From Bradyrhizobium sp. AZCC 2262 (lineage in GTDB: Bacteria > Pseudomonadota > Alphaproteobacteria > Rhizobiales > Xanthobacteraceae): 64,000 nucleotides of DNA. Where the stretch lies: the NCBI RefSeq assembly GCF_036924535.1, contig NZ_JAZHRT010000001.1, positions 6,882,001 to 6,946,000 on the forward strand, given 5' to 3'. A program made the translations under genes and the position numbers. Below the pieces are notes generated by a model, which made no database searches, was not told the DNA's origin, and worked only from the letters and a program-made list of their open reading frames with translations. Of the stretch, positions 1 through 64,000 are shown piece after piece (the first letter of the stretch is position 1; every line of letters starts with the position of its first letter).

Positions 1-752
1 GCCCTTTTGGCGTCCGCAATGGCAACGAGGCGGGACCAGAGGCTCTTGGCCTCTTCGGCATCGCCAGACCGCAAAACATTCTGGCAATCGCGAAGCGCGT
101 GGTCATGATCGCGCGACGGCGTGGCCTCGAAGTCGAACCGCATCAATCGCACTTGGCAAAGGAGTTGCATCGCCGCGGTATCGCTGGCGTCGCCTTCGTT
201 GCGAAGCGCATCGGGGCACCGCAGGCTGTCGAATAGCGCGCGCTGCAACGCCGACGATTGCGCGCCGTCGTCGGCTCCGGGCTCGGCGAGCCGGGTGAGC
301 ATACGGTTGGGCGTCGTGATCAGGGCATCGCTGACCAGGTTCGACCAGGCGTCTTCGACATCCTGCGACAGGGTGCCGACCATCAGAACAACCGCATCGT
401 CGCTGCCGCGAAGGACACGCTCGGTCTTGACGCCGAACCATTGCGCCCAGATGGTGGCGACGAAGTCCCGGGGAAAGCCCGCGCCCGTGACTTGCCGATC
501 GCTTTTGATCGAAATGCCGGCGGCGCGCTTGCCGGTGGAAGCCGAGCACTCGATCACAAGATCGTCTGCAAGCCAGCCCAGGTCGCGTCCTTGCCACTGC
601 ACGCGGTCGATTTTACCGAAATCCGCACCGAGCCTGTTGGTCCCGGCCAAGAGATCGAGAAGAAAGCGCGCGGCAATGCAGTTCTCATTGCGGAAGCCGG
701 TTCCGGCAGTGAGCTGAACGGGAGCTTTCTTCTTCGGTGTGGCCTTCGTCAT
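1..752 (-). CDS. N-terminal part of a probable nuclease-domain defence protein (runs off window)
   Basis: An open frame starts at ATG 752 and runs to the left edge without a stop, so about 250 N-terminal residues are visible. The first ~110 residues look like a PD-(D/E)xK-type nuclease domain: a helix around residues 25-37, then DDL at 63-65, Glu68 and a SIK motif at 81-83, followed by an aromatic-rich helix (DFVATIWAQWFG). This layout is familiar from the N-termini of large Cap4/DUF4297-like or STAND-type antiphage proteins. That identity is inferred from memory and the downstream domains are not visible. The ribosome-binding site is weak. The nearby tRNA-His fits an island edge. It could equally be an unrelated conserved hypothetical protein. 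Confidence 0.6.
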   Translation of the reverse strand, partial: MTKATPKKKAPVQLTAGTGFRNENCIAARFLLDLLAGTNRLGADFGKIDRVQWQGRDLGWLADDLVIECSASTGKRAAGISIKSDRQVTGAGFPRDFVATIWAQWFGVKTERVLRGSDDAVVLMVGTLSQDVEDAWSNLVSDALITTPNRMLTRLAEPGADDGAQSSALQRALFDSLRCPDALRNEGDASDTAAMQLLCQVRLMRFDFEATPSRDHDHALRDCQNVLRSGDAEEAKSLWSRLVAIADAKR

Positions 753-1219
753 CGTGTGGTCCCAGCTTCTAGAACGTTTCGGGAACATCTGCAATGGGCT
801 GGCCGACGAGCCACCGCCTTCGACTCATGTCACTAACGTACCGGTCGAGCAACGAAGTGGCATATCGCATCCGCGTTCCGCCACAACGGGCGGAACCGCC
901 ATGTAACGTGCTTGGGTAAATCGTCAGCACGCCATCGCCTTGGTTTTCGGTCCGAGGCGACCGGGTTGCATTGTCGATGTTTGTTCGCCGACCCGCGGGC
1001 ACTCCTAAACGCAAAGTGTAAAGCGCTGGGTCTCGCTGCAGAATGTTCGCTCGACCCCAGTCGTTTTGAACGACATGGTCTGATGCTCCCGAAACCCTCC
1101 ACCACGATTTCCCAGCCAACGACTTAAGTCATCAGCGGGATCAGCCGCGCCATGGTAGCTACACGGTAGCTACAGCACTCTTTGGATTTTGGAGATTTTG
1201 TCTAAGCGTCTGATTTGGC
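753..1219. other. gene-poor stretch between the left-edge gene and tRNA-His
   Basis: Short open frames occur on both strands, but none has a convincing start, ribosome-binding site or recognisable domain. The best is a minus-strand frame at 769-1119 with a TTG start, ending 17 bases before the left-edge gene. Close to the tRNA 3' end there is a 10-base direct repeat, GGTAGCTACA, at 1154-1163 and 1165-1174. Short direct repeats beside a tRNA can be remnants of an integrase arm site, but no integrase is visible here. Confidence 0.4.
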
Positions 1220-1296
1220 TGGTACAGTTGGGTGGGCTCGAACCACCGACCTCCTGTTCCACAGACAGGCGCTCTAACCAACTGAGCTACAACTGC
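1220..1296 (-). tRNA. tRNA-His (anticodon GTG)
   Basis: On the minus strand the 77 bases fold into a full cloverleaf: acceptor GCAGTTG/CAACTGT, D-arm GCTC/GAGC, anticodon stem CCTGT/ACAGG with loop CTGTGGA (anticodon GTG), T-arm GGTGG-TTCGAGC-CCACC, and an encoded CCA. The base before position 1 is T and the discriminator is A, so the usual G-1:C73 histidine identity pair is absent. That is the known alphaproteobacterial form. The first acceptor pair is G:U. Confidence 0.97.
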
Positions 1297-1485
1297 ATCG
1301 TCGCGCGAGGCCCCAAAAAGGGGGTCGCGAATGGGCCGGAAACTAGGTGCAACGCCTCGCTTTGGCAAGGCCGCGAAGCGCCTGATTGTCGTCGTCCGGA
1401 AGGCATTTTGCGTTCATTTGGGGGGGGGCCTCCGGCCGGCCCCCGCCGGCCCCGCCAAATCGTCCCTTATCATCCCCTTGGGCAG

Positions 1486-1516
1486 CAAAAAGCCCGGGCC
1501 GATCGCCCGGGCTTTC
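1486..1516 (-). terminator. Rho-independent terminator of the first phasin gene
   Basis: A perfect 11-bp stem (AAAGCCCGGGC / GCCCGGGCTTT, 1489-1499 with 1505-1515) has a 5-base loop and is followed on the minus strand by a short T run. It lies just after the phasin stop codon. Confidence 0.8.
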
Positions 1517-1537
1517 CGTGATCAATACCGGAAACGA

Positions 1538-1981
1538 TCAGGCGGCCGGCTTGTAAAGCTTCGAGGCCGAGACCTTGATCGGCTCGACGGTCTCGGAAGC
1601 GACCTTCTGGCCGAGCTCGGCGAGCTCCTTGGCCTGGGCGGTGAAGGTCTCGTACTGCTTGCGGGCATGCGAGGTCCACAGCTCCATGGCCGCCGCCGGC
1701 GTCTTCACGCCGAACAGCTCCTGCGCGAAATCGAGCGAGGACGAGGTGTTGGCCTTGAAGAACTCGATCAGCTTGGCGTTGTACTCGCTGGCGCCCTTGC
1801 TGGCCGAGGTGAACACGGCCTCGATGGTGCCATTATGGGTTTCGGCGGCATCCTTGAACTTGGCGTAGCTGTCGCGGGCCTGCGAGACGCCCTTTTCGGC
1901 AAGCGCGCGCATCTGCTCGGGGACTTCGAAGGGAATGATGGAGGCGGAGAAGGGATCGGTGGAGCTGGTCACGGCTTGCAT
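1538..1981 (-). CDS. phasin family protein
   Basis: The 147-residue protein has the low-complexity, largely helical make-up of phasins: Ala/Lys/Glu-rich amphipathic helices, no cysteine, and typical segments such as EQMRALAEKGVSQARD near residue 22 and SLDFAQELFGVKTPAAAMELW around residues 82-102. Phasins coat polyhydroxybutyrate granules in the cytoplasm and limit their size. A second phasin-like gene lies upstream on the same strand, 244 bases away, and a strong terminator follows this gene. The intergenic region carries a candidate PhaR site, which suggests control by PHB status. Confidence 0.88.
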   Translation of the reverse strand: MQAVTSSTDPFSASIIPFEVPEQMRALAEKGVSQARDSYAKFKDAAETHNGTIEAVFTSASKGASEYNAKLIEFFKANTSSSLDFAQELFGVKTPAAAMELWTSHARKQYETFTAQAKELAELGQKVASETVEPIKVSASKLYKPAA

Positions 1982-2124
1982 CCTTCACAACGGGGTTAAA
2001 CGATGTTCCTCCTTGCGGACGCCGGGCGGGCAGTCGGCCGGACGCCGAAGGGATCACGTACACACACATTCACGGGAGTGCCCATTCGCGGGCTCGCCCA
2101 ATAAGCACCCATATCGTGTCAAAT

Positions 2125-2136
2125 TTGTGCAATGCA
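2125..2136 (-). promoter_or_regulatory. candidate PhaR-binding site upstream of phasin gene
   Basis: The minus strand reads TGCATTGCACAA, which fits the PhaR consensus TGCRNYGCASMA that I recall for Bradyrhizobium diazoefficiens. It overlaps a longer TGCA-rich tract and lies next to a TTGACA hexamer (minus strand, 2122-2117) upstream of the phasin gene starting at 1981. No good -10 element was found at the standard distance. The function is inferred. Confidence 0.45.
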
Positions 2137-2225
2137 CTGCAATTTCTGGTGCGTCGCCACAAATTTAACGCGGCATGCGGGTTCCAACAGGCTACCCGTA
2201 GTGGCTTCTCGCCAATGGCGGCAGG

Positions 2226-2609
2226 TCAGGCCTTTGGCTTCGCCGCATCCATGGCGGCCTTGCCGACGGTCTGGCTTATTTCGCTGGCCTGCTCCGCCAG
2301 CGCACGCATTTGCGCCTGCACATATTCGCTGTGTAGCCGCATCACCTCGGACAGATCCTTGGCCTTCAGCAATGATTGCGCGTGATCGAGCGAGGCCTGC
2401 ACGTTCTTCTCGGCATAGGCGATGGCCTTGCCGCTGACATCCCTGGCGCCGGCGCGAACCGTGGCGTTGCGCTCCTCGATGGAGTCGGCGGCGGTCTGCG
2501 CAGCGCCAACGAATTTCTCAAAAGCCTTGCGGGCCTGCTCGACGCTCGCTTCCGCCATCGACCGCATTTCCTTGGGTATCTCGAATCGGTCTCGCACTTC
2601 GTCACTCAT
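2226..2609 (-). CDS. phasin family protein (second copy)
   Basis: This 127-residue helical protein has the phasin pattern: IPKEMRSMAEASVEQARKAF near the N-terminus, then AIAYAEKNVQASLDHAQSLL in the middle and ALAEQASEISQTVGKA near the end. It is probably a granule-associated or membrane-stress protein with a role similar to its downstream neighbour. A good ribosome-binding site (AAAGGAA) precedes ATG 2609. The 244-base gap to the next phasin gene suggests separate transcription. Confidence 0.85.
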   Translation of the reverse strand: MSDEVRDRFEIPKEMRSMAEASVEQARKAFEKFVGAAQTAADSIEERNATVRAGARDVSGKAIAYAEKNVQASLDHAQSLLKAKDLSEVMRLHSEYVQAQMRALAEQASEISQTVGKAAMDAAKPKA

Positions 2610-2813
2610 GGTGCGTTCCTTTGTCTTGGCTGGGATTGCGTCCGGATACCGTCAGGGGGGCCGCATCCTGGACGGATGCGGCGCCGGGGAGGTTCCCCTT
2701 TGAACCCTTAACGGCCGTTCACCATCACCCAACGCAGCCCGCGGCCAAAGGGTCCCGCCGGCGGCCGGATTAAGGTTATCCCTGGCTAAGGTTACCGCCG
2801 GGACCGCCGGGCC

Positions 2814-5800
2814 GTGGACCTGCCGCCGCCGGCTTGCGATAGTAATGTTCCCTTAACGCTGTCGGCATTCTGGCTGCCGATCCTGATGCCGGGCGGTCAT
2901 GTAGTCGCGATGCAGGGTGCGGAATTTCACTGGCTGGCCTCGAGCGATCCGCGATTGGCGGCCTATGCGGCAAGCCGCCTGCCCGCCTGGCTGTGGACCG
3001 CCGACGGCAGCCGGATCCTGTGGGCCAATCCGGCCGGCGCCCGCCTGTTCGGCGCCGACAGTGCCCCAGCCCTTGCCGAAAAGACCTTCGGGCCGGCCGA
3101 CCGGCACCGGCGGCAGATCGCCCGGCTCGCAGGCCGGTTGCTCGCGAACGGCGCCATCCGGCTGGAGCGCTTGCAAGGATTTGGCGCGGCGCCCGGCGGG
3201 CTTGCGACCTGCGGCGCTTCGCGGTTCGACTTTCCCGATGGCAGCCACGGCGTTCTGATCGCCGCCGGCAACATCGCGCTGCTCGCGCCGCGCCCGGCGC
3301 AGACGGAGTCCGCCAGCGAGATGCCGCCGGCCGCCACATCGTCAGCGCCACCTTCATCGGCGCGACCGCCGCAACCGAGCGCACCCGTCATGCCCGTCAT
3401 CGAGCAACCGATTGCCCCGCGACCGGTTGCCGATGACCAGCAGCCGGCACCATCGGGCGAAGCGCCCGCCGGGTTTGCGTTGTTCGATGCGTTTGCCGAG
3501 CCTGCCGCCGCCGACGAGCCGCCCGCGGCCGAAACCATTTCGCGCGCGCCACCCGCGGTCGACGTATTTGGCCTCGAAGCCCTTGCCGGCCAGCAGGCGC
3601 GCCGCCTGCCGCTGCGCTTCACCTGGCAGATGGATCGGGAAGGCCGCTTCACGCTCGGCACCGACGAATTCGTTGGGTTGATCGGCCCGCGCACTACGGC
3701 CGCCTTCGGCCGGCCATGGCGCGAGATCGCCGAGACTTTTGGATTCGATCCCACCGGCCGGATGATGCAGGCCTTTGCGACGGGCGCGACCTGGAGCGGC
3801 ATCACGCTGAACTGGCCGGTGGACGGCGGCAGCACATTGCCCGTCGAACTGTCCGGCCTGCCGATCTTCGATGCGGCGAGAAATTTCATCGGCTATCGCG
3901 GTTTCGGCGTCTGCCGCGATTTCGATGCCATCGCGCGGCTCGCCGCCCTACGGCTGGCGGAGTTGTCCGGCGAAATGGTGACGCCGCAAGAAGTGCCCGC
4001 TGCGCCATCTGCCGAGCCGGCCAGCGTTGCATCGCCTTCATCAGACGAATTGCCTGAACCGATTGCTGCCAAAACCTCTGCTGCAGAGCCTTCACATCAA
4101 AAAGATTTGGAAACGCACGTGGAAACTCCCAAGGAAGGCGTTGAGGAAGGCGTCGAGGACGCGCTGACTGAAACCGCAACGGAGTTGCCGGCAGACGCTG
4201 CCGCAAACGTCCTGCCGTTCCGCGTCCCGGGCGAAGCGAAGTCGCTGTCGCTGTCGCCGGTTGAAAACAGCGCCTTCGACGAACTCGCGCGGCAATTGTC
4301 GGCGCGGCTCGACATCGAGAACGGCAACGGGGCGGACGAGGCCCGCGAAACCAACTTCGACCCGCTGGCCGCACCGGCTGTGCACGAAGCAGCGAGCGCG
4401 CCGCCCGAATGGCTGGCGCCGCCCGAGCCGCCGGCGCGTGGCGAAACCGCGCGCGACAAGGCGCTGCTCGATTTGCTGCCGGTCGGCATCCTGATCTACC
4501 GGCTCGACCGGCTGCTATATGCCAACCCCGCCTTCCTGACGCAGATGGGCTATCCGAGCCTGCACGCGCTGGAAGATGTCGGCGGCCTCGACGCGCTCTA
4601 TGTCGAACCCGGCACCTCCAACGCCTCCTCGACGTCGGACACCGGCAGACCGGTGACGATCTCCGCAAGCCTGCCCGAAGACGCAGATACGCCGTCATCG
4701 GCGGCAGACGCCCGCCTCTACACGATTTCATGGGACGGCGATTCGGCACTGGCCTTGATCTTCTCAGGCACGCAACATGAGAGCGTTGCGATCGCGGCCG
4801 CCATCGCGCGAGCCGAGCCTGCATCGGAGCCTGACGCCTCCGAACCTTCGGTATCGGAGCCTGGCGGCTCCGAACCGGCGGATGTCGGCCATGCCAATGC
4901 CGAAGACCTCGCCGCCATCCTCGACACCACGGCCGAAGGCATCCTGATGTTCGACGCCGAGGGCAACATCCACGCGGCCAACCGCAGCGCCGAAGCGCTG
5001 TTCGGCCATAACGGCGACGAACTCGCGCGACGCAATCTCGCGGAGCTGTTCGCGCCCGAAAGCCAGCACGGCGTCTTCGAATATCTCGCCGGCATCAAGG
5101 CTTCCGGCGTCGAAAGCCTGCTCGATCACGGCCGCGAGGTGCTGGTCCGCGAAAGCAGGGGCGGCATCATCCCGCTGTCGATGACCATGGGCCGCACCCG
5201 CCCCGATGGCCCGAATTTCTTCGCGGTGTTCCGCGATCTGTCGCAAGCCAAGCAGACCGAGAGCGAATTGCGCGAGGCGCGGCGGCTGGCCGAACGCGCC
5301 GCCAATGCCAAGGCCGACGTGCTGGCCCGGATCAGCCACGAGGTGCGGACGCCGCTCAACGCCATCATCGGCTTTTCCGAAGTGATGATCGCAGAGCGTT
5401 TCGGCGCGCTCGGCAACGAGCGCTACCTCGAATACATGAAGGACATCCGCGCCTCCGGCGAACGCGTGATCGCCATCATCAACGACCTGCTCGACCTGTC
5501 GCGGATCGAAACCGGAAAACTCGATCTCGCCTTCACCAACCAGAACCTCAACGAACTGGTCGAGAGCTGCGTTGCGGTCCTGCAGCCGCAAGCCAATCGC
5601 GAGCGCATCATCATCCGCACGTCGCTCGCACACATGCTGCCGCCCGTCGTCGCGGATGCGCGGGCATTGCGCCAGATCACGCTGAACCTGATCGGCAATT
5701 CGATCCATCTCGCCAATGCCGGCGGCCAGGTCATCGTCTCGACCGCGCTGTCCGATTTCGGCGAGGTGATGCTGCGTGTCCGCGACACCGGCCACGGCCT

Positions 5801-5999
5801 CAACGACAATGAGGTCGCCGCCGCGCTGCAGCCGTTCCGGACGCCTGCGCCGTCGGATCGGGCCGAGAGTTCGGCCGTCAGCCTGTCGCTGACCAAAGCC
5901 CTTGTCGAAGCCAACCGCGCCAAATTCCAGATCAAGACCGGCAGCCGTTCGGGCACGCTCATCGAGATCTTGTTTCCGCACGCGGTGGCGCGCGCCTAA
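2814..5999 (+). CDS. PAS-domain sensor histidine kinase, PdhS/DivJ-like, with degenerate ATP lid
   Basis: Numbering is from GTG 2814. PAS-like segments lie near residues 52-80, 549-600 and 698-760. A long acidic, proline-rich linker (roughly 130-500) separates the first from the others. The dimerisation/phosphotransfer helix carries the phospho-acceptor His842 in ISHEVRTPLNAIIGF, close to the PleC/DivJ/PdhS cell-cycle kinases of Hyphomicrobiales. The ATPase domain keeps N-box asparagines (NLIGNS) and a G1 box (DTGHGL). The expected glycine-rich G2 box is replaced by SSAVSLSL at 1019-1026, just before the conserved TKALVEANRA. There is no transmembrane segment, so it is probably cytosolic. The start is uncertain: ATG 2910 begins a more natural N-terminus. 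No partner regulator is adjacent. Confidence 0.85.
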   Translation: MDLPPPACDSNVPLTLSAFWLPILMPGGHVVAMQGAEFHWLASSDPRLAAYAASRLPAWLWTADGSRILWANPAGARLFGADSAPALAEKTFGPADRHRRQIARLAGRLLANGAIRLERLQGFGAAPGGLATCGASRFDFPDGSHGVLIAAGNIALLAPRPAQTESASEMPPAATSSAPPSSARPPQPSAPVMPVIEQPIAPRPVADDQQPAPSGEAPAGFALFDAFAEPAAADEPPAAETISRAPPAVDVFGLEALAGQQARRLPLRFTWQMDREGRFTLGTDEFVGLIGPRTTAAFGRPWREIAETFGFDPTGRMMQAFATGATWSGITLNWPVDGGSTLPVELSGLPIFDAARNFIGYRGFGVCRDFDAIARLAALRLAELSGEMVTPQEVPAAPSAEPASVASPSSDELPEPIAAKTSAAEPSHQKDLETHVETPKEGVEEGVEDALTETATELPADAAANVLPFRVPGEAKSLSLSPVENSAFDELARQLSARLDIENGNGADEARETNFDPLAAPAVHEAASAPPEWLAPPEPPARGETARDKALLDLLPVGILIYRLDRLLYANPAFLTQMGYPSLHALEDVGGLDALYVEPGTSNASSTSDTGRPVTISASLPEDADTPSSAADARLYTISWDGDSALALIFSGTQHESVAIAAAIARAEPASEPDASEPSVSEPGGSEPADVGHANAEDLAAILDTTAEGILMFDAEGNIHAANRSAEALFGHNGDELARRNLAELFAPESQHGVFEYLAGIKASGVESLLDHGREVLVRESRGGIIPLSMTMGRTRPDGPNFFAVFRDLSQAKQTESELREARRLAERAANAKADVLARISHEVRTPLNAIIGFSEVMIAERFGALGNERYLEYMKDIRASGERVIAIINDLLDLSRIETGKLDLAFTNQNLNELVESCVAVLQPQANRERIIIRTSLAHMLPPVVADARALRQITLNLIGNSIHLANAGGQVIVSTALSDFGEVMLRVRDTGHGLNDNEVAAALQPFRTPAPSDRAESSAVSLSLTKALVEANRAKFQIKTGSRSGTLIEILFPHAVARA

Positions 6000-6034
6000 C
6001 GCCGCTGGCCGCGTGACGGTCCACTGCAGGGGTT

Positions 6035-6085
6035 GGACACAAAATATCGAAAACAACCCCATGCAAAGTAGAATGGGCCTGGCTG
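6035..6085. repeat. Bradyrhizobium-type intergenic repeat (single copy here)
   Basis: The stretch containing ATCGAAAACAACCCCATGCA resembles a short interspersed element that I recall as common in Bradyrhizobium genomes. Only one copy lies in this window, so the call rests on recognition, not on internal repetition. Confidence 0.35.
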
Positions 6086-6193
6086 CGGAACGTGTCGCGA
6101 CGGGCGACAGTCCTTCTGGACAGCGGCGGCTTTTCCGGCTGATATGCGGCGAATTGACACACAATGGCTCGCCGTGAGCCTGGAGGAAATCCC

Positions 6194-7162
6194 ATGATTC
6201 CGTTTCATACGCGCCTGTTCGGCGCGGCTGTGGCGCTGACACTTGCAGCAGGCAGCCCTGCCCTCTCGCAGCAGCTCGAGCTCAAGATCATGGCGCCCGC
6301 AGCACCCGGCGGTGGATGGGATCAGACCGCACGCTCGATGCAGCAGGCGCTGGTCGCCGCCAAGATCGCCCGCAGCGTCCAGGTCACCAACGTGGCCGGC
6401 GCCGGCGGCAGCGTCGGCATCGCGCAGTTCGTCAACGGCGCCAAGGGCGACGGCAACCAGCTGATGGTGAACGGCTTCGTCATGGTGGGCGCGCTCGCCA
6501 TGAACAAATCGCCGGTGACGCTCGATCAGGTGACGCCGATCGCGCGTCTCACCGAAGAGATCCAGGTGATCGTGGTGCCGGCGAATTCGCCGATCAAGAC
6601 GGCGCAGGATCTGGCCGCCGCCGTGAAGGCCGACATCGCCAAGGTCACGTTTGCCGGCGGCTCGGCCGGCGGCGTCGACCATGTGATGGCGGCGTTGTTT
6701 GCAGGCGCGATCGGCGCCGACGCCAAGAAGGTCAACTACATTCCATTTTCCGGCGGCGGCGAGTCGCTGGCGGCGATTCTCGGCGGCAAAGTCACCGCGG
6801 GCATTTCCGGAATGAGCGAGTATGAAGGACAGATCAAGTCCGGCAAGCTGCGCGCGCTCGGCATAACGTCGGAGAAGCGCATCGCCGGCAGCGACATTCC
6901 GACCTTCAAGGAACAGGGTATCGACCTCGTGCTGGCCAACTGGCGCTCGGTGGTCGCACCTCCCGGCATCACGCCGGCCCAGCGCAAGACCCTGAGCGAC
7001 GCGGTGGAGAGCATGGTCAAGTCGGATGCCTGGAAGGACATCCTCAAGCAGAAGGGCTGGGATGACGCCTATCTTTCCGGCGACGCGTTCGCCGACTTCC
7101 TGAAGAAGGAAAATGCGCGCGTCACCGACGTGCTGAAGTCGGTCGGCCTCGTCAAGTCATGA
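6194..7162 (+). CDS. tctC: tripartite tricarboxylate transporter substrate-binding protein
   Basis: The 322-residue exported protein belongs to the Bug/TctC family. A signal peptide ([21 protein letters not shown], cleavage likely near ALS-Q) is followed by the family hallmarks [14 protein letters not shown] near residue 35 and [11 protein letters not shown] near residue 65. It captures a carboxylate in the periplasm and delivers it to the TctAB membrane pair encoded directly downstream. ATG 6194 was chosen over an upstream in-frame start because it has GGAGG at 6182-6186 and gives an intact signal peptide. It overlaps tctB by 4 bases. The ligand cannot be read from sequence. Confidence 0.93.
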
Positions 7163-7644
7163 CAGACCTTCCGCAGGGGCCGGCGTCGCGGCGCGTCGAC
7201 CGCGCCGGTGTCGTTATTGCGCTCGCGCTCGCCGCACTTGCCGTGATGCTGGTATGGGACTCGCGGCAACTGCCAACCACCACGATGTATGGCATGGGGC
7301 CCGAGGTGATGCCGGTCGTCATCGCCATCGGACTTGGTTTGCTTGCGATCGGCAATCTGATCGACGCGCTGCGCGGCAACCTGCCGCCGCGCGAGAGCGC
7401 CGATCCCAGGGCTGTCCTGCTGATCCTCGGCGGGCTGGCGCTGCTGATCGCCATCATCGGCCTCGGCGGCGGCTTCATCCTTGCGACGTCGGCACTGTTC
7501 GTCACCACGTCGGCGGCCTTTGGACGACGCGCCATTCTCGCCGACTCCGCCATCGCGCTCGTGATGAGCACGCTGATCTATCTCGCTTTCGATCGGCTGC
7601 TGACGTTGAGCCTCCCCACCGGGCCTCTGGAAAGACTGCTGTAA
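7159..7644 (+). CDS. tctB: tripartite tricarboxylate transporter small membrane subunit
   Basis: The 161-residue TctB-family protein has four predicted hydrophobic helices: near residues 16-32, 52-70, 90-120 ([22 protein letters not shown]) and 130-150. The segment [23 protein letters not shown] is typical of the family. It forms the small membrane subunit alongside TctA. Its ATG lies inside the tctC stop (ATGA) and its TAA shares a base with the tctA start (TAATG), so all three genes are translationally coupled. Confidence 0.9.
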
Positions 7645-9143
7645 TGGAAACTTTCGCCGCGCTCGCGCATGGCATGGCTGTCGCCGTGCAGCCGATGAAC
7701 CTGCTCTACGCGCTGATCGGCGTGTTCCTCGGCACCGCGGTCGGCGTGCTGCCCGGCATCGGTCCGGCACTCACGGTCGCGTTGCTGCTGCCGGTCACCT
7801 ACAAGCTCGACCCCGGCGGCTCGCTGATCATGTTCGCCGGAATCTATTACGGCGGCATGTATGGCGGATCGACCACGGCGATCCTCATCAACACGCCCGG
7901 CGAGAGCGCATCGATGGCGACCGCGCTCGAAGGCAACAAGATGGCCAAGGCCGGCCGCGGCGGGCCCGCGCTGGCAACGTCTGCGATCGGTTCGTTCGTC
8001 GCGGGCACCATCGCCACCATTGGTCTCGCCTTTCTGGCGCCGTGGCTGGTCGATTTCGCGGTGCGCTTCGGCCCTGAAGATTATTTCGCGCTGATGTGCG
8101 TGGCCTTTGTCACGGTGTCCGCCACCTTCGGAGATTCGCCGATCCGCGGACTGACCAGCCTGTTCGTCGGACTGACGCTCGGCCTGATCGGCATCGACAA
8201 ACTCACCGGACAGGCCCGGCTTGCTTTCGGCATTCCCGAACTGCTCGACGGCGTCGAGGTGACGACGCTTGCTGTCGGCCTGTTCGCCGTCGGCGAAGCG
8301 CTTTACGTCGCATCGCGCCGCCACCACAGCGAGGAGAAGATCGAGCCGGTGCGCGGCTCGCTGTGGATGACGAAAGAGGACTGGAAGCGGTCGTGGAAGC
8401 CGTGGCTGCGCGGGACCATGTTCGGCTTTCCGATCGGTGCGCTGCCTGCCGGCGGCGCCGAAATTCCGACATTCCTGTCCTACTCCACCGAGAAGCGGCT
8501 GGCGAAACATCCGGAGGAATTCGGCAAGGGCGCGATCGAAGGCGTCGCGGGACCGGAAGCCGCCAACAACGCCTCCGCCGCCGGTACGCTCGTGCCATTG
8601 CTGACGCTCGGCCTTCCGACCTCGGCAACGGCGGCGATGATGCTGGCGGGCTTTCAGCAATACGGCCTCAACCCGGGACCGCTGCTGTTCGCCGAGCGGC
8701 CCGACCTGGTGTGGGGCCTGATCGCGAGCCTCTTCATCGCCAACGTGATGCTGCTGGTTCTCAACCTGCCGCTGGTCGGCCTGTGGGTGAAGCTGCTCGC
8801 GATCCCGCAGCCGTGGCTGTACGCCGGCATTCTCGTGTTCGCGACCATGGGCACCATCGCGGCAAAGCCGTCGGTCGTCGAACTGTCGATGCTGGCGGGT
8901 TTTGGCGTGCTTGGCTTTCTGATGCGCCGGTTCGATTTTCCGATCGCGCCGGTCGTCGTCGGTCTCATCCTGGGCCCCATAGCCGAAAGCCAGTTGCGCC
9001 GCGCGCTCGCCATCAGCCTCGGCGATCCCCTGGTGCTGCTGCAAAGTCCGATGTCGGCCACGCTGCTCGGCATCGCGCTGTTTGCGTTGCTGGCGCCGTT
9101 CGTGCTGAAGGGACTGGGCCGGTTCAAGGCGAGCGAGGATTAG
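7644..9143 (+). CDS. tctA: tripartite tricarboxylate transporter large permease
   Basis: The 499-residue polytopic inner-membrane protein is of normal length for TctA. The N-terminal family signature is clear ([20 protein letters not shown], then [22 protein letters not shown]), and the second half repeats it as [35 protein letters not shown]. Around ten membrane helices are expected. It carries the solute across the membrane using an ion gradient, fed by TctC. It is the last gene of tctCBA. A decayed radical-SAM gene overlaps its end on the other strand by 20 bases. Confidence 0.94.
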
Positions 9144-9837
9144 GCTCAGTAGTCATTAATCCAGATTCGTGAACACGGCTTGATCGATGTCCGCTATCCC
9201 GCGCTTGGCGGAACCGCGCTAACTCTTCCCGCACTTCGATAAAATTCAAGGAGCTCTCTCGATTTATTCCCTCAATTTCCTCGATGTTGAAGTGAACGCG
9301 ATTGGGTTGAAGCTCCTCAAAAAAGCTAAAGATGACTTCCGGATCGCGAAGCGATTCTCGAGTCAACACTGCAATCACATGGAATGGAATTCCAAAGGAC
9401 CTCAGCCGCTTGATACCTGCCACCGTCCTGTGAAATGTACCTCGCCCATTGCGCGAGACCCGGTACCGATCATGCAGCTCTTGCGGCCCGTCAATGCTTA
9501 TTCCTATCTCGACTTGGTGGTCGCGGAAGAGAGCGCACCATTCGTCACTAATCAATGTTCCGTTCGACTGGATGCAGTGCTTAAGGCCCACTTGTGGAGG
9601 ACGAAACTCTTCTAAAATGTCAAATGCCTTCCGGTAGAAGGTTGGCGGCACAACCAACGGTTCTCCAGCGTGCCAAAGGATGGATAGGACGTTCGCAGCA
9701 TATCCGACCCATTTCGGGCCTAGCCAAAGTGGCTTTCTAGCGGGGGACGGCTCTTGAAGATCACGAACGGCACAATTCTTGCCCTTTCCAGTCTGCCCGG
9801 AATGCATCCGCCTGCGGATCGCCTGTTTCCCGGGCAT
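9124..9837 (-). pseudogene. relic of a radical-SAM peptide maturase (GrrM/OscB-like)
   Basis: The central part reads as a radical-SAM core close to cyclophane-forming peptide maturases (GrrM/OscB group): LSILWHAGEPLVVPP, then LKHCIQSNGTLI, EIGISIDGPQELHD and NRVHFNIEEIEG. The N-terminus that should carry the CxxxCxxC iron-sulfur motif is replaced by unrelated sequence. The C-terminal SPASM-type region is missing, and the frame runs into the end of tctA. The stretch is visibly more AT-rich than its neighbours, as expected of transferred and decaying DNA. No precursor peptide gene was found beside it. I expect no activity. Confidence 0.75.
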
Positions 9838-9854
9838 TTTTGGATTTGATTTTT

Positions 9855-10688
9855 ATGCGCTGCCTCGTCGTTGCCGATTTGCATTATTCATTGCCGCAGT
9901 TCGACTGGCTGCTCGCGGCGGCGCCTCAGTTCGACGTTGTCATTTTTGCGGGTGACGCGCTCGACGTCGGATCGTTCGTCGATTTCCGCGCGCAAATCCT
10001 CGTGGTGAAGAAATACCTGTCGCTGCTGTCAGGGATGACGCGGGTCATTCTGTGCTCGGGCAATCACGACCTCGACGAACGCAGTGCCGAGGGCGAAAAG
10101 ATCGCGCGCTGGGTCAGCGAGGTCCGTGAACTCGGCATCGCCTGCGACGGCGACGACCTCACCATCGGTAGCACGCGCTTCACCGTGTGTCCGTGGTGGG
10201 ACGGACCGCTGGTCAAGAGCCGCATCGAAGCCCAGCTTCGCGATGCCGCAGCCAAGCGGCCGCAGCGCTGGATCTGGGTGCATCATGCGCCACCGGCGAA
10301 TTCGCCGACGAGCTGGGGCGGCAAGCGGTTCTTCGGCGATGTCGAGCTGGTGCAGTGGATCGCACAGTACCAGCCGTCGATGGTGATCTCGGGCCACGTA
10401 CATCAGTCACCCTTCATCCCCGACGGCTCGTGGTTCGACCGGCTCGGCAACACTTGGGTCTTCAACACCGGCCTGCAGCACGGCCGCCCGCCGGTCTGTA
10501 TCGTGCTCGACCTCGACGAGGGCGCCGCGTTCTGGCTCGCGGCCGGGGAAGCGCAACGTATCGACCTCAACGCACCCTTGCAGCGGCCGGCGGCGGAAAT
10601 CGTGAACCCGCCGCCGTGGCTTATATCCTTGGGTCGGATTGCCGAAGCCGTTTCGCATCTTTCGGCAAGCTTCGAAGAACCGCGCTAA
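9855..10688 (+). CDS. calcineurin-like metallophosphoesterase
   Basis: The 277-residue protein shows the ordered metal-binding motifs of this superfamily: DLH near the N-terminus (VVADLHYS), GDALD (FAGDALD), GNHDLDE, the histidine of VHHAPP and the final SGHVHQ. It should be a cytosolic two-metal phosphoesterase; the substrate is unknown. ATG 9855 puts the first strand motif at the usual distance from the N-terminus; an in-frame TTG at 9840 would add five residues. It stands alone, with a relic gene upstream. Confidence 0.9.
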   Translation: MRCLVVADLHYSLPQFDWLLAAAPQFDVVIFAGDALDVGSFVDFRAQILVVKKYLSLLSGMTRVILCSGNHDLDERSAEGEKIARWVSEVRELGIACDGDDLTIGSTRFTVCPWWDGPLVKSRIEAQLRDAAAKRPQRWIWVHHAPPANSPTSWGGKRFFGDVELVQWIAQYQPSMVISGHVHQSPFIPDGSWFDRLGNTWVFNTGLQHGRPPVCIVLDLDEGAAFWLAAGEAQRIDLNAPLQRPAAEIVNPPPWLISLGRIAEAVSHLSASFEEPR

Positions 10689-10885
10689 ATCAAAGAAATC
10701 ATTGGGCCACCGGGCCATGCCGACTCATCAGGATAAAGCGGACCCCGCGACTTCCGGCCCCTCGCGGCCGGTCTCTTGCATTTTTGTGCAATCATTAAAT
10801 TCCGGAGAGGTTGCGTTCTTAACTTTGCCGTCGACGGATTGCGAAGTAGCCTCGCCTCGGGCGATGGCTAAGGAGATGCAGCACG

Positions 10886-11131
10886 ATGAGGACCTTGGCG
10901 ATGGCCGTGGCGGTGCTGGCGCTGTTGGCTGTGCCCGCACAGGCGCAGATGGGGGGCGGCAAGCGGGGGCATAAGAGCGACGATACAAGAGCCGCGGACA
11001 AGAAGCCGAAGGTCGACGACAAGGCCTATCAGGAAGCACTCAAGCGCATTCCCGATTCCAGGGAAAAGTATGATCCATGGGCCGTGACCAAGACGCCTGA
11101 CGCCGACAAATCTTCAAAAAATAATCGATGA
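10886..11131 (+). CDS. small exported hypothetical protein
   Basis: The 81-residue protein has a clear signal peptide (MRTLAMAVAVLALLAVPAQA, cleavage before QMGGG) and a short, very polar, lysine-rich mature part ending in KSSKNNR. AAGGAG at 10870-10875 serves as the ribosome-binding site. It is convergent with the cNMP-binding gene, with 2 bases between stops. The family is not recognised; a periplasmic location is inferred from the signal peptide. Confidence 0.75.
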   Translation: MRTLAMAVAVLALLAVPAQAQMGGGKRGHKSDDTRAADKKPKVDDKAYQEALKRIPDSREKYDPWAVTKTPDADKSSKNNR

Positions 11132-11133
11132 AA

Positions 11134-11619
11134 TCATACGCGCGGGTCGGATTGCCGCTCCGAGCCTGGCGAGACCTCTGTCGGCGGCAGGTTGATCATG
11201 CTCTGCAGGAGTTCGCCGACCATCGAGAGATGGTTACCCTGCCCGGCATATTGATGCATCAAATCGGCCAGATAGGTGTTGGCGACGTTGAGGCGCTGCG
11301 CCAGCAGGCGCGCGATCAACAGCGAGACCTGTGGCTGGTCGCGCAGGAACGCCGCGGCGTCGTCGAACTGGTAGACGACGGAATCGACGGTGGCGCGCAC
11401 CGTCGCGGTATGCGGTTGATCGAGCAGGACCGACATTTCGCCCAGCATCGCCCCCGGCTCGGTCAGAACGGCGACGACGCTATCGCCCTTGATGACCTCC
11501 AGCCTTCCCTCGAGCAGCACGAACAGATGTCCGGTCTTGCTGCCCTCATGGAGCACGAGCGTGCCTGCCGGCACCTCTCGCCTGGTTGCTCCGGTGCAAT
11601 AGTCGAGTACCGCGCGCAT
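11134..11619 (-). CDS. cyclic-nucleotide-binding domain protein (no DNA-binding domain)
   Basis: The 161-residue protein is essentially one CRP-type beta-roll: AGTLVLHEGSKTGHLFVLLEGRLEV, then the phosphate-binding cassette region PGAMLGEMSVLLDQPHTATVRA, where the helix-capping GE and the arginine are present. A helical tail follows, but no helix-turn-helix, so it is a sensor or interaction module and not a CRP/FNR regulator. I start it at ATG 11619, which has GGAGG six bases upstream. A longer open frame extends back to 11799 but runs through a palindromic repeat element. Ligand and partner are unknown; a membrane cyclase lies far away at 59.3 kb. Confidence 0.82.
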   Translation of the reverse strand: MRAVLDYCTGATRREVPAGTLVLHEGSKTGHLFVLLEGRLEVIKGDSVVAVLTEPGAMLGEMSVLLDQPHTATVRATVDSVVYQFDDAAAFLRDQPQVSLLIARLLAQRLNVANTYLADLMHQYAGQGNHLSMVGELLQSMINLPPTEVSPGSERQSDPRV

Positions 11620-11657
11620 CAGCATGACCTCCGCATCAGCCAAGCCTAGAGCCTTTT

Positions 11658-11753
11658 CCGTTCCGATGTAATCGGAACGGGGCTCTGGATTCTTGATTTG
11701 ACGCGTTTTCTTGACGCGAACCGGTCCCCACTTCGCTTGAAAACGCTCTAGGC
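11658..11753. repeat. Bradyrhizobium palindromic repeat element (double hairpin)
   Basis: The first hairpin has 10-bp arms CCGTTCCGAT/ATCGGAACGG around GTA (11658-11680). The second pairs GCGTTTTC (11703-11710) with GAAAACGC (11739-11746) around an ACCGGTCCCCACTTCGC core. I recognise this as a very common interspersed element of Bradyrhizobium and Rhodopseudomonas. It lies directly upstream of the cNMP-binding gene and artificially lengthens its open frame. Confidence 0.7.
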
Positions 11754-11845
11754 ACTGACGATGCCAAGGTCGAACGGTAAGCCGCGGCGCGCTGCTCAAA
11801 TTGTCGGCACCACGGAGCCAGCCGTTCGACCATAGCGCCGCATCG

Positions 11846-13795
11846 TCACTTCGCCACGATCACCTCAATCGACGCCGGCTCCTTGACCCGACCGCCTGGT
11901 GGCGGGGTCTGGCTCACCACCGTTCCGGTCGCCTGGTTCGGCGCTTCCCGCGTAATTTCGAGCAACATGAACTGCGGCTCCATACCACGCCTTCCCGGAA
12001 TATTGCCGACCGCCGCCACGGCCGCGCGTGCGTCAACAATTGACATGCCGACCAAGTTCGGGACCGCGGCACCGGTCGTTGCAGCTTCACCGGATCCGGG
12101 TGCCGCTGCTCGCGTCGCGGTCCGCAACTTTTCATCCGTCGGCGGAGGCGGCGCGACCGGACCGGTCCGGCGCCTCCACAGGTCGGGCGAAACCAGCATA
12201 CGAATTTGCTTTTGCTCGCATGCCGTCCCCAACGCCACTTCGCTCCCATACGCGGCGACCGTCCCGTCATAACCAAGACAGGCAAGCCGGTAGATCAGCT
12301 CCTGCGACAGCAGGCCTTCGAAATAGCCGCCATGCACGTTCGGCCTCTGGTGCCTCACCACATACATGACGAGCAAATAGAGATGCGAATACCAGCGTAG
12401 TTTTGCCTCCGCGTCATGGCGCTTGCGCCACTTTGCGAATGTCAGCAGCGGCCGCTCATTCGCCGAAATCGCCGGCTTATCCGGATCGTCGCGGTCGACA
12501 TAGTCAGTACAATCGAAATAGGTGAAGACCTTGGGTAGCCGGGCCTGGGCCAGTGCCGGCGAAGCGTTCGGCTGGCGTTCAGCCTTGGCATCCTCCAGCG
12601 AATCGTAGAGTTCCTGCAGCGTCAGGTTTCCGATCCGCAGCACGCGAAGAAGGTTGTCTTCCTTGACGTCGATCATGCCGAAATTGCGCGACAGGATTTC
12701 GACGTTGCCAAGCCGGAAGCCGTGGTTCCTGCTCTTGGTCGGAAACACGAAATAATTCGCCAGCGTCGAGATCTGACGCAGGACCTCGTCGCCCTCGTTG
12801 CTGAACAGATAGGCTTCATCAAAGCGCGACAACGCCGAGGCCAGAAAATTTCCGCGGCTGGATAGCAGGGTCTCGGCCGGAATGTCCGGCGAGGCCAACA
12901 CGAAGCGCTTGAGTTCGAAGACCTTGCCGATCGCGTGCGACGGCGATTCCGGCCTTGCACCGGGCGAAGCCCCCAAACCATAGGAGTTCAACGCTTCGAC
13001 CGGCGCAGCGAAAACGTCCGACAGCGTTCGGATGGCGTTGGTGACGACGAAACCACCCATGCTGTGGCCGATGAAGGAAAGTTGAACCCGTGGCCGTGGG
13101 GCGGTTGTGCCGCTCTCGTCATGCTGGCGTACGACTTCAGCGTCGATGGCGCGAATGACCTGGATAAGATCGGGTACGCCGTAGTTCGAAGCGCGGTAAT
13201 TGTCGCGGAAATAGACGATGGTTCGCAGCAGCGTAGCCATCAATACCAGGCCGGCCACGCTCCAGCCGAGCAGCGTGATGACATGGACCGCTTCGGGATT
13301 CCAGATGTAGCGGAATACGTCGATCCACCACTGTTTGGTCTGCGATGCGAAATAGAACAGCGGAAATGTCAGGAAAACGACGATGATGCCAAAATACAGC
13401 AGCCACGTTGGAAGCGTCGGCAGTGCATCCCAGGTGCCGCGCCAGGGGCTTCCCATCTTCTCCGACGGCCAGCGGTAACCAACACAAACAAGCCCTTGCC
13501 GGGTGCGAATTTTTTCGTCGCGCTCGATGGCCATCGCAGCCGACGTGTACATCCTCAACACAGCGGGCTCCGGATTGTTGAAGCCGTGGACCATCACCAC
13601 CAGGTTGGGGTCGGCCCCGTTCAGCAGGCCAGCTGCGATCTGCTTCACCGCCAGTTCGGAATCGATCGGTGACAGTTCGGGCGGCAGCGCCGGCGGCGGC
13701 ACGACCGTGTCATCGACATTGTATGGCGCCGTGCTTTCGATGAAGTAGGTCGGGATCGTTGTCCCAACAGCTTGATGCGCGCGGAAGAAGTCCAT
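11846..13795 (-). CDS. membrane alpha/beta-hydrolase with C-terminal PASTA domain
   Basis: The 649-residue protein has an unusual layout. An alpha/beta-hydrolase core starts with an oxyanion-type strand (LVVMVHGFNN, about 65-74). Two membrane helices (about 131-150 and 173-196) are inserted before the nucleophile motif GHSMGG (243-248). A mixed region follows, and the last 72 residues (from 578) form a PASTA-like domain beginning VPNLVGMSIVDARAAV. PASTA domains normally bind cell-wall fragments in kinases and penicillin-binding proteins; on a Gram-negative hydrolase they are rare. ATG 13795 follows GGGGG at a good distance; a TTG six codons upstream is less likely. The substrate is unknown; lipase or esterase action is inferred. 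Confidence 0.82.
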   Translation of the reverse strand: MDFFRAHQAVGTTIPTYFIESTAPYNVDDTVVPPPALPPELSPIDSELAVKQIAAGLLNGADPNLVVMVHGFNNPEPAVLRMYTSAAMAIERDEKIRTRQGLVCVGYRWPSEKMGSPWRGTWDALPTLPTWLLYFGIIVVFLTFPLFYFASQTKQWWIDVFRYIWNPEAVHVITLLGWSVAGLVLMATLLRTIVYFRDNYRASNYGVPDLIQVIRAIDAEVVRQHDESGTTAPRPRVQLSFIGHSMGGFVVTNAIRTLSDVFAAPVEALNSYGLGASPGARPESPSHAIGKVFELKRFVLASPDIPAETLLSSRGNFLASALSRFDEAYLFSNEGDEVLRQISTLANYFVFPTKSRNHGFRLGNVEILSRNFGMIDVKEDNLLRVLRIGNLTLQELYDSLEDAKAERQPNASPALAQARLPKVFTYFDCTDYVDRDDPDKPAISANERPLLTFAKWRKRHDAEAKLRWYSHLYLLVMYVVRHQRPNVHGGYFEGLLSQELIYRLACLGYDGTVAAYGSEVALGTACEQKQIRMLVSPDLWRRRTGPVAPPPPTDEKLRTATRAAAPGSGEAATTGAAVPNLVGMSIVDARAAVAAVGNIPGRRGMEPQFMLLEITREAPNQATGTVVSQTPPPGGRVKEPASIEVIVAK

Positions 13796-13913
13796 GGCTT
13801 GCCCCCAGTGCAAAGTTCGCTTGCGCTAGGCTAAGGGGGACGATTTGAATCTACAAGTTTTGGTTGCATGACAATTCTGTCACGGCCCGGCAACTCGCCA
13901 ACCGAAGCGCCGC

Positions 13914-14708
13914 TCAGACGGCTGCGGCGTTGGTCACGGGGAGGAAGTCACCGATGACATCCAGAAACAGCCGGGGCGACTGCAATTGCGGCACATGGGC
14001 ACAGCCCGGGATGATTTCCAGATAGGCTTGCGGCAGGCCCGCGGCCAGTTCGTGCGACATGGGTGGCGGCGTCGCCTCGTCGTGTTCGCCGACCAGCACC
14101 AGGGCCGGCACTCTCACCTTGCCAAGCTCCGGCCGCAGATCGAGGGCCGCCAGCGCATCGCAGGCGGCCCGAAACACCTCCGGGTCGGTGCGCAGGAAAG
14201 CCTCGCGGCGATCCTGCATCAGGTCCGGATGGGCGGCCTGAAATTCCGGCGCAAACAGCCGGCGCATCGCAACATCCGTGATCGCCGACAGCCCCTTGGT
14301 CATGGACGCCGTCGCCATGCTGCGGAAGGCTTCACGCCCCGGCTCCGAGAACGCTGCGCCGCAATCGGCCAGAACAAGCCTGGTCGCGATGCCGGGGTGC
14401 CGAATGGCCATCTGCAGCGCCACGAACCCGCCATAGCCGTTGCCGAGCACGATCGCATCCTCACCATCGGCGGCATGCCGGACCGCTTCGGCCATCCGGT
14501 CAGCCACCGCCGCCAGACCGCCCGTCACGGCTTGCGACCGGCCGAACCCCGGCAATTCCGGAACGATCACGCGAAACGACTTCGATAATTCGGGAACGAT
14601 GGCGTCGAAACTCGCGCGATCCGACAGCAGCGAATGGAACAGAAACAACGGCGGCCCATCGCCCGACTGCGCTGCGTTGACGGTGCCTGCCGCAAATAAC
14701 CGATCCAT
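13914..14708 (-). CDS. alpha/beta-fold hydrolase-like protein lacking the serine nucleophile
   Basis: The 264-residue protein matches the 3-oxoadipate enol-lactonase/haloperoxidase-like branch: PPLFLFHSLLSDRASFD at the oxyanion loop, then the elbow VLGNGYGGFVALQMAI, acid VGEHDEATPP and histidine GCAHVPQLQSP. At the elbow the usual G-x-S-x-G reads G-N-G-Y-G, so the nucleophile is glycine. Either the protein is not a classical esterase or it acts by another mechanism. It is transcribed away from the gntR-aldehyde dehydrogenase-MFS cluster, from a shared 148-base intergenic region, and probably belongs to the same pathway. ATG 14708 was chosen over an upstream start. Confidence 0.85.
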   Translation of the reverse strand: MDRLFAAGTVNAAQSGDGPPLFLFHSLLSDRASFDAIVPELSKSFRVIVPELPGFGRSQAVTGGLAAVADRMAEAVRHAADGEDAIVLGNGYGGFVALQMAIRHPGIATRLVLADCGAAFSEPGREAFRSMATASMTKGLSAITDVAMRRLFAPEFQAAHPDLMQDRREAFLRTDPEVFRAACDALAALDLRPELGKVRVPALVLVGEHDEATPPPMSHELAAGLPQAYLEIIPGCAHVPQLQSPRLFLDVIGDFLPVTNAAAV

Positions 14709-14802
14709 CCCGGTCTCTCTTTCGATTGTCCTCAAGCGCCCTTTTGGCGCACCAGGCCGCTGATTGCCAGATTAAAATCCGTGTCATTCAGGCCTTTTTG
14801 CC

Positions 14803-14845
14803 TTGACGTGATATTTCACAGATGCCTATCTAAAGGAAGCATCTG
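14803..14845 (+). promoter_or_regulatory. promoter and candidate GntR operator
   Basis: A sigma-70-like promoter is visible: TTGACG (14803-14808), 18 bases, TATCTA (14827-14832). A 7-bp inverted repeat, CAGATGC (14819-14825) and GCATCTG (14839-14845), straddles the -10 box. This fits an autoregulatory site for the GntR protein starting at 14857. Confidence 0.55.
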
Positions 14846-14856
14846 AAGGAATTTCT

Positions 14857-15507
14857 ATGCTTTTGCGCGATAACGTCTACGAAAGCCTACGTTCTGATAT
14901 CCTGACATGTCACTTTGCGCCAGGCGATGATATGCGCGAACAGGACTTGGCCGAGCGCTACGCTGTGAGCCGCCAACCGGTGCGCGAGGCGCTGTTGCGG
15001 CTCGAACGCGAGCATCTCGTCACGGTGACGCCGCGCCAGGGCTACCGGGTCAACCCGATCTCGCTGGCCGATGCGCGCGACTTGCTGCGATTCCGCCTTG
15101 CGCTGGAGCCCGCCTGCGTCGCAGAGGCGATCGAGCACGCAAGCGACGGTGTACTGAAGTCGCTGAACGAATTCCGCCGCTTCTCGGGCAATCATGAAGC
15201 CTTCATCGCCTATAACCGCGCCTTTCACTCGGCGCTGGCGCATGCCTCCGGCAACCGCCGCATGGCGGCAGCGCTGTGCGACCTGATTGGACAGGCCGAC
15301 CGGTTGGTGCGCGTCAGCGTCGCCAATCTGAAGGGCCACGATCCAGCAAAACTCGTCGCCGAACACGTCGCGCTGATCGAGGCGATGCAGCGGCGCGACG
15401 GGCGCACGGCCGCCCGTCTCATCAAGGCGCATATCGCGCAAACCGAGAAACGCGTGCTGCCGGCGCTGAAGCGCAATGCCGTGATCGTCGATGGGAGAGA
15501 GCCATGA
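14857..15507 (+). CDS. GntR-family transcriptional regulator, FCD (FadR) type
   Basis: The 216-residue regulator has an N-terminal winged helix (residues about 5-70; DLAERYAVSRQPVREALLRLE is the recognition region) and a C-terminal FCD helical ligand domain (about 78-205; metal-ligand histidines appear in FHSALAHASG and EHVALI). It likely senses an acid intermediate and controls the aldehyde dehydrogenase and MFS genes downstream, and perhaps the divergent hydrolase. Its stop overlaps the aldehyde dehydrogenase start (ATGA). A palindrome over its own -10 box suggests autoregulation. Confidence 0.92.
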   Translation: MLLRDNVYESLRSDILTCHFAPGDDMREQDLAERYAVSRQPVREALLRLEREHLVTVTPRQGYRVNPISLADARDLLRFRLALEPACVAEAIEHASDGVLKSLNEFRRFSGNHEAFIAYNRAFHSALAHASGNRRMAAALCDLIGQADRLVRVSVANLKGHDPAKLVAEHVALIEAMQRRDGRTAARLIKAHIAQTEKRVLPALKRNAVIVDGREP

Positions 15508-17033
15508 ACATTTCCTCAAAGCCCGGCGCCATCGACGTCGAGATCCACGGCAATTTCGTCGACGGCCGAGAGGTCGAGGCAGGCTCCGGCGAAATGCTCG
15601 ACGTCCGCAACCCCGCAACCGGCGACGTGATCGCGCGGATTCCGAATTCGACCGCCGATGACATCGATCGCGCCATGAAAAGCGCGCGCGCGGCCTTTGA
15701 AGGCAAGGCCTGGGGCGGCATGGACACGCGCGCACGGGCGCGGCTCGTCAATCGCCTCGCCGACGCCTTCGAGGCCAATCTGGATACGCTGTACCGGCTG
15801 GAGACGCTGAACAACGGCCGGCCCGTCAACGAGACCCGCGCGCAGCTCTCTCGGCTGCCGGACTTCTTTCGCTACTTCGCGGGGCTGGCGCTGGCGCGCC
15901 GTGACTCCGTCATCCCCGTCGAAGGTTCTTACCTGAACTACACCCTGCGCACGCCGATCGGGATCGTCGCCAACTGCACCCCGTTCAATCATCCGCTGAT
16001 GATCCTGTGCAAGTCGCTGGCGGCTGTGCTCGCGACCGGCTGCGTCACCGTCGTCAAGCCGTCGGAATACACGCCACTGACGACCCTGAAGCTGGCGCAG
16101 ATCTTCACCGAAGCGGGCCTGCCGCCCGGCGTGTTCAACATCGTCCTCGGCCTCGGGCAAAGCGCCGGCAAGATGCTGGCTGAGCACGGCGACATCAACA
16201 AGCTGGTGCTGACCGGCGGCACCGAGGCCGGCCGCATCGCCGGCGCCGCGGCCGCAAAAGTGTTCGCGCACCAGACCATGGAGCTCGGCGGCAAGACGCC
16301 GGTGATGGTGTTCGATGATTTCGACGTCGATCGCGCCGTCAACTATGCCGCGTTCGGCGCGTTCATCGGCGCCGGCCAGACCTGCGTCTGCGCCTCGCGC
16401 CATATCGTGCAGGCGTCGATCTATGACGAGTTCGTCGAGAAACTGATGGCAAAGACGCAAACCATTCGGATCGGCGATCCCTTCGATCCCAACACCCAGC
16501 TCGGACCGGTGATCTCGGCGCGGCAGCGCGATCGCGTGCTGACCTATTCGCGGTTCGGCCATGAGGACGGCGCACGCCTCGTGACGGGCGGTGTCGCCGC
16601 CAAGGTGCCCGGCCATGACAACGGCTATTTCGTCGAACCGACCGTATTCGCCGACGTGAAATCCGACATGCGCATTTTCCAGGAAGAAGTGTTCGGCCCC
16701 TTCACCTCGGTGACGCCGTTCAAGGACGAAGCGGACGCGCTCCGGCTCGCCAATGATTCTCCGTTCGGGCTGGCGGCTGCGATCCGTACTCGCGACGTCG
16801 GCCGCGCGCATCGCGTGGCGGCAGCCGTCAAGGCCGGCATCGTCTGGATCAACGACCATCACCGCCTCGATCCCGCCTCGCCCTGGGGCGGCGTCGACGA
16901 CTCCGGCATCGGGCGCGAGTGCGGCACCGAAAGTTTCGACGATCATTTCAACACCAAGAGCGTGATGGTCGCGACGCACGACCAGCCGTTCGACTGGTAT
17001 CGCGACACGGCAAACCAGCGACGACTGAACTAG
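15504..17033 (+). CDS. NAD(P)-dependent aldehyde dehydrogenase
   Basis: The 509-residue ALDH-superfamily enzyme has the expected signatures: GIVANCTPFNHPLMI around residue 155, cofactor loop LTGGTEAGR, general-base region MELGGKTP (catalytic Glu) and the nucleophile Cys in GAGQTCVCASR. An oxidised acid is the expected product; the substrate aldehyde is not evident. Translation is coupled to gntR through a 4-base overlap, and the MFS porter follows 77 bases later, so the three likely form one catabolic operon. ATG 15504 replaces a much longer frame that runs through gntR. Confidence 0.93.
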   Translation: MNISSKPGAIDVEIHGNFVDGREVEAGSGEMLDVRNPATGDVIARIPNSTADDIDRAMKSARAAFEGKAWGGMDTRARARLVNRLADAFEANLDTLYRLETLNNGRPVNETRAQLSRLPDFFRYFAGLALARRDSVIPVEGSYLNYTLRTPIGIVANCTPFNHPLMILCKSLAAVLATGCVTVVKPSEYTPLTTLKLAQIFTEAGLPPGVFNIVLGLGQSAGKMLAEHGDINKLVLTGGTEAGRIAGAAAAKVFAHQTMELGGKTPVMVFDDFDVDRAVNYAAFGAFIGAGQTCVCASRHIVQASIYDEFVEKLMAKTQTIRIGDPFDPNTQLGPVISARQRDRVLTYSRFGHEDGARLVTGGVAAKVPGHDNGYFVEPTVFADVKSDMRIFQEEVFGPFTSVTPFKDEADALRLANDSPFGLAAAIRTRDVGRAHRVAAAVKAGIVWINDHHRLDPASPWGGVDDSGIGRECGTESFDDHFNTKSVMVATHDQPFDWYRDTANQRRLN

Positions 17034-17110
17034 CAGGCAACAAGCGGCGAACCGTTCAGAGAAGACGGCAGGCCGCATCAACGAACAAACGGAAAAAGGG
17101 GAGCGAATAC

Positions 17111-18478
17111 ATGTCGACATCGGTAAACGCGGGCAGCCGTCTGGATCGACTGCCGATCGGGCCGTTCCACCGCCGCATCATGTTCCTGATCGGCATCGGG
17201 ATGTTCTTCGACGGCTTCGATATCTATCTTGCCGGCACCGTGCTCGGCGTGACCTTGAAGACCGGTTTTTCCACACTGCCGCAAAACGCGATGTTCATCT
17301 CGGCGACCTTCGTCGGAATGATGCTGGGCTCATTTGCGACCGGCTTTCTCGGCGACCGCTACGGGCGGCGATTCACCTATCAGTTCAATTTGCTGGTGTT
17401 CGGCCTGGCGTCACTGGCCGCAGCCTTCGCGCCAAACATGACCATCCTGATCGCCTGCCGTTTCGTGATGGGCTTCGGACTGGGAGCGGAAAACGTGGTC
17501 GGCTATTCGACCATGACCGAATTCGTGCCGGCAAAAACGCGCGGCAAATGGCTCGGGCTGATGGCAGTTTGCGTCGTCACGGGCCTGCCGGTGTCGCTGC
17601 TGGTGGCATCACTGGTGGTTCCCGAGTTTGGCTGGCGGGCGATGTTCGTCCTCGGCGGCGTCGGCGCGCTCATCGTCTGGTACCTGCGCAAGTCGCTCCC
17701 GGAATCGCCGCGTTGGCTGGAAGCGGTCGGCCGCACTGAAGAAGCGGAAACGCTGATGCAGTCGATCGAGAAGGAAGCCGCCCAGGGGCAGCCGCTACCG
17801 GCCCCCGCCGCGGCAGCGACCATTCCGGCATCGCCCGATCTCGCCACGCTGTTCACGGCGCCGCTGCTGTCACGCATGATCGTCGGCTCGGTCTGCCTGA
17901 TCACGATCAATACGCTGCTCTATGGCTTCGTGACCTGGCTGCCGGTGTTCTTCATCAAGCAGGGACTGACCATTGCAACGTCGTTCGGATATTCGCTGGT
18001 GATGGCGCTGGGTGCACCGATCGGCTCGGCCATCGGCGCGCTTACCGCCGACCGTTGGGGCCGCAAGCCGACCATTATCGGCGCATCACTGATCTCGGTC
18101 GCGCTTGGCATCATCTACCCGACGATATCAGATCCAATGCTGCTGCCGGCGGTAGGCTTCGCGCTGACGGTACCGATCTATGTGCTGGTGGCGCTGCTGT
18201 TCGGAATTTACATCCCCGAACTGTTCCCGACCGAAGTACGCTTGCGCGCCTCCGGGATCGTCAACACGCTCGGCCGCGGCGCCACCATCGTCACGCCGTT
18301 CCTGGTCGTGATGCTGTTCGAGGCCCGCGGCGTCGCCGGTGTGATGGCGCTGATGATCGGGCTGTTGGTGGTGCAGATCGTAACGGTCTGGGCGCTCGGC
18401 ATCGAGCCACGGCACCGTAGCCTGGAAGAACTGAAACGCGATGAGACGGCACCGGCGTTGGTGAAGCAGGCGACCTGA
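17111..18478 (+). CDS. MFS transporter, aromatic-acid:H+ symporter type
   Basis: The 455-residue protein has about twelve membrane helices. The N-terminal DGFDIYLAGTVLG motif, GDRYGRR in the loop between helices 2 and 3, and SPRWLEAVGR after helix 6 are typical of the AAHS/sugar-porter branch that imports aromatic or other organic acids with protons. AGGGGAG at 17097-17103 precedes ATG 17111. Its place after the aldehyde dehydrogenase suggests that it imports the pathway substrate. Two Bradyrhizobium-type palindromes follow it. Confidence 0.9.
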   Translation: MSTSVNAGSRLDRLPIGPFHRRIMFLIGIGMFFDGFDIYLAGTVLGVTLKTGFSTLPQNAMFISATFVGMMLGSFATGFLGDRYGRRFTYQFNLLVFGLASLAAAFAPNMTILIACRFVMGFGLGAENVVGYSTMTEFVPAKTRGKWLGLMAVCVVTGLPVSLLVASLVVPEFGWRAMFVLGGVGALIVWYLRKSLPESPRWLEAVGRTEEAETLMQSIEKEAAQGQPLPAPAAAATIPASPDLATLFTAPLLSRMIVGSVCLITINTLLYGFVTWLPVFFIKQGLTIATSFGYSLVMALGAPIGSAIGALTADRWGRKPTIIGASLISVALGIIYPTISDPMLLPAVGFALTVPIYVLVALLFGIYIPELFPTEVRLRASGIVNTLGRGATIVTPFLVVMLFEARGVAGVMALMIGLLVVQIVTVWALGIEPRHRSLEELKRDETAPALVKQAT

Positions 18479-18487
18479 CGGCATGGC

Positions 18488-18532
18488 CGTCATTTCCGGG
18501 ATGGTGCACCAGCACCAGACCCGGAAATGACG
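18488..18532. repeat. palindromic repeat, CGTCATTCCGGG family
   Basis: Inverted arms CGTCATTTCCGG and CCGGAAATGACG flank a 21-base GGATGGTGCACCAGCACCAGAC-like centre. A related, longer copy occurs at 51156-51237. It lies just downstream of the MFS gene and could fold as an RNA hairpin at the transcript end. Confidence 0.75.
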
Positions 18533-18668
18533 CCGACCGACGGAACGGTACTCACGTTCTGGAATCTCTCTAAATCAGCGCATTCGCGACATACCGTCGC
18601 GTCCCGCGCGCCAGCCGCTGCGCTACTGAGTCCGGCTACGTCACCATCCCGGCCGGAGTCCCCTTATC

Positions 18669-19694
18669 ATGCTGAATTCTCGCGCGTTCACCGCAACGGC
18701 AGCGTTGCTTTGCTTCACCGCATTCGGAGCCTCGCCGGCGTCCGCCGACGGCGAGGTCAACGTCTACACCTATCGCGAAACCAAGCTGATCCAGCCGCTG
18801 TTCGACGCCTTCACCAAGGATACCGGCGTCAAGGTCAACGTCGTCTCGGCAAGTTCGGGCCTCGAGCAGCGCATGAAGGCGGAAGGCGCCAACAGCCCCG
18901 CCGACGTGCTGCTGACGGTCGATATCGGCCGCATCGACGAGGCCGTGCAGGCCGACGTCACCCAGCCGATCAAGTCGGTGGTGATCGACGAGATCGTGCC
19001 GGCGCAATATCGCGATCCGGACGGCCACTGGGCTGGCATCTCGATGCGCGCGCGCGTGATCTACGCCTCGAAGGACCGCGTCAAGCAGGACAAGATCACC
19101 TACGAAGAACTCGCCGATCCCAAATGGAAAGGCAAGATCTGCATCCGCTCCGGCCAGCACATCTACAATAACGGCCTGTTCGCGGCCTACACGGCCAAGT
19201 ACGGCGAGGCCAAGGCCGAGGAATGGCTTAAGGGTGTGAAGGCCAATCTGGCGCAAAAACCCTCCGGCGGCGACCGTGAAGCCGCGCGTGACGTCGCGGC
19301 CGGCAAATGCGACATCGGCATCGGCAACACCTATTACTGGGCGCTGATGATGAACAACGATCCCGAGAAGAAGCCGTGGGCGGAAGCCACCAAGGTGATC
19401 CTGCCGACCTTCGAGGGCGGCGGCACCCACGTCAATCTCTCCGGCGTCCTGCTGGCCAAGCACGCGCCCAACAAGGCCAACGGCGTCAAGCTGATCGAGT
19501 GGCTTGCGGGTGAAAAGGCGCAGCAGATCTATGCTGACTCCAACTACGAATATCCGGTCCGTGCCGGCGTCGCGGTCAACCCGACGATTGCCGGCTACGG
19601 CAAGCTCACCGCCGATCCGCTCCCGATCGCCAAGATCGCCGCCAACCGCAAGGCAGCCTCGACGCTGGTGGACAAGGTCGGGTTCGATAATTGA
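18669..19694 (+). CDS. ferric iron ABC transporter, periplasmic binding protein
   Basis: The 341-residue exported protein belongs to the FbpA/FutA family. A signal peptide (to about residue 26) is followed by EVNVYTYRETKLIQPLFDAF, and the paired iron-ligand tyrosines are visible in GIGNTYYWALM near residue 223. It binds Fe3+ in the periplasm and delivers it to the fused permease encoded downstream, after a 103-base gap with a stable hairpin that may lower expression of the permease relative to the binding protein. No ATPase gene follows in the window. Confidence 0.93.
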   Translation: MLNSRAFTATAALLCFTAFGASPASADGEVNVYTYRETKLIQPLFDAFTKDTGVKVNVVSASSGLEQRMKAEGANSPADVLLTVDIGRIDEAVQADVTQPIKSVVIDEIVPAQYRDPDGHWAGISMRARVIYASKDRVKQDKITYEELADPKWKGKICIRSGQHIYNNGLFAAYTAKYGEAKAEEWLKGVKANLAQKPSGGDREAARDVAAGKCDIGIGNTYYWALMMNNDPEKKPWAEATKVILPTFEGGGTHVNLSGVLLAKHAPNKANGVKLIEWLAGEKAQQIYADSNYEYPVRAGVAVNPTIAGYGKLTADPLPIAKIAANRKAASTLVDKVGFDN

Positions 19695-19726
19695 TCGCAC
19701 CAAGTCGCGACAGCATTTTCGCCAAC

Positions 19727-19755
19727 ATGCCCTCTCCCTCACCGGGAGAGGGCAT
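19727..19755 (+). terminator. intercistronic hairpin (CCCTCTCCC repeat type)
   Basis: A perfect 12-bp stem, ATGCCCTCTCCC with GGGAGAGGGCAT, has a 5-base loop TCACC. There is no T run, so it is more likely an attenuating or mRNA-stabilising repeat than a full terminator. It lies between the iron-binding protein and permease genes. Confidence 0.6.
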
Positions 19756-19797
19756 AATGCTGCATGGGCTTCCGACTTCTTGCCGATGTGAGCTGAC

Positions 19798-21444
19798 GTG
19801 ACCCGGACCACGCGTTCGGGGCGGATCGCCGCATCAATCGCGGTTGCGACCGCCGTTCTTGTCGCAGCTCCCGTCATCTCCATCATTGCGCTCGCCATGC
19901 AGCCGGCGCCTGACGTCTGGCAGCCGCTCATCGAATACGTGCTGCCGCGGAGCCTTCTCGACACCGCGCTCCTGCTCGGCGGCGTCGCTGCCCTGTCGCT
20001 TGCGATCGGCACCGGCACGGCATGGGCGATCTCGCTGCACGAATTCCGCGGCCGGCAAATGCTGCTCTGGCTGGTGCCGCTGCCGCTCGCGATTCCGACC
20101 TACCTCGCGGCTTACGTCTATGTCGATCTGTTCGAGCCGCTCGGCCTGGTCCACCGCACGCTTTCGCTGTGGCTGCCGCTGCAGGACGCGGTGCGCGTGC
20201 TTCCCAATTTGCGCTCGCTGCCCGGCGCCATCCTCGTGATCGCGCTGGTGCTCTACCCTTACGTCTATCTTTCGGCGCGCACCATGTTCCAGTTCCAGAG
20301 CGCGGAGTTCACCGAGGCCGCGAAGACGCTCGGCGCCGGACGCTGGACCACCTTCTGGCGCATCTCGCTGCCTATGGCACGTCCCGCGCTCGCGGTCGGC
20401 ATAGCACTGGTGTCGCTGGAAACGCTGAACGACATCGGCGCCAGCGAATATCTCGGCGTCCGCACGCTCACGGTCTCGGTGTTCACGACCTGGCTCAACC
20501 GCGGCAGCCTTGCCGGAGCTGCGCAGTTATCCTGCTTCATGCTGGCGATCGTGGCCGGACTTATCGCGATCGAGCGCTACGGCCGGCGCAATGTCACGAC
20601 GGAGTTTTCCGCCGAAAGCCCGCGGCTGACGCAGCGGACGACGCTTGCCGGCATCAAGGGCGGTTTGGCATTCGCCGCCTGCCTGCTGCCGGTCTGCCTC
20701 GGATTCCTGGTGCCGCTGTTGTATCTCGCGCATCAGAGTTTCAAGCGCGGGCTGTTTGCGAATTTCGACATGGCGTTGTGGCGCGACGCCTTCAACTCGG
20801 TCGCGTTCGCGAGCCTGGCCACGCTCGCCGCGCTGCTGCTCGGCTTTGCGACCATTCTGGCCTGGCGCTGGCGACCGAACCGGCTGCGCTTCGTGGCGAT
20901 GAACATCGCGCAATTGGGTTACACGCTGCCCGGGCTGGTGCTGGCGCTCGGGCTGCTCGCGCCGGTGCTCGCCATCGACAACGCATTGAATGCGCTCGCC
21001 GCATCGCTCGGACGATCGCTGCCGGGACTGGTCATGGTCGGCTCCGGCGCCGCCGTTGTCATCGCCTATGTGATCCGCTTTCTCGCGGTGCCGACCGGAT
21101 TCATCAAGGCCGGGTTCGAGCGGATTCCGCGCGACTACGACGACAGCGCGCGTGCCGTCGGCGCTGGCCAGACCACGACGATGCGGCTGATCCATCTGCC
21201 GCTGCTGCGCCCTGCCATGCTCGGCGCGGTCATCGTGGTGTTCGTGGATTGCCTCAAAGAGTTGCCGGCGACGCTGTTGCTGCGGCCGCTCAATGTCGAA
21301 ACACTGGCGACCTCGATCTACCAGTACGCCAGCCGCGGCAGCTTTGAGGAAGGCGCGCTGGCAGCGCTACTGATCGTCGCCGCCAGCATCGGCCCGGTGG
21401 CGTGGCTGACGCGGTTTTCGGACATACCGAGCGGGCCGGCATAG
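19798..21444 (+). CDS. ferric iron ABC transporter, fused permease
   Basis: The 548-residue protein holds two binding-protein-dependent permease domains in tandem, as in FbpB. The EAA-type loops are EAAKTLGAGRWTTFWRISLPMARPAL (first half) and DDSARAVGAGQTTTMRLIHLPLL (second half). About twelve membrane helices are expected. It forms the inner-membrane channel for iron delivered by the upstream binding protein. The start is GTG 19798. The expected ATPase subunit is not encoded downstream, where a repeat element and a LysR gene follow on the other strand, so it must come from elsewhere. Confidence 0.92.
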   Translation: MTRTTRSGRIAASIAVATAVLVAAPVISIIALAMQPAPDVWQPLIEYVLPRSLLDTALLLGGVAALSLAIGTGTAWAISLHEFRGRQMLLWLVPLPLAIPTYLAAYVYVDLFEPLGLVHRTLSLWLPLQDAVRVLPNLRSLPGAILVIALVLYPYVYLSARTMFQFQSAEFTEAAKTLGAGRWTTFWRISLPMARPALAVGIALVSLETLNDIGASEYLGVRTLTVSVFTTWLNRGSLAGAAQLSCFMLAIVAGLIAIERYGRRNVTTEFSAESPRLTQRTTLAGIKGGLAFAACLLPVCLGFLVPLLYLAHQSFKRGLFANFDMALWRDAFNSVAFASLATLAALLLGFATILAWRWRPNRLRFVAMNIAQLGYTLPGLVLALGLLAPVLAIDNALNALAASLGRSLPGLVMVGSGAAVVIAYVIRFLAVPTGFIKAGFERIPRDYDDSARAVGAGQTTTMRLIHLPLLRPAMLGAVIVVFVDCLKELPATLLLRPLNVETLATSIYQYASRGSFEEGALAALLIVAASIGPVAWLTRFSDIPSGPA

Positions 21445-21466
21445 GTTGAGCAACGACAGAACTGTT

Positions 21467-21587
21467 CGTCGTCCCTGCGAACGCAGGGACCCATAATCCC
21501 GGTCATCTGTTGATTGAAGAAGGTCTCTACTCCGTCATCTTAACGAGAGGCCGCGGCGTATGGGTCCCTGCGTTCGCAGGGACGACG
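21467..21587. repeat. paired palindrome element, copy 1 (GTCCCTGCG family)
   Basis: Two copies of a 28-29-base unit lie in opposite orientation at 21467-21495 and 21559-21587. Each unit contains its own palindrome GTCCCTGCG-AA-CGCAGGGAC and ends in CCATA/TATGG. Together they can form a large hairpin. The same arrangement occurs at 49241-49402 with a different central sequence. No transposase is present, so it resembles a REP/MITE-type element. Confidence 0.85.
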
Positions 21588-21596
21588 GTAGCAGGC

Positions 21597-22493
21597 TTAC
21601 GGCGTAGAGAATTGCCCCGCACGCTTGATCAACAGGTCCAGGAAGCTGCGTGCCCGCAGCGACATCCAGTGCGTCTCGGGATAGACGGCGTGCAGCGGCA
21701 GAGCGGCGATCGAAAAATCCGGCAGCAGGTTCTGCAACTGGCCACTGCGAATGCCGGCGACGGCGCTCCACTCCGGCAGGATCGCGACGCCGAGGTGATG
21801 CATCACCGCCTGCTCCATCGCGTCGGCATCGTCGACCAGCAGCGGACCGCCGATCGAAGCGACATGGCGACCATGTTCGGATTCGAATATCCAGTCATTG
21901 GCGGCTGGCAGACGCGAATAGACGATGCATTGGTGTGCGCTGAGGTCTTCGGGCGCGCGCGGCACCGAGCGGCCTTTAAGGTAGGTCGGCGTCGCGACCA
22001 GATAGCGCCGCACCGTGCCAAGCCGCCGGGCGACCAGCGTGCTCGACTCGAGCTGCCCGATCCGCAGCGCCAGCTCGATCCCCTCCTCCACGAGATTAAC
22101 GAAGCGCTCGCTGAAGCGGATGTCCAGGCGAACCCCCTGGTAGGTCCGGACATATTCGGCAATGACGGGCATCAGGTAGCGGCGGCCGAACGACGACGGC
22201 AGGCTGACCCGCAGCGTGCCGCTCGGCCGCAGCGAATTTTCCTCGACGTTGGCCCGCGCCATGTCGAAGCTTCCAAGGATCTGGCGAGCCAGATCGTAGA
22301 TGCGGTGGCCCTCGGGCGTCGGTTTGAGCTTGCGCGTGGTGCGAAAGAACAATTGCGTGCCGAACTCGCTTTCGAGCAATGCGATCCGCTTGCTCACGGC
22401 CGGCTGACCGATGCCGAGCTCGTTGGCGGCCACCGAAAAACTGCCGCCCTCGAGCGAGCGGACAAAGGCGCGCAGGCAGTCGATCCGGTCCAT
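21597..22493 (-). CDS. LysR-family transcriptional regulator
   Basis: The 298-residue LysR regulator has an N-terminal winged helix (MDRIDCLRAFVRSLEGGSFSVAANEL; recognition region GQPAVSKRIALLE) and a periplasmic-binding-protein-like effector domain from about residue 90. It is divergent from the styAB-like genes with 123 bases between starts. A palindrome with T-N11-A spacing begins 7 bases upstream of its start, so it probably controls those genes and itself. An inducer cannot be predicted. Confidence 0.92.
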   Translation of the reverse strand: MDRIDCLRAFVRSLEGGSFSVAANELGIGQPAVSKRIALLESEFGTQLFFRTTRKLKPTPEGHRIYDLARQILGSFDMARANVEENSLRPSGTLRVSLPSSFGRRYLMPVIAEYVRTYQGVRLDIRFSERFVNLVEEGIELALRIGQLESSTLVARRLGTVRRYLVATPTYLKGRSVPRAPEDLSAHQCIVYSRLPAANDWIFESEHGRHVASIGGPLLVDDADAMEQAVMHHLGVAILPEWSAVAGIRSGQLQNLLPDFSIAALPLHAVYPETHWMSLRARSFLDLLIKRAGQFSTP

Positions 22494-22499
22494 TTGATC

Positions 22500-22514
22500 A
22501 TTCCTATGAGGAAT
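22500..22514. promoter_or_regulatory. candidate LysR box in the lysR-styA intergenic region
   Basis: ATTCCT-ATG-AGGAAT is a perfect 6-bp inverted repeat and contains the LysR-type T-N11-A pattern (22501-22513). It is the strongest palindrome in the divergent intergenic region. A partial repeat (TATCCTATCCATTCC) lies about 15 bases further towards styA. Confidence 0.55.
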
Positions 22515-22616
22515 AGATCATATCCTATCCATTCCATTTTTCTCGGGCAAGTTCGCCGCTAGGGTGCGGTCAACAACGGGAGGCCAGCTCCCGAACAAAC
22601 CTCTGGGGAGGCGGAC

Positions 22617-23867
22617 ATGAGACGGCGCATCGGGATCGTCGGGGCCGGCATCGCCGGCTTGCATCTGGCCCTGTATCTTCAGAAGCACGGCGTCGACGCG
22701 ACGCTGATCACCGACCGCGCGCCGGACGAATATCGCGGCATCCGCCTGTTGAACACGGTCGCGCACCACCACGTGACGATCGCGCGCGAAGACTATCTCG
22801 GCGTCAATCACTGGAACGACCCGAAGCATCACTATTACTACCATGATCACTTCTTCAATTTCCCGGAGCCGATCAGCTTCCGCGGCTACTTCTCGCGGCC
22901 GAGCCGCGCCGTCGACTACCGGATCTATCTGCCGGTGCTGATGAAGGACTTTGCGGATCGCGGCGGCAGGATCGAGTACCGGCACATCGAGGAAAGCGAT
23001 ATCGCGCCGCTGGTCGGCCGGTTCGACCTGCTCGTCGTTTCCAGCGGCAAGGGCCCGCTCGGCCAGCTCTTCGCCTACCGGCCGGAGCACTCGCCCTATT
23101 CGCAGCCGCAGCGGCGGCTCTGCGTCGGCCTCTATACCGGCGTTCGCGAGCCGGATCCGATGAACGTGACGCTTTCGGGTTCGCCGGGCCACGGCGAGAT
23201 GATCGTGATTCCGACCATCACCTTCGGCGGTATCGCCAGTGCGCTGCTGATGGAGAACGTCCCGGGCGGCGACATGGAAGAGCTTGCGACGCTGAACTAC
23301 GAGGCTGACCGCAAGCATTTCCTGCGCATCGTGCTGGAGAAGCTCGAGAAGCATCATCCGACCACCTATGATCGCATCGACATCGCGCGCTTTGATCTGG
23401 CGCAGCCGCTCGATCTGCTGCAGGGCGGCGTGGTGCCGACGGTTCGCAACACGGTCGTGGAATTCAACGGCGGCAAATGCGCCATCGCGCTCGGCGACGT
23501 CCATTCGGTGGTCGATCCGATGATGGGACAGGGCGCCAACGTCGCCTCCTACGCCGCGTTCGTGCTCGGCGAGGAGATCGTCAACGCCGACGTGCTCGAC
23601 GCGCGTTTCTGCGAAAGGGTGGACCTGAAGCGACAGGACCGCGTGCTGGCGGCCGCGCGCTGGACCAACATCATGCTGCAGCCGCCCTCGGAGGCGCTCG
23701 GCATGCTGATCGGCGCGATGAGCCAGAACCAGGCGCTCGCCGACGAGTTCACCGAGAACTTCAACTATCCAGATAACCAATGGGACCGCGTTGCATCGGC
23801 TGACCGCATCCATGCCTGGATCGAGCGCAAGACCGCGCCCGCGGCGCCGGTGCGGGCGACGGCGTGA
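22617..23867 (+). CDS. FAD-dependent styrene/indole monooxygenase, StyA-like
   Basis: The 416-residue protein has the length and motifs of StyA-type group E flavin monooxygenases: an N-terminal FAD fold RIGIVGAGIAGLHLALYLQ, a His/Tyr-rich segment around residue 75 (KHHYYYHDHFFNF) and the C-terminal GDVHSVVDPMMGQGANVASYAAF. These enzymes epoxidise styrene-like alkenes or oxidise indole using reduced FAD supplied by a separate reductase. That reductase is encoded 10 bases downstream. No styrene-oxide isomerase or phenylacetaldehyde dehydrogenase gene is adjacent, so the natural substrate may be indole or another aromatic. Confidence 0.88.
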   Translation: MRRRIGIVGAGIAGLHLALYLQKHGVDATLITDRAPDEYRGIRLLNTVAHHHVTIAREDYLGVNHWNDPKHHYYYHDHFFNFPEPISFRGYFSRPSRAVDYRIYLPVLMKDFADRGGRIEYRHIEESDIAPLVGRFDLLVVSSGKGPLGQLFAYRPEHSPYSQPQRRLCVGLYTGVREPDPMNVTLSGSPGHGEMIVIPTITFGGIASALLMENVPGGDMEELATLNYEADRKHFLRIVLEKLEKHHPTTYDRIDIARFDLAQPLDLLQGGVVPTVRNTVVEFNGGKCAIALGDVHSVVDPMMGQGANVASYAAFVLGEEIVNADVLDARFCERVDLKRQDRVLAAARWTNIMLQPPSEALGMLIGAMSQNQALADEFTENFNYPDNQWDRVASADRIHAWIERKTAPAAPVRATA

Positions 23868-23877
23868 GGGGCGTGAG

Positions 23878-24360
23878 ATGCAGCGCGCCGACCCACTCGC
23901 CTTCCGCCAGGCCGCATCGCGCTTTGCGACCGGCGTTGCGGTGCTGACCGCGCTCGATTCCCACGGCGAGGTCTGCGGCATGACGGCCAACAGTTTTGTC
24001 ACCATCAGCCTTTCGCCGCCGACGGTGCTGGTCTCGGTCAAGCCCGGCAGGACGCATGAGGCGATGTCGGCGAGCGGGCGCTACGGCGTCAACGTGCTGC
24101 CGGAACAGGCCAAGGCGCTATCGAAACATTTTGCGGATCGATTGCGCGACACCTGTCCCGATTACGAAATCGTGGAAGGCCTGCCGCGGCTGTCGAACTG
24201 CGTGGCGTTTTTCGCCTGCGAGGTGACGCGGACGATCGACGTCAGCGACCACACCCTGTTCATCGCCGAAGTATCGGAGTGCGATTACTGCGACAGTCTC
24301 CCGCTGGTGTTCTTCTCCAGCCGCTACCATCTGGGCCCGGGTAAGCCGGTCGACCGCTGA
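23878..24360 (+). CDS. flavin reductase partner of the StyA-like oxygenase
   Basis: The 160-residue protein belongs to the NAD(P)H:flavin oxidoreductase (StyB/HpaC) family: FRQAASRFATGVAVLTA, CGMTANSFVTISLSPPTVLVSV and RYGVNVLPEQ are typical flavin-site segments, and FFSSRYHLG ends the fold. It supplies reduced FAD to the upstream monooxygenase. The start ATG 23878 has GAGGGG upstream, and the gene lies 10 bases after the oxygenase, so the two are co-transcribed. It converges with the acetyltransferase gene. Confidence 0.9.
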   Translation: MQRADPLAFRQAASRFATGVAVLTALDSHGEVCGMTANSFVTISLSPPTVLVSVKPGRTHEAMSASGRYGVNVLPEQAKALSKHFADRLRDTCPDYEIVEGLPRLSNCVAFFACEVTRTIDVSDHTLFIAEVSECDYCDSLPLVFFSSRYHLGPGKPVDR

Positions 24361-24389
24361 GCAGACAAACGCAGATTTTCGAGCAGTCC

Positions 24390-25049
24390 TTACGGGATCG
24401 CGCGCGTAAAGCGGCGGAAGCCCGGCGAACCCGTCAGCGCTTCGAATGAAGCGTCGCGCTTCTCTTCGGCGAAGGCGAAGCCTGCCTTGGAATAAGATCG
24501 CTCGGCTGCTTCGTTGCCGATCAGAAACGAGATCGACGCCCGCTTGAAGCCCGCAACGCTGCCGGCCTCCAGCGCGTGTTCGATCAAGGCCTGCACCAGC
24601 CCGCGTCCGCGATATTCCGGCAGCGTGGCGACATGCTCGATCAGCCAGTCGTCCTCGCCGCCCTGAACCCAGCAATTCGCCGCATAGGCGCCACGCCGGA
24701 AGATCGCCGCCGGCTCCGACGGGTCGAGCCCGGCTTCATCAGCCGCGGCCTCGATCGCCGCCCGCACGGCGGCGCGCGTGCCGGACGCGGGCAAGGCGCA
24801 CAGCGAGGCCGCCGGCTTTCCTTCGACTTCGGCGATGATGAATTGCGAGACGTGCCACCATGAGAGCTGTTGCGCAGTCGCAATGCGCTCGACGAACGCC
24901 AGGCATTGCGGCTCTGGCCAGCCGAGCGCGATGTCGAACCAGCCGCGCCGCAGCGGGCCGCGCTGTGAGGCCAGGATATTGCGAGCAATGAAGCTGGCGT
25001 CTTCGGCGCGCGCGGGACGGATCGCAGGCAGCGAACGCCCCGCCGCCAT
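24390..25049 (-). CDS. GNAT-family N-acetyltransferase
   Basis: The 219-residue protein ends in a GNAT fold: WLIEHVATLPEYRGRGLVQALIEHALE holds the acetyl-CoA loop (R-G-R-G-L) and FLIGNEAAERSYSKAGFAFAEE the conserved C-terminal strand. The acceptor substrate is unknown. ATG 25049 shares a base with the stop of the CoA-transferase subunit B gene (TGATG), so it is the last gene of that operon; a longer frame running back into that gene is not used. Confidence 0.88.
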   Translation of the reverse strand: MAAGRSLPAIRPARAEDASFIARNILASQRGPLRRGWFDIALGWPEPQCLAFVERIATAQQLSWWHVSQFIIAEVEGKPAASLCALPASGTRAAVRAAIEAAADEAGLDPSEPAAIFRRGAYAANCWVQGGEDDWLIEHVATLPEYRGRGLVQALIEHALEAGSVAGFKRASISFLIGNEAAERSYSKAGFAFAEEKRDASFEALTGSPGFRRFTRAIP

Positions 25050-25699
25050 CAGGCGTTCTTCAGCGCGACGCGGAATTCGGCTTCGGTCTTCGCCTTCACC
25101 TCGTCCAGCGTGACGCCGTCGGCGAGCTCGATCAGCGCCATGCCGTCCTTGCCGTGCTTGTCGATGGTGAAGACGGCCAGATCCGTCACCACCATGTCGA
25201 CGACCTTCTCGCCGGTCAGCGGCAGATTGCACGTCTTCAGGAGTTTCGGTCCATCCTTGGCGGAGTGCTCCATGACGACGACGACGCGCTTGACGCCAGC
25301 GACGAGATCCATCGCGCCGCCCATGCCCTTCACCATCTTGCCCGGGATCATCCAGTTGGCGAGATCGCCGTTCTGCGCCACCTGCATTGCGCCCAGGATC
25401 GACAGATCGATATGGCCGCCGCGCACCATGCCGAAGGAATCGGCCGAGGAGAAATAGCTGGTGTCAGGCAGTTCGCTGACCGTTTGCTTGCCGGCGTTGA
25501 TGAGGTCGGCGTCCACCTCGTCCTCATAGGGGAAAGGTCCCATGCCGAGCATGCCGTTCTCGCTCTGCAGGCTGACGTCGATACCGTCGGGGATGTAGTT
25601 CGAGACCAGCGTCGGAATGCCGATGCCGAGATTGACGTAATAGCCGTCACGCAACTCTTTCGCGGCGCGCGCTGCCATCTGTTCACGGGTCCAGGCCAT
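25049..25699 (-). CDS. scoB: 3-oxoacid CoA-transferase subunit B
   Basis: The 216-residue subunit has the family-I CoA-transferase motif [10 protein letters not shown] near residue 50, whose Glu is the catalytic residue that carries the CoA thioester. [14 protein letters not shown] near the N-terminus and [13 protein letters not shown] in the middle are typical of SCOT/AtoA. With subunit A it transfers CoA from succinyl-CoA to acetoacetate, linking PHB and ketone-body breakdown to central metabolism. This fits the phasins in the same window. AGGAG precedes ATG 25699. Confidence 0.93.
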
Positions 25700-25725
25700 G
25701 TCAGTTCTCCTGTGATCTCTGGTTT

Positions 25726-25776
25726 GCGCATGATCTTGTCGGAAAACCGGTGCCCCCACTTTTCCGGATCATGCGC
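25726..25776. repeat. palindromic repeat between scoA and scoB (GCATGATC family)
   Basis: Outer arms GCGCATGATC (25726-25735) and GATCATGCGC (25767-25776) enclose inner arms CGGAAAA and TTTTCCG around a CCGGTGCCCCCAC core. I recognise it as one of the most frequent Bradyrhizobium interspersed elements. It lies in the 80-base scoA-scoB gap and could form an mRNA hairpin. Confidence 0.75.
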
Positions 25777-25779
25777 GCC

Positions 25780-26487
25780 TTAAGCCGCGGGCCGCGGGCG
25801 GATGTTGCGGAACTCGATCCGCTTCTTGCCCGTCCCGACTTCGATGATGCGCTTCACGAAGATGCCGGGCGTGTGGATGTGGTCGGGATTGAGTTCGCCG
25901 GCCGGAACCAGATGCTCGACCTCGGCGACGGTGATCTTCGCAGCCGTTGCCATCATCGGGTTAAAGTTACGGGCGGTCTTGCGGTAGATCAGGTTACCGG
26001 CGGTGTCGCCCTTCCAGGCGTGAACGATGGCCAGATCAGCGAACAGGCCGCGTTCCATGATGTATTTCTCGCCGTCGAATTCCTTCACTTCCTTGCCTTC
26101 GGCGATCAGCGTGCCCACACCGGTCTTGGTGTAGAAGGCCGGAATTCCGGCGCCGCCGGCGCGGATGCGTTCGGCCAGCGTGCCCTGCGGGTTGAATTCG
26201 AGCTCCAGCTCGCCGGCGAGGTATTGCTGCGCGAACAGCTTGTTCTCGCCGACATAGGACGAGATCATCTTTTTGATCTGCCGCGTCTCCAGCAGCCTGG
26301 AGAGGCCGATGCCGTCGACGCCCGCATTATTGGAGACGACCGTCAAACCCTTGACGCCGGAATCGCGGATCGCATCCGACAGGGTTTCGGCGATACCGCA
26401 CAAACCGAAACCGCCCGACATGATCATCATGCCGTCCTTGAGAACGCCATCGAGTGCCGATTTGGCGTCGGGGTAAACCTTGTTCAT
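25780..26487 (-). CDS. scoA: 3-oxoacid CoA-transferase subunit A
   Basis: The 235-residue subunit carries the CoA-transferase signature MSGGFGLCGIAETL near residue 23 and the substrate-site segment NPQGTLAERIRAGGAGIPAFYT around residue 99. It pairs with subunit B encoded downstream; a palindromic repeat lies between the two. The gene is divergent from asmA-like with a 270-base intergenic region. Confidence 0.93.
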   Translation of the reverse strand: MNKVYPDAKSALDGVLKDGMMIMSGGFGLCGIAETLSDAIRDSGVKGLTVVSNNAGVDGIGLSRLLETRQIKKMISSYVGENKLFAQQYLAGELELEFNPQGTLAERIRAGGAGIPAFYTKTGVGTLIAEGKEVKEFDGEKYIMERGLFADLAIVHAWKGDTAGNLIYRKTARNFNPMMATAAKITVAEVEHLVPAGELNPDHIHTPGIFVKRIIEVGTGKKRIEFRNIRPRPAA

Positions 26488-26757
26488 GGAAATAGGACCT
26501 GATGGAGGGAACGGCCGAGTGCCGACATTAACTCCGGATTATTAGGCGAATTTTCCGCGGTGCGTCAATGATGCGGGATTATGCCGCCGAACCGCCCATC
26601 GGGCGCCATGTCGGCCTTGAAAGCGTCAAGAAAACCCTTCAAGTTGCGTGGGTTGGCATGGGCTTAACCCAGTGCGCCGCCTGCCCTGAACAACATAGAC
26701 CCTTAATCAACAAAGTCCCGTAGCATCAACTCGAGTTCGGTTTAACCAGATCCGGAT

Positions 26758-28695
26758 ATGTCATTGACGATGGCCCAAAGAATGAAGCGCCTCGGGATGC
26801 CGATTGCGGCGCTGTTCGGCGTGGCCGTGTTCGCCCTGATTGGAACCTCCTGGTTCCTCAACCGCGACGCGCTGCGCGAGGCGGTCGAGGCGCAGATCCG
26901 CGATGTCACCGGGCTCGACCTGGTGGTGTCAGGCGCGATCGACGTTTCGGTGTTTCCGGGCAGCTACGTCTCCTTTCACAATGTCGGGCTGAAGGGCGGC
27001 GGCACCACCGACCCCGCGCTGCAGGTCGATGTGCTGACCGCCAACCTGCGCTTGCTGCCATTGCTGCTGCGCCGCTTTGAAATCGCCGACGTCATGATGC
27101 TGCGGCCGCATATCCGCGTCATCAGGGACGCCGGCGGCGAGAGCAACTGGACGCCGTTCGTCGAACGGATCGCGCGCACGATGAGGCCCGGCGCCGAAAA
27201 CCAGGTGTCGTTTTCCGAAATCAGAATCCAGGACGGCGTGCTCAAATATGAAGACGCCACCAACCACGTCACCGAGCAGCTCGGCGATATCGATCTGTCG
27301 CTGGCCTGGCCGTCGATCTCGCGCTCGTTCGCGGCGACCGGGCAATTCGACTGGCGCGGAGAGCGCGTCGACGGCTCGATCTCGGCGAGCGACTTCGTCG
27401 CGATGCTGTCGGGCGAGCGCTCGGGCCTGAAGGCGCGCCTCGTGAGCGCGCCGCTGAAACTGGCCTTCGACGGCTCGGTCGCCAACCGCACCAGCCTGAT
27501 GATGGAAGGCACTGTGACCGTCGACAGCCTGTCGCTGCGCAACGCGCTGCGCTGGATGGGACAGCAGGTGCCCGGCAGCGGCGGGTTCGGCCGCTTCGCG
27601 CTGAAGGCCCGCGCCAATGTCGTCGGCGCCTCGGTCGCGCTGACCAATGTGAATGTCGAACTCGACGGTAACGTCGCCGAGGGCGTGATGACGGTAGCTA
27701 ATAACGGCCGCCAGACGCTGCAGGCGACGCTTGCCGCAGGCAATCTCGACTTCACGCCGTACATCTCCACCGTCCGCCTGCTGGCCAGCGGCGCGCGCGA
27801 CTGGAACCGGCAACTCTTCGACCTCACCTCACTGTCCGCCACCGATCTCGACATGCGCCTGTCGGCGGCGAGGGTGACGGTCGGCCCCACAAAACTCGGC
27901 CGCACCGCGTTTGGCGCCAACCTGCGCGGCGGCGCGCTGGCGTTATCGATCGGCGAAGCGCAGATGTATGGCGGCATCGCCAAGGGCTCGTTCGGGATCG
28001 CGCGTTCGGACGCGATCGCCGACGTCAAGGCGCAATTCCAGTTCACTGATGTCGACCTGCAGGCCTGCGCCAGCGAATTGTTCGGGATCACAAAACTGAC
28101 CGGCCGCGGCAATCTCGGGGTTTCGCTGATGGCCTCCGGCTCGAGCCCGTTCGGGCTCGCTTCCTCGCTTGACGGCACGGCGACCATGATCGGCCATGAC
28201 GGCGCGATCGCGGGCTTCAATGTCGAACAACTTTTGAAGCGGCTGGAGCGACGGCCCTTGTCCGGTGGCGGCAATTTGCGCTCAGGTTCGACGCCCTACG
28301 ACAATCTCACGGTCTCGGTGCGCTTCAACGACGGCATCGCCACCGTCGAGGACGTCCGCGTCGACGGACCGACGACGCGCCTGACCCTGACAGGCACGGC
28401 TTCCGTGCCAGCCCGCGAATACGACCTCAAGGGCGTCGCCAGCCTGACGCCCGCGGCCAACGGCGGCGACAAGGGATTTGAGCTGCCGTTCGTGGTGCAG
28501 GGCCCGTGGGACGATCCGCTGGTATTCCCCGATCCCGAAAGCCTGATCCGCCGCTCGCCCGGCGCGGCGCCCTTGCTCGATGCCGTGAAGGACCGCAAGA
28601 CGCGCGATGCGGTGCGCTCGGTGATCGAGCGGTTTACCGGCGGCGGGCAAAAGCCGGCGGTGCCGGAGGCGGCGGACGGAGCGAAGGCGAACTGA
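26758..28695 (+). CDS. AsmA-family envelope protein
   Basis: The 645-residue protein has one N-terminal membrane helix (about 13-34) and a long periplasmic part with AsmA features: an N-terminal region rich in V-S-G-x-I-D-V-S strands (LDLVVSGAIDVSVFPGSYVSF) and a C-terminal AsmA_2-like region (GRGNLGVSLMASGSSPFGLASSLDGTATM). AsmA-type proteins span the periplasm and help move phospholipids to the outer membrane. ATG 26758 is used; ATG 26770 is possible. A repeat element follows within 10 bases of the stop. Confidence 0.88.
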   Translation: MSLTMAQRMKRLGMPIAALFGVAVFALIGTSWFLNRDALREAVEAQIRDVTGLDLVVSGAIDVSVFPGSYVSFHNVGLKGGGTTDPALQVDVLTANLRLLPLLLRRFEIADVMMLRPHIRVIRDAGGESNWTPFVERIARTMRPGAENQVSFSEIRIQDGVLKYEDATNHVTEQLGDIDLSLAWPSISRSFAATGQFDWRGERVDGSISASDFVAMLSGERSGLKARLVSAPLKLAFDGSVANRTSLMMEGTVTVDSLSLRNALRWMGQQVPGSGGFGRFALKARANVVGASVALTNVNVELDGNVAEGVMTVANNGRQTLQATLAAGNLDFTPYISTVRLLASGARDWNRQLFDLTSLSATDLDMRLSAARVTVGPTKLGRTAFGANLRGGALALSIGEAQMYGGIAKGSFGIARSDAIADVKAQFQFTDVDLQACASELFGITKLTGRGNLGVSLMASGSSPFGLASSLDGTATMIGHDGAIAGFNVEQLLKRLERRPLSGGGNLRSGSTPYDNLTVSVRFNDGIATVEDVRVDGPTTRLTLTGTASVPAREYDLKGVASLTPAANGGDKGFELPFVVQGPWDDPLVFPDPESLIRRSPGAAPLLDAVKDRKTRDAVRSVIERFTGGGQKPAVPEAADGAKAN

Positions 28696-28704
28696 TCTGG
28701 CCGC

Positions 28705-28777
28705 GTAGCCCGGATGAGCGAGAGCGACATCCGGGTCTTCGCTTGATCCCGCATATCGCTGCGCTCATGCGGGCTAC
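28705..28777. repeat. GTAGCCCGGATGAGCG repeat element, copy 1
   Basis: It starts GTAGCCCGGATGAGCG and ends CATGCGGGCTAC, with an internal GACATCCGGGTCTTCGC segment, and so has complementary ends (GTAGCCCG/CGGGCTAC). A longer copy lies at 43989-44123 and a fragment at 29651-29666. This is a well-known kind of Bradyrhizobium interspersed repeat. It forms the end of the small minus-strand gene at 28774. Confidence 0.8.
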
Positions 28778-29004
28778 TTGCCGCTGGCTCGTTGGATATG
28801 GCGGGTTGTCCGCGTTATGGTCGTACCATCTGAGCGGTGCTGACATCGCTGGCCCCTGTTGATGAAGTCTTCCAGCTCCGCCCGCTTGCGCGAGAGCAAA
28901 AGCTGCGCCCGCGCGTTGTTCAGGCCGGATTGATCGAGTTGGCGCGCAAGCTGGTCCAGCTCGCCAATCCGCCGGCGCAGGGCCTGGATCGTCTCATCGC
29001 TCAC
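28774..29004 (-). CDS. small helical hypothetical protein, second gene of a LexA-box unit
   Basis: The 76-residue frame starts at GTG 29004 and overlaps the end of the preceding gene by 11 bases. Its first ~50 residues are one long helix with heptad-like spacing (SDETIQALRRRIGELDQLAR, then RAQLLLSRKRAELEDFINR). The last ~25 residues look like a tail added by the adjoining repeat element, because the stop lies inside the repeat. The family is not recognised. Because of the overlap and shared direction it should be expressed with the LexA-box gene upstream. Confidence 0.55.
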   Translation of the reverse strand: MSDETIQALRRRIGELDQLARQLDQSGLNNARAQLLLSRKRAELEDFINRGQRCQHRSDGTTITRTTRHIQRASGK

Positions 29005-29329
29005 GGCGGCCCCGAGCCTTTTCCGTTCCGACGGAGACGCGAGCCAGTCTCCATCCCGGATCTGGCGCCGCGTTCGAGGGCCTCCGGCTCGCGGCACGCA
29101 CATCCAGCTTCAGTCGCTCGTCGACATTGAGCAGCCGCTCCTCGCCGCCGAGCCGGTTCCGCTCGCCAATGAGGCCGAGCATGGCGACCCGCATCGCCAT
29201 CAGATGCATCGCGGCCTCCGAGCAGTCCTCGGCCCGGTTGACCTGTTTGCGGATATTATCCTCCGCGCCCAGCATCTCCGCCCGTAAGAATTTGATTTTC
29301 CTTCTAATTTCATTGAGTTTGTTGTCCAT
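28994..29329 (-). CDS. small coiled-coil hypothetical protein behind a LexA box
   Basis: The 111-residue protein begins MDNKLNEIRRKIKFLRAEML and is helical and charged to about residue 75 (ending VDERLKLD); a basic, low-complexity tail of about 35 residues follows. There is no signal peptide, membrane helix or known motif. ATG 29329 has GAGGT at a good distance. The promoter 25-54 bases upstream contains a perfect alphaproteobacterial SOS box in its spacer, so DNA-damage induction is inferred. Small SOS-induced proteins in alphaproteobacteria (SidA, DidA in Caulobacter) block division, but nothing here shows the same function. Confidence 0.65.
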   Translation of the reverse strand: MDNKLNEIRRKIKFLRAEMLGAEDNIRKQVNRAEDCSEAAMHLMAMRVAMLGLIGERNRLGGEERLLNVDERLKLDVRAASRRPSNAAPDPGWRLARVSVGTEKARGRRER

Positions 29330-29353
29330 GGGGCACCTCGCTGCGGTTGAACC

Positions 29354-29383
29354 CTATAAGAACAAATAAAGAACAAATTTCAA
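29354..29383 (-). promoter_or_regulatory. LexA/SOS-box promoter
   Basis: On the minus strand a -35 box TTGAAA (29383-29378) and a -10 box TTATAG (29359-29354) are 18 bases apart. The spacer holds GTTC-N7-GTTC (29374-29360; GAACAAATAAAGAAC on the plus strand), the exact form of the alphaproteobacterial LexA site. Predicted transcription starts about 17 bases before ATG 29329. The site could also repress leftward-opposed transcription towards the DUF3072 gene. Confidence 0.72.
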
Positions 29384-29429
29384 GTTAAGAGTCCACGGCG
29401 AAGCAAAGATTCTTTTAGGAGTTCCCGTT

Positions 29430-29465
29430 TGCCCCGCCTCCCCGACCAGATGGACGCCCCGATGA
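29430..29465 (+). CDS. possible 11-codon leader peptide coupled to the DUF3072 gene
   Basis: A TTG start at 29430 has AGGAG at 29418-29422, seven bases upstream. It encodes MPRLPDQMDAR and stops at TGA 29463-29465, overlapping the ATG of the next gene (ATGA at 29462-29465). The downstream gene has no good ribosome-binding site of its own, so translational coupling through this leader is plausible. Confidence 0.4.
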   Translation, partial: CPASPTRWTPR

Positions 29466-29608
29466 CGCCCCGCCAACTGGCGACGCTCCGCACGCTCAGC
29501 GCCGAGGCGTACCAGCCAAAACTGTTCGAGAAGAACCTGACGGCGAGGGAAGCCGAGCGGCGGATTACGGCGCTGAAGGCGGAGATCGAGCTGGCGAACT
29601 CTTTCTGA
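29462..29608 (+). CDS. DUF3072-type mini-protein
   Basis: The 48-residue protein reads MTPRQLATLRTLSAEAYQPK, then FEKNLTAREAERRITALKAE. This is the DUF3072 pattern: an MTxxQ start, a central L-T-x-x-E-A turn, then a RIxxL helix. The function of the family is unknown to me. It is divergent from the LexA-box genes with 132 bases between starts, so it may share their damage control. Confidence 0.6.
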   Translation: MTPRQLATLRTLSAEAYQPKLFEKNLTAREAERRITALKAEIELANSF

Positions 29609-29875
29609 GGGGCGGCCTACACGTATTCGTCCTGGAACAAGAAATCTCGTGGCTCATGCGGGCTACTTGCCGGGCTACGGCAACGAAGCCGAACTGACGC
29701 TTTCGTCTTGCGGACGCGCTTGCAGACCGAACGATGTCGATCTCGCCGCGCTCACACACCCGCCGACAAATTTCGACCAGCCGTGGAGAACACGGAAGTA
29801 GCCGGCCATCGGCGCTCGACGGGCTGCGATCAGGTTGTTAAGCCCGCCTCCGCCAAGGAGACTTTGAGTCGAGAC
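29609..29875. other. intergenic stretch with a fragment of the GTAGCCC repeat
   Basis: No convincing gene is present. GGCTCATGCGGGCTAC at 29651-29666 is the right end of the repeat seen at 28705-28777 and 43989-44123, so this spot received or lost a repeat copy. The upstream part of the ATPase open frame (from 29708) runs through here but lacks a start signal. Confidence 0.5.
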
Positions 29876-31387
29876 ATGACCGTTGCGATCGAGATGGGAC
29901 ACACGACGGCAGGTGCTCCGGCTACTCTGGACCTTGAGGAACTGCTTGCGACCCGCCTGCTGGTGCAGGGCAATTCGGGCTCCGGCAAATCCCATCTGCT
30001 GCGCCGGCTGCTGGAACAGAGTGCTCCCTGGGTGCAGCAGACCATCATCGACCCCGAAGGCGACTTCGTGGCGCTTGCCGACCGTTTCGGCCACCTCCTG
30101 ATCGATGCCGAGGATCATACCGAGCGGGGCCTGCAGGTCGCCGGCGAGCGCGCGCGTATCCATCGCGTTTCCACGGTGCTCAATCTCGAGGGGCTCGACG
30201 CCGAGAACCAGATGCGGCGCGCCGCTGCCTTCCTCGGCGGGCTTTTCGACGTCGCCCGCGACCACTGGTACCCGATGCTGGTGGTGGTGGATGAGGCGCA
30301 GCTGTTCGCGCCGGCCGTCGCCGGCGAGGTTTCGGACGAGGCGCGCAAGCTCTCGCTCGGCGCCATGACGAACCTGATGTGCCGCGGCCGCAAACGCGGG
30401 CTTGCGGGGATCATCGCCACCCAGCGACTGGCGAAGCTCGCCAAGAACGTCGCCGCCGAGGCGTCCAATTTCCTCATGGGCCGAACCTTTCTGGATATCG
30501 ACATGGCGCGCGCCGCCGACCTTCTGGGCATGGAGCGGCGACAGGCAGAGGCGTTCCGGGATCTGGAGCGCGGGCAATTCATGGCGCTGGGACCCGCCCT
30601 CTCCCGCCGTCCGCTGGGGCTGCGCATCGGTCCGACGGACACCACGCCGCGCAACGCGACCCCGCGCCTGATGCCGCTGCCGGAAGCGACACCGGACGCA
30701 CGCGCCATCATCCTGGCAGCGCCGCCGCCCGAGAATAATCGGCCCCAGCGCCGGTCGCCGCCAGATCTCCTTGGCCAGCTCATGGCGGCGAAGTCAGCGG
30801 CGCTGGAGATACGTCCCGAAGCGACGGAGCAGCCGCCACTCAGCGCCGAGGAACTGGCGGAGCGGCATGAGCGCGTGGACCGTATTCTGCGCGCCGTCAT
30901 GGCGGAACCCGACGCAGGCTTCCGTGCCATCGGCGTCCTCTATCAGGAGTTCGTGGTCCGCTGCCGAATAGAGGGCCTTGGTTCGGACGTGCCCGACCTG
31001 GCTGACTTCCGCCGCATGCTGACGCGCGCCCGCGCCGGGCTCGGCTCCGATATGGCAGAGGATGACGGGTGGCAGGATGTCTCGGTCCGCGCCTCACTCC
31101 TGCCGGAGGATATGCAGGGCGTCTTCATGATGATCGCCCGCGCCGCGAAGGAAGGTTGGCCGTGCCCGGGCGATGCGGCGATTGCCCGCGCCTATGGCTC
31201 ACACTCGTTGCGCCGTGCACGGCGTCTTTTGACCTACATCGAGGAGCAGGGCCTCATCGTTTGCCAGCTTGACGGCGCCGGCCGGCGGATCGTGACGCTG
31301 GTCGAACTGGCCTGGGCGACGGCACCGGGCGACCCCAATGCCGAGGAACAGCAGGCGGAGCAAGGCTGCAGCAGCTCGGCGCCTTGA
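29876..31387 (+). CDS. HerA/FtsK-superfamily ATPase (DUF87-like), stand-alone
   Basis: The 503-residue protein has Walker A GNSGSGKS (32-39), Walker B MLVVVDEAQLF (134-143) and a sensor-like ATQRLAKLAKN, as in HerA-type DNA-pumping ATPases. From about residue 270 the sequence is proline-rich; a helical C-terminal domain (about 330-490) with a winged-helix look (AIARAYGSHSLRRARRLLTYIEEQGLI) ends the protein. HerA proteins usually work with a nuclease such as NurA, or a Sir2 partner; none is adjacent. ATG 29876 is chosen by homology to the ATPase core; AAGGAG lies 15 bases upstream, farther than ideal. It sits next to the SOS-box genes. Confidence 0.8.
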   Translation: MTVAIEMGHTTAGAPATLDLEELLATRLLVQGNSGSGKSHLLRRLLEQSAPWVQQTIIDPEGDFVALADRFGHLLIDAEDHTERGLQVAGERARIHRVSTVLNLEGLDAENQMRRAAAFLGGLFDVARDHWYPMLVVVDEAQLFAPAVAGEVSDEARKLSLGAMTNLMCRGRKRGLAGIIATQRLAKLAKNVAAEASNFLMGRTFLDIDMARAADLLGMERRQAEAFRDLERGQFMALGPALSRRPLGLRIGPTDTTPRNATPRLMPLPEATPDARAIILAAPPPENNRPQRRSPPDLLGQLMAAKSAALEIRPEATEQPPLSAEELAERHERVDRILRAVMAEPDAGFRAIGVLYQEFVVRCRIEGLGSDVPDLADFRRMLTRARAGLGSDMAEDDGWQDVSVRASLLPEDMQGVFMMIARAAKEGWPCPGDAAIARAYGSHSLRRARRLLTYIEEQGLIVCQLDGAGRRIVTLVELAWATAPGDPNAEEQQAEQGCSSSAP

Positions 31388-31441
31388 TGCGACGGCAGAG
31401 CGCGCACTCAAAAACGACCACGCATCAAGCGCGCGTTGCGC

Positions 31442-31447
31442 TATAAT
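31442..31447 (+). promoter_or_regulatory. perfect -10 hexamer upstream of the GreA-like gene
   Basis: TATAAT occurs 55 bases before the TTG start of the GreA-family gene. A clear -35 partner was not found at 16-18 bases. In GC-rich DNA this exact hexamer is uncommon, so it probably marks the promoter. Confidence 0.4.
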
Positions 31448-31501
31448 CCGCTCTCGTCGCTGACCGCCTTTGGGCTATCTCGCTTAAAAGGAGCTTTGGG
31501 C

Positions 31502-31984
31502 TTGAGTGTTGCCTTCACCAAGGAAGACAGTGCCGAAACCGCGTCGGAGACCTTGCTTCCCGACCGCCCGATTTCACCTCATCCGAACCTTGTGACGGAA
31601 GCGGGATTGAAGGCGCTGGAATTTCAGCTCCACCAGGCTCGCGAGGCCTACGAGACCGCGCAGAAGATCGAAGACGTGAATGAACGGCGGCGGCAGGCAG
31701 CAACCCCTTTGCGCGACGCGCGCTACTTTGCGGCGAGAGTTCGGACGGCTCAGGTCATCCCCAATCCGACGTCGACTGACACTGTCGCCTTTGGGAGCAC
31801 GGTGACCTTCAGGCGCGACGATGGGCGCGTGCAGAAATATCATATCGTGGGAGAGGACGAAGCCGACCCCAAGGCCGGCTCCATTTCCTTCGTATCCCCA
31901 GTGGCACGGCTTCTGATGGGCAAAGCCGTTGGGGATGTCGTCGGCACATCCGGTCAGGCGCTTGAGATCATCTCGATCTCGTAG
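31502..31984 (+). CDS. GreA/GreB-family transcription factor
   Basis: The 160-residue protein has an N-terminal coiled coil (about 35-75; LKALEFQLHQAREAYETAQ) and a C-terminal FKBP-like domain (DTVAFGSTVTFRRDD, then GSISFVSPVARLLMGKAVGD). It should bind the secondary channel of RNA polymerase. TTG 31502 is chosen because AAGGAG lies eight bases upstream and the protein then begins SVAFTKEDSAETASETLLPD, as I recall for rhizobial relatives. The loop at the coiled-coil tip (NERRRQAATPLRDARY) lacks the obvious D-x-x-E pair of E. coli GreA, so transcript-cleavage activity is doubtful. Confidence 0.82.
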   Translation: MSVAFTKEDSAETASETLLPDRPISPHPNLVTEAGLKALEFQLHQAREAYETAQKIEDVNERRRQAATPLRDARYFAARVRTAQVIPNPTSTDTVAFGSTVTFRRDDGRVQKYHIVGEDEADPKAGSISFVSPVARLLMGKAVGDVVGTSGQALEIISIS

Positions 31985-32032
31985 CACGGAGAGTACCGGT
32001 GTTCGCACTAGGCACCCTGCAATCCGCCCTGG

Positions 32033-34294
32033 TTAGGATGGAGGTATAACGAGATCGTCGATTCGGATCGGAAACCGCCGCAGGCGAACGCCCGTCGCGT
32101 GCCAGACTGCATTCGCGACCGCGCCGGCCGAGCCCGTGACGCCGATTTCACCGACGCCCTTGATGCCAAGTGCGTTCACGTGCGGATCGTGTTCCTCGAT
32201 CATGAGCGCTTCCAGGCTTGGTACGTCGGCGTTCACAGGGACGTGGTATTCGGCGAGGTTCGCGTTGATGATCCGGCCGGAACGACGATCGCTGACGGCT
32301 TGCTCGTGAAGCGCGAACGAAACGCCCCAGATCATCCCGCCGTAGATTTGGCTGCGGACCATACGCGGATTGATCACACGGCCCGCCGCAAATGCGCCAA
32401 CAAGACGGGTGACGCGTATTTGACCGAGATCAGGATCGACCTTGACCTCGGCGAAAACGGCGCCGTGCGCATGCATGGCATAGGCTGACTGCGCGGCAGG
32501 GTCGGCGGCGCCCTTGCCGCGGGCATCGATCTCGCTGAGCCCGGCGCGGCCGAGGATATCCGCGTAGCTCTCGCTGCGGTTTTCATCATCGCGGCGGAAG
32601 AGACGGCCGTTGCGGGCGGTAACGCCGGCATTGCCTGCACCGAACAGTGGCGAGCGCTCGTCACCGGTCGCAAGATCGGCGAGTTTGGCAATGACGGCGG
32701 CGCCTGCATTGTGGATCGCCATGCCTGCGGTCGCGGTGTGGGCTGAGCCGCCGGCGATGCCTGCATCCGGCAGATCCGAGGTGCCCGATCTGAACTCCAC
32801 CTCTTCAAGGCCGAGCCCGTCGGCAGCGATTTGCGCGAGCGCGGTCCAAGCGCCCTGACCCATGTCGTGAGCGCCGATTTCCATCACGCCCGATCCATCG
32901 CCGCGGATCGCCGCCCGCGCTTCGGCCTGGAACATAAGCGCGGGAAAAGTCGCGGTACCCACGCCCCAGCCAACCAGCAGACCGGTATCGTCACGCGTTT
33001 GTCGCGGCGCAAACTTTCGCTTCGACCAGCCAAAGCGTGCGGCGCCCTGGGTGTAGCATTCGCGCAGGGCTTTCGAGGAGAACGGTTTGCCGGAAATCGG
33101 CTCGACGTCGGCATAGTTCTTGAGACGGAAGGCAAGCGGATCCATCCCTGCGCTCCAGGCCGCTTCATCGATGGCGCTTTCGAGCGCGATCGAACCGGTG
33201 GCCTCGCCGGGAGCACGCATGAACAGCGGCGTACCGGTATCGACCCGGACGACCTCGTGTGAGGTCGAGATCGCAGGACTGGCGTACAGCGTATGCGAGG
33301 CATCGGCAGCCGGTTCGAAGAAATCGTCGAATGTACTCGATACCGTCCTGGCGTGATGGGCGATCGCGGTTAGCAGGCCATCGCCATCGATGCCGATGCG
33401 AAGCGTCTGACGGGTCGGCGCGCGGTGGCCGACCGGACCGTACATATGTTCACGACGCAGTACGAGCTTGACCGGTTGGCCGACCAGCCGCGCTGCCAGG
33501 ATGCCGAGGATCTGCGGTCCGGAGATCAGTCCCTTGGAGCCGAAGCCACCTCCGAGATAAGGGCTGCGGATATGGATCTTGTTCGGCGCGATGCCGAACA
33601 ACCCCGCGATCCGTCCCTGCGCCATGGCGAGACCCTGGCTCGGCGTGTCAATCGACAGGCTCTCGCCATCCCATGCCACCACGATCGCGTGCGGTTCCAT
33701 GGCGTTGTGATACTGCGCGGGCGTCTCATAGATTGCGTCGATGCGTTTCGACGCCGCGGCCAAGCCCGCTTTCACGTCACCCCGATGCATCTCGGACGGA
33801 TTACCGACGCCAACGGCCGGCGGCACGAAGCTTTCATCGGCATCGAGCCCAACGCGGGCCGGCAGCGCTTCATAGCGAGGCGCCAGCAGCGCGGCGCCTT
33901 CCGTCGCGGACTCCAGCGTTTTTGCAATCACCACCGCGATCGGCTGGTTCGCGTAGCGCACCTTGTCGTTCTGCAGGAGATCGAGCCGGAACATGAATGG
34001 GTTGGTCTTGGCGTCTGGATCTTCCGCGAGCGGCGGCCGGTTGGCTGATGTCATCACCTCGACGACATCGGGATGATTTTTCGCCGCCTGCACGTCAAGG
34101 AAGACCACGCGACCGCGCGCGATGCTGCTGACCGCCATCACGGCATGCAGCATGCCGGGCGGATGGTTGTCCGCGGCATAGCGGGCTTGGCCCTTTACCT
34201 TCAGCAACCCCTCGCGGCGGGTCAGCGGCTGGCCGATATTCGAGCCGTGCCGGACATTCGCCGGCGTCTGCGTCAAGCTGATTTCAAGCGACAT
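32033..34294 (-). CDS. paoC: aldehyde oxidoreductase, molybdopterin-binding subunit, PaoC-like
   Basis: The 753-residue subunit of the xanthine-oxidase family binds the molybdenum cofactor. Landmarks are PYLGGGFGSKG near residue 245, FMRAPGEATGSIALESAIDE around 360, HDMGQGAWTALAQIA near 470 and the active-site Glu in GIKGVGEIGVTGSAGAV close to the C-terminus. It oxidises aldehydes (or a similar substrate) with water as oxygen donor. Gene order 2Fe-2S, FAD, Mo with overlaps matches E. coli paoABC. The start overlaps the FAD subunit by 11 bases. Confidence 0.92.
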   Translation of the reverse strand: MSLEISLTQTPANVRHGSNIGQPLTRREGLLKVKGQARYAADNHPPGMLHAVMAVSSIARGRVVFLDVQAAKNHPDVVEVMTSANRPPLAEDPDAKTNPFMFRLDLLQNDKVRYANQPIAVVIAKTLESATEGAALLAPRYEALPARVGLDADESFVPPAVGVGNPSEMHRGDVKAGLAAASKRIDAIYETPAQYHNAMEPHAIVVAWDGESLSIDTPSQGLAMAQGRIAGLFGIAPNKIHIRSPYLGGGFGSKGLISGPQILGILAARLVGQPVKLVLRREHMYGPVGHRAPTRQTLRIGIDGDGLLTAIAHHARTVSSTFDDFFEPAADASHTLYASPAISTSHEVVRVDTGTPLFMRAPGEATGSIALESAIDEAAWSAGMDPLAFRLKNYADVEPISGKPFSSKALRECYTQGAARFGWSKRKFAPRQTRDDTGLLVGWGVGTATFPALMFQAEARAAIRGDGSGVMEIGAHDMGQGAWTALAQIAADGLGLEEVEFRSGTSDLPDAGIAGGSAHTATAGMAIHNAGAAVIAKLADLATGDERSPLFGAGNAGVTARNGRLFRRDDENRSESYADILGRAGLSEIDARGKGAADPAAQSAYAMHAHGAVFAEVKVDPDLGQIRVTRLVGAFAAGRVINPRMVRSQIYGGMIWGVSFALHEQAVSDRRSGRIINANLAEYHVPVNADVPSLEALMIEEHDPHVNALGIKGVGEIGVTGSAGAVANAVWHATGVRLRRFPIRIDDLVIPPS

Positions 34295-35342
34295 GAAGCG
34301 CTCCGGAAACCGAGGAAAAGGCAGAAGCGGGCAGCGCGGGAATACGATCCGGCGTTCCCGCCGCGGCGAGCGTCAGGGTGCGAACGAGAATCCGCTGCGC
34401 CAATTCGATCTTGAAAAGATTGTCTCCGGACGGTTTGGCATCGGCGAGCGCTACCTGTGCCGCGCGACGGAAGGCATCGGCAGTTGGTCCGGCGCCTGCC
34501 AGTCCCTCTTCTGCCGCACGGGCACGCCATGGTTTGGCGGCGACCCCACCGAGCGCAAGCCGAACGTCCTTGATCTTGCCTTGTTCTATCCGCAGCGCGG
34601 CGGCGGCCGACACGACGGCAAAAGCATATGAGGTGCGTTCGCGGACCTTCAAGTAGCGTGCATGCGGCGCGAAAGCGCGTGCCTCGGCGGGCAATCGCAG
34701 CGCCACGATCAGATCGCCGGGCTCCAGCACATTTTCCTGCTCAGGCGTATCGCCGGGGAGGCGATGCAGGCTCTCCAGCGCGACCTCGCGCCGGCCGTTC
34801 CTGCCCTCGATCTCCACGACGGCATCGAGCGCAACCAGCGGCACGCAGAAATCCGACGGGTGGGTCGCGATGCAGGCCTTGCTCCAGCCGAGAACGGCAT
34901 GCAGCCGATTCTCGCCGTCGCCCGCGTCGCAGCCCGAGCCGGGCCTGCGCTTATTGCAAGCGCTGGCGACGTCGTAAAAATATCCGCAACGCGTCCGCTG
35001 CAGCAGATTGCCGCCGACGGTCGCAGCGTTGCGAAGCTGCGCCGAAGCCCCTGACAGCAGCGCTTCGGTAACGGCTGGATAGCATCTTGCGAAATCAGGA
35101 TCATGCGCCAGATCGGCATTGCGGACGAGCGTACCGATACGGAGGCCGCCGTCAGGCAGGCGTTCGACGCGATCGAGCCCGGGCAGGCGCGTGATGTCGA
35201 CCAGACGGCTTGGGTGCGCAATGCCGCCCTTCATCAAGTCGAGCAAATTGGTGCCGGACGCGAGATAAGCAGCGTCAGGTCGGCTGGCGGCGGTGACGGC
35301 ATCGGAAATGGTCGCGGGCCTGATATATTCGAAATTATTCAT
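34284..35342 (-). CDS. paoB: aldehyde oxidoreductase, FAD-binding subunit, PaoB-like
   Basis: The 352-residue subunit has the FAD-binding fold of the CO-dehydrogenase medium-subunit family (AAYLASGTNLLDLMKGGI near residue 25, TVGGNLLQRTRCGYFYD near 105). Between about 113 and 157 there are four cysteines (CGYFYD, ACNKR, GCDAGD, KACIATH), matching the extra 4Fe-4S insertion described for E. coli PaoB. It passes electrons from the 2Fe-2S subunit to FAD. It overlaps paoA by 4 bases (ATGA). Confidence 0.92.
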   Translation of the reverse strand: MNNFEYIRPATISDAVTAASRPDAAYLASGTNLLDLMKGGIAHPSRLVDITRLPGLDRVERLPDGGLRIGTLVRNADLAHDPDFARCYPAVTEALLSGASAQLRNAATVGGNLLQRTRCGYFYDVASACNKRRPGSGCDAGDGENRLHAVLGWSKACIATHPSDFCVPLVALDAVVEIEGRNGRREVALESLHRLPGDTPEQENVLEPGDLIVALRLPAEARAFAPHARYLKVRERTSYAFAVVSAAAALRIEQGKIKDVRLALGGVAAKPWRARAAEEGLAGAGPTADAFRRAAQVALADAKPSGDNLFKIELAQRILVRTLTLAAAGTPDRIPALPASAFSSVSGALHVA

Positions 35343-35836
35343 GCGGAGCGCCTCTGGTTGGAATCGGCGAGGCTTTGCCGGGCTTCCAGCACGGCTTCAG
35401 TGATGCCGGCATAGGCACCGCACCGGCAGAGATTTCCGCTCATGGCTTCACGAATCCGTTCGGGGTCGTCGCCGGTTTGCGCTTCCTGGATCAGGCCGAT
35501 CGCGCTCATGATCTGGCCCGGCGTGCAGAACCCGCACTGGAAGCCGTCATGCGCGATGAACGCAGCCTGCACCGGGTGCAACTGGTCGCCGCGTGAGACA
35601 CCCTCGATGGTGAGCACGTTGGCACCGTCATGGCTGACCGCCAGGGCCAGGCACGAATTGACCCGCCGTCCGTCAACCAGGACCGTGCAGGCGCCGCACT
35701 GGCCGCGGTCGCATCCTTTCTTGGTACCCGTCAGGTCGAGCCGCTCGCGCAGCAGATCGAGCAGCGTCACACGGGGGTCGTCCAGTTCGACGTCCCGCCG
35801 CGCACCGTTAACGGTGAGGCCGATGGAGAAACTCAT
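35339..35836 (-). CDS. paoA: aldehyde oxidoreductase, 2Fe-2S subunit, PaoA-like
   Basis: The 165-residue protein carries both clusters of this family: the plant-type motif GCDRGQCGACTVLVDG (about 42-57) and the second motif CGFCTPGQIM with GNLCRCGAY (about 99-145). Unlike E. coli PaoA it has no twin-arginine signal, so the complex is probably cytoplasmic. ATG 35836 is preferred over 35851 because the GGAGC ribosome-binding site falls between them. It is the first gene of the operon, divergent from tetR. Confidence 0.9.
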   Translation of the reverse strand: MSFSIGLTVNGARRDVELDDPRVTLLDLLRERLDLTGTKKGCDRGQCGACTVLVDGRRVNSCLALAVSHDGANVLTIEGVSRGDQLHPVQAAFIAHDGFQCGFCTPGQIMSAIGLIQEAQTGDDPERIREAMSGNLCRCGAYAGITEAVLEARQSLADSNQRRSA

Positions 35837-35857
35837 GTAAGCTCCAATCAATGCTAT

Positions 35858-35872
35858 GATCCGAACCGGATC
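35858..35872. promoter_or_regulatory. candidate TetR operator upstream of paoA
   Basis: GATCCG-AAC-CGGATC is a perfect inverted repeat with 6-bp arms, 22 bases upstream of the paoA start in the paoA-tetR intergenic region. Spacing and place fit a TetR-family repressor site. Confidence 0.45.
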
Positions 35873-36063
35873 GGCGCGGATCGATCAGCCGCCCTTTCCA
35901 GGTCTTCTATCCACCGCCATATGCGGAGGCATCCTCCGTTTTCAAGAGGCCGCCGGAAGAATGATCGATGCGGGGGCCGAGGCTTCCGAAAAAATCATTC
36001 TCAATCAACGGGATGAGAGTTAATACGGCTCCACGTCAACGGTTCGTGATTAAGACAACAGGT

Positions 36064-36735
36064 ATGGCGAAACAGTCGACAGACACGGTTCGGAGGCCGC
36101 GCGCGGACGCGATTCGCAATCGAGAGCGCGTGCTGTCGGCCGCAAAAGTCGTGTTCAGCGCGGGTGGTGCGGAAGCGAGCCTGGAGGCCGTCGCGAAACG
36201 GGCTGGTGTTGGCATCGGTACGCTCTACCGCCACTTCCCGACGCGTCAGGATCTGTTCGAAGCAGTCTATCGCCGCGAGGTGCAACAGCTCGTCGAACTG
36301 GCCGAAGAATTGCAGAATGCGCCCGCGCCCGTCGATGCCCTGCGCCGTTGGCTGCGATCCAATGTCGAGTTCGTCGCCACCAAGAAGGGCATGTCCGCCG
36401 CGCTGGCGCTCGCCGTTCACGGCTCGTCGGATCTCGCGGCGTTTACGTTCGATCGCCTGGCCAAAGCCGTTGGCGCCTTGCTCGATCGCGCGATAGCGGC
36501 CGGCGAGATACGGTCGGACATCAGCCCGGAGGACTTGCTGCGTGCCCTCGTCGGCATGTGCTACATGCACGACCAGCCTGGCTGGCAGAAAAGCGTGATG
36601 CGGTTGGTCGACGTCTTCGTCGATGGCCTGCGCGTGCAGGCCAAGGCCGATCGGGGTTCAAAGTTGTCATCGCGCGGCGCCGCGTCAGGGAAGCCGGTAA
36701 ATCGGCGGCGTGAAGTCGGCAAGAGCTTGAAATAA
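36064..36735 (+). CDS. TetR-family transcriptional regulator
   Basis: The 223-residue regulator has a TetR N-terminal domain (RERVLSAAKVVFSAGGAEASL; recognition helix region VAKRAGVGIGTLYRHFPTRQDLFEAVYRREV) followed by a helical ligand domain and a basic tail. It is divergent from paoABC and probably represses that operon. ATG 36064 begins the conserved part (MAKQSTDTVRRPRADA); longer in-frame starts exist at 36013 and 35968 but add unconserved sequence. Confidence 0.9.
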   Translation: MAKQSTDTVRRPRADAIRNRERVLSAAKVVFSAGGAEASLEAVAKRAGVGIGTLYRHFPTRQDLFEAVYRREVQQLVELAEELQNAPAPVDALRRWLRSNVEFVATKKGMSAALALAVHGSSDLAAFTFDRLAKAVGALLDRAIAAGEIRSDISPEDLLRALVGMCYMHDQPGWQKSVMRLVDVFVDGLRVQAKADRGSKLSSRGAASGKPVNRRREVGKSLK

Positions 36736-37090
36736 AATCGAGGCTGTCGATCAGGCCGCAACATTCGAATTCCGACGTGGCTGGAGTTCCGGCAAACCAC
36801 GAGCGAACCGCCGTTTCCGTTCGCTGAAACGCGCTTCTTCGGTCACGCGTTCAAATCAGTTCTTTTGACAAATGTCCGCCTTGGGGCCAGAAGCGGCCGT
36901 TCGACCCGGTGGAACAGCGAACCAGGCAAACCCCGACTTCCGTAGAGCGACCAAGCCCCAGCATTTCGGCCGTCTTACATACCACTTTCCGATCAGCCTT
37001 TTGTCCCGCTACTATCGGCGCATGGCCCGATCCTGCCTTCCGGACAAGAGAAGGTTTCGGGGCGTGCGTTGTGGTTCCAGGGAGGACAAA
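36736..37090. other. intergenic region before glgC
   Basis: No gene is supported. A TTGACA hexamer at 36865-36870 lacks a good -10 partner. It is followed by an imperfect palindrome (AATGTCCGCC ... GCGGCCGTT), possibly a decayed repeat. The glgC open frame extends back through here, but the only strong ribosome-binding site is GGAGG at 37081-37085. Confidence 0.45.
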
Positions 37091-38353
37091 ATGGCCGCGA
37101 TCATGAACGAACCGCTCTCACGCCATGCCCTCGCCTTCGTTCTTGCGGGCGGTCGCGGAAGCCGGCTCCTGGAGCTTACCGACAGGCGCGCCAAGCCGGC
37201 GGTGTACTTCGGCGGAAAATCGCGCATCATCGATTTCGCCCTCTCCAACGCGGTGAACTCCGGAATTCGCCGGATCGCGGTTGCAACCCAATACAAGGCT
37301 CACAGCCTGATCAGGCATCTGCAAATGGGTTGGAACTTCTTTCGTCCGGAGCGCAACGAGAGTTTCGATATCCTGCCGGCAAGCCAGCGCGTCTCCGAGA
37401 CGAACTGGTACCTTGGAACGGCTGACGCCGTTTATCAGAACATCGACATCATCGAGTCGCACGATGCCAAATTCATCGTGCTTCTCGCCGGAGATCACAT
37501 CTACAAGATGGACTACGAACGCATGCTGAAGCAGCATGTCGAGCAACGCGCCGACGTCACGATCGGCTGCCTGGAGATGCCGCGCGCGGAGTCGAGCGGC
37601 TTCGGAATCATGCACGTGGACGACAATGGCATCGTCCTGTCCTTTCTCGAGAAGCCGGCCGATCCGCCGCCGATGCCTGGCAAACCCGACACGTCATTGG
37701 CCAGCATGGGAATCTATGTATTCGATTCGAAATTCCTGTTCGACGAGTTGCGGCGAGACGCGAACGACCCGAATTCGAGCCATGATTTCGGCAAGGACCT
37801 GATCCCCTACCTCGTCAAGAACGGCCGGGCGGTGGCTCACCAATTCTCCACCTCCTGCGTCAGGTCCGACGACGATCCACGAGCCTATTGGCGGGACGTG
37901 GGAACCGTGGATGCCTACTGGGCCGCCAACATTGACCTCACCGACGTCCTCCCCGAGCTCGATCTTTACGACCGTGCATGGCCGATCTGGACCCATGCCG
38001 AGATCACGCCTCCCGCCAAATTTGTTCACGATGAGGATGATCGGCGCGGACAGGCGGTGACTTCGCTTGTCTCCGGAGGATGCATCATTTCTGGCGCCGC
38101 ATTGCGCCGCTCCCTGCTTTTCACCGGGGTGCACGTCAATTCGTATGCAAACGTGGAAAATGCCGTCGTCATGCCTTACGTGAATGTGGGCCGGCGTGCG
38201 CGGTTGAATAATGTCGTGATCGATCGCGGCGTTCAAATCCCGGAAGGTCTCGTGGTTGGCGAAGATCCCGAACTGGATGCGAAACGGTTTCGAACCACCC
38301 CGAACGGCATCACGCTCATTACGCAGCCGATGATCGACAGGCTCGATGCATGA
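37091..38353 (+). CDS. glgC: glucose-1-phosphate adenylyltransferase
   Basis: The 420-residue enzyme makes ADP-glucose, the first committed step of glycogen synthesis. The nucleotide-binding start [34 protein letters not shown] and [12 protein letters not shown] are classic GlgC motifs, and the C-terminal part ([19 protein letters not shown] onward) is the left-handed beta-helix domain. ATG 37091 has GGAGG six bases upstream. The stop overlaps the glgA start (ATGA). Confidence 0.97.
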
Positions 38354-39810
38354 CGTCGCTTCGCGTTCTTGCGGTCGCCTCCGAAATCTATCCGATCGTC
38401 AAGACGGGGGGCCTGGCCGACGTCGTCGGCGCGCTCCCGACCGCGTTGCGAGCGTACGACATCGAAACGCGGACCCTGGTGCCGGGATATCCCGATGTCA
38501 TCAAGGCGCTTCCAGAAGCGGAGGAGCTCCTCCATGTGCCGCATTTTTTTGGCGGACCAGTCCGCCTGCTCTGCGGCTCGCATGGGAACCTCGACCTGCT
38601 GGTGCTCGATGCGCCGCATCTCTTTGCGCGGCCCGGCAACCCCTATGTGACCCCGGACGGCAAGGATTGGCCGGACAACGGCGTGCGCTTTACCGCGCTT
38701 TCGCGGATGGCGGCCGAAATCGGCCAGGGCGCCATTCCGTCATTCGTGCCTGATGTCGTGCACGCCCACGATTGGCAGGCCGGACTGACGCCTGCCTATT
38801 TGCACCTTGCCCACCAGCCCCGGCCCGCCATCGTGATGACGGTCCACAATCTGGCCTACCAGGGCAAGTTTCCGCATCAAATGCTCGACGCGTTCGGCTT
38901 GCCGCCTGAATCCTTTTCGATTCACGGGGTCGAATATTACGGAATGATCAGCTTCCTGAAAGCGGGCCTGCAATTCGCGGATCGCATCACGACGGTTTCC
39001 CCGACCTATGCGCGCGAGATTCAGACCGATGAGGGAGGCATGGGGCTGGGTGGATTGCTGCGCGAACGATCACAGGTCTTGAGTGGCATCCTCAACGGCA
39101 TTGATACTTCCGTCTGGAACCCCGAGACCGATCCCGACATCGCCGCTCGTTTCAGCGCAACAGAGCTGGGATCCCGTGCGGCGAATAAATTGGCCCTCCA
39201 GCGCCGGCTTGGTCTTGATCCATCCCCAAACGCCCCGCTGCTGGGCGTGGTGAGCCGACTGTCCTGGCAGAAGGGACTGGATATCCTTCTCGAGAATGTC
39301 CCGACGATCCTCGGCGAAGGGATGCAGTTGGCCTTGCTTGGGAGCGGCGATCCGGATCTCCAGGATCGTTATCAGGCGGCCGCAAAAGCGAACGCGGGCC
39401 GGATAGCGGTTCTGATCGGCTACGACGAAGCTCTCGCCCATCTCATTCAGGCCGGCGCGGACGCCCTCGTCGTGCCGTCACGCTTCGAACCATGCGGCCT
39501 GACCCAGCTTTGCGCCTTGCGATATGGCGCTATCCCGATCGTATCGCAGGTCGGCGGCCTTGCGGATACTGTCATTGACGCGGAAGAGGTCGACACAGCC
39601 GGTGGCGCCGCAACCGGCTTCACGTTTGGACCAGTCACGGCCGAAGCTCTCGCTGGCGCCCTGCACCGAGCCAATATCCTGTGGCGAGACCAGCAAGCAT
39701 GGCGAAGGTTGCAGCACAATGGCATGTCGACGGATGTATCATGGCGCAATCGGGCAAACCGCTACGCCGCCCTGTATCGCGATGTCGTCGCGGGCGGCCG
39801 GAGACAGTAA
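38350..39810 (+). CDS. glgA: glycogen synthase
   Basis: The 486-residue GT5 enzyme extends alpha-1,4-glucan from ADP-glucose. The N-terminal ADP-glucose loop [31 protein letters not shown] and the C-terminal catalytic segment [17 protein letters not shown] are all intact, and the length is normal. It is translationally coupled to glgC. Eight bases separate its stop from that of the convergent thiamine-diphosphate enzyme gene. Confidence 0.97.
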
Positions 39811-39818
39811 CGGGGCTT

Positions 39819-41459
39819 TCATTTGGCCTGGACGACCTGATGTAACTCGTTGACGAGCACGCGCATGTTCTCGCTGTAATCGACGGGTACGACGACGAGA
39901 TGCACGCCGCCTTCCGTGAAAGCAGCTTCCAGCATCGTCGAGAGCTCCGAGGCCTTGCCGACGCGCGAGCCCTTGGCGCCGTATGACTTGGCATAGGAGA
40001 CGAAATCAGGATTGCCAAACTCGAGGCCGAAGTCCGGAAACGCATCGACTTCCTGTTTCCAGCGGATCATGCCGTAGGCGCAGTCCTCGAGCACGAGCAC
40101 GACGAGGTTCAGCTTGAGCCGCACGGCCGTCTCAAGCTCCTGCGAATTCATCATGAAGCCGCCATCGCCGCAGACGGCAAGCACGCGCCGCTCGGGGTGG
40201 ATCAGCGCCGCGGCGATCGCCGAAGGAAGACCCGCACCCATGGTCGCCAGCGCGTTGTCGAGCAGCAGCGTGTTGGCGACGCTGGTGCGATAGTTGCGGG
40301 CGAACCAGATCTTGTACATGCCGTTGTCGAGGGCAACGATGCCGTCCGGCGGGATGATTTGGCGGACGTCGTGCACGATGCGCTGCGGCGTCAGAGGAAA
40401 CCGGTCCTCCGTCGACCGCTCGGCGAGGTGGGCAAGGATCCCTTCCCGCAAACCCAGCAAAGCCTGACCATTGGGGAGCTTGCCTTCGAGGCGATCGGCC
40501 AGGCTTGCGAGGCTCGCGCCGACGTCGCCGACGATTTCAGCCTGCGGGAAGTAAACCTGTTCCACCGTCGCCGGCGTGGCGCCGACATGGATCACCTGCG
40601 GTCCATCATGGCCCATCAGGAAAGGCGGCTTCTCAACGGTGTCGTGGCCGATCGAAATAATCAGATCGGCCTGGTCGATCGCCTCGTGAACCCAATCCCG
40701 CTCCGACAACGCAGCCGTGCCCATATAGAGATTGGAGCCGGCATTGACCGCGCCCTTCCCCATCTGGGTGTTGAAGAAGGGAATCCCGCATCGTCGCACG
40801 AACGCCGAGAGCGGCTCCGCGAGACGCGGGCGGCTCGCCGCGGCGCCCAGCATGACGAGCGGCTTGCTGGCACCCATGATCATGGCTGCGGCGCGCTCGA
40901 TGGCCGCGGCAGGCGCGACCGGAAGCTCGACGACATGCGGGGGAATGATTTCGGCCGCGGCTTCGTCGGCCGCGATATCCTCGGGCAGTTCGAGATGCAC
41001 GGGCCCCGGCCGCTCCTGCTGCGCGACCCGGAAGGCGTCGCGAACCAGGGTCGGAATACTCTGTGCTGCGACGATCTGCGTCGCCATCTTGGTGAGCGGC
41101 CGCATGGTCGCGACGATGTCCACGATCTGGAAGCGAGCCTGGCGGCTGCTCCGAATCGCCTTCTGTCCCGTGATCATGACCATCGGCATCGCGCCCAGAT
41201 GCGCGTAGGCCGCGGCCGTCGTCAGATTGAGCGCACCGGGACCCAGCGTCGTCAGGCAGACGCCCGCGCGCCCGGTGAGACGCCCGTAGGTGGCGGCCAT
41301 GAAGCCGGCCGCCTGTTCGTGCCGGGTCAGCACCAGCTTGATCTTCGAGCGCCGCAGCGACTCCAGCACGTCGAGATTCTCCTCGCCGGGAATGGCGAAG
41401 ATGTACCCGACGCCCTCGTTCTCGAGGGCCGCCACCAGCAGATCGGAGGCTTTTGTCAC
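39819..41459 (-). CDS. acetolactate-synthase-like thiamine diphosphate enzyme
   Basis: The 546-residue protein has the three TPP-enzyme domains: the catalytic Glu in [17 protein letters not shown] (about residue 48), the central FAD/nucleotide-like domain and the C-terminal TPP motif [16 protein letters not shown] followed by [13 protein letters not shown]. It resembles catabolic acetolactate synthases that lack a regulatory subunit; pyruvate as substrate is inferred. GTG 41459 overlaps the stop of msrA (GTGA), so it is translated from the same mRNA. The longer ATG-start frame reaches back into msrA and is rejected. Confidence 0.88.
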
Positions 41460-42001
41460 GCGACTGAGGCTCCGCTCGCGCCTGTTGAAGCTTTCTCCGC
41501 CCGATGCGGCAGCGTCCATTCCGGCCGAATGAAGTGACAGGTGTAGCCGTCAGGATATTTTTCCAGATAATCCTGATGCTCGGGCTCGGCTTCCCAGAAC
41601 GGTCCGGCAGGGGCCACCTCGGTAACAACCTTGCCCGGCCAAAGCCCGGAAGCATCGACATCGGCGATGGTGTCTTCGGCGATCCGCTTCTGCGCGTCGC
41701 TGGTGTAGAAGATGGCCGATCGGTAGCTCGCGCCGCGGTCGTTGCCCTGGCGGTTCAGCGTCGAGGGGTCGTGGATCTGGAAAAAGAACTCCAGCAGCTT
41801 GCGATAGCTGATGGTCTGCGGATCGAAGATGATTTCAATGCCTTCAGCGTGATTGCCGTGGTTGCGATAGGTCGCATTTGGCACCTCGCCGCCGGTATAG
41901 CCGACCCTGGTTGAAATCACGCCGGGATAGCGGCGTAGCAGATCCTGCACACCCCAGAAGCAGCCACCGGCCAGGACTGCGCGTTCCGTCGAAACTGTCA
42001 T
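41456..42001 (-). CDS. msrA: peptide-methionine (S)-S-oxide reductase
   Basis: The 181-residue enzyme repairs oxidised methionine. The catalytic motif [18 protein letters not shown] near residue 12 contains the reactive Cys; [24 protein letters not shown] and [20 protein letters not shown] are strongly conserved in the family. ATG 42001 is chosen over 42022 because GGGAGG lies just upstream. It overlaps the downstream thiamine-diphosphate enzyme gene by 4 bases. Confidence 0.96.
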
Positions 42002-42168
42002 GTCTATCCTCCCTGGATACACTGCGGGCGTCGTTCCTGAACTCTATCAAGGACGCATAATGAGGCCGAACAATGCAAAAGCACAAATACCAACGCACCT
42101 CGGCTCTGCGTCATGCGCCGCCGTTGCCGGCAAATGGATGCACAGGCTCGGCCTGATCAACAGCTTGA

Positions 42169-42528
42169 TCAGCCGCAATTCCAGACCGGCCCGATCGGCG
42201 TCCGCGTCCAGCAAGGGCCGAAGCTGCCGCCATTGTAGCGACCACCGTAAAAGCCAGGCCGGCCGAAATAGTGCCAGTCGCCATCGTACCCGTAATAACT
42301 TGGGACTGGATCGATATACCAGGGGCGCCGGTTCTGGCGCGCCATGCGCGAAACCGCAGCTTTCTGCTTGTAAGCTGGAAGGCTGTTATTCGGTGGCTGC
42401 TGATAGCCCGGCAGGAAGCCGTAGCCGTGCCAGCGTGGCGCCGGCCGTTTATGAACCGGCGCGGCCGGCGCGACGACCGGAAGCAGCGACAGGACGATAG
42501 CAATCGACAGAAACAAGAGGCGCGACAT
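42169..42528 (-). CDS. small exported Tyr/Pro/Gly-rich hypothetical protein
   Basis: The 119-residue protein has a signal peptide (MSRLLFLSIAIVLSLLPVVAPAAP) and a mature part rich in Tyr, Pro, Gly, Trp and Arg (YYGYDGDWHYFGRPGFYGG), ending in two cysteines (GPCWTRTP, VWNCG) that could form one disulfide. The function is not recognised. Rhizobial genomes encode many small exported proteins of this kind. Confidence 0.7.
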   Translation of the reverse strand: MSRLLFLSIAIVLSLLPVVAPAAPVHKRPAPRWHGYGFLPGYQQPPNNSLPAYKQKAAVSRMARQNRRPWYIDPVPSYYGYDGDWHYFGRPGFYGGRYNGGSFGPCWTRTPIGPVWNCG

Positions 42529-42759
42529 AAACACACCATAGACGGCCGGCTGTTGGGACGCGATTCAAATCTCGGTGCACAGCCCAGCGCAACGGCTTCC
42601 GGTTCGCTTGCGAGGCGACCGCTTTGTGGCACTTAGCCAACATCTGCAATTTGCGGAATGGCCGCCTTGCGCCAGAAGCGGTCACCACCGCACGGTCAGC
42701 CTTTGACCGCGTGCCCGAATTCAGCGCATGATTGACGACCTGACGGGAGGAAACCATCC

Positions 42760-43098
42760 ATGCCCAATTGCATCGTCGTCGTTCAGTTCGATCTGCCGAA
42801 GCGCTCAGAGGAGATGGCGGTGAAAGGCGGCACTTCGACCGCACCGACCTATCGCGGCCTCGCCAGCAAAGGACTGATCCGAAAGGACTACCTGAATGGT
42901 GAAAGCGGCACCGGCGGCGTTTATCTCTGGGACAGCCGTGAATCGGCGGAAGCCTGGTTTACGGAAGCGCGCATCGCTGACTTGACCGGGCGCTTCGGGG
43001 TCCGGCCTCGCCTCACCTGGTACGACACCTATGTCACCGTCGACAATCTGAAGGGCGAGACCCGCGTCAACGGCAAGGCGATTGAGGTCGTGGCCTGA
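42760..43098 (+). CDS. YdhR-like putative monooxygenase (dimeric alpha-beta barrel)
   Basis: The 112-residue protein fits the YdhR/ABM-like ferredoxin fold: MPNCIVVVQFDLPKR start, KDYLNGESGTGGVYLWDSRESAEAWF in the middle and a final beta strand. Members are small cofactor-poor oxygenases or binding proteins. It lies 33 bases before an amidohydrolase gene on the same strand, suggesting one small catabolic operon. Confidence 0.75.
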   Translation: MPNCIVVVQFDLPKRSEEMAVKGGTSTAPTYRGLASKGLIRKDYLNGESGTGGVYLWDSRESAEAWFTEARIADLTGRFGVRPRLTWYDTYVTVDNLKGETRVNGKAIEVVA

Positions 43099-43131
43099 TC
43101 AATTTGATCGCTGTGCAAGGAAACGGATCCG

Positions 43132-43974
43132 ATGACGATTATCGACTCCCAGGTCCACGCCTATGAGGCGAACACACCGAAGCGGCCTTGGCACAGCGTG
43201 CCGAACTGGCCCGATCACGTCACGGGTGACGAGATGGTGGCGGCGATGGACAAGGTCGGCGTCGACGGCGCGATCTTCATCTCCGCCTTTTCCTTGTACC
43301 GCTACGACGCCAGTTACGCCGTGGAAGTGCAGCGGGCCCATCCCGGCCGGCTCGCCATCGTCAAGCCGCTCGACCCTGATGATCCCGATGTGGCCGACGT
43401 TGTCGCCGACTGGAAGAAAACGCCGGGCGCGGTCGGAATCCGCGTCATGCTGCGGAAGGAGGAGAAGCGCGCGACTGATGATCCCGGCCTCGACCGGATC
43501 GCGCGCGCGGCCGTTCGTTACGACTTTCCACTCAACATCCTGTGCTGGGACAATCTGGACGCGGGCATTGCGTTCATCGATCGCCATCCCGACACACGAT
43601 TCATCGTCGACCATCTGGGCATCCTGCAGCCCCGCGTGCCGCCTGCGCCGCCCGAGCCGTGGGCCAACCTCCCGAAGGTGCTGGAACTCGCCAGGCGCCC
43701 CAACGCCGTGATCAAGGTCAGCGGCGCTTGCACGCTTTCGCGGCAGCCGTATCCGTATCCCGACATCTGGGACCCGCTCGCCCGCGTATTCGATGCCTGG
43801 GGTTTTGATCGCTGCCTGTGGGGCACGGACTGGACGCGGGCGTTTGCCGTCGTCAACTACGAGCAGGCCGTCGAGCCCTTCCTGAAGACGGACCGCCTGA
43901 GCGACACCGAGCGGGCCATGCTGATGGGCTGCGCTTGCGCCAAGGCCTATGGCTGGTCACCGAAGAAGAGCTAG
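43132..43974 (+). CDS. amidohydrolase family 2 (TIM-barrel) hydrolase
   Basis: The 280-residue protein starts IIDSQVHAYE, a variant of the metal-binding D-x-H-x-H strand with the first His replaced by Gln. Later barrel motifs are DHLGILQPRVP and the final WGTDWTRAF with its Asp. It resembles 2-pyrone-4,6-dicarboxylate lactonase/decarboxylase-like enzymes of aromatic or sugar-lactone degradation; the exact substrate is unknown. It probably works with the upstream YdhR-like protein. Confidence 0.85.
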   Translation: MTIIDSQVHAYEANTPKRPWHSVPNWPDHVTGDEMVAAMDKVGVDGAIFISAFSLYRYDASYAVEVQRAHPGRLAIVKPLDPDDPDVADVVADWKKTPGAVGIRVMLRKEEKRATDDPGLDRIARAAVRYDFPLNILCWDNLDAGIAFIDRHPDTRFIVDHLGILQPRVPPAPPEPWANLPKVLELARRPNAVIKVSGACTLSRQPYPYPDIWDPLARVFDAWGFDRCLWGTDWTRAFAVVNYEQAVEPFLKTDRLSDTERAMLMGCACAKAYGWSPKKS

Positions 43975-43988
43975 CAAACGCGGCAAGC

Positions 43989-44123
43989 GTAGCCCGGATG
44001 AGCGAAGCGATATCCGGGTCTTGTTTCCGTGTCCCGCATATCGCGGAGCCTGTCATCGCTGTGCGAGCGCAATTGCGCTCGTCGCGGGCGTGTTCGCGCG
44101 CCCCGTTGGCTCATGCGGGCTAC
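43989..44123. repeat. GTAGCCCGGATGAGCG repeat element, copy 2
   Basis: It begins GTAGCCCGGATGAGCGAAGCG and ends GCTCATGCGGGCTAC, with a CCCGCATATCGC segment inside, and matches the element at 28705-28777 but with an extra ~60-base insertion in the middle. It starts 14 bases after the amidohydrolase stop. Confidence 0.8.
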
Positions 44124-44681
44124 TCGGCAAAACTCACTACGAGCGCCATTCAATGCTGGTTCAAAAGTGCGCTTGGGAACTTGCTGGGACCGAAAACAAC
44201 GGGACGCGGCCACCACCCCTCATCGAGTTATGAGGCGGACGATTCAATCGCTTCGACCACGCGATGCCTGCACGAGACATTCAGCAAGCGCCGCGCGCCT
44301 TGTCATCTCGTATTAGCCACAATCGAAATTCAAGTTAAGCCTGCTACACAGGAGTTTCTTTCAACGATCGATTGATCGTTCTGATGTTGACATTTGTAGG
44401 TTGCCTATGAATGCCCTCTCAGACGTTTGCATGCGCGCTATTCTCGATGACTGGACTCGCGCAAATTCCGACAACAAACATTTCGCTTTGCGCCAAGCGC
44501 CTGCTTCTGTGTTGCAAAGTACGGCTTGAATCTTAGCCCGGGTTTTTCTGACGGGCAGTTGCGACGTTCTTGCCTCATCGCGATCGGTTGACGCGCATAT
44601 CCCGGCGGCAAGAACTTTTGAATCCGTCGCGCCCACGATCACTGATCGCCGACGCGAACATTTGTATTGAATGGAGTACTC
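44124..44681. other. AT-richer intergenic region with a palindrome
   Basis: No supported gene is present. The stretch is richer in A and T than its surroundings. A perfect inverted repeat AACGATC-GATT-GATCGTT lies at 44363-44380, followed by TTGACA at 44387-44392; no -10 box lies at normal spacing. It may hold the promoter of the secreted protein gene at 44682 with a long leader. Confidence 0.4.
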
Positions 44682-45887
44682 ATGTCGAAAAAATGGATTT
44701 TTCTGACCTGCGTGTTGTCCCTCGGCTCGGTCGAAACTCCGCAGGCCCATCCGCTGGATTCGCGTGACATCGTTTATATCGACGGAATGCCATGTAACAG
44801 CGCTTGCCAGTCCTACATGGCCTGGTCTCGTCAAATGTTGTCCGCGTCGGGACACCCGGCACACACGCAGCTCCGGCAGCGCCCGGCGAGCGGCATGGCT
44901 CATCGCGCGACGACGGCAGGAAGGCAGGTCCGGGTGGCAAGGCAGGCCGTGCCATTGCCGCCCGCCAGGGTGGCGATGTTGCAGCCCGCAGATAGCGCCG
45001 CTGACAAGCCCGATGGACCGCCGGACAAGCGTAACGCCGAGGCCAATTTCAACACGACCAAGGTAGTACCAGAACACGTAGCGGCGGCGCCTGCGCAGCA
45101 GGCGACCGCCGCGCCGCCGGCTCCGTCGCCAGAACAGAAATCGAATAATGATGATGCCGTTGTTGCGAGCCGCTCGGAGAGCGTGCCGCCCGGCGATGTC
45201 GAGAAAGCCGCATCCGCGCCGCCTGGCAGCGTCAACGATCCGGCTACCATTCCCGCGGTTGACGCCGCCACCGATTTCAATATCCGAACGCTACGGGAGC
45301 AGGTGACCGCCGCCGCGGCGGTCCCGGCACCTGATCAGAAAGCTGACAATGGCGCCCAATCCGATCGCTCGGAAACGATTGGGCTTGGTGATACCAACAA
45401 GGCCGCATCCGCGCCGCCATATGACGTGGCAGGACTGGAGCCAACGGCTAGCGCAGCGGCCGACTCCAATGCCAGAACGATACAGCAGCAGGTGATAGCC
45501 GCCACGGTGATCGCGGAGCACGTGATGACGTTGCGCGATGCCGAAAAGGCCGCATCCGGATCACCGAGCAACGCTGACCAGTTGGTTGTTCTCCTTATCG
45601 CGCGCCCGGAAATCAATGCGATATCCGATCTAAGCGGTAAGGATATTGCGATGGATGACAGGCATTCCGCATCCCGCGACAAGGTTCGCACCGCAATCGC
45701 CGCAGCGGGGGCGGCCGAAGTCCAACTCAGCGCGGGACAAACGAGAGTGATCAATCGGTTGATCCGTGGCGAAGTGCCGGCTGCAGTTCTGGCTTTGCTG
45801 TATCCGGAAACAGGGTTTCCCGAATTCACGGGATTCAAGATCTTTCGTATCCCGCTAGTGCCTCGCTCACCGACCGCGCGACTCTAG
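44682..45887 (+). CDS. secreted Ala/Pro-rich protein with internal repeats and a binding-protein-like tail
   Basis: The 401-residue protein has a signal peptide (MSKKWIFLTCVLSLGSVETP), then a conserved head IVYIDGMPCNSACQSYMAWS with two cysteines. A low-complexity region (about 70-290) follows, with at least two degenerate copies of a ~65-residue unit (SESVPPGDVEKAASAPPGSV and SETIGLGDTNKAASAPPYDV). The final ~100 residues (LVVLLIARPEINAISDLSGK onward) resemble a fragment of a TAXI/TRAP-type periplasmic binding protein. I recall similar heads in Bradyrhizobium hypothetical proteins. ATG 44682 has GGAG five bases upstream. The function is unknown. Confidence 0.7.
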   Translation: MSKKWIFLTCVLSLGSVETPQAHPLDSRDIVYIDGMPCNSACQSYMAWSRQMLSASGHPAHTQLRQRPASGMAHRATTAGRQVRVARQAVPLPPARVAMLQPADSAADKPDGPPDKRNAEANFNTTKVVPEHVAAAPAQQATAAPPAPSPEQKSNNDDAVVASRSESVPPGDVEKAASAPPGSVNDPATIPAVDAATDFNIRTLREQVTAAAAVPAPDQKADNGAQSDRSETIGLGDTNKAASAPPYDVAGLEPTASAAADSNARTIQQQVIAATVIAEHVMTLRDAEKAASGSPSNADQLVVLLIARPEINAISDLSGKDIAMDDRHSASRDKVRTAIAAAGAAEVQLSAGQTRVINRLIRGEVPAAVLALLYPETGFPEFTGFKIFRIPLVPRSPTARL

Positions 45888-46065
45888 TCAACGCGTCCCA
45901 CGGAAAGGCAGTCAGGGCGTCGGCACGTGGAGCGCTGGCTGACGGCTGGCTGAGCGGAAAAATGGCGAGCAGACCGTCGCCGATGAATTTCAGTATTTCC
46001 CCGCCATGTCGCGCAACGGTGTCCCCGCCAATCAAACGCCCGCGTCCGTGGCGGGGTCGCGGCAC
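45835..46065 (-). pseudogene. relic of a class III adenylate cyclase domain
   Basis: The frame contains VARHGGEILKFIGDGLLAIFPL, the second metal-binding segment of a class III nucleotide cyclase, including the Lys and Asp of KFIGDG. Only about 30 recognisable residues remain. The first catalytic Asp region and the transition-state Asn/Arg region are gone, and the end runs into the secreted-protein gene. It is a leftover, not a working gene. Confidence 0.7.
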
Positions 46066-46112
46066 TTATCCGATGTCCGGAAGCATGTCCCAAAGAGAAC
46101 ATGTCGGATAAG
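46065..46112. promoter_or_regulatory. inverted repeat upstream of the serine hydrolase gene
   Basis: CTTATCCGA (46065-46073) and TCGGATAAG (46104-46112) form perfect 9-bp arms around 30 bases, about 55 bases before the hydrolase start. It may be an operator or a transcript hairpin; nothing else supports either. Confidence 0.35.
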
Positions 46113-46168
46113 ATCGCTGCCGGATCGAGCGAAATCGGTCCTCACAAAAACGGTCACGGAGGAACGTC

Positions 46169-47503
46169 ATGTCCAGGTGGAAAGTATTGGCAGCGACGAC
46201 CGCATTGGCTGCGATGGTGGTCGCCACGACAGTGTCGGGACCAGCCAGCGCACGCGAACTCCAGCCCCTTGCTACAGCGACGCCCGATCAGGTGGGCATG
46301 TCAGCCGAGCGCCTTGGGCGGATAACCTCGACGCTAAAGAAGGAGATTGCCGACGGCAAGTTGCCAGGGGCGGTCGTCATGGTCGCCCGCAAGGGGAAGA
46401 TCGTCTATTCGGACGCCATCGGCTTCCAGGACAAGGGCGCAAATACGCCGATGAAGCCCGACTCGATTTTCCGCATCTACTCAATGACCAAGCCGCTTGT
46501 TTCGGTGGCAGCAATGTTGCTGGTCGAAGATGGCGTCATCCAACTCACCGATCCCATCTCCAAATTCCTGCCAGCCTTCAAGGACGTGCAGGTGAGCGTG
46601 GCAGCCCCAGGGCCCGATGGTAAGGCCACCTACACGAACGTACCGGCTGCGAGGCCGATCATCGTGCAGGACCTGTTGCGGCATAGCGCAGGTCTCGCCT
46701 ATGCGGAGATTACCAAGAACGAGCCTGTGAAGGCGGCCTACGTCGAGGCCAAGTTCTCCCAGCCGGGCGTCCACGAGTACGACTCTCGCGGCATGACGCC
46801 AGCCGAGCAAGTCGAGCGCATCGCCAAGGCGCCCTTGATTCATCAGCCTGGTACGATGTGGGAATACAGCATGGCTGTCGATATTCTCGGCCGTGTCGTC
46901 GAGGCTGCGTCTGGCAAGCGGCTTGCCGTCTTTATGGATGAGCGGCTGTTCACGCCGCTCAAGATGGTCGACACGGGTTTTTGGGTTCCTGCGTCAAAGA
47001 TGTCGCGCCTTGCTCAGCCCCTGCCGGTCGACCCGGCGTCGGGCCAGAAAGTAAGCGTACTCGATGTGTCTGCGGAGCCGGGGAACGATTCCGGCGGCGC
47101 TGGAGGCCTTTCAACCGCCAATGATTATTTGCGGTTCGGACAGATGCTAGTGAATGGTGGCGAACTCGACGGCGTGCGCGTGATGAGCCGCTCCACCATC
47201 AAACTGATGACGTCGGACCATCTCGGCACGCGTGTCGCAGCGCCATTGCAGCCGGGTGAGCTTCTGCTGGGAACGCCGGGCTATACATTCGGTCTTGGCT
47301 TTGCAGTACGCCAGAATGACGGGATTGCTGGCGTGCCCGGCTCCGCGGGCGAGTTCATGTGGGCTGGTTACGCCGGCACGTACTTCTGGGTAGATCCCAA
47401 GGAAGAGATCGTCGGTGTCTACATGACACAGGCGCCGAGCCCGATACGCGCGTATTACCGCAGGATGTTCAAGTCGCTCGTCTATCAGGCACTCGTGGAC
47501 TGA
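46169..47503 (+). CDS. exported serine hydrolase, beta-lactamase/class C fold
   Basis: The 444-residue protein has a signal peptide (to about ASA-R at residue 29) and the penicillin-binding fold: the S-x-x-K motif in IYSMTKPLVS (nucleophile Ser and Lys) near residue 107, Y-x-M in WEYSMAVDILG in place of the usual Y-x-N, and a C-terminal WAGYAGTYFWVDP in place of the K-T-G strand. This fits the esterase/6-aminohexanoate-hydrolase-like branch more than true beta-lactamases. GGAGGA lies five bases before ATG 46169. Confidence 0.88.
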   Translation: MSRWKVLAATTALAAMVVATTVSGPASARELQPLATATPDQVGMSAERLGRITSTLKKEIADGKLPGAVVMVARKGKIVYSDAIGFQDKGANTPMKPDSIFRIYSMTKPLVSVAAMLLVEDGVIQLTDPISKFLPAFKDVQVSVAAPGPDGKATYTNVPAARPIIVQDLLRHSAGLAYAEITKNEPVKAAYVEAKFSQPGVHEYDSRGMTPAEQVERIAKAPLIHQPGTMWEYSMAVDILGRVVEAASGKRLAVFMDERLFTPLKMVDTGFWVPASKMSRLAQPLPVDPASGQKVSVLDVSAEPGNDSGGAGGLSTANDYLRFGQMLVNGGELDGVRVMSRSTIKLMTSDHLGTRVAAPLQPGELLLGTPGYTFGLGFAVRQNDGIAGVPGSAGEFMWAGYAGTYFWVDPKEEIVGVYMTQAPSPIRAYYRRMFKSLVYQALVD

Positions 47504-47853
47504 AGTCATCCTGCCTGCCATCACATTCCAAAAAGCGATGCGGCGGCTTCTCGCCGCCTCGCTCTTCAATCAGCCCCCGCGCCCATCGGGCGAGAGCCTC
47601 AGCGAAGCCTCGGGCGCATCGCGCCGCGAGATCGCGCCTTCATGCCAATGCACGTTCTCCCGGCTTCCGGTATCCGAGGACGCAAATGATTGAACCAAAT
47701 GATTGAACCAAAATGCCCGGGCGGAGCCCCGCCGCATTTGCGCCCGGAATGTCCCCCTACAGAAGTTTGCCTTGCCCCATCTGGCTAACGCCGCATGGTT
47801 GCGCTATCTTTTATCCAACCGGTTAAAAAGCCGGCGTTTTCAGGGAGAACAAC
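47504..47853. other. intergenic region with tandem repeat and possible operator
   Basis: There is no gene. A 6-bp GC stem (47542-47558) follows the hydrolase. A 13-base unit AAATGATTGAACC is repeated twice head to tail (47684-47709). AACCGGTT at 47817-47824, inside TTTTATCCAACCGGTTAAAA, has the central-CG look of a LacI-family operator and lies 30 bases before the sugar-binding-protein gene. Confidence 0.4.
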
Positions 47854-49233
47854 GTGATATCCAGGAGATCAGTTTCACTCGCGGTCGCTGCGGTCGGGCT
47901 GTTTTACGCCACTGCACCCGCGCTCGCCCAGCAAAAGACCATCACCGTCTGGTTCGGCAAGGGTTTTTACAAATCCGAGGACGACGCGCTTCTGGAGGCG
48001 ATCAAGAAATTCGAGGCCAAGACCGGCATCAAGGTCGAGCTGTCGCAATACGCCATCCAGGACATGATCCCGAAGACGGTGGCGGCGCTGGACTCGGGCA
48101 CCGTGCCCGACGTCGCCTATGCGGACACCTATGACGTGCAGGTGCAGGGCAAGTGGGCCTATGAGGGCAAGCTCGAGGACCTCGGTGACGTCCTGACGCC
48201 GATGAAATCGGCGTTCGCGCCCAACACGCTCGAGACCGCGCTGCTCTACAATGATGTGGCCAAGAAGAAGGCGTACTACGGCTTCCCGCTGAAGCAGCAG
48301 AGCATGCACGTCCAGATCTGGCAGGACCTGCTGGAGCAGGCCGGCTTCAAGCAAAGCGACATCCCGACCAAATGGGAAGACTACTGGTCGTTCTGGTGCG
48401 ACAAGGTGCAGTCGGCCAGCCGCAAGGCCACCGGCCAGCGCATCTACGCCGTCGGTCAGCCGATGGGCGTGGAATCCACCGACTCGTTCCAGTCGTTCTA
48501 CACCTTCATGGACGCCTATGACGTCAAGCTGGTCGACGACGAGGGCAAGCTTCTGGTCGACGATCCCAAGGTACGCGAAAACCTGACCAAGGCGCTGAAG
48601 GATTACACCGATACCTACATCCGCGGCTGCACGCCGCCTTCCTCCACCACCTGGAAGGATCCGGACAACAACGTCGCCTTCCACAACAAGACCATCGCGA
48701 TGACGCACAATTTCACGATCTCGATCGCGGCGAAATGGCTCGACGACTCCAACAATGCCGCCCTGACACCGGAACAGCGCGCGCTCGGCAAGAAGAACTA
48801 CGACGAGGTCATCATCACCGCCTCGTTCCCGAACAAACCGGACGGCACCCCGATCAAGTACCGTTCGGACGTCAAGACCGGCCTGATGTTCACCTCCGCC
48901 AAGAACAAGGCCGAGGGCAAGGAGTTCATCAAGTTCCTGCTGCAGGAGGAAAACCTTCGACCCTATATCGAAGGCGCGCTCGGCCGCTGGTTCCCGGTGA
49001 CGACGGCAAGCCAGCAGAGCCCGTTCTGGCAGGCTGACCGGCATCGCAAGGCGGTGTACAACCAGTTCACCGGCGGCACCACGCCGTTCGACTTCACCAA
49101 GAACTGGAAGTTCACGATCCTCAATAACGAGAACGTCTGGGCCAAGGCGATGAACCGCGTGGTGAGCGAGAAGGTGCCGGTCGACAAGGCCGTCGACGAA
49201 CTGATCGCCCGCATCAAGCAGGTCGCGGGTTGA
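47854..49233 (+). CDS. sugar-type ABC transporter substrate-binding protein
   Basis: The 459-residue exported protein belongs to the solute-binding family 1 (carbohydrate-uptake) class: signal peptide to about ALAQ-Q, ITVWFGKGFYKSEDDALLEAI, then GTVPDVAYADTYDVQVQGKW, and a C-terminal NKAEGKEFIKFLL helix. It feeds the two permeases encoded downstream. Start GTG 47854 has AGGGAG eight bases upstream. A large palindromic element separates it from the permease genes. The exact sugar is not predictable. Confidence 0.9.
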   Translation: MISRRSVSLAVAAVGLFYATAPALAQQKTITVWFGKGFYKSEDDALLEAIKKFEAKTGIKVELSQYAIQDMIPKTVAALDSGTVPDVAYADTYDVQVQGKWAYEGKLEDLGDVLTPMKSAFAPNTLETALLYNDVAKKKAYYGFPLKQQSMHVQIWQDLLEQAGFKQSDIPTKWEDYWSFWCDKVQSASRKATGQRIYAVGQPMGVESTDSFQSFYTFMDAYDVKLVDDEGKLLVDDPKVRENLTKALKDYTDTYIRGCTPPSSTTWKDPDNNVAFHNKTIAMTHNFTISIAAKWLDDSNNAALTPEQRALGKKNYDEVIITASFPNKPDGTPIKYRSDVKTGLMFTSAKNKAEGKEFIKFLLQEENLRPYIEGALGRWFPVTTASQQSPFWQADRHRKAVYNQFTGGTTPFDFTKNWKFTILNNENVWAKAMNRVVSEKVPVDKAVDELIARIKQVAG

Positions 49234-49240
49234 GGTAACC

Positions 49241-49402
49241 GATGCCGGCCGCCGCTACGTCGTCGTCCCTGCGAACGCAGGGACCCATACGCCGCGGCGG
49301 CCGTTTTAAAGGACGCTGGTCGACGGCATTGTGCAACAATGGCCCCCTGTGGTTATGGGTCCCTGCGTTCGCAGGGACGACAGGGTAGCCGCGGCCGGCA
49401 TC
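49241..49402. repeat. paired palindrome element, copy 2, with extended arms
   Basis: It uses the same inverted 28-29-base units as at 21467-21587 (49261-49289 and 49354-49381), here extended outwards by GATGCCGGCCGCCGCTAC (49241-49258) and its near-perfect complement (49385-49402, 17 of 18 bases). The whole 162 bases could fold into one long hairpin. It sits between the sugar-binding-protein and permease genes and may reduce expression of the permeases. Confidence 0.85.
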
Positions 49403-49429
49403 TCGTTCCAAGGCTGCTAGAGTAAACGT

Positions 49430-50302
49430 ATGGCAATCACGATTTCCGGCGACCACGCACTACCAGGCCCGCCGCTGTCGGCGCGGCTCACCACCCCGCA
49501 GGTCTGGGGCATCGTGCTGCTCGCGCCCTATATCCTCGTGTTTCTCGCCTTCGTGGTCTATCCCGTCGGCTATGGGCTGTGGCTGGCGCGGCATCCGGCG
49601 AGCTATGTCGCGCTCTGGCACGACCCGATCTTCGCGCGCGCCGCCGTCAACACGCTGATCTTCCTCCTGATCGGCATCAACGTCAAAATGCTGATCGCGC
49701 TGTTCTTGTCCGGCTTCTTCGCGCAGCAGCGCACCTGGATCAAATGGCTGTCGGTGCTGTTCATCCTGCCCTGGGCGGTGCCGTCGATCCCGACCATTCT
49801 CTCCGTGCGGTTCATGTTCAATCCGGAATGGGGCGTGATCAACCAGCTGATCTTCAAGTTCACCGGCGAGGACGGCCCGAACTGGCTGAACGACCCGGCG
49901 GTGGCGCTCACCATGGCGATCGGCGTGCACATCTGGAAATCGCTGCCGTTCTGGACGCTGATCCTGATGACCGGGCGGCTCGCCATCTCGCACGACCTCT
50001 ATGAAGCCGCCGAGGTCGACGGCGCGAGCTGGTCGCAGAAATTCCGCTTTATCACCTGGCCGTCGATGCAGACGCTCTACGTCACCTGCACGCTGCTCTC
50101 GATGATCTGGACGCTCGGCGATTTCAACAGCGTCTATCTGCTCACCGGCGGCGGGCCTGCCGACCTCACCCACGTGCTGGCTACCCTCGGCATCCGCTAT
50201 CTCAGGCTCGACCAGCTCTCGCTCGCGATGGCCTCGATCGTCTGCGCGCTGCCCTTCGTGCTGCCGCTGGTCTATTTCATGATGAAACGGTTGTCGCGAT
50301 GA
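49430..50302 (+). CDS. sugar-type ABC transporter permease (first)
   Basis: The 290-residue inner-membrane protein has about six helices and the MalF-type loop EAAEVDGASWSQKFRFITWPSM near residue 197. It pairs with the next permease, which starts inside its stop codon (ATGA overlap). The first helix (VWGIVLLAPYILVFLAFVVYPVGYG) follows a short cytoplasmic N-terminus. No ATPase gene follows, so a shared ATPase from elsewhere is needed. Confidence 0.92.
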   Translation: MAITISGDHALPGPPLSARLTTPQVWGIVLLAPYILVFLAFVVYPVGYGLWLARHPASYVALWHDPIFARAAVNTLIFLLIGINVKMLIALFLSGFFAQQRTWIKWLSVLFILPWAVPSIPTILSVRFMFNPEWGVINQLIFKFTGEDGPNWLNDPAVALTMAIGVHIWKSLPFWTLILMTGRLAISHDLYEAAEVDGASWSQKFRFITWPSMQTLYVTCTLLSMIWTLGDFNSVYLLTGGGPADLTHVLATLGIRYLRLDQLSLAMASIVCALPFVLPLVYFMMKRLSR

Positions 50303-51150
50303 AGCTGCCAACACTCCGCGAAGTCGGCACCGAAACAAAACTGCTCCTGATCGGCATCCCCGTGTTCATCTGGACCATGGTGCCGATCTATCACATGTTC
50401 CTGTTCGCGATCTCGCCGAAGGAGGATGCGTTCTCGGGAAAACTCTGGCCCACGCATCCGACGCTGAATAATTTCAGCATCGTGTTCCACCAGCAGCATT
50501 ACTTCCTGCGCGATTTCTGGATCCAGTTCTTCAATTCGGTAGTGATCGCGCTTTCGGCGGGCGCGCTGACCCTGGTGATCGCGACCGCGGCCGCCTTCTC
50601 GATCTCGCGGCTGCGCGTACCCGGCGGCCGTTGGGTAATGAATCTGGCGCTGTTCACCTATTTCATCCCGGCGGCGTTCCTCGCCGTGCCGATGTACCGC
50701 ACCATGGGCAATTACGGCCTGCTCAACAATCACTGGTCGCTGATCCTCGCGATGGTGACGATCGCTTCCCCTTACGCAATCTGGGTGTTGAAGCAGGCTT
50801 CCGACAAGCTGCCGGTCGAACTGGATGAAGCCGCCACCATGGACGGCGCCACCACGCTGCAATTGTTCCGCCTGGTCTATGTGCCCTTGATGATGCCGTC
50901 GCTGGTGGCGATCGGCACCTACGCGATCCTGCTGGCCTGGAACGAATATCTCTACGCCTTCCTGCTGCTCTCCAAGGACACCGAGATCACGCTCCCCGTG
51001 GCGCTGGGCAATTTCCTCGCCGCCGACGATTCGCCATGGGAATTGCTGATGACCACCGGCTTCATCTACGCGCTGCCGCCGGCCGCGATCTATTACGCGT
51101 TCAAGCGCTACATGGTGGGCGGATTGACCGCGGGCGCGGTCAAGTCGTAA
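50299..51150 (+). CDS. sugar-type ABC transporter permease (second)
   Basis: The 283-residue MalG-like permease has six helices and the loop DEAATMDGATTLQLFRLVYVPLM around residue 176, followed by IGTYAILLAWNEYLYAF. It is translationally coupled to the first permease. A palindromic repeat directly after it separates it from the convergent potC-like gene. Confidence 0.92.
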   Translation: MKLPTLREVGTETKLLLIGIPVFIWTMVPIYHMFLFAISPKEDAFSGKLWPTHPTLNNFSIVFHQQHYFLRDFWIQFFNSVVIALSAGALTLVIATAAAFSISRLRVPGGRWVMNLALFTYFIPAAFLAVPMYRTMGNYGLLNNHWSLILAMVTIASPYAIWVLKQASDKLPVELDEAATMDGATTLQLFRLVYVPLMMPSLVAIGTYAILLAWNEYLYAFLLLSKDTEITLPVALGNFLAADDSPWELLMTTGFIYALPPAAIYYAFKRYMVGGLTAGAVKS

Positions 51151-51155
51151 CCCCT

Positions 51156-51237
51156 CGTCATTCCGGGATGGTCCGCAGGACCAGACCCGGAATCTCGAGA
51201 TTCCGGGTTCGATGCTTCGCATCGCCCCGGAATGACG
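51156..51237. repeat. palindromic repeat, CGTCATTCCGGG family, long copy
   Basis: Ends CGTCATTCCGG and CCGGAATGACG are complementary. Inside, CCCGGAATCTCGAGATTCCGGG forms a second perfect hairpin with a central XhoI-like CTCGAG. It fills the gap between two convergent operons and could terminate both. A shorter relative is at 18488-18532. Confidence 0.8.
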
Positions 51238-51242
51238 GGCCA

Positions 51243-52058
51243 CTACAGCGGCGCGGCGCTCTCGCCTTGCGAGCTCGACAGTTTCGAGGCGAGCGAAGCG
51301 ATGACGATCACCACCGCGATCAGCGCGATCACCATGGTGCAGATCGCGTTGATCTCGGGCTTCACGCCCAGCCGCACCTCGGAATAGATCCGGATCGGCA
51401 GCGTTGCCGAGCCCGGCCCGGTGGTGAAGCTCGCGATCACGACGTCGTCGAGCGAGAGCGTGAAGGCCAGCATCCAGCCGGCGGCGATCGCCGGAATGAT
51501 CAGCGGCAGTGTTACGCGAAGAAATGCCTGCACCGGATCGCAGCCGAGATCCATCGCGGCCTCTTCGAGGCTGCGGTCGAGCGAGGCGAGGCGCGACTGC
51601 ACCACCACGGTGACGAAACAGATGGTCAGCGTGGTGTGGGCGATCGTCACCGTCCAGAAGCCGCGTTCGGCGTTCAGCGCCACGAACAGCAACAGCAGCG
51701 AAAGCCCCGAGATCACCTCCGGCATCACCAGCGGCGCGTAGAGCATGCCTGACAACAGCGAACGCCCCCTGAAGCGCTCGCCGCGCACCAGCCCGACCGC
51801 CGCCAGCGTCCCGAGCAGCGTTGCGATGGTGGCGGAAACCGCGGCGACGCGAAGGCTCATCCAGGCCGCATCCAGCATCGCGCGATCGTTGAAGAACTCG
51901 TAGTACCAGCGCAGCGACCAGCCGCCCCACACCGTGACCAGCCGCGAGGCATTGAAGGAATAGATGACGAGGATCACGATCGGCAGGTACAGAAACGCCA
52001 TCCCGAGCGCGAGCGCGGTGACGTTGAACGGCGAGAGGCTGTTGACCTTGCGCGCCAT
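51243..52058 (-). CDS. potC: spermidine/putrescine ABC transporter permease, PotC-like
   Basis: The 271-residue permease has six helices and the EAA loop EEAAMDLGCDPVQAFLRVTLPLI around residue 170. The N-terminal helix (FNVTALALGMAFLYLPIVILVIYSF) and FTLSLDDVVIASFTTGPGS are typical of PotC/PotI. ATG 52058 shares a base with the potB stop (TGATG). No binding-protein gene (potD/potF) is next to this operon in the window. Confidence 0.92.
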   Translation of the reverse strand: MARKVNSLSPFNVTALALGMAFLYLPIVILVIYSFNASRLVTVWGGWSLRWYYEFFNDRAMLDAAWMSLRVAAVSATIATLLGTLAAVGLVRGERFRGRSLLSGMLYAPLVMPEVISGLSLLLLFVALNAERGFWTVTIAHTTLTICFVTVVVQSRLASLDRSLEEAAMDLGCDPVQAFLRVTLPLIIPAIAAGWMLAFTLSLDDVVIASFTTGPGSATLPIRIYSEVRLGVKPEINAICTMVIALIAVVIVIASLASKLSSSQGESAAPL

Positions 52059-52972
52059 CAGTCCGCAGCTCCGAGCTGACGGCGCTGCAGGCGGTCGTAG
52101 AGCAGCAGCGGCGGCACCAGCAACACCAGCAACGCGACCGCGGCGGCAGCAGCGACCGGCCAATCCTTGTTGGTGAAGAATTCCAGCCACAACGTCTGCC
52201 CGATCATCATCGAACCGGAGCCGGCAAGCAGATCGGGAATCACGAACTCGCCGACGATCGGGATGAAGCACAAAAGCGCACCGGCGCCGACGCCCGGCAA
52301 GGACAGCGGAAACGTCACCAGCCAGAACGCTCGCACCGGCGACGCGCCGAGATCGCTTGCGGCTTCCAGCAGCGAGGGATCCATTTTGGCCAGCGTCGCA
52401 TAGAGCGGCAGGATCATGAACGGCAGATAGGAATAGACGATGCCGATATACATCGCGGTGTCGGTCGAAAGCCATACCACCGGCGCCGACACCAGATGCA
52501 ATGCGAGGAGAATCTTGTTGAGCAGGCCGTCATGCTGCAAAATATTAATCCAGGCATAGATGCGGATCAGGAACGAAGTCCAGAACGGTACGATTACCAG
52601 CATCATCGCAATCGCCTGCCAGCGTTGCGGCAGCCGCGCCATGCCATAGGCGATCGGGTAGCCGATCAACAGCAGGATCAATGTCGAGGCCACCGCGACG
52701 ACGAGGCTGCGCAGGTAAGAACTGATGTAGAGATTGTCCGAGACCAGCAGCCTGAAATTATCCAGCGAGAGCTGCGCGAACGCCGCCTTGATCGCCGCCC
52801 ACCCTTCGGTGAAATCGAACAGAGGCAGATAGGGCGGCTGCGCGATCGCGGTCTGCGACAGGCTGATCTTCAGCACGAAGCCGAACGGTACCAGGAAGAA
52901 CAGCACCATCCACAAATAGGGCGCGATCGCGGCAAAGCGCGCCGGCTGCGCGAAGATGCGGCGCGCGCTCAT
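52058..52972 (-). CDS. potB: spermidine/putrescine ABC transporter permease, PotB-like
   Basis: The 304-residue permease starts with a cytoplasmic arm, then APYLWMVLFFLVPFGFVLKISL. The EAA loop is LEAASDLGASPVRAFWLVTFPLSLPG, and VGEFVIPDLLAGSGSMMIGQ is strongly conserved in PotB/PotH. It is coupled to potA (ATGA overlap) and potC (TGATG). Confidence 0.93.
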   Translation of the reverse strand: MSARRIFAQPARFAAIAPYLWMVLFFLVPFGFVLKISLSQTAIAQPPYLPLFDFTEGWAAIKAAFAQLSLDNFRLLVSDNLYISSYLRSLVVAVASTLILLLIGYPIAYGMARLPQRWQAIAMMLVIVPFWTSFLIRIYAWINILQHDGLLNKILLALHLVSAPVVWLSTDTAMYIGIVYSYLPFMILPLYATLAKMDPSLLEAASDLGASPVRAFWLVTFPLSLPGVGAGALLCFIPIVGEFVIPDLLAGSGSMMIGQTLWLEFFTNKDWPVAAAAAVALLVLLVPPLLLYDRLQRRQLGAAD

Positions 52973-54162
52973 CGTTCCAGCACCATGCAGTCGTCGGGCG
53001 TGAACCAGGCCACCACGCGCTGGCCCGCGCCATAGGTATCCCCGTCGATCCGCGCCGTATTGGCCATCGACGAGCGCACCACGGCGCCGGAATCGAGCTT
53101 GATCTTGTAGACGGTCGAGCCGCCGAGATAGCCGACATCGTTGACGACGCCATCGAGCCGGTTGATCGCCTGCGAATTGACCACATCCGACGCCGGGCCG
53201 CGGCGCGACAGTTTTACCTTCTCGGGGCGGATCGCGACCGTGACGACAGGCTTAGTGATCGGTTGACGCGGCTCCGCGACCACGATGGCGACGCCATCCC
53301 GGGTCGCAACTGTCAGCCGATGATGCCCGTTCGACGTGACTTCTCCCTCGAACAGGTTGACGTCGCCGACGAACTCGGCGACCCAGCGCGAGGCGGGCGC
53401 CTCGTAAAGGTCGCGCGGGGTTGCGACCTGTTCGAGCCGGCCGGCGTCCATCACGCCGATTCTGTTCGCCATCGTCATCGCCTCTTCCTGATCATGGGTG
53501 ACGATGATGAAGGTCATGCCGAGACGGCGTTGCAGCTCCATCAGTTCCAGTTGCGTGCTTTCGCGCAGCTTCTTGTCGAGCGCCGCCAAAGGCTCGTCGA
53601 GCAACAGAACCTTGGGACGCCGCGCCAACGAGCGGGCCAGCGCCACGCGCTGCTTCTGGCCGCCGGAAAGCTGATCGGGCTTGCGCTTCTCCATGCCATC
53701 AAGCTTGACCAGCGCGACCATCTCGGCGACGCGGGTATCGATGGCGGCGCGCGACATCCCCGCGCGCTTCAGCCCGAACGCGATATTGTCCCGCACGTTG
53801 AGATGCGGAAACAGCGCGTAATTCTGGAACATCATGTTGACCGGCCGCTCGTGCGGCAGCACCGGCGCGATGTCGCGGCCGCCGAGCAGGATGCGGCCCT
53901 CGTCCGGCGTCTCGAAGCCGGCAAGCATCCGCAGCAGCGTGGTCTTGCCGCAGCCGCTCGGGCCCAGGAGCGCAAAGAACTCGCCCGCGGCGATGTCGAG
54001 CGAGAGCCGGTCCACCGCGCGGAAGGTGCCGAATTTCTTGGAGACCCCCTCGATGCGGAGCAGCGGCACGTCGGCAGCCGCCTCGGTCGGCGGTGCGGGC
54101 CTCGCCGGCGGTGCAGGCATATCGGTTTTCGGTGCGTCGATTTCCGGCGATTCCTCGGTCAT
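52969..54162 (-). CDS. potA: spermidine/putrescine ABC transporter ATPase, PotA-like
   Basis: The 397-residue ATPase has a proline-rich N-terminal extension of about 32 residues, then Walker A GPSGCGKTT, signature LSGGQKQRVALARSLA, Walker B VLLLDEPLAALD and the switch His in IIVTHDQEEA. The C-terminal TOBE-type regulatory domain follows from about residue 270 (WVAEFVGDVNLFEGEV). It powers PotBC and is the first gene of potABC. In the opposite direction the HbpS-like gene follows. Confidence 0.94.
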   Translation of the reverse strand: MTEESPEIDAPKTDMPAPPARPAPPTEAAADVPLLRIEGVSKKFGTFRAVDRLSLDIAAGEFFALLGPSGCGKTTLLRMLAGFETPDEGRILLGGRDIAPVLPHERPVNMMFQNYALFPHLNVRDNIAFGLKRAGMSRAAIDTRVAEMVALVKLDGMEKRKPDQLSGGQKQRVALARSLARRPKVLLLDEPLAALDKKLRESTQLELMELQRRLGMTFIIVTHDQEEAMTMANRIGVMDAGRLEQVATPRDLYEAPASRWVAEFVGDVNLFEGEVTSNGHHRLTVATRDGVAIVVAEPRQPITKPVVTVAIRPEKVKLSRRGPASDVVNSQAINRLDGVVNDVGYLGGSTVYKIKLDSGAVVRSSMANTARIDGDTYGAGQRVVAWFTPDDCMVLER

Positions 54163-54336
54163 GCCACCTGCCAGCCCCGTCGTGGCTGCACGCTAGCGGC
54201 GGATCGGCTTCCGCTCAACGCCTCGCAACGCGTGAGCCACAATATTATGGATGCCGCCACTCACCGCTCTGGTAAGGTTCGAAGCCGCCAGAAAGCCCGC
54301 CTTTGCGCGCGGCAAGAAAGTTCGCGGAGGAACATG

Positions 54337-54837
54337 ATGATCGTTCGCAATCTGCCGGCCGTCACGGCGATCTCTTGCCTGCTCGCCGGCCCGGCCGCCG
54401 CCCAGGAAGCGCTCGTGACCTACAAGTCGCTGAGCCCCGAACTGGCGCAGGATCTGGCACGCGCAACATTGGCGGATTGCCGGAAGCGCGGCTTTCAGGT
54501 GACGGTCGCCGTCGTCGACCGCTTCGGCGTCATGCAGGTCCTGCTGCGTGACCGCTTTGCCGGCCCCCACACGGTTTCGACCGCTTCGGGCAAAGCGTGG
54601 ACCGCGGCCAGCTTTCGCACCAGTACGACCGAGCTCAACGCCATCAGCCAGCCCGGGATGATGCAGGCCGGAATCCGCAGCCTGCCCGGTGCCGTCATCG
54701 TCGGCGGCGGGTTGACGGTCGAAGCCGGCGGCTCGTTGCTGGGCGCCGTCGGCGTGTCCGGGGCTCCCGGCGGCGACGCGGACGAAGCCTGCGCCAAGGC
54801 GGGCATCGACGCCGTACGCGACAAGCTCGATTTCTAG
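54337..54837 (+). CDS. exported HbpS/GlcG-family protein
   Basis: The 166-residue protein has a signal peptide (to about AAA-QE at residue 23) and the GlcG/HbpS fold: ATLADCRKRGFQVTVAVVDRFGVMQVLLRDRF, then IGSLPGAVIVGGGL-like RSLPGAVIVGGGLTVEAGG near residue 110, and GAVGVSGAPGGDADEACA. HbpS binds heme or metal outside the cell; many relatives have no known function. GGAGG at 54326-54330 fits ATG 54337 better than ATG 54334. Confidence 0.85.
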   Translation: MIVRNLPAVTAISCLLAGPAAAQEALVTYKSLSPELAQDLARATLADCRKRGFQVTVAVVDRFGVMQVLLRDRFAGPHTVSTASGKAWTAASFRTSTTELNAISQPGMMQAGIRSLPGAVIVGGGLTVEAGGSLLGAVGVSGAPGGDADEACAKAGIDAVRDKLDF

Positions 54838-54891
54838 ACTCGCGTTTGCATCGAAGACGTAATGTACAGCTTCACCCTTACTGCCGCCGGA

Positions 54892-55605
54892 TCACCCCTC
54901 GCGGCTGACCCGGTCGTATAGCTTCGCCGCGTTATCCCAATTGATGGCCTCCATGAAGGCATCGACATAGGCTCCCGCCTTGGCACCATAATCCATGTGA
55001 TAGGCGTGTTCGTACATGTCGAGCGCAATCACCGGCCGGCCACCGGCGACGGCATTCGTGTGATCGGCCGCCCATTGATTGACCAGTCGCTTGTCGTGAG
55101 GCGAATAAGACAGCAGCACCCAACCGGAACCGCCACCTTCCGCCTTGCCCATCGCGGAGAATTCCGCGCGCCAGCGATCGACGCTGCCGAAATCGCGCGC
55201 AATCGCGTCTCCCAGTGAGCCTCGCGCAGCACCGCCGCCACCGAGACTGTCGAAATAGGCCTCGTGCAAAATCATTGAGTTCATCGCGACCAGTTCTTCG
55301 CGCTTGAGGCCATTGATCAGAAAATTCGGCGCCTTGGCAAAGTCTAGCTCCATCAGTTGAGCAGCGATGGCGTTCAAGCGCTTCACCGCGCCGACATAAT
55401 TGTTCTCATAGTGGCTTATGAGAATTTTCTCGGAAATTCCCTTCACCGATTTCGGATCGAGCGAGAACGGCTTGATCTCATAGGCCATGCGCTTTGCTCC
55501 TGGTTGCTGCGCGGTCTCTGCATTCGCGGATCGTTGACCGAGCGTCGAAGCCGCCGCGATCCCGGCCACCAGCCCAGCGCTCTTGATGAAGTCCCGACGT
55601 TCCAT
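54892..55605 (-). CDS. Tat-exported Fe/Mn superoxide dismutase
   Basis: The 237-residue protein carries a twin-arginine signal (MERRDFIKSAGLVAGIAAAS) of about 35 residues before an Fe/Mn-SOD domain. Metal ligands are visible: His in ISHYENNY, His in MILHEAYFDSL, and Asp and His in ALDMYEHAYHMDYGAK. GGGGAARGSL differs from the usual glutamine-containing stretch, so metal preference is not clear. It should detoxify superoxide in the periplasm. The Tat signal implies that metal is loaded in the cytoplasm before export. Confidence 0.92.
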   Translation of the reverse strand: MERRDFIKSAGLVAGIAAASTLGQRSANAETAQQPGAKRMAYEIKPFSLDPKSVKGISEKILISHYENNYVGAVKRLNAIAAQLMELDFAKAPNFLINGLKREELVAMNSMILHEAYFDSLGGGGAARGSLGDAIARDFGSVDRWRAEFSAMGKAEGGGSGWVLLSYSPHDKRLVNQWAADHTNAVAGGRPVIALDMYEHAYHMDYGAKAGAYVDAFMEAINWDNAAKLYDRVSREG

Positions 55606-55886
55606 GTTCTTTCTCCGGGTTTGCCCTGCCCCCAGTTTCGTCGCAGCGTTTCATCGCGGCTCCGATGCGCAGAGCGCATCGTGGTCACGACGGAGCGAGA
55701 AAAAGCGTGTAATGAGATCGGATTGGCGGCTGACACACTGCGTCCCTGGATGGTTTTCAAAACCGGACGCGATTCTTCGGCATGTCGCCTCGTGGGGAGA
55801 TCGCTTCCCCATGGCAAGGATGACACCAGCAGGGGCCTGCCTTGTCAATCTCGCTCGCTGTAACAATCAGGCGACGGAACCCTGAA

Positions 55887-56582
55887 CTAGTATCTTGGCC
55901 GATGATCGACCACCCATTGGCGCGCGTGTTCGACGGGCCTTCCGACGTGAGGCATCACCATCGCGCGCGCACGGCAATGACGCTCGGCAACGCCTCCATG
56001 GCCGCACGCAGCGATGCGTGGCTTGCTGCGCAGCATCTGCTGTCCTTCCGGCGTGAGGCTGAGGCTCGTCATCGTCGGTAACATGAAGAAGTCGGCGAGC
56101 GTTGGCCGGTCATTGACCAGGAATTTCCGGCCGGGATCAAGGTCATTTTCCATGACGTCGAGGCCGAGCGTGATCTTCGGCAGCGCAGCGGCGACGACCT
56201 TTTCATCCGGCGCGATGCCGAGAACCGGATAGATCAAACGCTCATGGCTAAGATGGTAGGCGATGTAGGGATAATAATAATTGTTCAACGCGCTGATCCA
56301 CCGGTTCATCCGCGCCCGCTCTCGCGGGTCGTCGGGCTGAAGCTGCGGGCCATCGAACGCCTGATCGACATAGGTGGCGATTGCGGAGGTTTCGTAGAGC
56401 ACGAACCCGTCGTGGTCGAGAATCGGGACGCGGTTGAACGGATGCAGCGCGAGATGACGTGGGCTGCCCATCTCCAGCTCCAGATCGCAGAACGTGAACG
56501 ACACGCCTTTCTCGGTCAGCACGAGCCGGACGATGTTCACGAAGGTACTGACCGGAAAGCCGTAAACAGTGACGTTGCCCAC
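55887..56582 (-). CDS. glutathione S-transferase family protein with altered C-terminal segment
   Basis: The 231-residue GST has an N-terminal thioredoxin fold (VTVYGFPVSTFVNIVRLVLTEKG, then PFNRVPILDHDGFVLYETSAIATYV with the cis-Pro and ETSAI glutathione site) and a helical C-terminal domain (PTLADFFMLP). Start GTG 56582 has GAGGGAG upstream. Near 55975-56025 the encoded CGHGGVAERHCRARAM is unlike the family, while the +1 frame there reads AMEALPSV, the expected helix. Two compensating frameshifts are likely. It follows the DUF1127 gene by 11 bases. Confidence 0.85.
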   Translation of the reverse strand: MGNVTVYGFPVSTFVNIVRLVLTEKGVSFTFCDLELEMGSPRHLALHPFNRVPILDHDGFVLYETSAIATYVDQAFDGPQLQPDDPRERARMNRWISALNNYYYPYIAYHLSHERLIYPVLGIAPDEKVVAAALPKITLGLDVMENDLDPGRKFLVNDRPTLADFFMLPTMTSLSLTPEGQQMLRSKPRIAACGHGGVAERHCRARAMVMPHVGRPVEHARQWVVDHRPRY

Positions 56583-56593
56583 AGGACGCTCCC

Positions 56594-56842
56594 TCAACGC
56601 CAGAACGGCTTTTCCGCTTCGCGCATTGCCTCCTCCCGGGACACGCCGATGTCCTTGAGAAGATAATCGTTTAGCTCGGCCAGTTCGCCGAGTTGCCTTC
56701 GCTGCCGGCTTCGGTCGATCCAGAATTCCAGCGTGCGCAACCAACTGCTAGCCGAACTTGATGAGACAGATTGTTGACGAAGGGCCCGCATGCCGGCGGG
56801 TTCGCGCGGCAAGGTCAGTCCTTGCGGAGAATAATTTGACAT
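56594..56842 (-). CDS. DUF1127 family small protein
   Basis: The 82-residue protein ends in a DUF1127/YjiS-like domain: RQRRQLGELAELNDYLLKDIGVSREEAMREAEKPFWR, an arginine-rich helix pair. Such proteins affect carbon/phosphate metabolism and RNA turnover in related alphaproteobacteria. ATG 56842 with GGAG seven to eight bases upstream is preferred over a longer frame. It is co-transcribed with the GST gene and divergent from a LysR gene. Confidence 0.85.
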   Translation of the reverse strand: MSNYSPQGLTLPREPAGMRALRQQSVSSSSASSWLRTLEFWIDRSRQRRQLGELAELNDYLLKDIGVSREEAMREAEKPFWR

Positions 56843-56916
56843 GACAAGGCTCCAGAATGCGCCGGGACATTTGCGGAGTCCCGGCGGGAAGCCGGATAAA
56901 TAGAGCCAGGCAAGGC

Positions 56917-56926
56917 TTGCGCGCAA
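56917..56926. promoter_or_regulatory. palindrome in the DUF1127-lysR intergenic region
   Basis: TTGCGCGCAA is a perfect 10-base palindrome in the 132-base divergent region, 49 bases before the LysR start. It is a candidate binding site for the adjacent regulator, by position only. Confidence 0.35.
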
Positions 56927-56974
56927 AGCATCGTTTCTCTAGCCTGACCGAGTTTTTCTCATGAAGGTCAGGTC

Positions 56975-57898
56975 ATGCTTCGCCGCCTGCCGCCGTTGAA
57001 TGCGCTCAAGGCCTTCGAGGCCGCCGCGCGGCATGAGAGCTTCACCCGCGCCGCCGAAGAACTATGCGTCACACAGGGCGCGGTCAGCCATCAGGTCAAG
57101 GCACTGGAACTGGAGCTCGGCATCAAACTGTTCAATCGCGAACGCCAGCGCCTGGTCATCACCGGAGCCGGCCGCGACTACCTCACGGTCGTGCGCGATG
57201 CACTGGACCGCATCGCCGTCGGCACGGAGCGCCTGATGCAACGCCAGAGTTCCGGTGTTCTGACGGTCAGTACTTCGCCGGATTTCGCCGCCAAGTGGCT
57301 GGTACACCGACTCGGTCGCTTTTCCGAATCCCATCCCGAAATCGATCTGCGAATTTCGGCGACCATGCACCATGTCGACTTCGCGCGAGAGGATGTCGAT
57401 CTTGCAGTCCGGCACGGCGACGGCAACTGGCCCGGGCACGATGTGATACGACTGTCTCCCGAGCAATTATTCGTTGTCTGTAGTCCCAAGCTCCTTGCGG
57501 GGCGTCACCGTCTGGTCCGGCCTTCGGATGTCCTGAAGTTTCCCCTGCTCCACCTCGACGATCGCAAGGCGTGGACAAGGTGGCTCGAAGTTGCCGGCGT
57601 TGCGGACGCCGAGCCTTCACAAGGGCCGGTGTTGAACCGCGCCAGCATGGTTATCGACGCCGCGGTCGACGGCCAGGGAGTAGCACTCGCGCGCACCACG
57701 CTTGCAGCGTGGGACCTCATCTGCGGGCGCCTCGTTCGGCCGTTCAAGGATGCAAGTCGGCTTTCCAGGACTTACTGGATCGTCTGCCCGAAGGCGACAT
57801 CTGACCTTCCCAAGATCAAGCTGTTTCAGGATTGGTTGCTGGCCGAAGCGGCGCATGATCATCGGCATTTGCAAAAGCTGGGACCGAAAGCGGCCTGA
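56975..57898 (+). CDS. LysR-family regulator, GcvA-like
   Basis: The 307-residue protein begins MLRRLPPLNALKAFEAAARHESF with recognition helix TQGAVSHQVKALE, the pattern of GcvA-type LysR regulators. The effector domain (from about residue 90) includes HHVDFAREDVDLAVRHGDGNWPG. It is divergent from the DUF1127-GST operon and probably controls it, as LysR-GST pairs do elsewhere. Confidence 0.92.
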   Translation: MLRRLPPLNALKAFEAAARHESFTRAAEELCVTQGAVSHQVKALELELGIKLFNRERQRLVITGAGRDYLTVVRDALDRIAVGTERLMQRQSSGVLTVSTSPDFAAKWLVHRLGRFSESHPEIDLRISATMHHVDFAREDVDLAVRHGDGNWPGHDVIRLSPEQLFVVCSPKLLAGRHRLVRPSDVLKFPLLHLDDRKAWTRWLEVAGVADAEPSQGPVLNRASMVIDAAVDGQGVALARTTLAAWDLICGRLVRPFKDASRLSRTYWIVCPKATSDLPKIKLFQDWLLAEAAHDHRHLQKLGPKAA

Positions 57899-57941
57899 CT
57901 GCCGTACCAGATACCTGCCCTCGTACAACGGAACAAGAACA

Positions 57942-59252
57942 ATGAACCGGGACAGATACGATCTTCCGCTGACCACCGCCTCGGAACGCGCGGCGGCGCA
58001 TTATCGCGACGGCGTGGACTGCATGCTGTCGGCCTGGCACGGCGCCGAGGACGCCTTCGACAAGGCGATCGCAGAAGATCCGGGCTTTGCGCTGGCGCAT
58101 ATCGGTCGCGCCCGGCTGCATCAACTCAACATGGAGGGCGGCAAGGCGCGCGCCATGGCAGCGCAGGCCCGTGAACTGGCCGCCGGCGCGAGCCAGCGCG
58201 AAAAAAGCCATGTCGAGATCATGGCCGCCGTGATCGAGAGCAGGCCGAAAGTCGCCGTGACCGGCGCCGAGGCGCATCTCGAAGAGTATCCGCGCGACGC
58301 GCAGGTGCTGTCGATCCTGCTCGGCGCGTTCGGCCTCTATGCGTTCTCGGGCCGTCCTGACCACGACGACGCCAAGCTCGCGATCTGCGAACGCCACGCC
58401 CGGCACTACGGCGAGGACTGGTGGTTTGTCAGTTACCTCGGCTGGTCGCACACCGAGGCGGGAAACCTCTCCACCGGCCGGACATTGTCCGAACGCGCGA
58501 TGGCGTTGCGTTCGGCCAACGCCAACGCCGCGCATGGCCTCTCGCACGCGATGTTCGAGCAGGGCGACATGGCGGTGGGCCGAACATTTCTCGCGCAATG
58601 GATGCCTTCGCATGACCGCAAGAGTTTTCTGCATGGGCATCTTGCCTGGCACGTCGCGCTGACCCACCTCGACGACGGCGACCTTGATGGTGCGCTTGCG
58701 ATCTACGAACAACATATCAAGCCGGCAGGCCGGCCCTATCCGCCGCTGAACATCTTCACTGACGGCGCCTCGCTGTTGTGGCGATTGTCGCTGGCCGGCA
58801 AGGCCGGGCTGGAGCCGCATTGGCGGGACGTTGCGGCCTATGGCGAGAAATACTTTCCGCAAGCGGGCGCGCATTTTGCCGACGTTCATTTTGCGCTGGC
58901 TACGGCGATGACCGGCAGCGATGCGCTGGATACGCGATTGGCGCAACTCGAAGCGCGCGCGGCCGACGGCAAGTTGGCGCCGGGTGGCTGCGCGATCGAC
59001 CTCTGTCGCGGTATCCGGGCGTTTGCGGCAGGCGACAATGACGATGCGGTCCGCCTGCTCGAGCCAGCGATTTCCGAACTGACGCGGATCGGCGGCAGCC
59101 ACGCCCAGCGCCAGTTATGGGAAGACACGCTGATCGTCGCCTGTATGCGCGCCGGTCACGGCGACAAGGCCGCCCGGCGCATCTCGGCGCGGCTCGACTG
59201 CAGGCCTTCGGCGCGCGACGAGGCCTGGTCGCGGCAGGCGCAGCGAAACTGA
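57942..59252 (+). CDS. TTC38-like tetratricopeptide protein
   Basis: The 436-residue helical protein resembles bacterial relatives of TTC38: HYRDGVDCMLSAWHGAEDAFDKAIAEDPGFALAHIGRARLH gives the first TPR, followed by HLEEYPRDAQVLSILLGAFGLYAFSG, GWSHTEAGNLSTGRTLSERAM and HLAWHVALTHLDDGDLDGALAIYEQHI. No catalytic motif is visible; a protein-interaction role is inferred. The start is ATG 57942, 43 bases after the LysR stop, and the true open frame is longer upstream without support. Confidence 0.82.
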   Translation: MNRDRYDLPLTTASERAAAHYRDGVDCMLSAWHGAEDAFDKAIAEDPGFALAHIGRARLHQLNMEGGKARAMAAQARELAAGASQREKSHVEIMAAVIESRPKVAVTGAEAHLEEYPRDAQVLSILLGAFGLYAFSGRPDHDDAKLAICERHARHYGEDWWFVSYLGWSHTEAGNLSTGRTLSERAMALRSANANAAHGLSHAMFEQGDMAVGRTFLAQWMPSHDRKSFLHGHLAWHVALTHLDDGDLDGALAIYEQHIKPAGRPYPPLNIFTDGASLLWRLSLAGKAGLEPHWRDVAAYGEKYFPQAGAHFADVHFALATAMTGSDALDTRLAQLEARAADGKLAPGGCAIDLCRGIRAFAAGDNDDAVRLLEPAISELTRIGGSHAQRQLWEDTLIVACMRAGHGDKAARRISARLDCRPSARDEAWSRQAQRN

Positions 59253-59266
59253 AGTCGTCCGTGGGA

Positions 59267-60301
59267 TCAGCTACGGCGCTCGACGGCAAACACCTCAATC
59301 GCCGCCGCGCGGCCACGCAAGCGTGCCTCCCCCAGCGGTTCGACCGCGAAAGCCGGCTTGAGCTTCATGTGGCGCAACAGGTCGGAAGACACCAGCAAGT
59401 TCCGGCCAACTTCCTTGCAATGCTCCTGCAGCCGCGCCGTCACGTTCACGGTGTCGCCGAAATAGGCAAGCTGGCGGCGTGAACTGCCGCATTCGCTGAT
59501 CGCCACGTGACCGGCATGCAGGCCAGCCCGGAAACCCGGTACCATGCCGAACTCCTGCCTGTATGAGGCCGCTTGCTCCGCGATGCTGTCGGCAATGGCA
59601 AAGAAGCAGTCGATGCAGCGTCCCCCCGACATCCTGCCATCGAGCGGCCACGTCACGATCACCTCATCGCCGACATAGGCATGAACTTCGCCACCATGCG
59701 CGACAATCGCGTCGTCGATGTCGAAGAAGAACCGGGTGAGCAGAGCTTGCACGCGAAGCTCGCCCATCGACTCGGCAAGGGAGGTGGAGCTCGCGAGATC
59801 GAGAAACATCAGCACGCGTTCTTCCCGCACCGGCGTTCGATATCGGCCAAGCGCCACATTGAACAGCACGCGGCTGCCGACCAGTCGTGTCAATTCGAAG
59901 ACTGACAAGACGAGCAGGGATAAGAAGAAGCTAATCGCAACGATGCCGGGAAACTGTTCGATCAACCACTTCTTCTCGATCCATTGCCAGTACAGCGTCA
60001 CCTGCAAGACCAGTATCGCGTTCGCGACGACGATAGCCATGGTCGCAGAGCGCACCGCCAGATCCATCATCAGCGGCCATTTGCTGACCCACGCGCTTTG
60101 TCGCGACGTGAAGTAGAGATGAACGCCCCAGGCGGCCAACGTTACGCCCATCCCATGCAAGCTGCTCCGGAGATAGTACGGAAGCGTCGCTTCGATCGGG
60201 TCATCAATGAAATAGCGATAGGCTATTCCGCCGAGCAGGCCGACAATCGCGAGGCAAACAGTTGGCCTGATCACGCGTCGCATGTCCGATCCAATCTTCA
60301 C
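59267..60301 (-). CDS. membrane-bound class III nucleotide cyclase
   Basis: The 344-residue protein has four membrane helices in its first ~160 residues and a class III cyclase domain after them. Metal-binding aspartates are present ([13 protein letters not shown] and [12 protein letters not shown]), as are the transition-state Asn and Arg in [13 protein letters not shown]. The purine-selecting Lys and Asp of adenylate cyclases are not: the positions read Ala (VHAYVGDE) and Gln (RRQLAYFGD). This is common in a rhizobial cyclase subgroup. GTG 60301 overlaps the glpD stop (GTGA); ATG 60283 is the alternative. Confidence 0.85.
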
Positions 60302-61767
60302 ACGGGCGCCACCATGAACGCCGCCAGCGCCGCGCGGTCCGAGGGCTGCATGGTCAGTCCGAGCTTGGTACGCCGCCACAGGATATCATCCGGAAAGCGC
60401 GCCCATTCCTTTTGCATGAGATAGCGCACTTCGGTGCCCGTCAATTCCGGCCCAAAGGCCGGGCCGAGGTCGCCGCGCTCCCTGGCATCCCCGAGGATCG
60501 CCTTGGCGTTCGACCCGTAGGCGGCGACCAGACGCCTCGCTTGCTCTTCACCGAGAAACCGCCAGCGGTCGCGTACCTCATCGACCTCGCTATCAAAACG
60601 GTCCCAGGCAAAATCGCCACCCGGCAGCGGTGCCTTCGCGGTCCAGCGCGCCGACATCGGATAGAACGGCGTCAGCTTCGATACCGCCCGCTCCGCGCCC
60701 AGCCGCGACGTGGTGACGTCGCCGCCGCAAACCGTGATCAGCGGCGCCTTGCCGCGCCCGTAGTCGAGTGTCATCGCCCCGTCACGCGGCGACAGCCTGC
60801 CTGCGGGGTTCATCACCATGTTGGCGCCCGAAAGCGTGCGCACCACATCGACCGTCTCGATCCGCTCGCGGAAATAACGGTTCGCCGCATCGCAGAGATA
60901 GGCGACGTCGTTCGCCGCCATCGCGACGATGGCAGGATCGCCCTTGAAGGCATGGCCGGCGGTGCCGATCAGGGTAAAATCGCGCTCATAGGGACTTGCA
61001 AAAATCAGACGTCCGTCGCTGTTCTGGAACACATAGACGTTGTCGCTGTCGAACAGGCGGCGGACGACGATCTGGTCCATCTGCATGGCGGCCACCTTCG
61101 GCGGCGGCACGCGCAACACCGTCTCGGCGACGGACGGCGTCCAGGCGCCGGCGGCGTTGGCGACCGCCCGTGCCGTGACGATCTGCCGAAAGCCGCGATC
61201 GATCGTCACCAGCCGCCATTCCCTGCCGCGTTCGGCCCGGGTGCAGCGCGCGCCAGTGCGGATCACCGCGCCGCGCGCGGCGGCATCGGCGGCGGTGAGA
61301 ACCACCAGCCGGGAATCATCGACGACACAGTCGGAGTACTCAAAGGCGGTGCCGAACGGCCGTTTCAGCGCGTTGCCGACCGGGTGATGGGTGACGTCGA
61401 CGGTCGCCGAGGCCGGCAGACCGTTGCGCGAGGACAGCCGGTCGTACAACAGGAGCCATGAACGCAACTGCCAGGCCGGGCGTTCGTCGGAATGGGCTGG
61501 GATAGCAAAGCGCATCGGGCGCACCAGATGCGGCGCGATCCTGAGCCAGACGTCGCGCTCGGCAAGCGCCGAACGGACGCGAAGAAAATGCCGGCGCTCC
61601 AGATCAGCCAGATCGCCGTGGATCAGCCGCGGCGAGGCCGAGGAGGCGCCCGCGCCGAGATCGCCCTGCTCCAGCAGGATGACGCGCAGGCCGCGTCCAG
61701 CGGCGTCGCGCGCGATGCTGACGCCGTTCAATCCGCCGCCAATGATCGCGAGATCGTAGTCCGCCAT
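60298..61767 (-). CDS. glpD: aerobic glycerol-3-phosphate dehydrogenase
   Basis: The 489-residue flavoenzyme has an N-terminal FAD fold ([23 protein letters not shown]) and the family segment [21 protein letters not shown], which departs from the usual LIHGGLRYLE. The middle has [14 protein letters not shown] and [11 protein letters not shown]. The C-terminal helical domain is complete. It oxidises glycerol-3-phosphate to dihydroxyacetone phosphate at the membrane and passes electrons to quinone. It overlaps the cyclase gene downstream by 4 bases. Confidence 0.9.
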
Positions 61768-61887
61768 ACACGCAAGGTGACTGTAGAGAAGCTGACTTCA
61801 CTACACTAGGTCATGATGGCCAAAAGTGGATGTCGCTCCTGTAAATGAATCAAGTCCAAGCAAGAACCCGCCAGTCGTGCCCACGCT

Positions 61888-63414
61888 CTAGCCGGTTGCG
61901 CCAATCGATGCGAAAAAGCCCTCCGGTCCTTCCAGTTCCACCAGCCTCCTTTTTTCGATCAGCCAGAACCGGCTTCCCACCGTTCGTACGAAGTTGCGGT
62001 CGTGTGAAACCAGCGGGCAGCTTGCCTGATGCTGCAGCAATTCGTCTTCCAGTGCTTCCTGCCCCTCGATATCCAAATGATTGGTGGGCTCATCGAGCAG
62101 ATAGAAGTTTGGCTGGGCGAGCCGCAGCAGAAGCATGCCGAGACGCGCCTTCTGTCCGCGGGAAAGCCGCCCGATCGGACGGCTTTGCATCGCAACCGGC
62201 AGGCCCGCGCCGGCGAGCAATGCGCGCGCACGCTGATCGCCGACCTCGAAACGGCTGACGACCGCGTGCATCGGCGTGTCGGCATCGGAAAGATCGGCGA
62301 GATTCTGTTCACAATAGCCGAGCGCAAGCGACTGCGAGACCTTGATGCCGGCTTGCGCGGCTTCCGGGGTTTCGATCACCTGACGCAGCATCGCCACGAA
62401 CCGGGTCTTGCCCGCCCCGTTCGGCCCCAGCAGCACGATCCGGTCTTCCTTGCAGATGAACTGCTTTCCGGTCTTGAACAGCAACCTGCCGTCGGGGGCA
62501 GCAACAGCGGCATCGTCCAGCGCAATCAGAACTTTGGCGTGCGTTCCGCGGTTGGCGAGCTTGATCGCCCCTGCGGATCGTTCCAGGTGCGCGGGCTTTA
62601 CCGCATCTTCCAGCTTCTCGGCCCGCTGCTTCAGTTGCTTGGTCTTCTGCAACAGAAGGTCACTGCCGGAATTGACGCCGATGTTGTTGAGCTTTGCGGC
62701 GTGCTGACGAAGCTGCTCGGCAGCCTTCAGGTCACGTCGATAGCGCCGTTCATCCGATGCATCCGCCTCGCTGAGCGCGGCGCGGGCCCGCGTATAGGGC
62801 AACGAAAATATTTGCGACCGCTCGGGCCGCAAGAATACCGTGCGGTTCGTGGTTGCATCGAGAAAGGCACGGTCATGGCTCGATATCACGACCGGCATTT
62901 CCCGTGGCAGCGCATTCAGCCAGGCTTCAAGCTGGCAAATCCTGGCGAGGTCCAGATGGTTGGTCGGCTCGTCGAGCAACAACACATCGGCCTCGGCCAC
63001 CACGATGCGGGCAAGCATGGCAAAGCGCTGCCAGCCGCCGCTCAGTTGCTTCAGCGGCCTCTCCCGCAGCGCCTCGGGCACATCAAGCGATTCCAGGGCA
63101 ACGTCGACCCTCCAGCTTTCGCTGGCCCGTCGTTCAGCGGGCAGCGTTTCGAGCACCGCCGAATAAAACGGCGTATCCATGAGCGCGGACGGCACATCCT
63201 GCTCGACATAGCCGATGGTCAGCCCGCGCGACCTGGTGATCTCGCCATCGCCTGGCTCCATTATGCCGGCAATACAGCGCAGCAGCGTGGATTTGCCGCG
63301 TCCATTGGCGGCGACGAGCCCGATGCGGTCACCAGCATTGACGGAAAGGTCCAGTCGGGAAAACAGCGGAGCGTTCAGCGTCACGCCAAGATTACGAATA
63401 TTGATAAGGGTCAT
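61888..63414 (-). CDS. ABC-F family ATPase
   Basis: The 508-residue soluble protein has two ABC domains and no membrane helices. Domain 1 has Walker A AANGRGKSTLLRC, signature LSGGWQRFAMLARIV and LLLDEPTNHLDL. A charged linker (about 215-285) follows, and domain 2 has GPNGAGKTRF, LSRGQKARLGMLLL and YLLDEPTNHLDI. ABC-F proteins act on ribosomes in translation or antibiotic resistance. It resembles the short Uup/YheS-like group without long insertions. The second signature reads S-R-G, a tolerated variant. Confidence 0.9.
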   Translation of the reverse strand: MTLINIRNLGVTLNAPLFSRLDLSVNAGDRIGLVAANGRGKSTLLRCIAGIMEPGDGEITRSRGLTIGYVEQDVPSALMDTPFYSAVLETLPAERRASESWRVDVALESLDVPEALRERPLKQLSGGWQRFAMLARIVVAEADVLLLDEPTNHLDLARICQLEAWLNALPREMPVVISSHDRAFLDATTNRTVFLRPERSQIFSLPYTRARAALSEADASDERRYRRDLKAAEQLRQHAAKLNNIGVNSGSDLLLQKTKQLKQRAEKLEDAVKPAHLERSAGAIKLANRGTHAKVLIALDDAAVAAPDGRLLFKTGKQFICKEDRIVLLGPNGAGKTRFVAMLRQVIETPEAAQAGIKVSQSLALGYCEQNLADLSDADTPMHAVVSRFEVGDQRARALLAGAGLPVAMQSRPIGRLSRGQKARLGMLLLRLAQPNFYLLDEPTNHLDIEGQEALEDELLQHQASCPLVSHDRNFVRTVGSRFWLIEKRRLVELEGPEGFFASIGATG

Positions 63415-63827
63415 GATCGTTCCCAGGTCTTACCGGCCAAAACACGACGTCCGGGGCATGCAGCCATCGTCGGATGTTCGTGTGGGAGCGCGGCGAGCTA
63501 CACAAATGCAGGCGCGAACGATCAGACGCTCGACGCCGCATTGCCACGGGGGCAGACCAGGAAGAGATTTACGGAAAAGTCTCTGGTCAGCCCTGCAAAC
63601 GCATTTGCAGGGCGTTGACGGGGCCACGCTGGCGATAGTGCCGGAAAATTGTCGTCACTGCGCAGCCCTCCTTTCTCGATCAGGTGTCGTTGCGAAAATA
63701 GCCGGGCCTTCAAGGGAAGGCAAGCCAGGGTCTCGTCGAAATCGAATCGCGAAAGCCCGAGGTCACGCATGCCATCGCATCTCCGGGCCTTGCGTCCGAT
63801 GGCAGCGAGGCTTGCGATTTCGCGAAA
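63415..63827. other. intergenic region with strong hairpins
   Basis: No supported gene is present. CCCTGCAAA-CGCA-TTTGCAGGG (63591-63612) is a perfect 9-bp stem with a 4-base loop. Just before it, GACCAG and CTGGTC (about 63555-63588) form another imperfect stem. The two in a row could be an RNA structure or a repeat; neither has a T run for termination. Confidence 0.4.
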
Positions 63828-64000
63828 TCAGGCGCTGGCGAGCTTGCGCCCTGTCTCGACGGCGTTTGCGGCACTGCGGCCGACCAGCGCGTCGTAGTGC
63901 CCGATCGGCTGGGGCTTGCCGAGGAAGTAGCCCTGCACCGCGTCGCAGCCCTCTTCCGACAGGAAGCTGAGCTGTTCCTGGGTCTCGACGCCCTCGGCAA
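63828..64000 (-). CDS. C-terminus of an EAL-domain protein (runs off window)
   Basis: The last ~57 residues end an EAL (c-di-GMP phosphodiesterase) domain: AEGVETQEQLSFLSEEGCDA and VQGYFLGKPQP, the classic motifs near the end of this fold, followed by a short basic tail. The stop is TGA at 63830-63828 (minus strand) and the gene continues beyond the right edge. Catalytic residues upstream cannot be checked. Confidence 0.9.
   Translation of the reverse strand, partial: AEGVETQEQLSFLSEEGCDAVQGYFLGKPQPIGHYDALVGRSAANAVETGRKLASA

Follow-up and report, generated by a model that had tools for sequence, protein, structure and literature searches.

In this work we have analysed three small genes that surround one promoter region in a 64,000-nt stretch of a Bradyrhizobium genome, the whole of which is called the window here. 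Gene 1 (28994..29329, minus strand) consists of 111 codons and a stop and encodes a basic protein of a family that begins with MDN[KR]. Gene 2 (28774..29004, minus strand) encodes 76 amino acids from a GTG start and overlaps gene 1 by 11 nt, while a DUF3072 gene of 59 amino acids with a TTG start (29429..29608, plus strand) is divergent from gene 1. The overlap of 11 bases, which the original prediction had made from the letters of the DNA, holds when gene 2 starts at the GTG at 29004. Among L002-L030 there are 28 loci with gene 2, of which 25 have the same GTG and the same overlap, and gene 1 at these loci has lengths of 94, 111, 117, 128 and 136. The conservation of the overlap across such differing lengths fits translational coupling, and the coupling of the two genes seems likely. 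Codon alignments gave a median dN/dS of 0.20 for gene 1 (28 sequences, 94 codons), 0.44 for gene 2 (25 sequences) and 0.08 for DUF3072 (28 sequences), and because of these values we regard all three small genes as real and under purifying selection.

The putative sigma70-type promoter of gene 1 lies on the minus strand, with a -35 hexamer TTGAAA (29378..29383) inside a block that is nearly invariant in the 28 loci of group A and a -10 hexamer TTATAG (29354..29359) that varies in part across this group. The hexamers are exactly 18 bases apart, and the spacer contains the LexA-type operator GTTCTTTATTTGTTC (29360..29374, minus strand), which reads GAAC-AAATAAA-GAAC on the plus strand; the box had been placed in this spacer from the outset and is indeed there, coordinates included. 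A good ribosome-binding site and an ATG had also been expected downstream of the box, and they are found as GAGGTG at 29334..29339 on the minus strand, whose GAGG is kept in at least 95% of the 28 group-A loci, and the ATG at 29329. The description of the box itself was right for GTTCTTTATTTGTTC and overlooked a second GTTCN7GTTC site, GTTCTTATAGGGTTC (29349..29363, minus strand), which overlaps the first. The middle half-site is common to both, and the pair amounts to three GTTC half-sites 11 bp apart. This second site is kept in many close relatives and not in all (it is missing, for example, in L008, L012, L015, L017 and L018). In one branch the end of the box is 9 nt from the ATG of gene 1, which suggests a nearly leaderless mRNA there.

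Which protein would bind such a site? In the window GTTCN7GTTC was observed four times against 2.15 expected, and since 12 of 100 shuffles reach four, this count by itself is above expectation and not significant; two of the four sites are the overlapping pair at the gene 1 promoter. The whole genome has 268 sites compared to 208 for the reversed pattern, a mild enrichment, and with an extra T (GTTCN6TGTTC) 68 sites compared to 33 for the control. As the motif is neither rare in the window nor more than mildly enriched in the genome, conservation had to decide, and because chance occurrences are as frequent as the reversed control indicates, we identify the binding protein through conservation together with the lexA and recA genes. 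For each of these two genes 40 genomes of the genus were searched, and GAACN7GAAC was present upstream of lexA in 30 of 30 and of recA in 30 of 30 Bradyrhizobium loci fetched from them. In this genome the same motif precedes the genes for ssb, Ku and a metallophosphoesterase, families which Pfam confirmed, and an imuA-like gene which was named by eye and has no Pfam match. Caulobacter LexA boxes reported in PMC12700426 and PMC9578287 have the same form, and one of them, GTTCttgttatGTTC, has a T-rich spacer (PMC12700426). The known rule that alphaproteobacterial LexA recognizes GTTC-N7-GTTC accords both with these boxes and with the sites at lexA and recA in Bradyrhizobium. Judged by this context, GTTCN7GTTC is a LexA-type operator in Bradyrhizobium, and it is highly probable that LexA binds at the module and that the module is induced by damage.

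Other genes of this genome with a box include a second small family of about 70 amino acids, DQAIAACGGD-like, with at least six copies (L045, L049, L051, L065, L066 and L071). Here a TTGAC element is followed by GAACN7GAAC at 32-34 nt from the start codon, in the orientation opposite to that of the box at gene 1. Kinship of this family with gene 1 or gene 2 was considered and rejected, since out of 60 block shuffles 13 (gene 1) and 32 (gene 2) reach the real profile score. The Ku gene and a divergent gene of about 132 amino acids have a common GTTCTCTTTATGTTC box (L048, with a Pfam-matched Ku; a similar ORF occurs in L065), and in L052 a box stands beside a 132-aa gene. This common box suggests SOS control of end joining.

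The search of other Bradyrhizobium genomes for the box at orthologues, proposed as a check on the original prediction, did not refute it. The gene-1 family is represented by 107 distinct loci, and 105 of them have a perfect GTTCN7GTTC no more than 120 bp from gene 1; the remaining two, L085 and L140, have a box with one mismatched base. These 107 loci were collapsed from 130 fetched, all of them best-scoring or hand-picked matches: 30 and 20 were chosen from a genus-wide gene-1 search and 80 were the best of 235 from a second search, which selects MDN-type starts and another protein motif and not the box; L176-L190 were left out of the count. In branches whose protein is about 40-55% identical to that of the window the flanking DNA has diverged and the box is still inside a TTGAC/TTGAA promoter. 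Its presence in nearly every distinct locus makes the box more than chance. A gene-1 relative was found in 137 of the 146 genomes of the genus, nine having no match. Across the order, 10 of 297 genomes had a match; nine belong to the same genus and one to another genus of the family, and in this last genome (G375/L292) a gene-1-like match, a DUF3072 match and the box occur together.

The two-gene unit with its divergent DUF3072 gene also proved to be a conserved arrangement, since DUF3072 is divergent from gene 1 in 77 of the 107 distinct loci and gene 2 is downstream of gene 1 in 59; gene 2 was not found in the other 48. At 17 loci of this latter kind the next gene was looked at and a different small ORF was seen in five (L077, L122, L142, L150 and L152); these five share it, and it has about 81-106 codons from the first start and paired cysteines. 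In Bradyrhizobium sp. SRL28 (L100) an open frame joins genes 1 and 2 as a single ORF of 203 codons. The HerA/DUF87-like ATPase gene (29876..31387, plus strand), which had been described as flanking the unit, is a neighbour outside the conserved module. It starts 547 nt from gene 1 here and adjoins gene 1 in one of the 107 loci, the window's own, in a count where flanks were mostly 1.5-3 kb; it was rejected as a partner of the module. The switch between the three small genes has hardly changed in relatives, and this makes their proteins very likely to be part of the DNA-damage response.

The products of genes 1 and 2 had been predicted to be small helical proteins of no known family, and in agreement with this neither was named by Pfam, NCBIfam, PHROGs or PADLOC. 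Gene 1 has no match in Pfam, NCBIfam or PHROGs, the best PHROG match of gene 2 has an E of 0.47, and none of the three small proteins had a PADLOC match at E up to 0.1. Pfam scans over family members gave weak scattered matches, the best at E 0.0003 (in three of 62 gene-1 members) and E 0.0021 (in two of 31 gene-2 members), and the most shared models were found in 8 of the 62 and 9 of the 31, with a best E of 0.017. A profile search of the PDB returned uninformative matches to a designed coiled coil (E 0.0027) and CsoR (E 0.24), and Rfam found nothing over 27000-31500 at E up to 0.1. In gene 1 the residues M1 D2 N3, R9 R10, L15 R16, D35 C36, R47 and G61 are invariant or nearly so. Both proteins are basic, with a pI of 10.7 for gene 1 and 11.3 for gene 2, and the gene-1 family has a median pI of 10.4 and a tail charge of about +5. 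The highest 19-residue hydropathy is 1.32 for gene 1 and -0.16 for gene 2, and by this measure alone neither has a clear transmembrane helix; since the family maximum of gene 1 reaches 1.56, weak membrane contact of this family is possible. Are the two proteins related to each other? Alignment of their profiles with hhalign covered 48 columns with a probability of 80% and an E of 1.4e-5, and on repetition the probability was 64% with an E of 6.7e-5 and a score of 29.3. This score tops all of 150 column shuffles (maximum 19.8) and all of 150 shuffles of seven-column blocks (maximum 24.5). The two proteins thus look like distantly related helical hairpins. It may be that they associate, although we put this forward tentatively, and an action on nucleic acid is more doubtful still. 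The predicted features favour soluble helical damage-response proteins over membrane division inhibitors.

The tail of gene 1 has a history of its own. Many relatives (L003, L007, L009-L011, L017, L019, L022, L097 and L101) have a dispersed palindromic repeat of 102-126 bp within the reading frame near the end of gene 1. Their proteins have 128 or 136 residues compared to 94 without the repeat, and the beginning of gene 2 is largely left intact. In the window the repeat was located at 29012-29074 and 11649-11731, and the former position (29012..29074, minus strand) is a decayed in-frame copy of about 51 bp. When the copy of a relative was used as the query, 41 matches were obtained in this genome. 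Repeat elements had been noted as flanking the module, which is correct, and one copy is inside the reading frame of gene 1 itself. In its behaviour the repeat resembles the Rickettsia palindromic elements.

The divergent mini-gene had been taken for a DUF3072 type, and its match to Pfam PF11272 (E 5e-8, 33.1 bits) is above the cut-off of 27.5; it is the sole DUF3072 match in this genome. The module version, at 31.6 bits, differs from typical members, which score about 90-105, and it is paired with a two-gene unit, unlike members elsewhere, although many of these likewise have a GAACN7GAAC box. In the branch to which the window belongs we saw nothing at the operator that would pass as a convincing promoter for DUF3072. 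Elsewhere in the genus the operator also falls within a plausible DUF3072 promoter, as judged by eye, so that one operator may serve both directions, and we lean towards shared control of DUF3072 by this operator. A search over 250 bp in both directions found the EcfG/RpoE2-type pattern GGAACN16-18CGTT at none of the 107 gene-1 loci; here we take the name EcfG to apply to the RpoE2-type motif GGAACN16-17cgTT.

Outside the module, DUF3072 (PF11272) has matches in 52 of 347 genomes searched in the order and in 7 of 289 in the class. A GAACN7GAAC/GTTCN7GTTC site was present within 350 bp upstream of the match in 28 of 35 such loci, and in 25 of the 35 a possible start follows 8-47 nt after the end of the site, compared to one site in 207 control windows. 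With eight plasmid loci added and a limit of 250 bp, the box was found in 33 of 43 loci (three of which, L253, L280 and L302, have no start at a suitable place beyond it, so that 25 of 35 is the stricter figure), the EcfG/RpoE2-type motif in 27 and both in 22, as against 4 and 6 of 856 control windows, these being 428 windows read in both directions so that each box counts twice. The 43 loci comprise the 30 best of the order search, five from the class search and the eight plasmid loci (L303-L310), which were hand-picked from 40 listed of 77 records, are outside the count of 25 of 35 and have the box in five cases. On one of these plasmids, from Sphingobium (L304), DUF3072 is downstream of an annotated ATP-dependent DNA ligase gene. 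Where both motifs occur, the box starts 5-11 bp past CGTT in 18 of the 22 loci, and it overlaps the -35 in three (L276, L281 and L298) and the -10 in one (L308). The EcfG pattern had been chosen after inspecting sequences, and its exact combination with the box was then found at nine places in 199 genomes that overlap the earlier samples, compared to two for the reversed pattern; eight of the nine are just upstream of DUF3072, and five of these eight come from one genus. In a divergent DUF3072 group of other genera the 350 bp next to the match contain no box at any of 11 loci (L282-L291 and L294), and the other five DUF3072 loci examined alongside had one; because of these 11 genes the box is not a universal rule for DUF3072. 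The general stress promoter motif of RpoE2 is given as GGAACN16-17cgTT in PMC6011840, and the DUF3072 loci outside the module share this type of motif in the 27 cases mentioned; there it is combined with a LexA-type box, whereas at the window's module it is absent. The composite promoter would have a -35 and -10 of EcfG/RpoE2 type, with a LexA operator covering the start site or one of these two elements, and full expression would need general stress and DNA damage together. Our literature search gave no mention of DUF3072 and no title or opening of an abstract naming the module or the EcfG/LexA composite, though an earlier listing of some of these genes among published LexA regulons is possible.

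We propose, with good though not full confidence in the explanation as a whole, that the small proteins form a LexA-controlled (SOS) module. LexA bound to GTTC-N7-GTTC in the promoter spacer would block transcription of genes 1 and 2, and after DNA damage the RecA-driven cleavage of LexA would open the promoter. The 11-nt overlap would couple the translation of the two proteins, and these basic helical hairpins may associate with each other and perhaps work together with DUF3072 in repair, with nucleic acid or the nucleoid as their target, in a way that would differ from that of membrane division inhibitors. Could the operator instead belong to another repressor with the same recognition sequence, so that the module answers a different signal? 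The spacers of the module are T-rich (such as TTTATTT and TTATTTT) and differ from those at lexA and recA in Bradyrhizobium, but the half-sites and their spacing are identical to those of lexA and recA, one gene-1 branch has the same flank GAACATATAG as lexA of this genome, and a Caulobacter LexA box reported in PMC12700426 is likewise T-rich in its spacer. We consider such a repressor improbable. A block of cell division by SOS-controlled proteins, in the manner of SidA, is hardly less improbable. The small size of the proteins and the LexA-type operator would suit it, and the DivIC model was touched by three of the 62 gene-1 members, with a best E of 0.025 that is not significant; however, SidA and DidA are described as membrane proteins (PMC4211646) and genes 1 and 2 have no clear transmembrane helix.

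Two small overlapping genes behind a probably damage-inducible promoter might also be read as an SOS-induced toxin-antitoxin pair, but gene 2 was not found in 48 of the 107 loci, Pfam, NCBIfam, PHROGs and PADLOC gave no worthwhile match, and the spread of gene 1 over 137 of the 146 genomes is not patchy. We regard such a pair as quite unlikely. Prophages frequently have small ORFs and genes under SOS control, and for this reason the genes could be thought of as a prophage remnant with a retained LexA operator. Yet viral contigs contained no relative, gene 1 matched no PHROG and gene 2 did so no better than at E 0.47, and gene 1 occurs in the same 137 of 146 genomes; a remnant is the least credible of these readings, and we rejected a prophage origin on the viral contigs.

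The module is most similar to the Alphaproteobacteria LexA regulon as described for Caulobacter (PMC9578287, PMC12700426), with which it has in common the half-sites, their spacing, the position in the promoter and the presence of the site at lexA and recA. It differs in that its target genes are outside the named repair families and are candidates for induction by damage. The likeness to SidA and DidA was part of the original prediction and did not stand up. SidA, a 29-aa inner-membrane peptide, and DidA, of 71 aa with one predicted transmembrane helix, are likewise small damage-response proteins of Caulobacter, and SidA is SOS-induced (PMC4211646). They are membrane proteins, whereas the module proteins look soluble and basic, and the induction of DidA is reported to be independent of SOS (PMC4211646). 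Because neither gene 1 nor gene 2 has a clear membrane helix (1.32 and -0.16, by hydropathy only), the comparison is unsupported.

Our analysis covered anatomy, conservation, selection and the identity of the motif with that of lexA and recA, and on this basis the sequence speaks strongly for the proposed regulation. Bacteria have many damage-inducible genes without a known function, and Bradyrhizobium gains here a conserved candidate SOS module, while DUF3072, an unnamed family, gains a testable role. The most surprising part is found outside the window, in DUF3072 promoters that combine general-stress and LexA-type signals: in this promoter design outside Bradyrhizobium the site of a general-stress sigma factor and a LexA-type site coincide at one gene. 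Perhaps, and we offer this as a conjecture that may well be wrong, DUF3072 is a general DNA-damage protein of the Alphaproteobacteria in which EcfG/RpoE2 and LexA are joined at one promoter, and Bradyrhizobium has evolved a second, sigma70-driven branch that also commands a new helical pair, probably duplicated from one ancestor.
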